Origin: a virus
DNA length: 33,573 bases
Reading direction: 5' to 3' (one strand)
Virus record (IMG/VR): IMGVR_UViG_3300044620_000786
Span: 1 to 33,573 of that record
Each line of letters begins with the position of its first letter. Within the stretch, counting starts at the first letter, position 1. The notes under the pieces were generated by a model that worked only from the letters and a program-made list of their open reading frames with translations, did not search any database and had not been told where the DNA came from. A program made the translations under genes and the position numbers. Shown here piece after piece: positions 1 to 33,573 of the stretch.

Positions 1-812
1 AACGCCGTCGAGGTCGGGGTCGACTGCGGAACCCACGCCGACAGACCCTTCAGGCCGATGTTGTAGTCGCCAACGACGTTCAGCGTCGAGCCGTTGGTCG
101 CCGTCCAGCCAGCAAGACCGGTACCGGCCACGCCACCCATGCTGTTCGACACGGTGATGGTGCCGAGGCTGCGGTTGACCGCAACAACGTAGACCGACGA
201 ACCCGAGGTGGTCACGCCCGTGTCGAGAACGCCAGCCGTGCGCGCCTCAAGGGTCATGTTCACTTCAAAGTTCACAACATCCGAGGCGTTCGACAGAACG
301 ATGACGCCCGTGATGAAGCTGGAGCCCGGAGCGATCGCGCCAATCGCGCCCGAACCGTCGCGGAAAATCTGTGTAGCAAGCGAGTTGGTCAGAGCGCGAA
401 TCGCGCCGTCGATGACCACGGTGGCGCCGTTGATGAACGCCATCTTGTCGGTCTTCGACGCCAGCATCGTCTGGTTGTCGATCTGCGCGATGCTGTAGTT
501 CTGCGTGCGGGTCAGGGCGAACGACTCGACCGTCGCAGCGGTCTGCTGCGACTGCGCGTTGGCAAACGTGCCGCTGCGGCCCTGCGAGGTGTTGATGATG
601 AGCGGAATCGGCATGTACTTGCCGCCGAACTCCTCCATCTTGGGAACCATCGCCAAGAACGGGTTGTTCTTGTAGACGAGGTTCGCAATCTTCTGGTCGT
701 CGTAAAGCTCCTTGAGGGCCGCGTTGGCAGCGCCAAGGTCGAACGAGAACGAGGGGCCACCCACCTGGTTAAGAGCGGGGGTCGGGGGAGTTCCTGCACC
801 GGGCCAAGACAT
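1..812 (-). CDS. Major capsid protein (C-terminal end cut by window edge)
   Basis: Open from an ATG at 812 to the left edge, giving 270 visible residues with no stop. It begins MSWPGAGTPPTP and continues with a helical segment ending KNNPFLAMVPKMEEF, the kind of N-terminal arm and 'NNPFLAMV' stretch seen in HK97-type phage coat proteins; the rest is a beta-rich, Ser/Thr/Gly-rich shell sequence. AGGAA lies a few bases before the ATG. It follows terminase, portal and a scaffold-like gene in the usual head-gene order, which supports the call more than any single motif. The fold is inferred; the family was not confirmed by search. Confidence 0.8.
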   Translation of the reverse strand, partial: MSWPGAGTPPTPALNQVGGPSFSFDLGAANAALKELYDDQKIANLVYKNNPFLAMVPKMEEFGGKYMPIPLIINTSQGRSGTFANAQSQQTAATVESFALTRTQNYSIAQIDNQTMLASKTDKMAFINGATVVIDGAIRALTNSLATQIFRDGSGAIGAIAPGSSFITGVIVLSNASDVVNFEVNMTLEARTAGVLDTGVTTSGSSVYVVAVNRSLGTITVSNSMGGVAGTGLAGWTATNGSTLNVVGDYNIGLKGLSAWVPQSTPTSTA

Positions 813-825
813 GGTAATTCCTATC

Positions 826-840
826 GCGTGCCTTGCACGC
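826..840 (-). other. Stem-loop in the capsid gene leader
   Basis: GCGTGC and GCACGC form a perfect 6-bp stem with a 3-nt loop, ending just upstream of the capsid gene's AGGAA ribosome binding site. There is no T-run, so it is more likely an mRNA-stabilising or processing hairpin than a terminator. The 813-931 gap holds nothing else obvious. Confidence 0.45.
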
Positions 841-931
841 AAATCCGCGTCGAACGCTTTGCGTTACCAGCGGAGAGTTGACGGACGAATGGGATTGGTA
901 CTGCGCCTTGAGTCGCTGCCGTGCCTAGCGG

Positions 932-1822
932 TTACCTTCCCTCGAGCCGAGCAAGGGCTGCTGCAATCCGGTCCTCGTCAGTCCGAGGTCGCTGCGGATT
1001 TGCTGCCACCCTTGCCGTCAGGTCGTTCGACAGAGTCGGTCCCATACGGGGAACCTGAGTCTGCGCCGTTGCCTGCGGCGAGGCCGCTTTCTGCTGCGTA
1101 GCTGCAAACTTCTTGGTCGCTTGGGCTTTCTTGGCGAGTTCCTCGAAATGCTCTTCAACCAGCTTCGCGGCTTCCGGAATCGTCATCAACCGCTGAGTCT
1201 CTTTGAAATGCTCTTCGATAACGCCAGCCACGAGATTTGCACCGCCATAAAGCGATGTCAACTCATAAGTATCGGCGTGCTGCTCAACGTAGTCCGACAC
1301 CTCCGAATGGAACTGCTCAATGGTGGCCTGGTGTTCGGCCTCCATCGCGGCTTTCTGCTCGGAAAGAAGCCGCTTCTGCTCGTCGGCCTGCTGACGCTTA
1401 AACTCCTCAAGCTCCTGCTTGAGCGTCATCACCTCGGCTGAAGGCGTCGGCTTGTTGTCGTTCATCAGGTACTCGGTGACCTGTTCATAGGTCAAACCAA
1501 GCTGCTTGAGCGCCTCGACGGGGTTGAGCGCCGCCTGCCGCTTCATTGCATGAAACTGCTTCACCTCTTCGGCCTGACGCGCCAGTTCAGCCTGCTGCTG
1601 GCGAATCGCCTGCTGCTTGCGGAAGACCTCGGCCTCCTTACGCGCAAGGACCGCGAACTTGTCTCCCGCACGCTCCCTCGGCTTCTCAGGCGCCGGGGCC
1701 GGTGCAGCCTCCTGCGGTGCCGCATCCTGCCCAAGAACCTCGGCAGGCGTCGGCTGCGGAATCGGCTGACCACCCACATCTCCAGTGGTCATATTGCTCA
1801 TCGTCACTCCCTCAACGCTCAT
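932..1822 (-). CDS. Scaffold-like head assembly protein
   Basis: 296 residues, highly charged and almost entirely helical in composition. A Pro/Ala-rich N-terminal 50 residues is followed by long Glu/Gln/Lys/Arg-rich coiled-coil stretches (about 55-100 and 130-175) and a basic tail rich in Arg/Lys/Ala. Composition and position between portal and major capsid are typical of phage scaffolding proteins; no protease signature was seen. The start at 1822 has AAGGAG with 6-nt spacing, overlapping the portal stop region. A second in-frame ATG at 1801 (MSNMTTG) has its own GAGGGAG site, so two N-termini are possible. Function is inferred from context. Confidence 0.65.
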   Translation of the reverse strand: MSVEGVTMSNMTTGDVGGQPIPQPTPAEVLGQDAAPQEAAPAPAPEKPRERAGDKFAVLARKEAEVFRKQQAIRQQQAELARQAEEVKQFHAMKRQAALNPVEALKQLGLTYEQVTEYLMNDNKPTPSAEVMTLKQELEEFKRQQADEQKRLLSEQKAAMEAEHQATIEQFHSEVSDYVEQHADTYELTSLYGGANLVAGVIEEHFKETQRLMTIPEAAKLVEEHFEELAKKAQATKKFAATQQKAASPQATAQTQVPRMGPTLSNDLTARVAANPQRPRTDEDRIAAALARLEGR

Positions 1823-1836
1823 TCACTACTCCTTGG

Positions 1837-3735
1837 TTACTGTACCGGGACATTCGGTACAAGGTCGCTGGGTCCAATCGGAATCGGCGGTGACAGCGGC
1901 TCACCGGTTGCGCCAGGCATTGCCATTGGCATCTCGGGAAGCGGCGGCATCATCGCCTGTTCAATCTCTGCAATCTGCTGGAGGTACCGGCGCAGCAGTT
2001 CCAACCGGTCTTCGCGCAAGTTGTTTGCCTTGCCCTTGGCGTAGTACTCAAGGCAAAGCTGCTTGGACATCTGGAGGTCGTCCAGCGGGTCGGGCGACGT
2101 GTAATCGCCGTCGTCCACAATCTTGTCGAACACCATCGTCAGGTAGTCTTCCTCAGCGTTCGCCAGCGACTCCACCTGATCGAGGTCGGGGAAGTCAAGC
2201 AGACGACGCGCCTGACGCGGCGACAGAAACCCAGCCTGCGCGTATTCCTGAATCGTCTGGAGGCGACCAGCAGGGTCTTGCGGCAGCGACGACACCGGGT
2301 AGCACTGCATGACGTAGTCGTCGTCGTCCAACTTGATGTCGCTCCACTCAACCACGGCGATGGACTTGCGACCGGGAACCTTGACCTCGTAGTCCTTGTC
2401 CTGTCCCGCGATAATCTTTGCCATCTCAATGGAGAGGCGCGCAACGTCCATGTACATGTTCTCGTAGCTCTTCGCGGGAGTGTGCAGACGGTCGCTCTGA
2501 ATGTCTGCAAACTCGCGAATGGCTCGACCCGAGTTCAACCCCTCGGGCTTCAAGCTGGACGCCGCCATCTGCGACACGCCAGCCTGCTCGTAGCCCTTGT
2601 TAATCAGGGTTTGGAGGTGGTTGAAAATCTCAGGCGACACGATGTTTGGCACCACGTACTGCGGCGGCGTGCCGGTGTACATGATGATGCTGCCAACGTC
2701 GTTGTTGAGGTGTTCCTTTACAACCTTGGAACCGTTCTCAACGAACACCTTGAACGACCCAGCCAGATGGAACGACCGCTGGATAATCCAGAGCAGCTTG
2801 TTGATTTCGAGCTGGATGTTCTGAAGCTGCTCTGCGAGCCCCTGCCCCCAGTACCCGTACAGGCGCGGCGACCACTGGCAGCGCGCAAACGGGAACCACT
2901 GGTGCGGCCACGGCTCAACCTCACCCAAAACGGCACCGTCGATGGTGATGACATGTCGCCCGTCGTCCGCATCAGGGCCGCTGGCAAGGTGCCACGACTC
3001 GCGAACGGTGATCATGTCAGCGATGATGCTGCGCCCGTTTTCCTCGGTACGCGCCGGCTTCACGTTTGCAATCTTGGCGTAGTCGTCAGGGAACATGTCG
3101 AACAACACCTGGCGGTCGACCTGTTTGACGCGGTGCATCTGACGCGGTGAGCCGTAGAGCGACTCAACGTCGTCCACGAAAATCTCCGACGACATCACGC
3201 GCTCATGGCAAACGCGGTCGCCCTTGGCGAACACATGGATGAAACCGTCACCCCAGACGGACGCATCGCGGAACACCGTGGTTCCCAGCTCATGCGTGCT
3301 GTTCTCGTAGAACACGCCGTCGAGGAAGGCGTTCAGCTTCTTGGCTTCGCGCTGCTTCTTGTAGTCGCCGCCCGAGGTCAGGAACAGTGGCTTCGGCCGG
3401 TTGCGGGTAATCTTCGCCACGACCGTATCGACCACGCTCTGAACAAGGTTGTAACTGATGCGGTCACGCAGCGCAGGCTGCTGCGCCGCAAGCTTGCTGA
3501 ACGACACACCCGCCAGCGTCGTGGGCGACAGGTTGCCGTACAGACGGGCCGACACTATCCATTGAGTTGCGCGGAACGACTGCGCGTCCCGAATCAGGTT
3601 GAGCGTGCCGCTGATGACGTTGGCGCAGTCCTCGCCATCGAGCATCCACCAGCGACGTTCCTTGTTATCCGGCAGCTTGTCTGGAACACCGGAACGCTCG
3701 CCGCCAACCGTGAAATCGCGAAACTCAATGGGCAT
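1837..3735 (-). CDS. Portal protein
   Basis: 632 residues, in the normal range for phage portals (dodecameric ring at the capsid vertex through which DNA is packaged). Visible portal-like features are the N-terminal segment with 'RISYNLVQSVVDTVVAKITRNRPKP', i.e. the helix followed by R-P-K-P common to podovirus/siphovirus portals, a central beta-rich region around 'WPHQWFPFARCQW', and a C-terminal helical stem. Ribosome binding site GGAGG sits 4-5 nt before the ATG. It lies immediately after terL and two small ORFs, overlapping the preceding ORF by 11 bp, and precedes the scaffold and capsid genes. Confidence 0.88.
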   Translation of the reverse strand: MPIEFRDFTVGGERSGVPDKLPDNKERRWWMLDGEDCANVISGTLNLIRDAQSFRATQWIVSARLYGNLSPTTLAGVSFSKLAAQQPALRDRISYNLVQSVVDTVVAKITRNRPKPLFLTSGGDYKKQREAKKLNAFLDGVFYENSTHELGTTVFRDASVWGDGFIHVFAKGDRVCHERVMSSEIFVDDVESLYGSPRQMHRVKQVDRQVLFDMFPDDYAKIANVKPARTEENGRSIIADMITVRESWHLASGPDADDGRHVITIDGAVLGEVEPWPHQWFPFARCQWSPRLYGYWGQGLAEQLQNIQLEINKLLWIIQRSFHLAGSFKVFVENGSKVVKEHLNNDVGSIIMYTGTPPQYVVPNIVSPEIFNHLQTLINKGYEQAGVSQMAASSLKPEGLNSGRAIREFADIQSDRLHTPAKSYENMYMDVARLSIEMAKIIAGQDKDYEVKVPGRKSIAVVEWSDIKLDDDDYVMQCYPVSSLPQDPAGRLQTIQEYAQAGFLSPRQARRLLDFPDLDQVESLANAEEDYLTMVFDKIVDDGDYTSPDPLDDLQMSKQLCLEYYAKGKANNLREDRLELLRRYLQQIAEIEQAMMPPLPEMPMAMPGATGEPLSPPIPIGPSDLVPNVPVQ

Positions 3736-4021
3736 TGTGCCTCCACCGTCTACGGCGCTTTACGCCATACATGCGACCGAGGGTGGCAAACGCCTCCTTC
3801 TCGGTTTCGCCGGTCATGTCGGGGAACCACTGCTTGCACAACTGCCCAACGATATAGACACGCTCTTCGGGCGATAGCGGCGCAAGCTCGCTGAACCACG
3901 GAACCTTGCCAGATTGCAACGCCTTGACGCAAGCGTCTTGATTGGCAAACCCTGCCCAGAGGGCCGCACGCCAAAGCGGTTCACGCGGACTTGCCTTGGT
4001 TTCCTCAGTCTCAACCGACAT
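3725..4021 (-). CDS. Small hypothetical protein between terL and portal
   Basis: 98 residues beginning MSVETEETK. This ATG is preferred to one 30 bp upstream because AGGGGG lies 5 nt before it and because it reduces overlap with the previous ORF to 11 bp. The protein is mostly helical with three Trp residues and a very basic C-terminus (KRRRRWRHN). It overlaps the portal start by 11 bp, so translation is probably coupled. No family recognised; the position would suit a head-assembly or packaging accessory. Confidence 0.65.
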   Translation of the reverse strand: MSVETEETKASPREPLWRAALWAGFANQDACVKALQSGKVPWFSELAPLSPEERVYIVGQLCKQWFPDMTGETEKEAFATLGRMYGVKRRRRWRHNAH

Positions 4022-4298
4022 CGACGCCCCCTGTTGACGAGCAAAGGTCATGCGAGCAACCCAGCAGACAACCCGCCTCGGTATGCTCCGTCACCCAACT
4101 GTGACCGCACGAACAAACGGACCCGGTGGCATCCTCAAACACTCCCTGCTGGGCCATAGGCTCCACAAAGGTTGATTGGGATTGCGGGATGCCACCGAGC
4201 TCCAACTGTAAACCATCCACAGAAAGACGCCTAATACCATGCTCTCGCATGAAGGCGACCCACTCAGCAACTTCGTTTCGCTTCAATTGTCGCCCCAC
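4011..4298 (-). CDS. Small Cys/His-rich hypothetical protein
   Basis: Up to 95 residues. The N-terminal half resembles a short helix-strand domain ('VAFMREHGIRRLSVDGLQLEL'). The C-terminal half is Cys/His-rich: C-x-C-G-H near residue 62, then C, C-x-H and C, which could bind zinc. The frame opens with GTG at 4298, overlapping the end of terL; that start has no clear Shine-Dalgarno. A TTG four codons later overlaps the terL stop (TTGA) and follows GGGG, and may be the true coupled start. No function recognised. Confidence 0.6.
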   Translation of the reverse strand: MGRQLKRNEVAEWVAFMREHGIRRLSVDGLQLELGGIPQSQSTFVEPMAQQGVFEDATGSVCSCGHSWVTEHTEAGCLLGCSHDLCSSTGGVDVG

Positions 4299-5782
4299 AT
4301 GGCAAGTTGCTGTTCTTGGTAGTGTTTCTCTTCCAACTGCTTTTCAAGTTCCGTTTCATACTCCAGCATCACCCACTCGCCCTGGGTGTTGCCAGCGCGC
4401 ATCCCGTTCGGTGCCAGCGTGTCGGCCAGGTACTGGTAGCAATGCCGCCAAGAGTACAGCAGAGCGTCCGTCAGATGGTTGTCGCACCCGGGATGCTCTT
4501 CCCTTCTTGGCAAAGCACGCTCATCCCATACCAGCGACTGCAACTCGTCCATCAAACCAACGCCCAGCTTGCGCTGAATCTTGATGAATCCGCTGATGAA
4601 GTCGCCGTTCATAATCTCAATGAAGTCGGCTTTGCCCTGCTTCTGGGCGGGCGTCAAGGGAATGTCGTGACGACGGCGTATCTCCTCGACCGCCTGCTTG
4701 TTGGCGTTGTCGATGATGATGCTGTCGAATTGGAACCGACTCATCAGCTTGTGCGTTCGGTCGGCCACCTCGGTGATGTCGCACCCGGCCTTCTTGTCCG
4801 CGCCGAGGACATACAGCGTCCGGTCGTTGTCGCGGTAGCCGCAGACGACCCAAGCGGTCGGGTCATTGAACCCGAGGTCGATGCCGAGGACGTAGTGCCA
4901 GCGGTCGCGCCCGTGACGCGCAGCCGGCAGTTCGTCAAAGACGTTGCGGCTGCTGTCAAAGCGGTAGACCAGCTTTCTGTCGTCGGTGACCCACTTGCCC
5001 AGGTAGTGCTGCTGAAACAGCGGCGTCTGCTCAATCGCTGGGTTTGCCAGCTTCAAGTCTTCAATCTCAGCCTTCCACTTCTCTGCCATCGAGGGGTTGT
5101 CAAACGCCGTCCAGCGGTGGCACGACCAACCCATCTTGCTCCAGCGACCGGGGACGGACGGGTCTTGGCCGTTGGTCAGGTCATAGAACAAGCCGCGCTT
5201 CATGTTGCCGGGGGTACCAATCATGGCGATGGTGCCGCCGTAGTCTGCGGTGGCCGGCTTCAGAATGCCGTAGACCATCTCGTTCAGGTCGACGTTGTAG
5301 GACGCAGCCTCATCAATGACGACAATCTTGAACTTCTGACCGAGGGCCTTGTCCTTTTCTTGCTCGTCGGCGTCCATGCCTAGGAGGTAGATGATGCTCC
5401 CGTTCGGCAGGGTGCAGGACAGTTCGGTCTCATTGAACCGGCACTGCATGTTCTGCTCGCGGTCGATGGTCTTCAGCACGTCCTTCCACAGGATGCGCTT
5501 GGCTGATGCTCTTGTCAGGGCGACGTACAGACACGACACACCGGGGTTCTGGTAGGCGTCCCGCAGCAACATCAAGCCGGCGGCATAGGACTTACCGGCA
5601 CGGCGGGTGCAAAGCGCCACCTTGAGGCGGGAGGTGTCGTCAATGAACGCCGTCTGGCACAGCGCCAGCGGGTCGCTGAACTTGGGTTCCTTCTTCTCGG
5701 CGGCGACCAGTGCAAAAAACTCCGACCGCTCGGAGGGCGTCATCGCCGACAGCAGGCGCTCAAGTTCGGCAGGGGACACCAT
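4283..5782 (-). CDS. terL: Terminase large subunit (ATPase-nuclease packaging motor)
   Basis: 499 residues, full length for TerL. The N-terminal ATPase has a Walker A-like CTRRAGKS (58-65), Walker B IVVIDEA with D157/E158 (153-159), and an IGTPGN coupling motif (188-193). The C-terminal RNase H-like nuclease shows the three expected acidic positions: D302 in GIDLGFND, D358 in IIIDNA and D439 in HLTDALL. The enzyme cuts concatemeric DNA and pumps it through the portal. The ATG overlaps the upstream stop as TGATG, and no Shine-Dalgarno is visible, so it probably depends on translational coupling. The small subunit is not adjacent but about 2.6 kb away at 8439-8864. Confidence 0.95.
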   Translation of the reverse strand: MVSPAELERLLSAMTPSERSEFFALVAAEKKEPKFSDPLALCQTAFIDDTSRLKVALCTRRAGKSYAAGLMLLRDAYQNPGVSCLYVALTRASAKRILWKDVLKTIDREQNMQCRFNETELSCTLPNGSIIYLLGMDADEQEKDKALGQKFKIVVIDEAASYNVDLNEMVYGILKPATADYGGTIAMIGTPGNMKRGLFYDLTNGQDPSVPGRWSKMGWSCHRWTAFDNPSMAEKWKAEIEDLKLANPAIEQTPLFQQHYLGKWVTDDRKLVYRFDSSRNVFDELPAARHGRDRWHYVLGIDLGFNDPTAWVVCGYRDNDRTLYVLGADKKAGCDITEVADRTHKLMSRFQFDSIIIDNANKQAVEEIRRRHDIPLTPAQKQGKADFIEIMNGDFISGFIKIQRKLGVGLMDELQSLVWDERALPRREEHPGCDNHLTDALLYSWRHCYQYLADTLAPNGMRAGNTQGEWVMLEYETELEKQLEEKHYQEQQLAMWGDN

Positions 5783-5967
5783 CAGGACAATCCGTAAATC
5801 AGTTTGAGGTGACGGAGACAGACCGGCATTGGCGGGTCAATGTCGGTCTGCGTCAACACCGCCATCACCGGATACGGACACGGCACCCAAGAGTCCATCT
5901 CACCAAGGCGCGGCAAGTCGCCGTTGAAGCCGTCAGGGTGAATGCGGCAACCGCATTGGTGGGTCAT
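5782..5967 (-). CDS. Small hypothetical protein upstream of terL
   Basis: 61 residues with four Cys and three His (MTHQCGCRIH near the N-terminus, later CPYP and CLRH), suggesting a metal-binding miniprotein. GGAGG lies 7 nt before the ATG. The ATG overlaps the previous stop as ATGA and its own stop overlaps the terL ATG as TGATG, so it sits in a tightly coupled chain. Function unknown. Confidence 0.65.
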   Translation of the reverse strand: MTHQCGCRIHPDGFNGDLPRLGEMDSWVPCPYPVMAVLTQTDIDPPMPVCLRHLKLIYGLS

Positions 5968-6374
5968 TCCTGCGCCTCCCGCATGGCTCGGTCGTAGTCT
6001 TCCTTTGACATCGTGTGTGTTGGTGACGCGCCAGCGTCAGCCATGAGCGCGTCGTACTCGGCTTTGGTCAGCGTCCGGGGTTTGGACTGCTGCCAGGAAT
6101 CGCGAGCAAGGCGTTCGGCACGACGCAGCCGATAGTCCATCACACCTTGGCGCTCGACCAAGGTCATGCGGGAAATCGTGAACGCACGCTCTTCAAGGTA
6201 GGCCGCAACGTCAATCAGTCGGTCGTAGGCGCGAGGCGATTCCTCGTTGAACAGGCCGGATTCAAACCAGCGCAGGAAGCCGGAATGCTGGGATTCGTCC
6301 TCGGCACTCAACGGTTCAGCTTGGAGCAGTTCGCGCCAGGCGGCGTGAACGCGGTTGCGGAAGGCGTCAGACAT
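5964..6374 (-). CDS. Hypothetical protein, first gene of the packaging operon
   Basis: 136 residues from the ATG at 6374 (MSDAFRNRV), chosen over an ATG 39 bp upstream because GGAG sits 5 nt before it. The protein is helical and charged, with two similar motifs near the C-terminus, 'TKAEYDALMADA' and 'SKEDYDRAMREA', that look like an internal repeat. Its position just ahead of terL could suggest a small-terminase-like role, but a far better small terminase occurs at 8439-8864. Function not assigned. Confidence 0.7.
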   Translation of the reverse strand: MSDAFRNRVHAAWRELLQAEPLSAEDESQHSGFLRWFESGLFNEESPRAYDRLIDVAAYLEERAFTISRMTLVERQGVMDYRLRRAERLARDSWQQSKPRTLTKAEYDALMADAGASPTHTMSKEDYDRAMREAQE

Positions 6375-6478
6375 GGGGACTCCGTCGTTACTGCGACGGA
6401 ATGGGAATGCCATGACAGTTGAGCAACGTCAAGAGGGTGGCGTCACGCTGTCCAGAACGGGGGGCTATGCTGTGGTGG

Positions 6479-6506
6479 GGTATATATTTGTATCAACGCA
6501 CGTCAG
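6479..6506 (-). promoter_or_regulatory. Possible leftward promoter for the terL-capsid operon
   Basis: On the minus strand CTGACG (6506-6501) is followed after 16 bp by TATACC (6484-6479), inside a short AT-rich patch that stands out from very GC-rich surroundings. It would produce a leader of about 100 nt before the first ORF. An alternative TTGACG-N17-CATTCC lies closer to the gene, near 6415-6440. Neither is proven. Confidence 0.35.
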
Positions 6507-6529
6507 AACGATGGTGGGGGGGTCAGTTT

Positions 6530-6780
6530 CTTCACGCGCGCGCGTTTCCTTCCCGCGCGGACGCCCGGGCGCGTGCGCGTTCCATACCGCGCGCGACGCG
6601 CAGTGTAGGGATGCGCGATGCGCGACACGTCCACGACGCGACACGCGACAACGCGCGATGCGTCGCGCTGACTCCGCGCAATGTTCCACGTGGAACGACG
6701 CACTGCGTCACGCGCGCTGAGCCGACAACGCGACACGCAATGCGCGACGACGCGCAACACTGCGCCCCGTCCCACACGTC
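6530..6780. other. Low-complexity CG/GC-rich non-coding stretch
   Basis: Most of 6375-6996 has no credible gene. Its core is dominated by overlapping GCGC, CGCG, GCGAC and ACGCG words, with repeated phrases such as GCGACAACGCG and GCGCGATGCG. Frames that happen to stay open give Arg/His/Ala/Ser-rich translations without domain character. A parS-like palindrome, a pair of 18-bp direct repeats and a plus-strand promoter lie in or next to it. It could be a replication or segregation locus; that is inference. Confidence 0.6.
6682..6697. promoter_or_regulatory. parS-like centromere site
   Basis: TGTTCCACGTGGAACG contains a perfect 14-bp palindrome, GTTCCACGTGGAAC (6683-6696), and differs from the bacterial chromosomal parS consensus TGTTnCACGTGnAACA only at the last base. 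parS is the nucleation site of the CTPase ParB. The site is in non-coding DNA. No ParA or ParB gene is visible in the window, so a host ParB would be the expected binder. Confidence 0.6.
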
Positions 6781-6813
6781 GCGTCACGCGCACCAGGTCG
6801 TCGGCGTCATTGG

Positions 6814-6855
6814 CTCGAGCCGTCGCCGCGCACCACACTCGAGCCGTCGTCGCGC
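6814..6855. repeat. Two 18-bp direct repeats
   Basis: CTCGAGCCGTCGCCGCGC (6814-6831) and CTCGAGCCGTCGTCGCGC (6838-6855) differ at one base and are 24 bp apart start to start. They lie between the CG-rich stretch and the rightward promoter. Role unknown; could be protein-binding iterons. Confidence 0.6.
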
Positions 6856-6938
6856 CCTGTTGACGCCTATCGCCGTGTCGCGAAACGCTGTAAAACAAGG
6901 CTCTTCACAACATTCGACAGGGGCATGAAAAAAGATTG

Positions 6939-6967
6939 TTGACACCGGACGTGACCGGATGCATACT
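6939..6967 (+). promoter_or_regulatory. Rightward promoter of the micro-gene cassette
   Basis: A consensus TTGACA (6939-6944), 17-bp spacer and CATACT (6962-6967) form a good sigma70-type promoter. Transcription should begin near 6974, about 23 nt before the first ORF. The spacer contains a direct repeat ACCGGA-CGTG-ACCGGA that could be an operator. Confidence 0.7.
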
Positions 6968-6996
6968 CGCCTCACCCTGAACAACGGAGCAACCGA

Positions 6997-7155
6997 ATGG
7001 CCGCCGCTGAAACCATCCAAGAGACCCGCAAAGCCTGGCGCGCTGCTGGCCGCGCTGCTGAAAAAGCCGTAAAGGCTGGCCTACACCAAACAGCGAAGGA
7101 GGCGGCAGCTGAGTATCTTCGACTGTACAATGTCCTTTGCAAGCTGGAAGGCTAA
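6997..7155 (+). CDS. Micro-protein, 52 residues
   Basis: The ATG at 6997 has GGAG 7 nt upstream and is the first ORF after the promoter at 6939. The product (MAAAETIQETRKAW...VLCKLEG) is an Ala/Lys/Arg/Glu-rich single helical unit with no signal peptide or recognised domain. First member of a co-oriented cassette running against the flanking packaging genes. Confidence 0.6.
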   Translation: MAAAETIQETRKAWRAAGRAAEKAVKAGLHQTAKEAAAEYLRLYNVLCKLEG

Positions 7156-7227
7156 CAGGCCGCACCCTTTCGCAAGACCGCTAGACCCACAACGCAACGC
7201 GGCAGCAAGCCGCAACGGAGCTAGACC

Positions 7228-7419
7228 ATGATGACCGACCTTCTCGCCCTCGCCCTCTTCGCGGTCCTTTTCGGCAACATCGCGGCTCGCATCGTTGACG
7301 CCATTCGCGAAAACGGAACGATTGCCAAGGCCGTGGAAAACGCCGACGGAGGCTTGTTCGGGCTTGCCGCGTGCCTGGCTGCACTGGCCGCTGTCTTCGC
7401 AAAGGCGGTGTCGCTGTGA
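7228..7419 (+). CDS. Small membrane protein
   Basis: 63 residues with a hydrophobic N-terminal helix (about residues 4-20) and a second Ala/Leu-rich helix near the C-terminus (about 43-62), separated by a polar segment with IRENGTIAKAVENADGG. GGAG lies 7 nt before the first ATG. Its stop overlaps the next ORF's GTG as GTGA. Looks like a two-helix inner-membrane protein; function unknown. Confidence 0.65.
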   Translation: MMTDLLALALFAVLFGNIAARIVDAIRENGTIAKAVENADGGLFGLAACLAALAAVFAKAVSL

Positions 7420-7532
7420 ACGCCTTGGACCGATTCTGCGCCAGCTTGTCAACACCGGCCGCGCTGGCCCTGACGTTCGCCGTCTTCTGCGTTCCCGCCG
7501 GAATCGCGCTGGCGCGCTGGCTGACGGACTAG
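7416..7532 (+). CDS. Tiny membrane protein, 38 residues
   Basis: GTG start at 7416 inside the previous gene's stop (GTGA). The product is one hydrophobic helix (about residues 13-34: STPAALALTFAVFCVPAGIA) flanked by a short polar N-terminus and ARWLTD at the C-terminus. The overlap and membrane character mirror the preceding ORF and suggest a two-component membrane pair. Function unknown. Confidence 0.5.
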   Translation: MNALDRFCASLSTPAALALTFAVFCVPAGIALARWLTD

Positions 7533-7545
7533 AGAGCTTCCATCG

Positions 7546-7589
7546 GAACGGCGGGGTTTGCTCCGCCGTTCTAGTGGGCGCTTTCGCCC
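7546..7589 (+). other. Two consecutive stem-loops between micro-genes
   Basis: GAACGGCGG (7546-7554) pairs perfectly with CCGCCGTTC (7563-7571), and a second hairpin GGGCG-CTTT-CGCCC follows (7576-7589). No T-run follows either, so these are probably attenuating, processing or protein-binding structures within the cassette mRNA rather than strong terminators. Confidence 0.5.
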
Positions 7590-7620
7590 TGAATGCGCCA
7601 GCGAGGCGCGGAGATAGACC

Positions 7621-7821
7621 ATGGAAGACAGCATCGAAAGCTACGTTGGCGAACAGCTGAAGGAGCGACGGCAAGAGCTTGCGCAAGCCGTCTACGAAGC
7701 GCAAGCGCGACTCGCGGACTTCGACGCAGCATGGGGCGAAGGCGACTTTGAATGGCTTGCCGACGAAGGGTTCCTGCGACGCTTCACGGTCAACGTCCTG
7801 CGCGCAGAGCGTGCGGCGTGA
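7621..7821 (+). CDS. Small acidic helical protein
   Basis: 66 residues, rich in Glu/Ala/Arg, predicted helical (MEDSIESYVGEQ...VLRAERAA). GGAG is 7 nt before the ATG in the context GGAGATAGACCATG, almost identical to that before the ORF at 7228 (GGAGCTAGACCATG). The stop overlaps the next GTG as GTGA. No family recognised. Confidence 0.6.
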   Translation: MEDSIESYVGEQLKERRQELAQAVYEAQARLADFDAAWGEGDFEWLADEGFLRRFTVNVLRAERAA

Positions 7822-7892
7822 CACCCGCCACCATCGTCAAGCTCGCTTGGATTTACCATCAGGCGGCGCAAGCCGCGAAGGGGAGACGATGA
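7818..7892 (+). CDS. Possible 24-residue leader-like ORF bridging two genes
   Basis: GTG at 7818 overlaps the previous stop (GTGA) and its TGA overlaps the next ATG (ATGA), leaving 24 residues (MTPATIVKLAWIYHQAAQAAKGRR). Exact 4-nt overlaps on both sides suggest it is translated, either as a micro-protein or as a coupling leader. Too short for family assignment. Confidence 0.4.
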   Translation: MTPATIVKLAWIYHQAAQAAKGRR

Positions 7893-8068
7893 ACCTTAGC
7901 ATCAGGACCGGTGACCGCGTCACCATGACATCAAGCGTTACCGGCAAGACACACACGGGCCTTGTACTGTGGACCAATGGCCACATGGCAAGCGTCAACT
8001 TTGACGACCACTCCAATGGAGAGCGAGGCTATCGCGCACCGGCATCATGGTTCACACGCATTGACTAG
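7889..8068 (+). CDS. Small hypothetical protein, possible SH3-like beta barrel
   Basis: 59 residues from the ATG at 7889, with GGGGAG just upstream. The sequence alternates short strands and turns: 'TGDRVTMTSSVTGKTHTGLVLW', 'MASVNFDD', 'RGYRAPASWFTRID'. That pattern resembles small SH3/KOW-type barrels. Last gene of the cassette; a strong terminator follows 25 bp after its stop. Function unknown. Confidence 0.65.
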   Translation: MNLSIRTGDRVTMTSSVTGKTHTGLVLWTNGHMASVNFDDHSNGERGYRAPASWFTRID

Positions 8069-8092
8069 GCTGCGACGCTAGCGCGAAACCAG

Positions 8093-8128
8093 GCGCTCCG
8101 GTCACAAGCCGGGGCGCTTTTCGCTTTT
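8093..8128 (+). terminator. Rho-independent terminator of the micro-gene cassette
   Basis: GCGCTCCGG pairs with CCGGGGCGC (one G-T wobble in 9 bp) across a 7-nt loop, followed by TTTTCGCTTTT. Placed directly after the last plus-strand ORF; it has no T-run in the opposite direction, so it protects the convergent terS transcript region from rightward read-through. Confidence 0.75.
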
Positions 8129-8208
8129 CAGCTACCGGCGTGCGAAATTTGCTTATCCTATCAACATAGCAACAACACCTTACACTCACACACAGAGAGT
8201 GAAGTAGC

Positions 8209-8230
8209 ACATGCCTTGCGTGTTTTTTTT
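8209..8230 (+). terminator. Possible second, weaker terminator
   Basis: ACATGC-CTT-GCGTGT forms a 6-bp stem with one wobble and a tight 3-nt loop, immediately followed by eight T residues. It could back up the stronger terminator 80 bp upstream. The tight loop lowers confidence. Confidence 0.4.
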
Positions 8231-8239
8231 GTCGTTTAA

Positions 8240-8265
8240 CTACATACATAGAGCTCTATATGTAG
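8240..8265. repeat. AT-rich inverted repeat
   Basis: Outer arms CTACATA (8240-8246) and TATGTAG (8259-8265) flank a 10-bp palindrome TAGAGCTCTA (8249-8258). It lies in the 8069-8438 intergenic region, which is unusually AT-rich from 8140 to 8290 and holds no convincing ORF. Could be an operator or cruciform; a possible plus-strand promoter (TTGACA at 8322, weak -10 near 8346) follows it. Confidence 0.45.
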
Positions 8266-8438
8266 AACATCAACAAAACATCCAGCCAAGAATGCGGGTC
8301 GGATGCCATGAAAATAGGGGCTTGACACGTTTTTGCGGCCGTGCGCAGTAGTTACCTACGCGCGTGCGCGTCATACAGGTGCTTAACAAGTACATGCGAG
8401 GGTGGCAGAGCGGCGGCTGAGCCGACGCGGTGGCCCGG

Positions 8439-8864
8439 TTACTCGCCACCGACGCGGCTTCTCGCACGCTCCAACAGCATAACGACCCGCTCAGTGCGCT
8501 GCTCAGCCGTCAGGCCGTCAGTCTTGACGGTGACGCGCTCCTCCAACATGCCCAAGTGCTTCGCAAGAAGCTCCAAGGCGCGCACTTTCGTACTTTGCGC
8601 AACGTCTTCCTGCCCTGCAACGGCCATGAGCTGGTCAATAACCCACTGCGCGTCAACACCAGCACGCTTAGCGACGACCTTGGTTTTTTCATCGATCTTT
8701 TGACGCACGACGGGATTCGCAAGAAGCTGCGCTCCAGCAGTACTAGCGCGCTTCTCGCTGTAACCCGCCGCCAACGCGGCCTTGGTGCCATTGCGGCTGA
8801 CAAGATACTCGTTAACAAACTGGTGCTGCCGAAGTGTCAGGCCGCTCTTGTCCTTCTGTGCCAT
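8439..8864 (-). CDS. terS: Terminase small subunit
   Basis: 141 residues from the ATG at 8864 (MAQKDKSG), chosen because GGAGG lies 10 nt upstream and the frame further upstream has no domain character. The N-terminus is a classic Terminase_2 helix-turn-helix: LTLRQHQFVNEYL, then NGTKAALAAGYS and ASTAGAQLLANPVVRQKI. TerS binds the pac or cos region and delivers it to TerL. The C-terminal part is helical and would form the oligomerisation core. Unusually it is separated from terL by an oppositely transcribed cassette. Its upstream region carries repeated AACGNGYACTTT elements. Confidence 0.9.
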   Translation of the reverse strand: MAQKDKSGLTLRQHQFVNEYLVSRNGTKAALAAGYSEKRASTAGAQLLANPVVRQKIDEKTKVVAKRAGVDAQWVIDQLMAVAGQEDVAQSTKVRALELLAKHLGMLEERVTVKTDGLTAEQRTERVVMLLERARSRVGGE

Positions 8865-8947
8865 TTTGACATTACCTCCGAGCGCCGTGACAAATTGGCA
8901 GACGTGCTGAAAATGAATCGCGTTCAGTAACCGGCGCAGTTTTTCAA

Positions 8948-9054
8948 AACGAGTACTTTTTTGAGTACTGCCGCAGGAAACGCGTACTTTCCCGCGATGC
9001 GCACTTTTCGGGAGCGGTGACGCGAAGCGCGGTTTCCCGCGCAACGCGCACTTT
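8948..9054. repeat. Four copies of an AACGNGYACTTT-like element upstream of terS
   Basis: Copies read AACGAGTACTTT (8948-8959), AACGCGTACTTT (8979-8990), ATGCGCACTTT (8997-9007) and AACGCGCACTTT (9043-9054), all in the same orientation. Two are also followed by CCGCG or TTCGGG on the same side. They occupy the only long gap (8865-9109) between terS and the early operon, so they may be regulator-binding sites for late transcription or terminase (pac/cos) recognition elements. Confidence 0.55.
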
Positions 9055-9109
9055 TTCACTCATCCGGTCCGAGGGTACGGGTTGCCTGCAACGGGGCCTT
9101 ATCCGGCAG

Positions 9110-9373
9110 TCAGGCTTCGACCAGGGTCATTACCTCGACGTTGGCGTAGGGGATAATGAACCGCCCACCGTCGTTGTGGACATCGAACATCACGCCGGCC
9201 GGGTGCGTCGAGATGCTGGTGCAGATGAGCATGTTCTGCGATGCGATGTTGACAGCCGTTGTGTCGGTGGTGAGCGTCGTGATGATGCGCGCACCGTTGA
9301 AGTGAACGCCGCCGGTACGGACGCGGACGTGCTTGAGCTGCTCGCGGTTGCTGGTCTTCGCTTCATTCGCCAT
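9110..9373 (-). CDS. Small hypothetical protein, beta-rich
   Basis: 87 residues from the ATG at 9373 (MANEAKTSN), with GAAGGTG upstream; the longer open frame above it is the reading-frame shadow of the previous gene. Composition alternates strands (VRVRTGGVHFNGARIITTL, AGVMFDVHNDGGRFIIPYANVEVM), suggesting a compact beta protein. Last gene of the leftward early operon. It overlaps the previous ORF by 11 bp. No function recognised. Confidence 0.65.
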   Translation of the reverse strand: MANEAKTSNREQLKHVRVRTGGVHFNGARIITTLTTDTTAVNIASQNMLICTSISTHPAGVMFDVHNDGGRFIIPYANVEVMTLVEA

Positions 9374-9545
9374 GGGTTGCTTCACCTTCTGCGGCCTTGA
9401 CGGCACGCGCTTCGTCCTCCAGCACTTCGATGCGCCGGATGTTGTTGTTGCGTTCCTGCTCAAGCTGCTTGATTCGGTACGTCTGCTCCCCAATGAGGGC
9501 GCAGAGCCGGGAGTACTCGCCGTTCACTTCGTCAATCGACCTCAT
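9363..9545 (-). CDS. Small coiled-coil protein
   Basis: 60 residues, MRSIDEVNGEYSRLC at the N-terminus followed by a heptad-like stretch (YRIKQLEQERNNNIRRIEVLEDEA) compatible with a coiled coil. GGAG is 9 nt before the ATG. It overlaps genes on both sides by 11-14 bp. Function unknown. Confidence 0.6.
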   Translation of the reverse strand: MRSIDEVNGEYSRLCALIGEQTYRIKQLEQERNNNIRRIEVLEDEARAVKAAEGEATHGE

Positions 9546-9810
9546 GCGGTTTCACTCCATCGATGATTTGCAGCAGGGCGCTCGCCAAACTCATCGCCAT
9601 GAAGCGCGCCTTGCCTTCGGTAGCGCATCCGTACCCGGTAGCCCAATGCTCCCGGTCGGAAGCATACAGCGACAACTCCCACGACCAGGTGCCGTCAGAC
9701 TCAAGCCGAACGTCCATTGTGGACTTCTTAAGGTCTGCGCCTAGGCTGAACTCGCACCACGAGCCGGCTTGCCCGTAAACTTCGACCGCTTCCCACGTCA
9801 TGCCGGTCAT
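9532..9810 (-). CDS. Hypothetical protein, 92 residues
   Basis: ATG at 9810 overlaps the upstream acetyltransferase stop (ATGA) and has AGGGTGG before it, which favours it over an in-frame ATG 39 bp upstream. The protein looks like a single alpha+beta domain with many aromatics: 'WEAVEVYG', 'WSWELSLYASDREHWATGYG', then a helix 'ARFMAMSLASALLQIIDG'. No family recognised. Confidence 0.65.
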   Translation of the reverse strand: MTGMTWEAVEVYGQAGSWCEFSLGADLKKSTMDVRLESDGTWSWELSLYASDREHWATGYGCATEGKARFMAMSLASALLQIIDGVKPHEVD

Positions 9811-10232
9811 GCGCCCACCCTGTTTAGCAAATACGGGTTGTAAACACACTTCTCAAGGCGCGGGTACAGGTCGCGCAACGGGTGCGTCCAATGCGTGTAG
9901 CTGAAGGGTTCCTCGAAGTGAGCGAGCAGCGCCTTAGCCAACCCGTGACGCCGGAATGCCGGCTTCACATACACATAGTGGACGACGCCCGGTTCGCTGA
10001 CGCTCCAGCCTAGGACCACGTCCGGTTCGTCAGGGAGGACCGCCAACTTCACGGTCGGCTGGCCCGAGAACACGCGGTCGATAACGAGGTGATGCTCGGC
10101 AAAGAACAGGTCGCGAGGGACATGCTTCGCTGCCAGCGACGAGGCCTCGTAGGAACGCAACCAGGTGGCGTAGATGAGGTTCTTGGCGCCGTCGTTGCCG
10201 TCGATGATGATGTACTGCTGCTCGTCGCTCAT
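9807..10232 (-). CDS. GNAT-family N-acetyltransferase
   Basis: 141 residues. The acetyl-CoA binding core is visible at about 88-105: VHYVYVKPAFRRHGLAKALL, matching the GNAT motif A pattern (V-x-P-x-x-R-x-x-G-x-A). The N-terminal half carries the substrate side (IYATWLRSY, HLVIDRVF). Such enzymes transfer acetyl from acetyl-CoA to an amine; the substrate here is unknown. Overlaps neighbours by 4 bp at both ends in the early operon. Could modify a host or phage protein, or act in DNA-base hypermodification, but nothing shows which. Confidence 0.75.
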   Translation of the reverse strand: MSDEQQYIIIDGNDGAKNLIYATWLRSYEASSLAAKHVPRDLFFAEHHLVIDRVFSGQPTVKLAVLPDEPDVVLGWSVSEPGVVHYVYVKPAFRRHGLAKALLAHFEEPFSYTHWTHPLRDLYPRLEKCVYNPYLLNRVGA

Positions 10233-10735
10233 CCGAAAAAGTCCTCGTCGCTACTGACCACGGGCCTCGGTCGCTCAGGCTCAGGGGGAAGTTCTACGAC
10301 CGTCACAATCCTGTCAAGGAAATCCGGTTCAACATCCGGCACTTCGACCGGTTTGGGCTTCAATGGGAAGTGTGCCGGGGCCTTGGCAACGACCTTGTAC
10401 CCGCCGGAATACTTGCCCTTGGTGTGCTTTTTATTCGGTACCTTGATGGCCTTGCCGCCTCGACACTCCCGGCAGATGTAGCCAAAACGACGGAAAGCGT
10501 TGGGGTTCTTGTTGCACAACGGGCACGGCTTCTTGGGGTACTTGGTCCCGCGCTTGGGGCCGGGTTTACCCTTCACCTTGATGGCCCGTGCGCCGATTTC
10601 TTGGCTCACCAGTTCGACCAGCTCCTTCGACCAGCGCCGGATGAGCCGGTGAATTTTGTCGGTCAGTTCCTTGGAGACCTCGGTCTGCTCCAAGGGTTCG
10701 ACGCACAGCTTCGACGGGTCGACAACGTCACTCAT
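10229..10735 (-). CDS. Zinc-ribbon protein with basic and acidic low-complexity arms
   Basis: 168 residues from the ATG at 10735 (MSDVVDPS), with AGGA 5 nt upstream. A helical N-terminus is followed by a Lys/Pro/Gly-rich linker (KGKPGPKRGTKYPKK), a C4 zinc ribbon (CPLC...CREC, about residues 72-91), another Lys-rich stretch and an acidic/Pro C-terminus ending EDFFG. Probably binds nucleic acid. The acidic Phe-containing tip resembles SSB-like interaction tails, which is speculation. Confidence 0.65.
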   Translation of the reverse strand: MSDVVDPSKLCVEPLEQTEVSKELTDKIHRLIRRWSKELVELVSQEIGARAIKVKGKPGPKRGTKYPKKPCPLCNKNPNAFRRFGYICRECRGGKAIKVPNKKHTKGKYSGGYKVVAKAPAHFPLKPKPVEVPDVEPDFLDRIVTVVELPPEPERPRPVVSSDEDFFG

Positions 10736-10943
10736 CGTCATCCTGCGCATCAAGTTCAAGAATCAGTTCGTCGGCCCAAACGACGGCGTGTTCAACGGCA
10801 GCGCGACGTGCGCGCCCCCACTCTCCAGGTCCATGCCCGTCCATGAAAGGTGTAAAGTTTGACGCAAACCCCGCAAGAATCTGCGCAGCAATGCGCTCCC
10901 GCCTTGCCTTTTTGTCGTCTACCGCCCACCGAATGCTGGTCAT
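10728..10943 (-). CDS. Small hypothetical protein
   Basis: 71 residues, mostly helical: 'DKKARRERIAAQILAGFASNFTP' then 'RARRAAVEHAVVWADELILEL' and an acidic tail DAQDDDE. Start overlaps the upstream stop by 4 bp (ATGA) and its end overlaps the next gene by 8 bp. No family recognised. Confidence 0.65.
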   Translation of the reverse strand: MTSIRWAVDDKKARRERIAAQILAGFASNFTPFMDGHGPGEWGRARRAAVEHAVVWADELILELDAQDDDE

Positions 10944-11161
10944 TTCCCGTCCCTTTCAAGCAGCGCCTGCCTCAAGTAGGCGCAAAGGTCTAGAGCCTCT
11001 TCATAGGCATCCCGCAGCGCATCCCGTCCGTTGTTCGGCTGAAGCGGCACGCCGTACCGCTCGCGTCCCAACTGGTCCCGTGCCTGCATATCAGCGACGA
11101 CCAATGGCCACACGGCCGGTTTGTCGTTGGCGACCGGTGCCGGCTGCTCCTTGTGACTCAT
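10940..11161 (-). CDS. MazG-like / phage dNTP-hydrolase-associated helical protein (tentative)
   Basis: 73 residues from the ATG at 11161, which overlaps the preceding stop (ATGA). The core 'RDQLGRERYGVPLQPNNGRDALRDAYEEALDLCAYLRQAL' matches a domain widespread in phages, with the E-x-x-x-D helix seen in all-alpha NTP pyrophosphohydrolases. If related to MazG it would hydrolyse nucleotides, but the usual second metal-binding helix pair is not complete, so only the family resemblance is claimed. Confidence 0.6.
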   Translation of the reverse strand: MSHKEQPAPVANDKPAVWPLVVADMQARDQLGRERYGVPLQPNNGRDALRDAYEEALDLCAYLRQALLERDGK

Positions 11162-11682
11162 GGCTTGTCCTCGGGCAGCGGCAGGGCGCGGATAATGTCC
11201 ATGTGGCATCCAGCCTCTTCCCGTGCGATGCCCAAATGGTCTGAAACTTCGGCGCCAATGATCTGCATAGTATTTATTCTTTCATTGTATCTATTACGCA
11301 GCCGCAACATCTCCTTCGCCGCCGCCTCGCGCATCGCTTCCGCGCCGCGTTGAAACGCCTCGCGATTCCTCTTCATCTGCTGCTTCACGGTTCGCATATC
11401 GACGGTGTGCTTTGCGATGCGGACCTCTTGCTTTAGCCGCTCGACCTCGGCCCGCGCTTCGTCCACTACACGCTCGGCGTCACGCTGATGAATCTTCTCG
11501 TTCTCATCGGCCACCCAAGGATAGGTCGCGACGGCAGGACGCAGCGGCTCCGCGAGCGCGGCGTCGATGCGGGCGAGGAAGGCGTCATCTTTTGGCGATA
11601 GTAGCTTGGTATGGCAGTCGCACTCGCGCATCCAGGTCAGCGCCTCCGCGAGCAGCGCCCGTAGCTTCTCGTTCTCGGTCAT
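11158..11682 (-). CDS. Coiled-coil hypothetical protein
   Basis: 174 residues. A short N-terminal domain with two Cys and one His (MRECDCH) is followed by a long charged helix (about 75-150, ERVVDEARAEVERLKQEVRI onward) of coiled-coil character. Overlaps the zinc-binding gene upstream by 4 bp. Resembles many phage early-region coiled-coil proteins of unknown role. Confidence 0.6.
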   Translation of the reverse strand: MTENEKLRALLAEALTWMRECDCHTKLLSPKDDAFLARIDAALAEPLRPAVATYPWVADENEKIHQRDAERVVDEARAEVERLKQEVRIAKHTVDMRTVKQQMKRNREAFQRGAEAMREAAAKEMLRLRNRYNERINTMQIIGAEVSDHLGIAREEAGCHMDIIRALPLPEDKP

Positions 11683-11975
11683 TCGTCGTACCTCTCAAAG
11701 CAGCTGGGGTCGATGTCGTCAAAACGCCGCCGCGCCATGCCGGTGCCGTTGCACGTCAGACACCGGATGCCGGCGTAGTCGCCGCCACCGTGACCACCGC
11801 AGTTGCCGCAGGAGCCGTCGTCCTCGACCTCAACCTCTTCCAGCCTGTTGGTGTCGTCGTCCCACATCGCCCAGTAACACTCTTGGCACAGCGTCCACTC
11901 GCAGTCGGCAGCGTCGAGGAATCGACCAACCGCAAACTGACCGCACCCGTCCTTCTCACACTTCCCGTATCGCAT
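11679..11975 (-). CDS. DnaJ-like zinc-binding protein
   Basis: 98 residues with two Cys clusters. The N-terminal one is C-x5-C then C-x2-C (KCEKDGC, LCQEC). The central one, CGNCGGHGGG and CLTCNGTGM (about 56-80), reproduces two CxxCxGxG repeats of the DnaJ zinc domain. AAGGAG is 6 nt before the ATG. It is the first gene after the promoter at 12041. Similar short DnaJ-zinc ORFs occur in phage early regions; function not known. Confidence 0.65.
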   Translation of the reverse strand: MRYGKCEKDGCGQFAVGRFLDAADCEWTLCQECYWAMWDDDTNRLEEVEVEDDGSCGNCGGHGGGDYAGIRCLTCNGTGMARRRFDDIDPSCFERYDE

Positions 11976-12012
11976 CGCTTGCTCCTTCCCGCCTCGCTGG
12001 CGGGTAAGCGCA

Positions 12013-12041
12013 CCTTAAGACAGGCCACAGGAACCTGTCAA
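12013..12041 (-). promoter_or_regulatory. Leftward promoter with overlapping inverted repeat
   Basis: Minus-strand TTGACA (12041-12036), 17-bp spacer, TTAAGG (12018-12013). The spacer and -35 contain GACAGG-N9-CCTGTC (12019-12039) and a nested ACAGG-AA-CCTGT (12027-12038), so three ACAGG half-sites at 7-bp steps. That is what a repressor operator would look like. A 6-bp hairpin (CCCGCC/GGCGGG) follows in the leader just before the ribosome binding site of the gene ending at 11975. Confidence 0.6.
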
Positions 12042-12269
12042 CTATTTTGTGAAGGGTGGCGTTAGAGGCCCGTCTTCCATCAGTTCAGCCCACTCGGCAT
12101 CGACCTTGCGCCAACGCTGCCAGCCGCTCATGGGTTGCAGGACGTACCACCCGTCCTCGCACGGTCGCACCTCGTAGACGTTCCGGTGCAAGTCCTTGGT
12201 GCGCTGCCTAGCGCGGGTCGCCACCACCGTCACGCCAGCGCCTTTGTCGTCGTCGGACCACCACGTCAC
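12042..12269 (-). CDS. Small hypothetical protein
   Basis: 75 residues from a GTG at 12269, supported by a strong TGGAGG 7 nt upstream. Sequence is MTWWSDDDKG then a beta-like stretch (VYEVRPCEDGWYVLQPM) and a Trp-rich C-terminus. Its 5' end overlaps the preceding ORF by 62 bp in another frame. No family recognised. Confidence 0.6.
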   Translation of the reverse strand: MTWWSDDDKGAGVTVVATRARQRTKDLHRNVYEVRPCEDGWYVLQPMSGWQRWRKVDAEWAELMEDGPLTPPFTK

Positions 12270-12465
12270 GGTTTGCCTCCAGCATGATGTACTTCAGGCT
12301 GCTAGGGTGATTACGGCACACTCCAGACTTCGACCATGCCGACACCCTGCCCCGGCACCCTTCGACGCTCATAACGCAAGCACGGGCCGCTCCTGCGTGT
12401 CTTTGACAGTACCCGCTGACGTTCATCTCGCAGAGGGGCGCTCCGCACTCAAGGCAACCGCTCAA
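12208..12465 (-). CDS. Cys/His-rich small protein
   Basis: 85 residues from a TTG at 12465, supported by TAGAGG 6 nt upstream and overlap with the RusA stop. Cys and His are spaced like a small zinc domain (CLEC, C, YCQRH, C, C, VCRNH), and the C-terminus is strongly basic (VVVRRRQRRWR). The 62-bp overlap with the next gene is long for this genome. Probably a zinc-binding nucleic-acid protein; unproven. Confidence 0.55.
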   Translation of the reverse strand: MSGCLECGAPLCEMNVSGYCQRHAGAARACVMSVEGCRGRVSAWSKSGVCRNHPSSLKYIMLEANRDVVVRRRQRRWRDGGGDPR

Positions 12466-12808
12466 TGGTGGCCTCTACCAGGTACGCACCACGCGCACCG
12501 CGCCGCTGGTCGTAGCGCCACTTGATGAGCGGCGTCCGGTCGTCGTCCAGCCCCAGCCACTCGGTGAACTGGTCCCGCACGGCCTTCATCGACGCCGGCA
12601 ACGAGTCGTCGTCCAAGCCGTTCGACGGGGCGACGCGCACCAGAGTGATGGAGACCGGGAAGCCGCCGGTCCACGGGTCGAGGCCAGCGACTGCTTCGAT
12701 GACCGCTGCGCGCTGCTTCTTGCGCTGCGCAGCCTTAACCCTCCAATGCTGGTGGCTTCCGTTCAGCGGGTTCGTCGTCTTGGTGGCAACGTAGATTGTC
12801 ATCTTCAT
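12449..12808 (-). CDS. rusA: RusA-like Holliday junction resolvase
   Basis: 119 residues, the usual RusA length. NPLNGSHQHWR at the N-terminus and the paired acidic motifs LDDDSLPASMKAVRDQF (about 66-82) and LDDDRTPLIKW (about 87-97) are RusA signatures; the clustered Asp residues bind the catalytic metal. The enzyme cleaves four-way junctions symmetrically, and phages use it to resolve recombination intermediates before packaging. GAGG is 8 nt before the ATG, which overlaps the upstream micro-gene's stop (ATGA). Confidence 0.85.
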   Translation of the reverse strand: MKMTIYVATKTTNPLNGSHQHWRVKAAQRKKQRAAVIEAVAGLDPWTGGFPVSITLVRVAPSNGLDDDSLPASMKAVRDQFTEWLGLDDDRTPLIKWRYDQRRGARGAYLVEATIERLP

Positions 12809-12930
12809 CGTACCGGCCTCAGTTCAACGAGCCGCTGCGCCCACTCGGCCTGCTGCTCGGGCGTTCCCTCGCCTCGGGCAAGCCGCCACTCCAGTTCCCA
12901 CACCGCCCGTCGCTTCTGCTCTTCGCTCAT
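12805..12930 (-). CDS. Micro-protein between dnaC-like and rusA genes
   Basis: 41 residues (MSEEQKRRAVWE...ELRPVR), Glu/Arg/Trp-rich and probably one or two helices. Both ends have exact 4-bp ATGA overlaps, with the helicase-loader stop upstream and the RusA start downstream, which strongly supports translation. Function unknown. Confidence 0.6.
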   Translation of the reverse strand: MSEEQKRRAVWELEWRLARGEGTPEQQAEWAQRLVELRPVR

Positions 12931-13805
12931 CGCCCACCTCGGAAGTCGCGCACCTGTCCCATGCGCTGCTCGTAGTCTCGCTTCAGCTTGCGGAGGTCAA
13001 CCTTTTTTGCGTCGATGATGCCGACCAGCGGTCGGAGCTGGAGCCGTGACCGCAGTCGCTCGCCGTACCGCTTCACCAGTTCGACGCCGCTCAGGTTGGT
13101 CGTGACAACAGTGCGCTGCGCCCGGTCGAGGCGGTCGGTCCACAGGCTACCAAGGGTGTCACGCCCCCAACCGCTCTCGCTGTCGCGCTCGGTCCCGATG
13201 TCGTCAATGACCAGCAACTGCGCCGACCGGGCCGCATGGGAAACCTCCTTCCACTTCTCCATGTCGTCCACAGTCCGGGCCGGTAGCCACACAGCGTTAG
13301 CGCCCTCGCCGGCAACGATCCAAGCTGCTGCCGTGGTCTTCCCGGCACCGACGCCGCCAATGATGAGCAGGCACTTGCACTCGGGGTATTCCAGCCATGC
13401 CTGCGCGCCGGTCATGGCCTCATGGCTACCCTCGCGCAGTTCTTGCTGCGGACCAAACCACCCCGGCTGCGGGTACGGCGCGCTGCGAAGCGGTGCCATC
13501 CACTCGACCAGGGCTTTGTCTTCGATGCCAGCGTGCCGCATACGCTCGGCGCGGACCTTCGTCCGGTTGCGCTCAGCCTCAGCCACCTTCTCGGACAGCG
13601 CCCACTTGCACATGGGACCGTCACCGAAGCCGTGTTCCTCGGTGTCCGGGTCGCTGCGTGACGTACACTTGGCGCCGACCTCGCTGGAGATGCCCGTGCA
13701 TCCCGGACAGTCCTCGCGCCGGATGCGCTTCATGCGCTCCACGGCTCTTCCTGCGTTCGCCCGAAAGTAGTTCACCGTCGCTTCGTCTACCTGTCGCAGT
13801 CGCAT
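12927..13805 (-). CDS. dnaC: DnaC-like AAA+ helicase loader
   Basis: 292 residues from the ATG at 13805, with AGGAG 8 nt upstream; a longer open frame above it is only the shadow of the previous gene. The AAA+ domain shows Walker A GGVGAGKTT (150-158), Walker B LLVIDDIG (197-204), sensor 1 TTN (235-237) and a following Arg-rich helix (RYGERLRSRL) with candidate Arg finger. An N-terminal C-x2-C...C...C cluster (33, 36, 47, 66) may bind zinc. It should load the host replicative helicase DnaB onto phage origin DNA, acting with the initiator-like protein encoded just upstream. Confidence 0.85.
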   Translation of the reverse strand: MRLRQVDEATVNYFRANAGRAVERMKRIRREDCPGCTGISSEVGAKCTSRSDPDTEEHGFGDGPMCKWALSEKVAEAERNRTKVRAERMRHAGIEDKALVEWMAPLRSAPYPQPGWFGPQQELREGSHEAMTGAQAWLEYPECKCLLIIGGVGAGKTTAAAWIVAGEGANAVWLPARTVDDMEKWKEVSHAARSAQLLVIDDIGTERDSESGWGRDTLGSLWTDRLDRAQRTVVTTNLSGVELVKRYGERLRSRLQLRPLVGIIDAKKVDLRKLKRDYEQRMGQVRDFRGGR

Positions 13806-13816
13806 CACTGTTGCTC

Positions 13817-14800
13817 CTAGAACCCCAACTCGGGGTCGATTTCGCCGTACTGGCGGCTGATGTGGGTCGTTCCTGCTTCCTTCTTCCACTTGGCGAGGCC
13901 TTTGGTGATGCCGTCGTCCGACAGCAAGTACCCAAGGCCAGCGGTCTTGGCGAACGGGTCGTTCTGAAGCCCCTCCAAGGCACGCATCAGTTGGTCCATG
14001 CCCCGCAGCTTCCGTTGCTGGGCGAAACGGATGTTGCTGTTCTTGCTCGGGATCAACTCGCTCTCGGTCAACCCGGTCAGAACCCTGACCTGAGCCAGCC
14101 ACCGTTCGCGGTCCTCGGTGCAACTCGACTCGTCGCCTTCGACCTTCGCCTTCGGAGGCCGACCGCGCTTGGGAGGGGAGATGACCTCACCAACAGCCGC
14201 GCTTGGAGCGGGAGCGAAAAGCGCAAGGTTCTTGGATTGATTTTTCTCTTGTTCTTGTTCTTGTTCTTGCGGTGTGACCGACTGCTTCAAAACAAGCGGT
14301 TTCTGATTAGGTGTCACAGGTGTCACAGTGTGACCGTCACGGGTGTCACAGTTGTCACGCTCGGTCACAGGCTGTGACGCATCGATGTCACGCCTGCTGT
14401 CGCGAGACTTCTGCTTTCGGATGCGGTCGCGCTCTCGCTTCTCGTCGGTGCGCTCGTCAGCCGACTTGACCGCAACCTTGCGAGTCGTCGGACGGCCAAC
14501 GACGATGGCGTCGTCCTTCCATCGGCAGATGGTCGCAACACCATCCGCTTCGCGCACCCATCCGGTTTCAACCAGAGCGGCGTACAGGATGCCGCGTCGG
14601 CCATGCCAGCCAGCACCCTTCTCGATGGCCTCTGAGGCGATAGCGACCGGATGCGTCCAGCCGAAGCAGTGCGCCCAATCCCAGAGGTCGAGCAGCAGCA
14701 GGCGCGGGTCGCGCTTCTTGACTCGCACGGCGAGGGCCGACACGGCAGGCGCGTCACGCCAACCAAGCGGGACCGGTTGCCAGTAGTCAGCGGCACCCAT
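13817..14800 (-). CDS. Replication initiator-like (phage O / DnaD-type) protein
   Basis: 327 residues from the ATG at 14800, which shares a base with the upstream stop (TGATG) and follows AGGGAAG. The first 110 residues look like a winged helix-turn-helix domain (LLLDLWDWAHCFGWTHPVAI, then GILYAALVETGWVREADG). A long polar, basic linker (about 110-240, with repeated QEQEQEQE and KRGRPPKAK) leads to a C-terminal helical domain like those that contact the helicase loader. Placement before the dnaC-like gene is the standard phage replication pair. Origin binding is inferred. Confidence 0.7.
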   Translation of the reverse strand: MGAADYWQPVPLGWRDAPAVSALAVRVKKRDPRLLLLDLWDWAHCFGWTHPVAIASEAIEKGAGWHGRRGILYAALVETGWVREADGVATICRWKDDAIVVGRPTTRKVAVKSADERTDEKRERDRIRKQKSRDSRRDIDASQPVTERDNCDTRDGHTVTPVTPNQKPLVLKQSVTPQEQEQEQEKNQSKNLALFAPAPSAAVGEVISPPKRGRPPKAKVEGDESSCTEDRERWLAQVRVLTGLTESELIPSKNSNIRFAQQRKLRGMDQLMRALEGLQNDPFAKTAGLGYLLSDDGITKGLAKWKKEAGTTHISRQYGEIDPELGF

Positions 14801-15009
14801 CACTTGGCTTCCCTAGCAAAGGATCGAATGACGCGGCGAGCCTCTCGCAAAAACCTTTCGGCGTCCTCTGGGGCAAGTCGCACCGAGATGCGGCTCCCGT
14901 CCGTCGCCTCCGTCTCAATGACAACTTGGTCAGAATATGGCCGAGACACCCTGACCGAACAGCATTCCTTGTCGACCACGCACGCAGCTTCGTCAATCCA
15001 AACAGACAT
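14800..15009 (-). CDS. Small hypothetical protein, related to its upstream neighbour
   Basis: 69 residues from the ATG at 15009 (MSVWIDEAA), with GGTGG just before it. Three strands (CSVRVSRPYSDQVVIETEA, RISVRLAP) are followed by a helix 'EDAERFLREARRVIRSFA'. The strand-then-helix plan and the [AP]ED-x-RF helix parallel the gene at 15091-15360, and the two starts share an AGGTGG-type site, so they may be paralogues. Function unknown. Confidence 0.6.
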   Translation of the reverse strand: MSVWIDEAACVVDKECCSVRVSRPYSDQVVIETEATDGSRISVRLAPEDAERFLREARRVIRSFAREAK

Positions 15010-15025
15010 GGGCCACCAAAGACAA

Positions 15026-15086
15026 GGGGCGCACCTAGCAGTGACGGCTGCTAAGTACGCCCCTCGGGGCATAGGGGGAGATGCCC
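15026..15086 (-). other. Two hairpins between paralogous small genes
   Basis: The first is GGGCAT/ATGCCC with an 8-nt loop (15067-15086). The second is GGGGCG-x4-TAGCAG-N6-CTGCTA-x4-CGCCCC (15026-15063), followed on the minus strand by TTGTCTTT. The second could be a weak terminator or attenuator of leftward transcription before the gene starting at 15009. Confidence 0.5.
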
Positions 15087-15090
15087 TAAC

Positions 15091-15360
15091 TTACGAACCT
15101 TCGGACGCCGCCGCCGTCACAGCTTCGCCCAACGACGAAGCAGGGTAGTCGGGTCGCGGCGCGTCGTCAAGTTTTTTGTGGTCGCTGACGACCTGGTTGA
15201 AAAACCGCAAAAAATCCTCGGCCGTCATGGCGTCGATGACCGCCTCAAGCTGCACCGTCGCGCTGTTTCGACGGTAGACGACGAACCGCACCATCCCGTC
15301 GCGAGCCGGCGTGACGGTCAGCGTCGTTCCGTTGAGTCGGTCGATGACCTTGAGGGACAT
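15091..15360 (-). CDS. Small hypothetical protein
   Basis: 89 residues from the ATG at 15360 (MSLKVIDRLNG), preceded by AGGTGG. Beta-rich first half (TTLTVTPARDGMVRFVVYRR, ATVQLEAVID) and a helix 'AEDFLRFFNQVVSDH', then a disordered Pro/Ala/Ser tail. Shares its layout with the gene at 14800-15009. An open frame upstream of this start has no ribosome binding site and overlaps hairpins, so it was not used. Confidence 0.65.
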   Translation of the reverse strand: MSLKVIDRLNGTTLTVTPARDGMVRFVVYRRNSATVQLEAVIDAMTAEDFLRFFNQVVSDHKKLDDAPRPDYPASSLGEAVTAAASEGS

Positions 15361-15383
15361 GAGCCACCTAAAAAGAGAGGCCA

Positions 15384-15444
15384 GCGACAGGTTACTGCAT
15401 CCACCAACGCCTGTCGCCAGCCCCATCCACGGACCACCCGTGGA
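15384..15444 (-). other. Structured leader downstream of the HTH gene
   Basis: GCGACAGG pairs perfectly with CCTGTCGC over an 18-nt loop (15384-15417), and TCCACGG pairs with CCGTGGA over 5 nt (15426-15444). A TTTTT lies about 10 nt beyond the first on the minus strand. The GACAGG/CCTGTC arms repeat the half-sites found at the 12013-12041 promoter, so this may be an operator as well as a hairpin. Confidence 0.45.
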
Positions 15445-15519
15445 CAAAAGAGGAGTGCGCTTCATCGCGGACAGCTTCCGTCTGGAAGCCCCGTTTCGTT
15501 CCATGTCCGCGCCTGACCG

Positions 15520-15771
15520 CTACTCCTGCCCCGGACCACCCGAGGCAACCCTAGCAGCGAAGCCCTCGACCGCAGCTTGCTGCATCGCCGTCAGCCAAGA
15601 CGACACCGGCACCTGACCCTTCGACAGGGTCTCAATCACGCAAGCGTAGTAGATGCGCGGACACATCCTGCCGGTGGCCCATCCATGCACCGCCTGTCGC
15701 GTCGTGCCGAGCGTCTTTGCTACGCTCTCCATGCTGTTCCCGTCAGACTTGACCCACTCCGCAAACGTCAT
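15520..15771 (-). CDS. Cro/CI-type helix-turn-helix regulator
   Basis: 83 residues from the ATG at 15771, with GTGGAGG 4-5 nt upstream. The HTH is clear at about 14-33: MESVAKTLGTTRQAVHGWATG, the 'x-x-V-A-x-x-L-x-T-x-R-Q-A-V-x-x-W' pattern of XRE/Cro proteins. The size suits a Cro-like DNA-binding dimer with no separate oligomerisation domain. It is the first gene leftward from the divergent control region at 15772-15960 and probably represses one or both promoters there. No CI partner is seen. Confidence 0.75.
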   Translation of the reverse strand: MTFAEWVKSDGNSMESVAKTLGTTRQAVHGWATGRMCPRIYYACVIETLSKGQVPVSSWLTAMQQAAVEGFAARVASGGPGQE

Positions 15772-15789
15772 GCTGCCTCCACTTGGCGG

Positions 15790-15818
15790 CGTGTAGGTGC
15801 ATGACCAAGGCGCGTCAA
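15790..15818 (-). promoter_or_regulatory. Leftward promoter of the HTH/replication operon
   Basis: Minus-strand TTGACG (15818-15813), 17-bp spacer and TACACG (15795-15790). It would start transcription about 12 nt before the HTH gene ATG, a short leader that still contains GGAGG. The -35 is one arm of an inverted repeat, GCGTCAA (15812-15818) and TTGACGC (15843-15849), suggesting autoregulation. Confidence 0.45.
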
Positions 15819-15866
15819 GGGAAAGCGACACGTCACAGCGTGTTGACGCGGAAACTGCTACGAAAC

Positions 15867-15886
15867 AAGGGTCAAAACACACCCTT
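15867..15886. promoter_or_regulatory. Inverted repeat, candidate operator
   Basis: AAGGGT-N8-ACCCTT is a perfect 6-bp inverted repeat ending 10 bp upstream of the rightward -35 box. Another, ACACG-N6-CGTGT, lies at 15828-15843. Both are in the divergent control region, and their spacing suits HTH-dimer binding. Confidence 0.45.
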
Positions 15887-15896
15887 CACTTTTTTG

Positions 15897-15925
15897 TTGA
15901 CGGGGCAAGTGGACCCGTGTAGAAC
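15897..15925 (+). promoter_or_regulatory. Rightward early promoter
   Basis: TTGACG (15897-15902), 17-bp spacer and TAGAAC (15920-15925), preceded by a T-run. Transcription would begin near 15932, about 29 nt before the first gene of the recombination operon. Confidence 0.6.
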
Positions 15926-15960
15926 CCTCAACGTCGCAGCAAGCGACAAGGAGAACGCAG

Positions 15961-16179
15961 ATGACGGCACAGGCGATACTAGAAGAACGCAAGCAAGCGG
16001 AAATCAATCTGTCGGTGGCTCAGTACATGCTGCTGGACGCTGCGGAGTACGCAGTCAAGAACGGCTCCATCACGCAAGACCTCATCGACCGCGTCAACGA
16101 AACACGCGCTGCAATGTACGCCAAGGACAAAGTGTTGGAAATCTGGCTCAAGTCTTTTGAGCCGAAGGAGGTCCGGTAA
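15961..16179 (+). CDS. Small hypothetical protein, first gene of the recombination operon
   Basis: 72 residues with GGAG 7 nt before the ATG. All helical in character (MTAQAILEERKQAEINLSVA, then a Tyr/Ala-rich helix and a Lys/Glu-rich C-terminus). Ends 1 bp before the recT-like ATG, whose ribosome binding site lies within its last codons. No family recognised. Confidence 0.7.
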   Translation: MTAQAILEERKQAEINLSVAQYMLLDAAEYAVKNGSITQDLIDRVNETRAAMYAKDKVLEIWLKSFEPKEVR

Positions 16180-16180
16180 C

Positions 16181-16903
16181 ATGACGACGGCAATTCAGAC
16201 GAAGGCGCAGGGCGAGTGGACGCGGGAGCAGGTCGAGACCATCAAGCAGACGGTGGCGAGGGGCGCATCGGACGCGCAGCTCGCGCTGTTCCTCCAGACA
16301 TGCAAGTCGCGAGGGCTGGACCCGTTTACGAAGCAAGTTTACTTTACGCCGCAGGGCATCATCGTCAGCATCGACGGCCTGCGCAGCATTGCGGAGCGCA
16401 CGGGGGCCTACGCTCCTGGCCCGACGCGGTACGAGTACGACGACGCCAAGGCGCTGACCGCTGCCTACGTTACCGTCAAGAAGCTGGTCGGCGGCTCATG
16501 GCATGAGGTCGAAGAGTCGGCCTTTATCGAAGAGTACCGGGGTTCGTCGCCCATCTGGAAGAAGATGCCGCGTGTCATGCTTGCCAAGTGCGCCGAGGCC
16601 CGAGCCCTGCGTCGCGCCTTCTCGTCAGACCTGTCTGGATTGTACGCCGCCGAGGAGATGGACCAAGCGCAGCGTGACGACGCTCCCGCGCCTCGCATGA
16701 CGGTCGACGTGACGCCGGTTCAGCGCCCGTCCGGTGGCATTGCTGCCGCGCTGGCCGCCATCGAAGCCGCCGAAACGATGGACGCCCTCAAAGTCTGCGC
16801 GCAGGGCATCACCGCCGCCAAGAGTACGCTGACCGAGGATGAGCGCAGCGAACTGCGTGCGGCGTACATCACCAAGAAGGTCGCGCTGGAAGGTGGCGTC
16901 TAA
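16181..16903 (+). CDS. bet: Bet/RecT-type single-strand annealing recombinase
   Basis: 240 residues from the ATG at 16181, with a perfect AAGGAGG 9 nt upstream. The N-terminal half carries the Red-beta core: LFLQTCKSRGLDPFTKQVYF (about 37-57), SIDGLRSIAERTG (about 66-78), and WKKMPRVMLAKCAEARALRRAF (about 126-147) followed by GLYAAEEM. The C-terminal third is a helical domain likely to contact SSB and the nuclease. The protein anneals ssDNA during phage recombination and concatemer formation. Its stop shares a base with the nuclease start (TAATG). Confidence 0.87.
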   Translation: MTTAIQTKAQGEWTREQVETIKQTVARGASDAQLALFLQTCKSRGLDPFTKQVYFTPQGIIVSIDGLRSIAERTGAYAPGPTRYEYDDAKALTAAYVTVKKLVGGSWHEVEESAFIEEYRGSSPIWKKMPRVMLAKCAEARALRRAFSSDLSGLYAAEEMDQAQRDDAPAPRMTVDVTPVQRPSGGIAAALAAIEAAETMDALKVCAQGITAAKSTLTEDERSELRAAYITKKVALEGGV

Positions 16904-18048
16904 TGCGTATCACCGGCTCATCCCTCCCGCTGCTCCGCTCCTGCCAATGGTGGGCGCGTCCCGAGGTCGAAGCGCCAGCGTTCCAGCCGACCGAGGCGAT
17001 GGCGCTCGGCACCAAGGTTCACGCCGTCATTGAAGGCGTGCTGTCCGGTTCGCTTGACGCCGCCCTGTTGTCGGACGCCACCGAAGAGGTGTTCGCCATG
17101 TTCGACGCATGGACCGCCTGGTGGGAGTCCCGACCACTGGGTGACGGCAACTGGCGCCCCGAGCAGGCTTACGCCTACGACCCTCGCACCGACCGGTCGC
17201 GCATGCTCGACGCCAAGAACCGCGCCTACCAGGTCGAGCAGGGCGAGATTGCCGGCACCATCGACGCGGTGCTGGTCGACGGGAAGCGCGCCGTCGTGGT
17301 CGATTGGAAGACCGGTCAGGACTTCGCAAACCTGACGGCTGATGCGTCAGAAAATTGGCAACTCAGGCTTTACGCTCTCGCGGTCAGTCGGTTCCACAAG
17401 GTCAGCGAAGTCGAGGTCGTCATTGCGCGCATCACGCCCGAAGGTGTCCGTACCACCCGCTACACGCTGGATGAGTTGGAGCTCGACGCGGTCGCATCGG
17501 AAGTCGCTGCGCTTGCTGCCGCTGCGCCATCGTCGCAGCCGAAGCCCGGTGCGCATTGCAAGCGTTGCAGGGCGGTTGCTGTATGCCCTACTACCGCCAC
17601 CGCTCAGGATGCTCTGGCGCCTATGGACGCGACTCCTGTCGCACTGAAGGTCACCAAGGACAACGCCGCCGCGCTGCTGCTTCGTCTGCGTCAGGTGCAG
17701 GCCGCGTGCGAGGTGGTCGAGGCCGAACTGAAGAAGTTCGTCATTGAGAACAACGCGCCCATCGACCTCGGCAACGGCAAGCAGTGGAAGCGTATTGAGG
17801 TTGACCGCGAGAGCATCAACCTAGCCGGTGCCGACCGTGCCGCCGGCATGGCTGCGCTGGAGGCGTCGAACGTGGCCGACGCGGTCGAGGTCAAGTACTC
17901 GACCTCAAAGGCTGCGATTGAGCGGTCACTGAAGGCGCAGGGGCTCAAGGGCAAGGAACTGAAGGCCAAGATGGACGAACTGCTGTCCGACCTCCGCGCC
18001 AGCGGCGTGATGCGGGTCGCCACGATTGAAACCTTCAGGGAGGTGTGA
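16903..18048 (+). CDS. PD-(D/E)XK (Cas4/RecB-like) exonuclease with Fe-S cysteines
   Basis: 381 residues. Nuclease motifs run GTKVH (H40), GTIDAVL (D121), VVDWKTG (D134, K136) and QLRLYALA (Q153). Cys14 plus Cys219, Cys222 and Cys228 give the Cas4-type C...CxxC...C arrangement that binds a 4Fe-4S cluster. The C-terminal 130 residues add a Lys/Glu-rich helical domain. Coupled to the annealase, it is the functional counterpart of lambda Exo: it resects DNA ends to make the ssDNA that Bet anneals. A role in CRISPR adaptation is unlikely, as no cas genes or arrays are present. Confidence 0.85.
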   Translation: MRITGSSLPLLRSCQWWARPEVEAPAFQPTEAMALGTKVHAVIEGVLSGSLDAALLSDATEEVFAMFDAWTAWWESRPLGDGNWRPEQAYAYDPRTDRSRMLDAKNRAYQVEQGEIAGTIDAVLVDGKRAVVVDWKTGQDFANLTADASENWQLRLYALAVSRFHKVSEVEVVIARITPEGVRTTRYTLDELELDAVASEVAALAAAAPSSQPKPGAHCKRCRAVAVCPTTATAQDALAPMDATPVALKVTKDNAAALLLRLRQVQAACEVVEAELKKFVIENNAPIDLGNGKQWKRIEVDRESINLAGADRAAGMAALEASNVADAVEVKYSTSKAAIERSLKAQGLKGKELKAKMDELLSDLRASGVMRVATIETFREV

Positions 18049-18049
18049 A

Positions 18050-18253
18050 GTGACTGTCTACGACATCGAACGACGCAGCCTGATTGAACTTCAGCGAGCC
18101 GCCATCGAACGGGCCAACGGCGAAATCACACAGGACGAAATGGACGGGTACGTCGTGCGCTACGCAGCCGCCGTCCGCGAGCGGCGCGAGCAGCACATGG
18201 ACGAACTGGCGAAGGGAGCGATTGCCTTCTCGGAGAAGCTGTATGGCGCATGA
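18050..18253 (+). CDS. Small helical hypothetical protein
   Basis: 67 residues from a GTG at 18050, with GGGAGG about 6 nt upstream; an in-frame ATG further upstream lies inside the nuclease gene. The sequence is Glu/Arg/Ala-rich and helical (YDIERRSLIELQRAAIERA, then RYAAAVRERREQHMDELA). Starts 1 bp after the nuclease stop. Function unknown. Confidence 0.6.
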   Translation: MTVYDIERRSLIELQRAAIERANGEITQDEMDGYVVRYAAAVRERREQHMDELAKGAIAFSEKLYGA

Positions 18254-18461
18254 CAGGGGCCGAAATTTCCTTGACGCTCAGACTCGCATATGCGAAATCA
18301 TGCTGCGATGCGACGGCAGGAAACTGGCCCCCGGTCGCACCATGTGCCGTCCATGCGAAGACGCCATGAAGCCAAAGACCAACCCGCCCCTGCGCGGTGA
18401 ACGACACCTAGACTACGAAGAGTCAAGAAACAATGTCCACAGAAGACCTGGAAGCCATTGA
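18243..18461 (+). CDS. Small Cys-containing hypothetical protein
   Basis: 72 residues from the ATG at 18243, with GGAG 7 nt upstream and an 11-bp overlap with the preceding gene. Cys pairs (ICEIMLRC and MCRPC, about 17-40) could bind zinc. The C-terminus is basic and polar. Function unknown. Confidence 0.55.
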   Translation: MAHDRGRNFLDAQTRICEIMLRCDGRKLAPGRTMCRPCEDAMKPKTNPPLRGERHLDYEESRNNVHRRPGSH

Positions 18462-18636
18462 GGAAGCCTACGACACGCGCATCGGGCCTGACGCAACCAC
18501 GGTTCGCAAGCTGGTTGACGCGCTGCGTAAGGCGATGGACGAACTAGAAGCCATCGACTTTGCTCTGGCCGGCGGCTTCGTCGGCGAGGAATGCGTCAGG
18601 GCTGCGACCATCATGCGACTCATGGAAGAGCAATGA
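18433..18636 (+). CDS. Small acidic helical protein
   Basis: 67 residues, MSTEDLEAIEEAYD at the N-terminus and helices throughout, ending in ATIMRLMEEQ. Only a weak GAAGAG site precedes the ATG, which overlaps the previous ORF by 29 bp. Its stop overlaps the next ATG as ATGA. No function recognised. Confidence 0.6.
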   Translation: MSTEDLEAIEEAYDTRIGPDATTVRKLVDALRKAMDELEAIDFALAGGFVGEECVRAATIMRLMEEQ

Positions 18637-18947
18637 ACAAGCGCACGGTGCTGGTCGTTGCGGCGCTGTTCACGCTGGTCGTCCTCGGCGTCAAAGAGTG
18701 CGGCGAGTGGCTGGATGAAACCACGATGGCTGCGGTCGAGCCTGACCCGTCAACACTAAAACCCTGCGTCGGTCGCAAGCCTGTGAGGGAACATGGAAGA
18801 AAATACATCTGGTACTGCGGTAGTGGAAGGGATGAGGCGGCTGATCGCGCTGGAGCGCGCCTGGCGGCAGTGGATGCAGTCGCAACGAAAGGGCGCACCA
18901 CGGTCGGAGCTTCTTGCGGCAGAGCAGGCGCTGCGCGAGGTCGCTAG
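18633..18947 (+). CDS. Single-pass membrane protein, C-terminal half overlapped
   Basis: 104 residues. Residues 4-20 are a signal-anchor helix (RTVLVVAALFTLVVLGV) followed by C23 and a short periplasmic-type region with two further Cys. From about residue 55 the frame is Ala/Gly/Arg-rich and overlaps another ORF (18793-18960) with more natural composition. The ATG overlaps the upstream stop (ATGA) and its TAG touches the next GTG, so the frame is probably translated to the end. Confidence 0.55.
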   Translation: MNKRTVLVVAALFTLVVLGVKECGEWLDETTMAAVEPDPSTLKPCVGRKPVREHGRKYIWYCGSGRDEAADRAGARLAAVDAVATKGRTTVGASCGRAGAARGR

Positions 18948-18960
18948 TGTCGCTGACTGA
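18793..18960 (+). CDS. Overlapping small helical protein
   Basis: 55 residues (MEENTSGTAVVEGMRRLIALER...EVASVAD) from an ATG with GAGGGA 4 nt upstream. Charged, helical composition typical of phage early micro-proteins. It lies almost wholly inside the C-terminal part of the membrane-protein frame, in another frame, and overlaps the next gene by 14 bp. Both frames may be used. Confidence 0.5.
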   Translation: MEENTSGTAVVEGMRRLIALERAWRQWMQSQRKGAPRSELLAAEQALREVASVAD

Positions 18961-19147
18961 GTCGCAGATTGTTTACGCTCGGCTGTGCGAGCTGGCCTCA
19001 CAGCTACACAAGCCGGATGCGATGAGCGAGTTGCGCCGCCTCGGCGCAATTCACCGCTGGGAGTACGAGCGGCTTCCATTATGGATCAAGGAAGCAGCAG
19101 GACTGAAAGACTGCGAGGCAAGCAAGCCCGCAGAACAGGGCCAATAG
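18947..19147 (+). CDS. Small hypothetical protein upstream of ssb
   Basis: 66 residues from a GTG at 18947 (MSLTESQIVYARLC), with GAGG 8 nt upstream. Helical, with a Trp-containing segment (AIHRWEYERLPLWIKEAAG). Ends 19 bp before the ssb start. Function unknown. Confidence 0.6.
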   Translation: MSLTESQIVYARLCELASQLHKPDAMSELRRLGAIHRWEYERLPLWIKEAAGLKDCEASKPAEQGQ

Positions 19148-19166
19148 CGGCCCACGGAGCAAGGCA

Positions 19167-19538
19167 ATGGCTGGAACTTTCACGGGTACGGTTGTCGGTT
19201 ACGTTGCGAAAGACCCGGAGGCGCGTGGTAACGGGCCCATGGGATTCTCCATCCCGGTGTCGAAGGGCAAGGACAAGCCGACGACCTGGGTGCGCGTCAC
19301 CGTCTGGGGCAAGACCGCAGAGTACGTTGCGCAGTACATTCGCAAGGGTTCGCTGGTCAGCGTCAGCGGCTCCATCGAACTGCGCGAGTTTGAGAGCGCC
19401 AAGGGCAAGGGAACGTCGCTGGAGATGAACGCCAGCAGCGTGACCAGCTTCCGCACCGACAGCGCGCCTGCGCAGGGCGGTGGCTTCGGAGCGAAGCCCG
19501 GTTTCGGTGGCCCGTCCGACGACGACCTTGCGTTCTAA
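19167..19538 (+). CDS. ssb: Single-stranded DNA-binding protein
   Basis: 123 residues. An OB-fold SSB: GTVVGYVAKDPEAR at the N-terminus, 'TTWVRVTVWGKTAEYVAQYIRKGSLVSVSGSIELREF' in the core, and a Gly-rich linker leading to the acidic tip DDDLAF, which in bacterial SSBs recruits partner proteins. GGAG precedes the ATG. It coats ssDNA made by the nuclease and works with the annealase. A terminator follows immediately. Confidence 0.93.
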   Translation: MAGTFTGTVVGYVAKDPEARGNGPMGFSIPVSKGKDKPTTWVRVTVWGKTAEYVAQYIRKGSLVSVSGSIELREFESAKGKGTSLEMNASSVTSFRTDSAPAQGGGFGAKPGFGGPSDDDLAF

Positions 19539-19551
19539 TTGACCGAAAATG

Positions 19552-19589
19552 GGGGCCGGTGCAGCATCTGGGCATCGGCCCCTCTTTTT
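19552..19589 (+). terminator. Rho-independent terminator after ssb
   Basis: GGGGCCG (19552-19558) pairs perfectly with CGGCCCC (19576-19582), with an inner TGC/GCA adding to the stem, followed by TCTTTTT. It ends the recombination operon and separates it from the DNA-modification genes. Confidence 0.8.
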
Positions 19590-19593
19590 GTGG

Positions 19594-19622
19594 TTGACGT
19601 GACGTTGCCAGTGGCGCTACAG
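19594..19622 (+). promoter_or_regulatory. Promoter of the DNA-modification operon
   Basis: TTGACG (19594-19599), 17-bp spacer, CTACAG (19617-19622), directly after the ssb terminator and 22 bp before the first modification gene. It resembles the promoter at 21311 (shared TTGACGTGxCGTT and GTGxxGCTAC). Confidence 0.55.
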
Positions 19623-19643
19623 GGGTGTTAATAGGGGAAGCGA

Positions 19644-20339
19644 ATGAAGGGGTACGTTGGACAAACGCGGTCATCGAAACTGACAGAACGCCTTCGCCAG
19701 CTCGAAATTGGTGAGGCGACGCAACCTGATGAGTGGCCACCTAGGCGAACACCCTACTTCCTCGACAACGGCGCATTCAAGCTGTGGCAGAACGGACTAC
19801 CGTTCAATGAGGAGCGATTTGCGCGCATCTGTCAGCGCGTGGATGAGGAGGGTCCAGCGCCAGACTGGATCGTGGTTCCTGACCGAGTGGCCGACCCATC
19901 CTCGCTGGAGTACTCGTTGTCTTGGCTTCCGCGACTGCGTGGAATCGCACCGCTGGCGCTGGTGGTACAAGACGGTATGACGGTCGAGGCTGTGCGACAG
20001 GCGATGGGACGCGGCTTCTCGGTCATCTTTATCGGCGGCACGCTGGAGTGGAAGTTTGCGACGGCTCCTCAGTGGGTGGCGCTAGCGAAAGAACTCGGTG
20101 CGCGTTGTCACATTGGACGCATCGGAACACGCGGTAGGGCAAGATGGGCCAGAGAGATTGGCGCCGACTCCGTCGATAGCTGCTGTCCTTTGTTTAGCGA
20201 GGGGAACCTGACGCGCTGGCTACAGGGCATGAAAGAGGAATATCAGTCAAACATGTTTGGACCACCGCAGCCGAAGCCAAACCAAATCAAACTCGTTCGG
20301 AAGAACAAGAGGACACCAAATGCAGAGCGTAACGATTAG
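19644..20339 (+). CDS. dpdA: DpdA-like 7-deazaguanine DNA transglycosylase
   Basis: 231 residues; AGGGGAAG precedes the ATG. The TIM-barrel features of the TGT/DpdA family can be followed: YFLDNGAF (38-45, with D41), DWIVVPDRVADP (74-85), LALVVQDG (104-111), SVIFIGGTLEWK (126-137), ARCHIGRIGT (153-162) and GADSVDSC (173-180). DpdA enzymes swap a guanine in DNA for a 7-deazaguanine, as tRNA-guanine transglycosylases do in RNA. QueD and QueE encoded directly downstream support this. It is short for the superfamily, as phage DpdAs tend to be. No database search was possible; an uncharacterised TGT relative is the alternative. Confidence 0.75.
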   Translation: MKGYVGQTRSSKLTERLRQLEIGEATQPDEWPPRRTPYFLDNGAFKLWQNGLPFNEERFARICQRVDEEGPAPDWIVVPDRVADPSSLEYSLSWLPRLRGIAPLALVVQDGMTVEAVRQAMGRGFSVIFIGGTLEWKFATAPQWVALAKELGARCHIGRIGTRGRARWAREIGADSVDSCCPLFSEGNLTRWLQGMKEEYQSNMFGPPQPKPNQIKLVRKNKRTPNAERND

Positions 20340-20679
20340 CAAGATGTTCGACTTTGACGCAGCTCACTATCTGCCAAACGTAGAGGATGGCCACAAGTGC
20401 AAGCGGCTTCATGGACACACCTACCGGGTTGAGGTGGGTTGTTCTGGAGTCATCGACAGGCGCGGCATGGTTTTGGACTATGCGGAGATGTCCGCTGCAT
20501 GGAAGCCGGTCGAACTGCGGCTTGACCACTACTGTCTTAATGACATTGAGGGCCTAGAGAACCCCACCACCGAGGTGCTGGCGCCGTGGATTATGGCGCA
20601 GTTGCTCCCGTCGCTACCGCAACTGTCGTTTGTTCGGGTCTACGAGAGTGCGACGACCTGGTGCGAGGTGCGCCGTTGA
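20320..20679 (+). CDS. queD: QueD, 6-carboxy-5,6,7,8-tetrahydropterin synthase
   Basis: 119 residues from the ATG at 20320 (AGAGGA upstream), overlapping the DpdA-like gene by 20 bp. Zinc ligands H16, H31 and H33 and catalytic C27 lie in FDAAHYLP and CKRLHGH; H70 (LDHYCLND) and E109 complete the active site. It converts 7,8-dihydroneopterin triphosphate to 6-carboxy-tetrahydropterin, the second step from GTP to 7-deazaguanines. The first enzyme, FolE, is not in the window and is presumably the host's. Confidence 0.92.
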   Translation: MQSVTISKMFDFDAAHYLPNVEDGHKCKRLHGHTYRVEVGCSGVIDRRGMVLDYAEMSAAWKPVELRLDHYCLNDIEGLENPTTEVLAPWIMAQLLPSLPQLSFVRVYESATTWCEVRR

Positions 20680-21302
20680 CATCGTACCGACTGGCCGAGG
20701 TCTTCGACACGGTACAGGGCGAGGGCGCGCAAGTGGGGCAGCGCATGGTCTTCGTGCGCCTCTCTGGGTGCAACCTCTGGAACGGTTTAGAGGAAGGGCG
20801 CAAGAGCGGGAAGGGTGATTGCGCAGCGTGGTGCGACACCGACTTCCGACCACGCCTGACCATGACGGCAGACGAGCTGCTTTCGGCGATGGACGCGCTG
20901 TGGCCCTCGGGCGACAGGTGGTGCTGCCTTACGGGCGGTGAACCGCTCTTGCAAGTGCGTCCCGAGTTACTGCTTCACCTGCGCGATGCTGGCTGGCGCA
21001 TCGCAGTCGAAACAAACGGCACGGTCGATGTGGACTTGGCGCTTGCAGACCACCTGACTGTGTCACCAAAGAAGGGCGGCGCGCTTGCGCTCAAGGACTG
21101 CCACGCACTAAAAGTGGTGCTGCCAGGTGGCTGGAGCGACGCAGACCTCGCTGAAATGACGGCGCGCTATGCTGGAGCGGCGCTCTTTGTTCAGCCGCAG
21201 TTCGGGAACCCATCTGCCGTGCAAGAGTGCTTGCGCGTTATCAAGCGGGACTCTCGCTGGCGCTTGTCCGTTCAGTCACACAAGGCACTTGGAATACCGT
21301 AA
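20676..21302 (+). CDS. queE: QueE, 7-carboxy-7-deazaguanine synthase (radical SAM)
   Basis: 208 residues from a TTG that overlaps the queD stop (TTGA), preceded by GAGGTG; earlier starts lie inside queD. The N-terminus has VFDTVQGEG, and the 4Fe-4S cysteines are C32, C49 and C53 in the CNLWNG...CAAWCDTDF pattern of the proteobacterial QueE subgroup. GGEPLLQ (87-93) and VETNGT (111-116) bind SAM. It makes 7-carboxy-7-deazaguanine from the QueD product. C49-x3-C53 spacing is one residue longer than the usual CxxC. Confidence 0.9.
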   Translation: MTSYRLAEVFDTVQGEGAQVGQRMVFVRLSGCNLWNGLEEGRKSGKGDCAAWCDTDFRPRLTMTADELLSAMDALWPSGDRWCCLTGGEPLLQVRPELLLHLRDAGWRIAVETNGTVDVDLALADHLTVSPKKGGALALKDCHALKVVLPGGWSDADLAEMTARYAGAALFVQPQFGNPSAVQECLRVIKRDSRWRLSVQSHKALGIP

Positions 21303-21310
21303 AACAAAAC

Positions 21311-21339
21311 TTGACGTGGCGTTATGGGTGATGCTACTC
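21311..21339 (+). promoter_or_regulatory. Promoter before the RHH gene
   Basis: TTGACG (21311-21316), 17-bp spacer and CTACTC (21334-21339), starting 9 bp after queE. It would begin transcription about 13 nt before the RHH gene. Same promoter type as that at 19594. Confidence 0.5.
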
Positions 21340-21358
21340 GTGCCGCCACGGAGGATAG

Positions 21359-21541
21359 ATGCGACCAGCACACAAGCGAAGAATTGTTCTGTACGACTTG
21401 AGCGAGCCAGATCGCGAGCGGCTCAAGGAAGTGGCCGAGAAGGACAACCGTACGGTATCCCGATGGGCGTCTGACGCGGTGCGTTCTGAACTGAGGCGGC
21501 GTGGATACAAACCCAAGACCAGCGAGGTTTCAGATGACTAA
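21359..21541 (+). CDS. Ribbon-helix-helix (Arc/CopG-like) regulator
   Basis: 60 residues with GGAGG 4 nt before the ATG. The fold is legible: basic strand KRRIVLYDL, helix A SEPDRERLKEVAEKD, turn NRT, and helix B VSRWASDAVRSELRRRG. RHH dimers insert the paired strands into DNA. It probably autoregulates or controls the neighbouring modification genes; the target is unknown. Confidence 0.7.
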   Translation: MRPAHKRRIVLYDLSEPDRERLKEVAEKDNRTVSRWASDAVRSELRRRGYKPKTSEVSDD

Positions 21542-21755
21542 CAGGAAGAAGGCGTTTCAGGAGATTGATTGGAACTGCCGCAGCGCGGTGCTGCTGATGA
21601 TTACCGCGTCACACGCGGCTGGCGCCGCCAAGACGGTGCATCCGGTGCGTCAGGCGGCTCATGCGAAGCTGGTGATTGAAGCGATTGAGAACGCGATGCT
21701 GGTGTTGGCCGAGGCCCGTAACGAGGCAGAGAAGCTATGCGCGCTTGCGAAGTAG
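21534..21755 (+). CDS. Small hypothetical protein
   Basis: 73 residues from the ATG at 21534, with GAGG 6 nt upstream. Helical and Ala-rich (AVLLMITASHAAGAAK, then HAKLVIEAIENAMLVLAEARNEA). Overlaps the RHH gene end by 8 bp and the next gene start by 19 bp. Function unknown. Confidence 0.6.
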   Translation: MTNRKKAFQEIDWNCRSAVLLMITASHAAGAAKTVHPVRQAAHAKLVIEAIENAMLVLAEARNEAEKLCALAK

Positions 21756-22162
21756 CCAAGTGTAAGAAGCCTGCTACCTCTCGCGGAATGTGCATGTCGC
21801 ACTACGCCAAGTGGTACAGAAAAGAACATCCAGACTACGAGGCTGGCAGGAAATACCCGTGCCGTTTGTGCGGCAAGCTGACCTCGTCTACCGACCACTG
21901 CGCCGGTTGCAGGCACATTGCTGACCGCATGAAGCGCGACAAGTGGGAGCGCCAAGAGCTCCAACACTCGGTCTATTACCGGCGCATGCTTGGTAGGTGC
22001 ATCGTGCGCGTCTACGATGGGCCAACGGTGCGCTGGGAAGTGGAGCGCGGTAGGGTGCGTCAGGGCATCGGCAAGACAGTGGTTGACGCAATGCGTCACG
22101 CCGTCGACAGGGCAAATCATGTGGAGTCGGTCTTCAGGAGGGTGAAGAATGAGCCAGCATAA
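21737..22162 (+). CDS. Zinc-finger protein, possible HNH-adjacent or DNA-binding
   Basis: 141 residues with two Cys/His clusters. The first is C4, C9, C19 and H22 (RACEVAKCKK, GMCMSHYAKWYR), the second CRLC...CAGCRH (about 42-60). The 'C-x4-C-x9-C-x2-H-Y-x-K/R-W' layout recurs in phage zinc-finger and homing-endonuclease-linked proteins, though no HNH catalytic core follows. The C-terminal half is a strand-rich basic region. DNA binding is inferred. Confidence 0.6.
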   Translation: MRACEVAKCKKPATSRGMCMSHYAKWYRKEHPDYEAGRKYPCRLCGKLTSSTDHCAGCRHIADRMKRDKWERQELQHSVYYRRMLGRCIVRVYDGPTVRWEVERGRVRQGIGKTVVDAMRHAVDRANHVESVFRRVKNEPA

Positions 22163-22328
22163 AGGACTGCTCGATACTTGGCGCAGCGAAGCGTTCAACC
22201 AAGGCGTCCACTACGCCAAGTGCGAAGCGGCGCGGCTCGCCTACGAAATCCTGCGCGGCAGGCCGGATGCGCGCTTCGTAGAAGCGGCCATCATGCGCAT
22301 TGAGGTGCCGAAGGACGACGAAGAATGA
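22149..22328 (+). CDS. Small hypothetical protein before the methyltransferase
   Basis: 59 residues (MSQHKGLLDTWRSEAFNQGVH at the N-terminus), helical, with AGGAGGG about 7 nt upstream. It overlaps the preceding gene by 14 bp and its TGA overlaps the methyltransferase ATG as ATGA. Function unknown. Confidence 0.65.
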   Translation: MSQHKGLLDTWRSEAFNQGVHYAKCEAARLAYEILRGRPDARFVEAAIMRIEVPKDDEE

Positions 22329-23140
22329 AGACCATCGGCTCCCTGTTTGCTGGCATCGGCGGCTTCGACCTCGGCTTTGAGCGCGAGGGGTTCACGACCT
22401 CTTGGGCTGTGGAGATTGACCAGAAGGCGCAAGCCGTGCTTCGCCGTCATTTCCCCTCCGCTGCCCTGCATGACGATGTCTGTCAGGTCGGCTCCCACAA
22501 CCTCGGCCCCGTGGATGTCGTGACGTTTGGTTCCCCTTGCCAAGACCTGTCGGTCGCTGGCAAGCGTGCCGGTCTTGCCGGTGAAAGGTCAGGTCTGTTC
22601 CATGAGTCAGCTCGCATTATTCGCGAACTTCGAGAAGCCTACGGAAAGCCAGACTTCGCCATCTGGGAAAACGTTTCAGGAGCCTTCAGCAGCAACGCTG
22701 GCCGAGACTTTGCTGCTGTCATCCAAGCGATGGTCGACATCGGGGCGCGTGACGTTGCGTGGCGAGTGCTGGACAGCCGCTTCGCAGGAGTGGCTCAACG
22801 ACGCCGAAGAGTGTTTCTTGTCGCAGATTTTGGAGGAGAGCGCGCCGCAGAAGTACTGGCTCTCACCGAAGGCGTGCGCGGGAATCCTGCGAAGAGCCGA
22901 AAAACGCGGCAAGGAACTGCCTCGTCCGCTGGAGCGGGCTTTGACGAACGTGGCATCCCGCGAACCGTAGGCGCGCTGACTGACGGCGCACACAACGGGG
23001 GGGGGCTTAACGGGCAGGACGCATACACGGGTCGAATATTCCCCGCGTATCGCCAACCCGCTGACGGCGCGGATGGCAAAGGGAATCAACTCGACGCTAG
23101 ACGAGGGACAGACACCGGTAGTTATCGGAGGTCACTTTGA
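22325..23140 (+). CDS. dcm: C5-cytosine DNA methyltransferase, N-terminal and catalytic part (frame broken)
   Basis: 271 residues as read. Motif I is GSLFAGIGGFDLGFE (5-19), motif IV GSPCQDLSVAGKR with catalytic C72, motif VI ENVSGAF (115-121) and motif VIII QRRRRVFLV (158-166). The sensible target-recognition sequence continues to TGRIFP (about 235), after which the frame becomes unlike the family. The true continuation (NPLTARM, then motifs IX and X) is in the frame of 23073-23687. Removing one C from the CCCC at 23041-23044 would join the two as IFPRIANPLT. A nine-G run at 22997-23005 is an alternative slip site. Either a mutation, a sequencing error or a programmed +1 shift. Confidence 0.88.
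   Translation: MKTIGSLFAGIGGFDLGFEREGFTTSWAVEIDQKAQAVLRRHFPSAALHDDVCQVGSHNLGPVDVVTFGSPCQDLSVAGKRAGLAGERSGLFHESARIIRELREAYGKPDFAIWENVSGAFSSNAGRDFAAVIQAMVDIGARDVAWRVLDSRFAGVAQRRRRVFLVADFGGERAAEVLALTEGVRGNPAKSRKTRQGTASSAGAGFDERGIPRTVGALTDGAHNGGGLNGQDAYTGRIFPAYRQPADGADGKGNQLDARRGTDTGSYRRSL
22602..22970 (+). CDS. ORF nested within the methyltransferase gene, conserved phage family motif
   Basis: 122 residues from an ATG at 22602 (MSQLALFANFEK), with AGGT 7 nt upstream, read in a different frame from the surrounding methyltransferase. The C-terminal half 'QKYWLSPKACAGILRRAEKRGKEL' matches a motif I recognise from many phages as a small protein encoded over or beside cytosine methyltransferase genes. 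The same DNA encodes methyltransferase motif VIII and its downstream loop. Dual coding looks plausible; function unknown. Confidence 0.55.
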   Translation: MSQLALFANFEKPTESQTSPSGKTFQEPSAATLAETLLLSSKRWSTSGRVTLRGECWTAASQEWLNDAEECFLSQILEESAPQKYWLSPKACAGILRRAEKRGKELPRPLERALTNVASREP

Positions 23141-23687
23141 CGAAAGCAACAAGCAACCCATCGGCCTAGACGAAGAACAGAACGCGATGGTCAACTGCTT
23201 TGGCACGCTCAAGGCACGAATGGAGGGCGGCGGTTTTGAGGGCGCGGTGATGGTGCCGCAGCCCATCGCAATGGTCAACATGCAAGGCTCAAAAGGCAAC
23301 GCGGTAGCGCAAGAGGATGGGCCTTCATACACGCTCAACTCTATGCACGGCCATGATGTTCATGCGGTTCTTGTGCCGCAAGTCTCTGGCACACTCGGTG
23401 GCGGCTCAGACCAGCGTGGCTGGTCGAACGACCTCGATCGGAGCGGAGCCTTCGTGCCACAAGGCGCCGTGGTGCGTCGCCTGACGCCAACAGAGTGCTG
23501 CCGCCTTCAAGGCTTCCCTGACGATTGGAACACCTGGGGCATCAGTAAGGACGGCAAGCGCGTGGAGATGGCCGACTCGTCCCGCTACAAGCAGCTCGGG
23601 AACGCCGTCACGGTCAACGTGGCGCAGCGCATCGCGCGGCGCGTCATGGCGGCTATTTCTTCTTCCGCGCACGCTCAATCTTGTTGA
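23073..23687 (+). CDS. C5-cytosine DNA methyltransferase, C-terminal part (after frameshift)
   Basis: 204 residues from an internal ATG; the frame is open from 22971. It contains a long target-recognition region, then motif IX RLTPTECCRLQGFPDDW (about 138-154) and motif X QLGNAVTVNVAQRI (about 176-189). These complete the enzyme begun at 22325. Without them the N-terminal part could not form a normal SAM site, so the enzyme works only if the frame is restored. No good ribosome binding site precedes the ATG. It ends 35 bp inside the convergent minus-strand gene. Confidence 0.85.
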   Translation: MAKGINSTLDEGQTPVVIGGHFDESNKQPIGLDEEQNAMVNCFGTLKARMEGGGFEGAVMVPQPIAMVNMQGSKGNAVAQEDGPSYTLNSMHGHDVHAVLVPQVSGTLGGGSDQRGWSNDLDRSGAFVPQGAVVRRLTPTECCRLQGFPDDWNTWGISKDGKRVEMADSSRYKQLGNAVTVNVAQRIARRVMAAISSSAHAQSC

Positions 23688-23961
23688 TTTGCGAAATAGC
23701 CCAGCGACGACCGGCGCTGCCGCCCCAAAGCCCCCAAGCGATGGACGCGGCGCTGGTCGGGTCGCTCTTTGGGTCCACGCTGTGGCGAGCGAAAAACGAC
23801 TTCATGCGCTTGAGCGTCGACTCGCTCATGCCCTTGCCGTTAGCGAGGTCGCGAGCGCGTGCAACGCCCACCTCGGTGCCACCACGACCATGTTTGGCGC
23901 GGCGCTCGAGTGCCTTGCGCGCAATCTGCTGAACGATTGACGGGGGCTTCGGGTTTGCCAT
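23653..23961 (-). CDS. Small basic conserved phage protein
   Basis: 102 residues from the ATG at 23961, with AGAGGA 7 nt upstream. Basic N-terminal helices are followed by 'MSESTLKRMKSFFARHSVD' and 'AASIAWGLWGGSAGRRWA', a combination found in phage structural or head-associated proteins with the 'W-x-LWGG-x-AG' motif. It overlaps the methyltransferase 3' end by 35 bp on the other strand. Exact role unknown. Confidence 0.7.
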   Translation of the reverse strand: MANPKPPSIVQQIARKALERRAKHGRGGTEVGVARARDLANGKGMSESTLKRMKSFFARHSVDPKSDPTSAASIAWGLWGGSAGRRWAISQINKIERARKKK

Positions 23962-24377
23962 TAGGGTTTCCTCTTGCGCTTTAGCGCCTCGGCAAAGGTC
24001 GCAGAGTAGGTGGGCGACGACCGCAGCTTGCCACCCTGCGCGGTGCGTTTGCGTCGAATTGCGCCCTTGCGCTCGGACTCGCTCATTGAAGCGGCCTTCG
24101 ACGCGGGAACGCACTTGGGGTAGTCGCTGCCCTTGGCCTCATCCCTGCCGCACGGCTCGTAGCCGCCACCGGGTTTCGGACGCGACAGGTCGACCCACTT
24201 CTCATCGAACCACTTGGTCAAGCCGCCACGGGCCATCGTGCGGTACTTGCCGCCAGCGGCCTTGTACGCCTTGACCAGCGCGGCGCTTGCGTAGGCGCTC
24301 GGCCAGGTCGAATAGCTGTTCTTGATCTTGGCCTTGACCCGCTCGTACAGCGCCTTGTTTGTGGGGACGTTTGCCAT
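23961..24377 (-). CDS. DUF5872-like small protein
   Basis: 138 residues from the ATG at 24377, with GTAGGTG upstream. 'KALYERVKAKIKNSY', 'SAALVKAYKAAGGKY', 'GGLTKWFDEKWVDLSRP' and 'YPKCVPASKA' follow the plan of a basic phage/viral domain I associate with DUF5872. Stop and next ATG share a base (TAATG). Function of the family is not established. Confidence 0.65.
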   Translation of the reverse strand: MANVPTNKALYERVKAKIKNSYSTWPSAYASAALVKAYKAAGGKYRTMARGGLTKWFDEKWVDLSRPKPGGGYEPCGRDEAKGSDYPKCVPASKAASMSESERKGAIRRKRTAQGGKLRSSPTYSATFAEALKRKRKP

Positions 24378-24384
24378 GACGCAC

Positions 24385-24819
24385 CTACCAGACAACGAGG
24401 ACGGCGCCGCCGGCAAGACCGACAAGGCCGACGCCACCAAGAGCGTAACGCGCCCCATCGGGCAGCGGGGCAACGATGCCGGTGACGAGCAGCAGCGTCG
24501 ACACCACTCCGACGCCGTAACCGGACAGGGGGCGAACAAGCGAACGAGGCGGCTCGGGCGGCGGAATGATGGCGAGCTTCGCCTCGCACGCTTCGACGGC
24601 AGCGTCACGCGCACCGACCGAGGCGTGACACTCGTTCAGCTTGATGCCACAGGTCTTGGCCTCACCACGCGCAAGAATGGCCTCGCGAGTCAGCAGGCCG
24701 AAGCCCTCGGACGTACACGTCACCGACGAGCCGTCAGCGGACTTGGAGCAGTCACCCGCTCTTGCCGTCGCCGTCACGCAGAGAAGCAATAAGGTCGTTC
24801 GCAGCATCGACTGAATCAC
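24385..24819 (-). CDS. Exported protein with C-terminal membrane helices, lysis-cassette member
   Basis: 144 residues from a GTG at 24819, supported by AAGGAGG 6 nt upstream. A signal peptide (MLRTTLLLLCVTATARA) precedes a Cys-rich region (DCS, TCTS, TCGIKLNEC, CEAK) and two hydrophobic segments near the C-terminus (about 101-118 and 125-143). Its position after the i-spanin-like gene suggests an outer or unimolecular spanin, but the Cys at the signal end (AGDC) is not a proper lipobox. Overlaps the spanin-like gene by 68 bp. Confidence 0.6.
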   Translation of the reverse strand: MIQSMLRTTLLLLCVTATARAGDCSKSADGSSVTCTSEGFGLLTREAILARGEAKTCGIKLNECHASVGARDAAVEACEAKLAIIPPPEPPRSLVRPLSGYGVGVVSTLLLVTGIVAPLPDGARYALGGVGLVGLAGGAVLVVW

Positions 24820-25057
24820 GTTCAGCCTCCTTCTTTGTCTGTTCCTCGACCTTGGCGACAGCAACAGCCGCAGCCGCCTTGCGCTCGGCCTCGGCCTGCT
24901 TCAACTTCTCAACCTTGGCCCTGAGCTCCTCGGCCATCATCTTGCGCTCGGACTCCATGACCCGGCGCCGGTCGTAGAAGAACGCAGCCACCGCAAGCGC
25001 AGCAACAGCGAGCGCCGACACGACCGACCAGAATGCGATGCGAATCTTGGTCATCAT
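24752..25057 (-). CDS. Rz-like inner-membrane spanin subunit
   Basis: 101 residues. An N-terminal transmembrane helix (IRIAFWSVVSALAVAALAVAAFF) is followed by a long Lys/Glu/Ala coiled coil (about 33-85), the standard Rz layout. With a partner it would fuse inner and outer membranes in the last step of lysis. The first ATG overlaps the holin-like gene stop (ATGA). The GTG of the next gene lies inside its 3' end. Confidence 0.65.
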   Translation of the reverse strand: MMTKIRIAFWSVVSALAVAALAVAAFFYDRRRVMESERKMMAEELRAKVEKLKQAEAERKAAAAVAVAKVEEQTKKEAERDSVDAANDLIASLRDGDGKSG

Positions 25058-25323
25058 TCACCCACCCGCGTCACGACAACCTTGCCGCCCTTGAGCAGCC
25101 GGTGAATCTGCGCCGCCTTGTCGATGTTCAGCGCGGCGTAGTTCATTGCCAGCGCAAACCCAAGGAACACCACCGGCACCTCTTCGCCAGCGTCCAACAC
25201 GGCGCGCACCTTGGCATTCAGGATGCTGGCGGCGGTCGAGGCCGAGGTCATCACAATGCCAATGACAGCGAACCAATGGTCGACCCTAGCATTGCCGGTG
25301 ACCGGCATGATGACGGGCTCCAT
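25054..25323 (-). CDS. Holin-like two-helix membrane protein
   Basis: 89 residues from the ATG at 25323, with AGAAGG 7 nt upstream. Two hydrophobic stretches, HWFAVIGIVMTSASTAASIL (about 20-40) and VPVVFLGFALAMNYAALNI (about 54-72), are separated by a charged loop, and the tail is basic. The arrangement and its place among lysis genes suit a small holin, which would time release of the murein hydrolase. No specific holin family recognised. Confidence 0.55.
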   Translation of the reverse strand: MEPVIMPVTGNARVDHWFAVIGIVMTSASTAASILNAKVRAVLDAGEEVPVVFLGFALAMNYAALNIDKAAQIHRLLKGGKVVVTRVGE

Positions 25324-25324
25324 G

Positions 25325-26074
25325 CTAGACCTTCTTCTTGGGAGGACGACCGGGGCCGCGCAGCTTGCCCTCAATCTTCTTGAGACGCTGCTCAAGCTCG
25401 TCCGGGTCAAAGCCGTCCAGCGACATCGATGAGGCGCCGGCCTTCTCGGCCCTAGCAGCGACCTCGTCCAGTTTGGCCTGGAGCGCGGCAACCTTCGACT
25501 CAAGCATCGCACGCTCGGTAGCGCACGCCTTGTGCTTGTCCTCGCCTTGGTCAGTCTTCGCCTGCTCAATCTCAAGGCGCTTCATCTCAGCCTCATGCCG
25601 GTCCTTCAGCGCGTTCGGCACAATCTTGATGGCAGCGCCAACGACAGCGAGAACAGCGGCGCCACCGATAAGCAGACCGGCACCAGCGCCCTCGGGCGCG
25701 AGGGTCTTCACCTGTTCAATCGCGGCATCGACGCCAATGGTCGAGGTCGTCACGGCAGGCGCAGGCGGCGGCGTAACGGTGATGGTCTGAATCGGCGCGC
25801 TCTCGGTCGTTTCCATGCTCTCTCCCTTGTGTTCGGCCTGCCACTCTGGCGTGTCTCGATGGTCGCACCCACCCTTGGCGAGCGGGTCGCTGTCACCATC
25901 AACGACATGACCGTGTTTGTCTTCTATCGTCATACCTGTTGAAAAACAAACCTTCTCGCCAGACGAAAATACAAACTGGCAGTCGAAGGCATCAGACGAC
26001 AGAATCGCTATCGGATAGCACCCATATGCATCGCGCAACTCATCTGGAAGTACGCACGGTGGGCGCGTGTCCAT
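25325..26074 (-). CDS. Membrane-anchored coiled-coil protein in the lysis region
   Basis: 249 residues from the ATG at 26074, which shares a base with the previous stop (TAATG) and has AGGGA upstream. Residues 1-85 form a soluble Cys-containing region. Then come a Pro/Thr linker, a transmembrane helix (GAGLLIGGAAVLAVVGAAIKI, about 132-152), a coiled coil (about 158-220) and a basic tail with GPGRPPKKK. An internal ATG at 25816 with a strong AAGGGAGAG site would give a 163-residue short form starting METTESAP. Function unknown; may be lysis or DNA-related. Confidence 0.6.
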   Translation of the reverse strand: MDTRPPCVLPDELRDAYGCYPIAILSSDAFDCQFVFSSGEKVCFSTGMTIEDKHGHVVDGDSDPLAKGGCDHRDTPEWQAEHKGESMETTESAPIQTITVTPPPAPAVTTSTIGVDAAIEQVKTLAPEGAGAGLLIGGAAVLAVVGAAIKIVPNALKDRHEAEMKRLEIEQAKTDQGEDKHKACATERAMLESKVAALQAKLDEVAARAEKAGASSMSLDGFDPDELEQRLKKIEGKLRGPGRPPKKKV

Positions 26075-26439
26075 TACACATCCCTGCCGTTCTTTTCGAT
26101 AAGGAAAAGTCTTTTATCTAGTGCGCGGGAGTCGCCGTCAAGACGCTCAAGCCGCGCCTCAATCTTGTTGGACATGGCGTCCATGCGGCCCTCAAGCCTA
26201 GCGCCAAGTCCATCGACGGCGCGAGTGATGGCCTCAAGCTTCTCGTCCAGCCGGTCGTTGTGGTCAGAGGTAATTTCAAGGACAGCGGCTCGACCCTCGG
26301 CGCTTCGCAGCGTTCGCAGGGCCACTTCCTCCAGCCAATCCTTACCCTTGACCACCGCAATCGCGATGGACATCAGCCACCCGAGACAGGTCGCGAGCGC
26401 AATTCCGACCGCTACGGACACTTGCGCTTCGCCGCCCAT
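26074..26439 (-). CDS. Membrane-anchored coiled-coil protein (holin or lysis accessory)
   Basis: 121 residues from the ATG at 26439, with AAGGAGG 4 nt upstream and one shared base with the endolysin stop. N-terminal hydrophobic helix VSVAVGIALATCLGWLMSIAIAVV (about 7-30) is followed by a continuous charged heptad-type coiled coil to the C-terminus (DEKLEAITRAVDGLGARLEGRM). Resembles small phage tail/lysis proteins with a single anchor. Could be a second holin or an antiholin; unproven. Confidence 0.6.
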   Translation of the reverse strand: MGGEAQVSVAVGIALATCLGWLMSIAIAVVKGKDWLEEVALRTLRSAEGRAAVLEITSDHNDRLDEKLEAITRAVDGLGARLEGRMDAMSNKIEARLERLDGDSRALDKRLFLIEKNGRDV

Positions 26440-27098
26440 CACGCCTCCTTGAACAACCAAGAGCCAGAGTGACCAGCGAGTTCATCAGCCTTGCGGCAGA
26501 TTTTGTCAACGTAGCCGGGATGGAACGTGCAGTCATCCAGCGACTTCTTTTCCTTGAGGAACTTTGACACGCGACCGGCGCCAGCGTTGTAGCTGGCGAT
26601 GGTGGCACGGTCGAGTTCAGCGCCCGTCAGGCCGGGGACCAGCTTCTGGAGCGACTTGCGACCCTGCTTGAGCAGGCCACAGGCAGCGCGGAAGATGATT
26701 GCCGGTTCCTTCCACTGGCCGCTCTTACAGAACTCGAAATGCGCCTCGTAATCAAATTGCATGAGGCCGCAGCCCCATCCAGTCGTCGTCGGCACCCACG
26801 CCTCGACAGGGCCAGCGAGCTTGCGCGCCTTGATGCCCTCGGGCAGCACCTTGCGCTCGACGCCCGGCAGCGGCGCTTCCTTCATCCGCTTGTCGCGGTC
26901 GGGCGTGCAGGGACGGGCGATGTAATCACCTGACCCGTCCGGTCCCTTCGGCTTGAGCGCCTGCCCGAAGTTGCTTTCGGCGTAGCAGATGCCCAGCAGG
27001 AGGTAGGGCGACACGCCCTCGGCGCCGCCGACCTTGAATGCGATGTCGGCCAGATACTCAGCGCCCTTGGGCAGCGGAACAGCAAGATTGAATGACAT
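26439..27098 (-). CDS. Lytic transglycosylase-type endolysin
   Basis: 219 residues. Catalytic Glu is likely E41 in GICYAESNFGQ; GWGCGLMQFDYEAH (about 107-120) and ATIASYNAGAGRV (about 165-177) are the other SLT/lysozyme-fold signatures. It cleaves the glycan strands of peptidoglycan without water, leaving anhydro ends. No signal peptide is seen, so it needs the holin to reach the murein. AAGGA is 6 nt before the ATG. First gene of the lysis cassette. Confidence 0.85.
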   Translation of the reverse strand: MSFNLAVPLPKGAEYLADIAFKVGGAEGVSPYLLLGICYAESNFGQALKPKGPDGSGDYIARPCTPDRDKRMKEAPLPGVERKVLPEGIKARKLAGPVEAWVPTTTGWGCGLMQFDYEAHFEFCKSGQWKEPAIIFRAACGLLKQGRKSLQKLVPGLTGAELDRATIASYNAGAGRVSKFLKEKKSLDDCTFHPGYVDKICRKADELAGHSGSWLFKEA

Positions 27099-27107
27099 GT
27101 GTCGTCC

Positions 27108-27299
27108 TTACGCTTCAGGCGGGGGCTCGGGAGGAACCCAACCGCTCGGCTGCATGCTGTTGAAGATGTTCAGCGCCCGAGTCCAACCGGTGCCGATTGC
27201 AAGCTTGACGGTCACGCCATCCTGCCGCGTGTAAACCTCCATCCCATCAAGAATCACAAGCCGCACCTCGTACCCATACATGTCAATTCTTGTTTCCAT
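27108..27299 (-). CDS. Small hypothetical protein after the tail fibre
   Basis: 63 residues from the ATG at 27299, with AAGGAG 5 nt upstream overlapping the tail-fibre stop. Strands METRIDMYGYEVRLVILDGMEV and VTVKLAIG are followed by a Pro-rich tail. May be a fibre-associated or chaperone-like protein by position; no family recognised. Confidence 0.55.
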   Translation of the reverse strand: METRIDMYGYEVRLVILDGMEVYTRQDGVTVKLAIGTGWTRALNIFNSMQPSGWVPPEPPPEA

Positions 27300-27308
27300 C
27301 ACTTCTCC

Positions 27309-30300
27309 TTAGACGGTCAGCGCGCCGAGGTACGGTGTGCCGCCAGCTGTGCCTGTGTCGCCCAGGGGCGATGCTGCGGTGTTGCCAGTATTGGACGTGG
27401 TATCAAGCACCGACAGCGTACCGCTCTGAACGTCATATGCCATGCAGATGCCGCCATTCCCAGCGGTACCGCCCGTGCCACCGCAGGGCGTGGAAGCCGG
27501 GAAGGTGGTGCCGGTCAGGCCGTTGCCGCCGTTGCCACCCGTGCCGCCCAAAGCGGTCATAAAGTACGAGCAAGGCGTTCCGGTCAGGTAGCGATAAACA
27601 AGGACCGCAAGACCGCCGCCACCACCGCCGCCACCGCCACCACCGCCGCGAGATGCGGTCTGCGTGCCGGTTGAGTTGCCGCCGTTGCCGCCATTGCCGC
27701 CGTTCGCCACGATGGCCGGGGTGACCCGGGCGCTGGAGCGGTTCACGGTGTTGGCCCAGATGGCGACCATCCGGCCACCAGCGCCACCACCGCCGCCTGC
27801 GGTACCCTGCAAGCTGTTGGTGCCAGCGCCTGCGCCGCCACCCGAGCCGCCGCCGCCCACCGTGACGGCAGAGGCATTACGCAGGATGGGAACCATCGCA
27901 GACGGGATAGTGGTGCGCAGCGTGATGGTGTTGGTGTACGCGCCGACCGTGCCACCAGCGCCGCCAGGATAGGTGCCGCCGGTCGAGGTGCTGGTGCCAG
28001 CGCCACCAAGGCCACCCGCTGCACCAACGCCGCCGAACGGGAAGTTTACCGCTGCCACCACTGCGCCGTTGTTGCCGTTGGCCGTCTTGCCAGCGCCCGA
28101 GGCCGAGCCAGCGACATTGGTCGGGAGGAAGTTTGCCGTCGACACCGTGCCGCCCGCAGCAGCGGTCGTCTGGTTCGCTACCGTTACGCTGGTTCCCGCC
28201 GTGGCCGGGACGTAAATCGGAGGCGTGCCGCCGCTGTTGTTGGCGTCGGTAATAGTCAGCGTTCCCTTGACCGTGACCGGGAAGCCATCGGTGTTCAGCG
28301 TGCCGCTGTCGATGGTCAAGTTGTTGTAGGCCATCGGACGGGTCAGCGTCACCACCGCGTTCGCATTGATGGTCACGTCACCGTCGCTGCCGTCGCCGAA
28401 GTAGTAGGCGACCTCGGCGGGCGATGGGCCAGTGCCGTTTGAGGCCGAAGTAATTCGACCCTGCGCGTCAACCGTGATGTTCGCGGCGGTGTACGAACCG
28501 GGAGCGACTGCGGTGTCGGCAAGGTCAATCGTGCCGCTGGTGGTGATGGTGCCACCGCTCAGGCCTGTTCCCGCCGTGATGTCGGTGACCGTGCCAGAGC
28601 CGCCTGCACTGCCATTCTCAGCAGCAATCACGCGACCATCGCTGCTGACAACGATGTTTGCGCTGGTGTAGCGACCGGCGTTCACGCCCGTGGTCGACAG
28701 TCCGACCGAGAGCTTGTTGGTCGGAGTTGCGGCCGTAAGCGACTGATTCGGGAAGGCAAACGCCGTGGTGTTGTAACCGAGCAGCGCAGCGTCGCTCGCC
28801 GAGGGCGTACCGGACACGCCGGTTGCGTAACCGGAGCGGAACGTCGTGCTGGAGAGGATGTTGCCAGCGACGTAGTAGGTCGTGGTGCCAGACGCCACAC
28901 CGGAGCCCGAGCCGTCGAGCGCAACCACGCCCTTGCCGCCAGCGCCGTGAACGTTGGTCAGGTTGTTGTTGAACACCGACAGGCTTGCAAGGCGCGTCAG
29001 GAACGGAACCGACCCAAAGAACACAACGAACGCTGAGGTCTCGGGCGACACGTTGTTGTCAACGATAAGCGTCAGCGCGGTAGCGCCGACGTTCAGTGTG
29101 TCGCAGTTGAAGAACTGGTGCAGCGGGAAGCTGTTGCTCGGCCGGTTGTTGCCAACGCGGATGGTGCCACCGTACACGCCCGTACCGGCGCCGCCAGCGG
29201 ACAGGTACATAAACCGCGTGTTGCCGGTGATGACGCCGTTCATCAGCGTGTCATAAGTGTTGTTGGTGACAAGACCGCTGCCATCGCTGCGGTGCAGCAA
29301 GATGAGGTAGCGGTTGCTGTTGTTCGGGCCGACGTAGGCCAGATGGCAGTTGTTAATCTGCCAGCCGTCAGACAGGACGTAGATGCCGACTTCCATCGTT
29401 TCGATGGTGCAGTTCTCGACATACTGTCCCGTCGTGCCAGCGCCACCAGCGAGGTTGATGCAGTTCTCAACGCTGGTGTTGGTCGTCTTGCGCTGCTTCA
29501 ACGTCAAGTCGCGAATGACGACGTTTGACGCGGTGACGTTCAGGATGTTGGTCGGGTCGCTACCGGCTCCAGCGGTCTGAAGGATGGTCCCGGTGCGGCT
29601 CGTTCCCTGAATCACAACTTGCTTCGACACCGTGATGCTGGATGAAACCGTAAAGGTCTCGGCAAGCAGATACAGGCGGTCGCCATTGACGACCGAGACG
29701 CTAGCAAGTGCAGCGGCAAGCGTCGGGAAGTCGGCGCCGGGTCCGGTGCCAATGTACCAAGTCGAGCCGGTCGCAGCGGGAGGCGCAACGGGGTTCGGAA
29801 CAGCAACCGTCGTGCCGGTAATTTGGACAGCCTGATTCAACGGGGCGGCGGCGCTGAACAGTTTTTCCTGCGTCAGCGTGCCGTTGCTGGATAGGGTCAG
29901 GTACTCAGCATCCGAAGGCGCTCCCGGCGTACCGGAGGAGGCCGAGGTTACGCGACCCTTGGCATCAACCGTCACCGTTGCGGTCGTGAAGGTGCCAGCA
30001 GGCGACGGCGACAGGTCGGGAATCGTCGGGACCGACGAGGTCCATCCGGTGCCATCGCTGGTCAAGACGTTGCCAGAAGCACCCGGCGACGACAGGCCGG
30101 TGCCGCCATTACCAGCAGGCAAGGTTCCCGTCACTTCAGTCGAGCCGCCAGCAAGGTTTACCGCGCTTGCGGGTGACTGAACGACGCCGTTGATGACATG
30201 GATAAGGCCAGTACCAGCAACGGAGGGCAGCGTCGTCTGAACGTGCGAAGGCGTGGCATCACCGAACTTGATGGTGATGGTCCGGTTGTTCGCCGTCGCC

Positions 30301-31616
30301 TTGCCGAGCAGCTCGATGTAGATGCGGTCGGTTGCGGCAATCGTGGTCTGCGGGAGAACAACCGCAGCAACATACTGCGCCGTCACGGTCGGGTCGTACA
30401 GGTAGACATCATCTGACGAAGCAAGCAGCGTCGGCGCAGTGCTGCCGTCGTACTTGTAGACCTGAATCTTCAGAATGGTCTGGTGCGAGGCGCTGCCAGA
30501 CGCCTCGGCCCAGATGTTGAAGTCCCAAATGCCTGCCGGGATGGTCGTCAAGCCGGGGTCAACAAAGGGTGTCGAGTCGGTGACGAACCCTGCAATCAGG
30601 TCGTAGCTGACCTGAGACAGGATGCCAGAGGTGACGGTCGTCTGAGCAACTTCGGCGGTGCGCCCAAGTTGATGCGGAACGACCGGCGTCGTCGGCAGGC
30701 CCGTCGTCGGAGACTGAGCAACGGTGCCGTAGTTGAACGAATACTGGATGCCGCCACCGCCAGAACCGCCAGAGGCAGGCGCACCGGGGACCCACTGGCT
30801 TCCGTTGTAGGTCAGGGTCTGACCGGCAGTCGGCGCAACCGCGCTAACAGCGGTACCCTGAAGCGCAGCAACCGTGGGCGACGGATACGTTCCAGACAGG
30901 TCACCGGAAGCGGGGCCGTCAGGCGGCAAACTGGCCGGCGTGTTGCTCAGGTCAGCGTAGTCGCCGGTCGTCGCAACCGTCGCAAGGCCCGTCACCTGGG
31001 TCGCGTCAATCGACAGCAGTGTTTCGTCAATACCAATCGGTGAACCGACAGAACCGTCACCCGTGATGGGCGAGGCGACGTTGACTGTCGCAGGACCGCC
31101 GCCACCAACAGCCGGCGCCCAAGCGGTGCCATTCCAAGTCAGCACGTCGTTGGTCGCAGGCGTAGCTGACGACACAGGGTTGCCGTAGATACCAACGACG
31201 ACCTGTGAAGCCTCGGTACCCGAGAGGTCGCCACCGGGAGACATTCCAAAGTCTGTGCTGGGGCCGGTCACGGTCGCCTGAGCGAGCAGCACACCACCGG
31301 AGCCCGAGGTCCGCGTGAAGACGACACGCAGGAACTGGAACGCCAAGTTGGTGACGGGAACGAGGTACTGACCGTCACCGGAGATGGCTACCGAGGCGTT
31401 CGGCACAGCGACCCAGTTGGTCGGCACGAACTGACCAATCGGGAACGCCGTCGAGCCGCTGTCGTTCGACGCCTCAAGCGACACCGTACCCGCGCCGGTT
31501 GAACCGGTCACCGTGACAACGACAGTAACTTGCGTACTCTGCGTTACAGGAATGGCCTCGCTGACGAGGCTGGACGACGGCTCTGCTTCAATCGCGGCGT
31601 AGGTAACGGTTCGCAT
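27309..31616 (-). CDS. Tail fibre / receptor-binding protein
   Basis: 1435 residues, Thr/Ser/Gly-rich. The N-terminus is a beta-rich virion-attachment region. The middle (about residues 660-940) is a right-handed beta-helix-like domain with repeated short strands and Asn ladders (NCINLAGG, ENCTIETMEVGIYVL, INNCHLAYVG). Three copies of a fibre repeat, 'G-x-[YF]-T-x-A-[NT]-[IV]-x-V-x-x-x-G-R-[IV]', lie at about 29940-29997, 28621-28677 and 28441-28500. The C-terminus is Gly-rich, including twelve consecutive Gly near 27613-27650, of polyglycine-II type. It should recognise host surface glycans or proteins. Start has GGAGG 5 nt upstream. Confidence 0.85.
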   Translation of the reverse strand: MRTVTYAAIEAEPSSSLVSEAIPVTQSTQVTVVVTVTGSTGAGTVSLEASNDSGSTAFPIGQFVPTNWVAVPNASVAISGDGQYLVPVTNLAFQFLRVVFTRTSGSGGVLLAQATVTGPSTDFGMSPGGDLSGTEASQVVVGIYGNPVSSATPATNDVLTWNGTAWAPAVGGGGPATVNVASPITGDGSVGSPIGIDETLLSIDATQVTGLATVATTGDYADLSNTPASLPPDGPASGDLSGTYPSPTVAALQGTAVSAVAPTAGQTLTYNGSQWVPGAPASGGSGGGGIQYSFNYGTVAQSPTTGLPTTPVVPHQLGRTAEVAQTTVTSGILSQVSYDLIAGFVTDSTPFVDPGLTTIPAGIWDFNIWAEASGSASHQTILKIQVYKYDGSTAPTLLASSDDVYLYDPTVTAQYVAAVVLPQTTIAATDRIYIELLGKATANNRTITIKFGDATPSHVQTTLPSVAGTGLIHVINGVVQSPASAVNLAGGSTEVTGTLPAGNGGTGLSSPGASGNVLTSDGTGWTSSVPTIPDLSPSPAGTFTTATVTVDAKGRVTSASSGTPGAPSDAEYLTLSSNGTLTQEKLFSAAAPLNQAVQITGTTVAVPNPVAPPAATGSTWYIGTGPGADFPTLAAALASVSVVNGDRLYLLAETFTVSSSITVSKQVVIQGTSRTGTILQTAGAGSDPTNILNVTASNVVIRDLTLKQRKTTNTSVENCINLAGGAGTTGQYVENCTIETMEVGIYVLSDGWQINNCHLAYVGPNNSNRYLILLHRSDGSGLVTNNTYDTLMNGVITGNTRFMYLSAGGAGTGVYGGTIRVGNNRPSNSFPLHQFFNCDTLNVGATALTLIVDNNVSPETSAFVVFFGSVPFLTRLASLSVFNNNLTNVHGAGGKGVVALDGSGSGVASGTTTYYVAGNILSSTTFRSGYATGVSGTPSASDAALLGYNTTAFAFPNQSLTAATPTNKLSVGLSTTGVNAGRYTSANIVVSSDGRVIAAENGSAGGSGTVTDITAGTGLSGGTITTSGTIDLADTAVAPGSYTAANITVDAQGRITSASNGTGPSPAEVAYYFGDGSDGDVTINANAVVTLTRPMAYNNLTIDSGTLNTDGFPVTVKGTLTITDANNSGGTPPIYVPATAGTSVTVANQTTAAAGGTVSTANFLPTNVAGSASGAGKTANGNNGAVVAAVNFPFGGVGAAGGLGGAGTSTSTGGTYPGGAGGTVGAYTNTITLRTTIPSAMVPILRNASAVTVGGGGSGGGAGAGTNSLQGTAGGGGGAGGRMVAIWANTVNRSSARVTPAIVANGGNGGNGGNSTGTQTASRGGGGGGGGGGGGLAVLVYRYLTGTPCSYFMTALGGTGGNGGNGLTGTTFPASTPCGGTGGTAGNGGICMAYDVQSGTLSVLDTTSNTGNTAASPLGDTGTAGGTPYLGALTV

Positions 31617-32101
31617 TAGCGCCTCCGGTTCTTCAGGGCCTTGGCGAACGAGCCGCCAATCTTGCCGTCATCAATGCTGCCCCGGCTGCGACCGGTGTAC
31701 AGCTCCTTCATAATCGGCTGCGCGTCCTCGACGCCGAAGCCAACGGAACCGCCACAGTGCGAGCAGACATCGCCGCCACGGGCGCGGTACATGGACGGGT
31801 CCATGATTTCGCCACCCTGCGCCTTGCGCGGGACATCCTTGGCAGAGCCAAACCCGCAGCGCGGACAGGCCTCGCCAGCGTCAACGGCCAGCGGCTTGTC
31901 GTCCAACGGGTAGTCGCACGCGGGGCAGCGGGCGCCCTTCTCAGCGTAGACCTCGCCGCCAAACGCCTTGCGCTTGACGTACTGCGGAATCTTTTTCCCC
32001 TTGGATGCCTCGTCGTACTCCTCGGCAACCTCAGGGGCCAGCTTGCCCTGCGAGACCAGGTGATGGAACAGGCGCTGCTGCGCCCTAGACTGATACGGCA
32101 T
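31616..32101 (-). CDS. Zinc-binding virion-associated protein
   Basis: 161 residues. The MPYQSRAQQRLFH N-terminus is a short motif seen at the start of many small phage proteins. Two zinc knuckles (CPACDYPL...CPRCGFG, about 59-83, and CSHCGG, about 113-118) and an Arg-rich C-terminus follow. The stop shares a base with the tail-fibre ATG (TAATG). Possibly a structural or DNA-binding virion component. Confidence 0.65.
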   Translation of the reverse strand: MPYQSRAQQRLFHHLVSQGKLAPEVAEEYDEASKGKKIPQYVKRKAFGGEVYAEKGARCPACDYPLDDKPLAVDAGEACPRCGFGSAKDVPRKAQGGEIMDPSMYRARGGDVCSHCGGSVGFGVEDAQPIMKELYTGRSRGSIDDGKIGGSFAKALKNRRR

Positions 32102-32208
32102 TTCAGACTCCTACGAGCGGCACAGCCGCATGGGTGGTTACTTCGTCACACCGCTTTGCATGCCGTCGCTGTAGGCTCGGGCAACATAGCGGAAAGGGTT
32201 GCGTGCGT

Positions 32209-32973
32209 CTAGCCTCTCCTATTCCACATTCCAACACCGCGCTGCGCTTCCTTCCGAGCAGCCGTGTTGTATTCGGCGCGGTCAGCCATGTTCAGCTTGC
32301 TGGCGCGGGAAAGTGGAACCTGTCCCTTCGCCGACTCTTGCTGCTGGGCCTGTCCGTAAGCCGCCTGCGCCGACATGGCAATGTCTGGCCTAAGCATCCC
32401 GGTCATGTCTTGGCCGAGCAACGCCGAAATCTGAAGCCGTCGCTTGTACGGGATGCTTGGCATGTTCTGAACGCGAAGCGCCAAGTCGGCCTGCATAGTG
32501 GCGAAAATCTGCGGATAGATGTGCTTAACCGCTTCGACCGCCTCGGGCGTCAACGCACCGGACTCAGCATCGTCCATGATGCTGAGCGGGTCGTTCACTA
32601 CCCTGAGATAACGCTCAAACTTTGCCACATCCTGCTTGGGCGGCGGCAGTGGCGGCATACCGGGCGTTGAAGGGCGCTCTTTGGGAGCCTTTGACGCCAA
32701 GAAGAACACCGCTCGCGACACGGTATTGCGAAGGTCTTGCGCTGACTCGGGCGAGATGTCCTCCATCTCGTCACCAATGTCGTTGAGCGCATCCATCATC
32801 AGGTCTGGTTCTGCCACCAACTGCGACACATTCTTAGCAACCGCGTCAGGCTCAATCGTCCTCGGCGGCTTGACGGAACGCAAAATGGTCTGCGGCGTCA
32901 GCGCGGGAGGGATTCTTGGAGGCTGAACGGGCGCGTCATCTTGCGACAGGCGAGCAAGGATATCGTCAATCAC
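32209..32973 (-). CDS. Helical structural protein, possibly C-terminally frameshifted
   Basis: 254 residues from a GTG at 32973 that overlaps the previous stop (GTGA) and follows GAGG. The sequence is Pro-rich, then strongly helical with acidic patches (LMMDALNDIGDEMEDISPE), then YPQIFATMQADLALRV and a basic Ala/Gln-rich tail. Position suggests a virion or tail-associated protein. After the stop, another frame (32138-32212) encodes a natural-looking tail, ARNPFRYVARAYSDG and MQSGVTK, so one base may have been lost. Confidence 0.65.
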   Translation of the reverse strand: MIDDILARLSQDDAPVQPPRIPPALTPQTILRSVKPPRTIEPDAVAKNVSQLVAEPDLMMDALNDIGDEMEDISPESAQDLRNTVSRAVFFLASKAPKERPSTPGMPPLPPPKQDVAKFERYLRVVNDPLSIMDDAESGALTPEAVEAVKHIYPQIFATMQADLALRVQNMPSIPYKRRLQISALLGQDMTGMLRPDIAMSAQAAYGQAQQQESAKGQVPLSRASKLNMADRAEYNTAARKEAQRGVGMWNRRG

Positions 32974-33572
32974 GGCGACACCTCGACAGTGGGGGCAAGT
33001 TCAGCATCTGCGGCAGCGTCCTGCATGGCCTGCTCGACCGCTGCGTCCTGCATCTCTACCTCTTCCTGTTTCTGTTTTTGACCAAAGCGACGGGCGCTGA
33101 CACCAACAGGCGCACCCATCAGGCGAGAACTCTTCTCTTCAATCTGCTTCTTGACGACGCCAGTGGCCTCGCCAAGAGCGCGGATGCGAGCAAGGCGTGA
33201 TGGGTCGCCATACACAGACTGAAGCCGCTGCGCCTCAAGAATGGCCCTCTCTGCGCGCTGTTCGCCCCATATAGCGGCAGGGTTAGCCAAGGATGCCGTC
33301 AAGCGGTCACGAAGTTCACGAACGGCTTGATAGCCAGCGCGGTTGGCCTCAAGAATCGGTTCGTCCGGTGCGACACGCACGGTTCTGGTTCTTGGTACGG
33401 ACACCTTCAACAGAATGCCTCTCGCCTCCTCAATCGCGTTGCCAAGAGCATTTACATCAAGCTCAGATGGGCCGGCCTGTGTGGCAAGCGCTTCCGTTCC
33501 AATAGGCTCAATCGTTATTGCCGTGGTTGGGCGCTCAGCCTTCTTGACGGCGCGAAGGTATGCTTTCTCCAT
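32970..33572 (-). CDS. Helical structural protein, 5' end at window edge
   Basis: At least 200 residues. The ATG at 33572 may be the start or an internal Met, since the ribosome binding site would be outside the window. Mostly helical, Ala/Glu/Arg-rich, with a Gln/Glu-rich segment (KQKQEEVEMQDAAVEQAM). Coupled to the next gene by a GTGA overlap. Lies among virion genes; role unknown. Confidence 0.65.
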   Translation of the reverse strand: MEKAYLRAVKKAERPTTAITIEPIGTEALATQAGPSELDVNALGNAIEEARGILLKVSVPRTRTVRVAPDEPILEANRAGYQAVRELRDRLTASLANPAAIWGEQRAERAILEAQRLQSVYGDPSRLARIRALGEATGVVKKQIEEKSSRLMGAPVGVSARRFGQKQKQEEVEMQDAAVEQAMQDAAADAELAPTVEVSP

Positions 33573-33573
33573 G

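Follow-up and report, generated by a model that had tools for sequence, protein, structure and literature searches.

A compact DpdA-like gene coupled to queD and queE in a viral contig belongs to a family with modular, partial que companions

We analyzed a stretch of viral DNA of 33,573 nucleotides (IMG/VR record IMGVR_UViG_3300044620_000786, the whole of which we call the window). The record is a linear 33.6-kb contig with genes for TerS, TerL, a portal protein, a helicase loader, RecT, an exonuclease, Ssb, and a DNA methylase. Three genes on its plus strand form a cassette, and profile matches and translation bore out the genes and coordinates given by an earlier sequence-only reading. A ribosome-binding site, AGGGGAAG (19633-19640, plus strand, read directly from the sequence), precedes the compact dpdA-like gene (19644-20339, ATG start, 231 aa; phrog_15826, E 8.6e-31), which is followed by queD (20320-20679, 119 aa; PF01242, 1.6e-33) and queE (20676-21302, likely TTG start; phrog_2076, 1.2e-23), the latter predicted to encode a radical SAM 7-carboxy-7-deazaguanine (CDG) synthase. 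queD starts 20 bases within the dpdA-like gene, and its stop codon overlaps the TTG start of queE as TTGA; hence the starts are coupled, as had been noted before. The cassette had also been credited with a promoter of its own, but a sigma-70 consensus scan of positions 18900-22400 returned no site. Instead, a terminator-like hairpin with a T-run (19545-19589, plus strand; -26.8 kcal/mol, z -4.68, equalled by 0 of 200 shuffles) lies 3' of ssb (19167-19538) and divides the cassette from the recombination module, and the strength of this hairpin suggests that the cassette is transcribed separately. The window also contains a C5-cytosine DNA methylase gene that is split across overlapping plus-strand frames at 22325-23140 and 23073-23687 (PF00145, N-terminal part 4.3e-42 and C-terminal part 6.2e-13); the split, near 23073-23140, reflects either a frameshift or an error in sequencing.

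No Pfam family covers the 231-aa protein, and its own family, phrog_15826, is annotated as 'unknown function', with some members called 'DpdA-like' by phage annotators. PDB sequence searches with the protein, both single and by profile, retrieved no TGT, and structure alone reached this superfamily. A single-sequence AlphaFold model was poor (pLDDT 48) and was superseded by a model based on an alignment of 52 sequences, the window protein and 51 viral relatives (pLDDT 92.3, pTM 0.85). Searching the PDB with this model using Foldseek, we found that TGTs made up most of the best 50 matches (E about 1e-5, prob 1.00), with TM values (query) of about 0.45-0.56. Among viral models, it matched phage queuine tRNA-ribosyltransferases, including the canonical DpdA of phage Sonali. 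Ribulose-phosphate epimerase and other TIM barrels had Foldseek scores similar to those of TGT, so the fold alone is not unique and the motif evidence matters. The motifs of the window protein are LD41NGAF, VPD80, VQ109DG, FIG131G132, H156xG, and DSVD178S, and residues D41, D80, Q109, G131, G132, K137, and D178 are invariant in 52 of 52 sequences. Matched to E. coli Tgt by order and context, D41 (LDNGAF) pairs with DSGGF, D80 (VPD) with FDEC, Q109 (VQDG) with IIQG, G131-G132 (FIGG) with VGG, and D178 (DSVDS) with FDCV. We take D41 and D178 to be the counterparts of the two catalytic aspartates of TGT, and D80, Q109, and G131-G132 to be base contacts. With hhalign, the C-terminal half aligned to E. 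coli Tgt at low probability, and the DNGAF/DSGAF region aligned to Sonali DpdA at a probability of 30%. The family profile matched TGT- or DpdA-annotated genes in Sonali, Me-ZS1, and a Stenotrophomonas phage, weakly (E 1e-3 to 6e-3), and also, weakly, a CAjan reading frame beside folE (E 8e-3). From the model and the motifs we conclude that the window protein is a compact enzyme of the TGT superfamily, related to yet distinct from canonical DpdA. The guess that it represents a divergent branch thus fits a TGT-like barrel with intact motifs in a compact family.

A TGT fold and TGT motifs would also suit an enzyme that modifies tRNA rather than DNA, a phage-encoded booster of the Q pathway, and QueD and QueE are common to the queuosine pathway. 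However, E. coli TGT has ~145 residues more, and the zinc site CxCxxC...H of tRNA TGT is absent from the sequence of the window protein, which argues that it is not a tRNA-type TGT. The family profile points, weakly, to phage DpdA genes, and the cassette lies among genes for DNA recombination and for a DNA methylase. We consider a tRNA substrate very improbable.

The two companions of the compact gene also appear to be what they had been named. QueD is 53% identical to E. coli QueD and keeps the active-site residues (CxxxHGH, H16, C27, H31, H33, D69, H70, E109). The predicted CDG synthase has the radical SAM fold and the three cluster cysteines (phrog_2076; alignment with E. coli and phage QueE). 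Its cysteines are spaced CX16CX3C, compared with CX3CX2C in E. coli QueE and CX14CX2C in L118 and L064; the window's spacing recurs in the QueE proteins of L124 (7899-8699) and L125 (7503-8780). We considered this spacing as a sign of an altered QueE product and dropped the idea, since L124 combines it with a full pathway including QueC; CX16CX3C is more readily explained as the mark of a lineage of phage QueE than by a different product.

The cassette supplies two of the four genes needed for the base, and the genes that would complete a pathway to preQ0 are missing from the record, in agreement with the sequence-only reading, which had seen neither QueC nor FolE in the window. A PF06508 search of the whole 33.6-kb record found no QueC, HMM searches of the record found no FolE, canonical or full-size DpdA, or ParB-like gene, and none of these genes turned up among the ORFs scanned with PHROGs. 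The PHROGs scan recognized no major capsid, tape measure, or major tail gene either. The linear record is therefore a fragment, and the absence of queC holds for this fragment only. Searches with the terminase and RecT gave no pointer to the phage host.

We next asked which que genes accompany the relatives of the compact gene. More than 500 viral stretches matched phrog_15826 in one scan, and the annotated relatives belong to actinophages and alphaproteobacterial phages, several of them named 'DpdA-like'. Dereplication at 85% left 112 sequences drawn from bacterial genomes, phage records, and IMG/VR; we assigned a motif class to 111 of the 112 and looked for que genes or folE within 10 kb. 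At least one was present in 34 of the 111 dereplicated relatives, absences being soft because flanks and contigs are limited. The set was partial in 30 of these 34, consisting of queC alone (12 cases), queD alone (10), queE alone (1), folE alone (1), queC and queD (3), queC and queE (1), queD and queE (1, the window), or queD, queE, and folE (1, L053); queC, queD, and queE occurred together in 4 of the 34. queC often directly adjoins the compact dpdA-like gene. The tree requires at least 12 changes of queC, 15 of queD, and 8 of queE, and que genes have been gained many separate times around this family.

These relatives bear on the possibility of a complete preQ0 pathway in the phage, with queC (and folE) located outside the fragment. 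The fragmentary record, with no recognizable capsid, tape measure, or major tail genes, leaves room for this, but the missing block is probably structural and the que genes of relatives adjoin dpdA. Moreover, among the 111 relatives, none that lacks a canonical DpdA has a full FolE-D-E-C set within 10 kb of the compact gene. A queC gene elsewhere in the genome therefore seems improbable to us.

Three phages encode the compact protein together with canonical DpdA, a ParB-like gene, and full QueC, QueD, QueE, and FolE (L009, 5875-6492 with 8272-12288; L124, 3254-8699; L164, 3042-7762). This points to a pair of transglycosylases per phage, which may recognize different target motifs, and because both enzymes are present the role of the compact protein could differ from that of canonical DpdA. 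The compact gene of L124, an 83.7-kb contig, lies in two overlapping frames (3254-4359), possibly owing to a frameshift. PAPS-reductase-like genes adjoin or neighbor the compact gene in ReqiPine5 and R6L (L011 6706-7623, L007 7343-8386). Their products are, like QueC, relatives of the N-type ATP-pyrophosphatases, and searches with the ReqiPine5 and R6L proteins matched each protein itself only.

The sequence-only reading had put CDG in phage DNA at its head. A CDG-inserting enzyme would need only QueD and QueE in addition to host FolE, and would leave dCDG, or dDG after decarboxylation, in the DNA; the 33.6-kb record, with no queC, is consistent with this. dCDG has reportedly been found in phage DNA, and DpdA3 and DpdA4 members are said to have been described. 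The distribution of queC in the compact family also counts in its favor. The residue after the catalytic D178 defines two motif classes, DSxDS (which includes the window) and DSxDG. DSxDS corresponds approximately to one clade of 38 rows (support 97/85), although a single DSxDG row is nested in it and L053 stands apart, and the window falls in an 11-row clade (support 100/96). queC is present within 10 kb in 1 of 38 DSxDS members versus 19 of 73 DSxDG members (Fisher p 0.0016), whereas queD is present in 6 of 38 and 13 of 73, respectively (p 1.0). L053 has the arrangement dpdA-queD-queE-folE and no queC within 13 kb. Mycobacterium phage Bipper likewise has DpdA, QueD, QueE, and FolE without QueC, and Hutinet et al. 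flagged it as possibly CDG-modified (PMC6884629). The scarcity of queC is a hint that the window's branch does without a phage queC.

Several observations speak against CDG as the inserted base. The depletion of queC becomes marginal once corrected for the tree, with the DSxDS clade making up 0.43 of the branch length and receiving 1 of 9 queC gains (p about 0.05), and host taxon may confound it. The absence of queC had at first looked branch-defining (0 of 13 records), until enlargement of the branch brought in L141, which lies inside it and has a queC gene overlapping dpdA, the only QueC among 26 further DSxDS whole records. Because of L141 and the weaker depletion after tree correction we did not adopt CDG as the best reading. 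In the majority of branch members, queD is the only que gene or there is none at all, so that they would need host QueE and probably host QueC too. The conserved motif residues, including those of the pocket, are common to queC-linked and queC-less members (52 sequences), which argues for a single base, downstream of QueC. We had considered invariant Lys137, near the base pocket, as a reader of the CDG carboxylate and dropped it, since it is equally invariant in queC-linked relatives and does not discriminate CDG use. Taken together, insertion of CDG by the window enzyme is possible but unlikely. It is doubtful, too, that the DSxDS branch as a whole is CDG-specific, such that QueD and QueE, its own or the host's, are enough for dCDG in DNA and QueC is dispensable; if it were, queC depletion would be its genomic signature. 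CDG was one among the alternatives of the earlier proposal itself, and the rarity of queC in the branch leaves it some probability.

That the host completes the pathway is the most economical reading. We examined 22 bacterial genomes in which the compact gene has no que neighbor within 10 kb, and 15 of the 22 encode a full-length QueC (E <= 1e-65). The other 7 are all Actinobacteria, and one QueC-positive actinobacterial case, a Nocardia, may be contamination (small contig, fragmented assembly). The compact TGT-like genes L107, L109, L111, L113, L114, and L116 come from actinobacterial genomes without full-length QueC. As summarized in PMC8306585, citing PMC6884629, phage 7-11, which has dpdA only, carries dADG, and Orion, whose host makes no preQ0, has none. 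The prevalence of QueC in these bacteria, dADG in the DNA of dpdA-only phages with preQ0-making hosts, and the variety of partial que sets, often with queC adjoining as in L141, all count against the CDG headline. FolE, QueD, and QueE of phage 9g can stand in for the corresponding E. coli enzymes (PMC6884629). Within the pathway, the earliest dedicated step is that of QueD (PMC13329287), so added QueD and QueE could increase supply. Our literature search found no modified nucleoside measurement for any member of the compact family.

Overall, we favor, as probable, a compact DNA guanine transglycosylase whose phage QueD and QueE boost a host-completed preQ0 pathway, with preQ0 or ADG as the inserted base. 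With Asp41 and Asp178, the 231-aa protein would remove a guanine from DNA and put a free 7-deazaguanine base in its place. The phage enzymes would take on the committed steps that open the synthesis, QueD making CPH4 and QueE then CDG, giving more precursor during infection, and host FolE upstream and host QueC downstream (the latter assumed) would complete the route to ADG or preQ0. The base would be present in the DNA as dPreQ0 or dADG, and the modified guanines may shield the phage DNA from restriction. Alternatively, the cassette could act on a CDG-dependent defence, for example on the CDG/preQ0 pool of Qat or type IV CBASS, as QueC-family defence proteins have been proposed to use CDG in protein deazaguanylation (PMC13329287). 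This is extremely unlikely, because PADLOC returned neither a match nor a CBASS link for the TGT-like protein and extra CDG would, if anything, favor such defences.

The cassette is real, and its novelty lies in a family of compact DpdA-like proteins that are accompanied, in modular fashion, by incomplete que sets. The fold, the motifs of the active site, and the recurrence of operon linkage connect phrog_15826, hitherto of 'unknown function', to 7-deazaguanine DNA modification. With ~205-230 aa, its members may be among the smallest guanine transglycosylases. The family also suggests a general strategy, in which a phage encodes one or two steps of a pathway of its host beside the enzyme that uses the product.

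We finally compared the window with known systems. DpdA2 of Vibrio phage nt-1 is TGT-like, as is the window protein, and is too distant from 9g-type DpdA for PSI-BLAST (PMC6884629). At E <= 10, the compact family profile matched nothing in the nt-1 genome, and a 464-aa nt-1 protein, at most a putative DpdA2, gave only a weak fold match to the window model. Bipper, the precedent in the literature for the CDG question (PMC6884629), resembles the window in that QueD and QueE follow DpdA, in the order DpdA-gp4-QueD-QueE-FolE. Its DpdA has 357 aa and is unmatched by the compact family profile, and the cassette also includes FolE and an additional gene, gp4. Bipper cannot borrow QueC from its host, whose genus has no preQ0 genes (PMC6884629). 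gp4 (L167 2047-2472; 141 aa, no Pfam match) lies between dpdA and queD and is a candidate for a step replacing QueC. The canonical DpdA phages CAjan, Laurie (Rosebush group), and Stenotrophomonas phage ply2008005c share with the window a TGT-superfamily enzyme with linked queD and queE, and the family profile weakly matches canonical DpdA around the D-x-G-A-F motif. However, their DpdA proteins have ~300-350 aa and are accompanied by QueC and FolE, whereas the window protein has 231 aa and its fragment contains neither. Similar in size are the proteins of Phegasus, Majeke, Sonali (gp81), Aoka, ReqiPine5 (gp03), and R6L (gp10), which belong to the same family (28-34%; phrog_15826), have 204-215 aa, and carry the same invariant motif residues. 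The window protein belongs to a different branch (DSxDS) from the annotated actinophage, ReqiPine5, and R6L members, and its gene is in an operon with queD and queE, whereas these compact relatives have no annotated que genes nearby, with the exception of Sonali, which combines the compact gene with a separate canonical DpdA, a ParB-like gene, QueC, QueD, QueE, and FolE.
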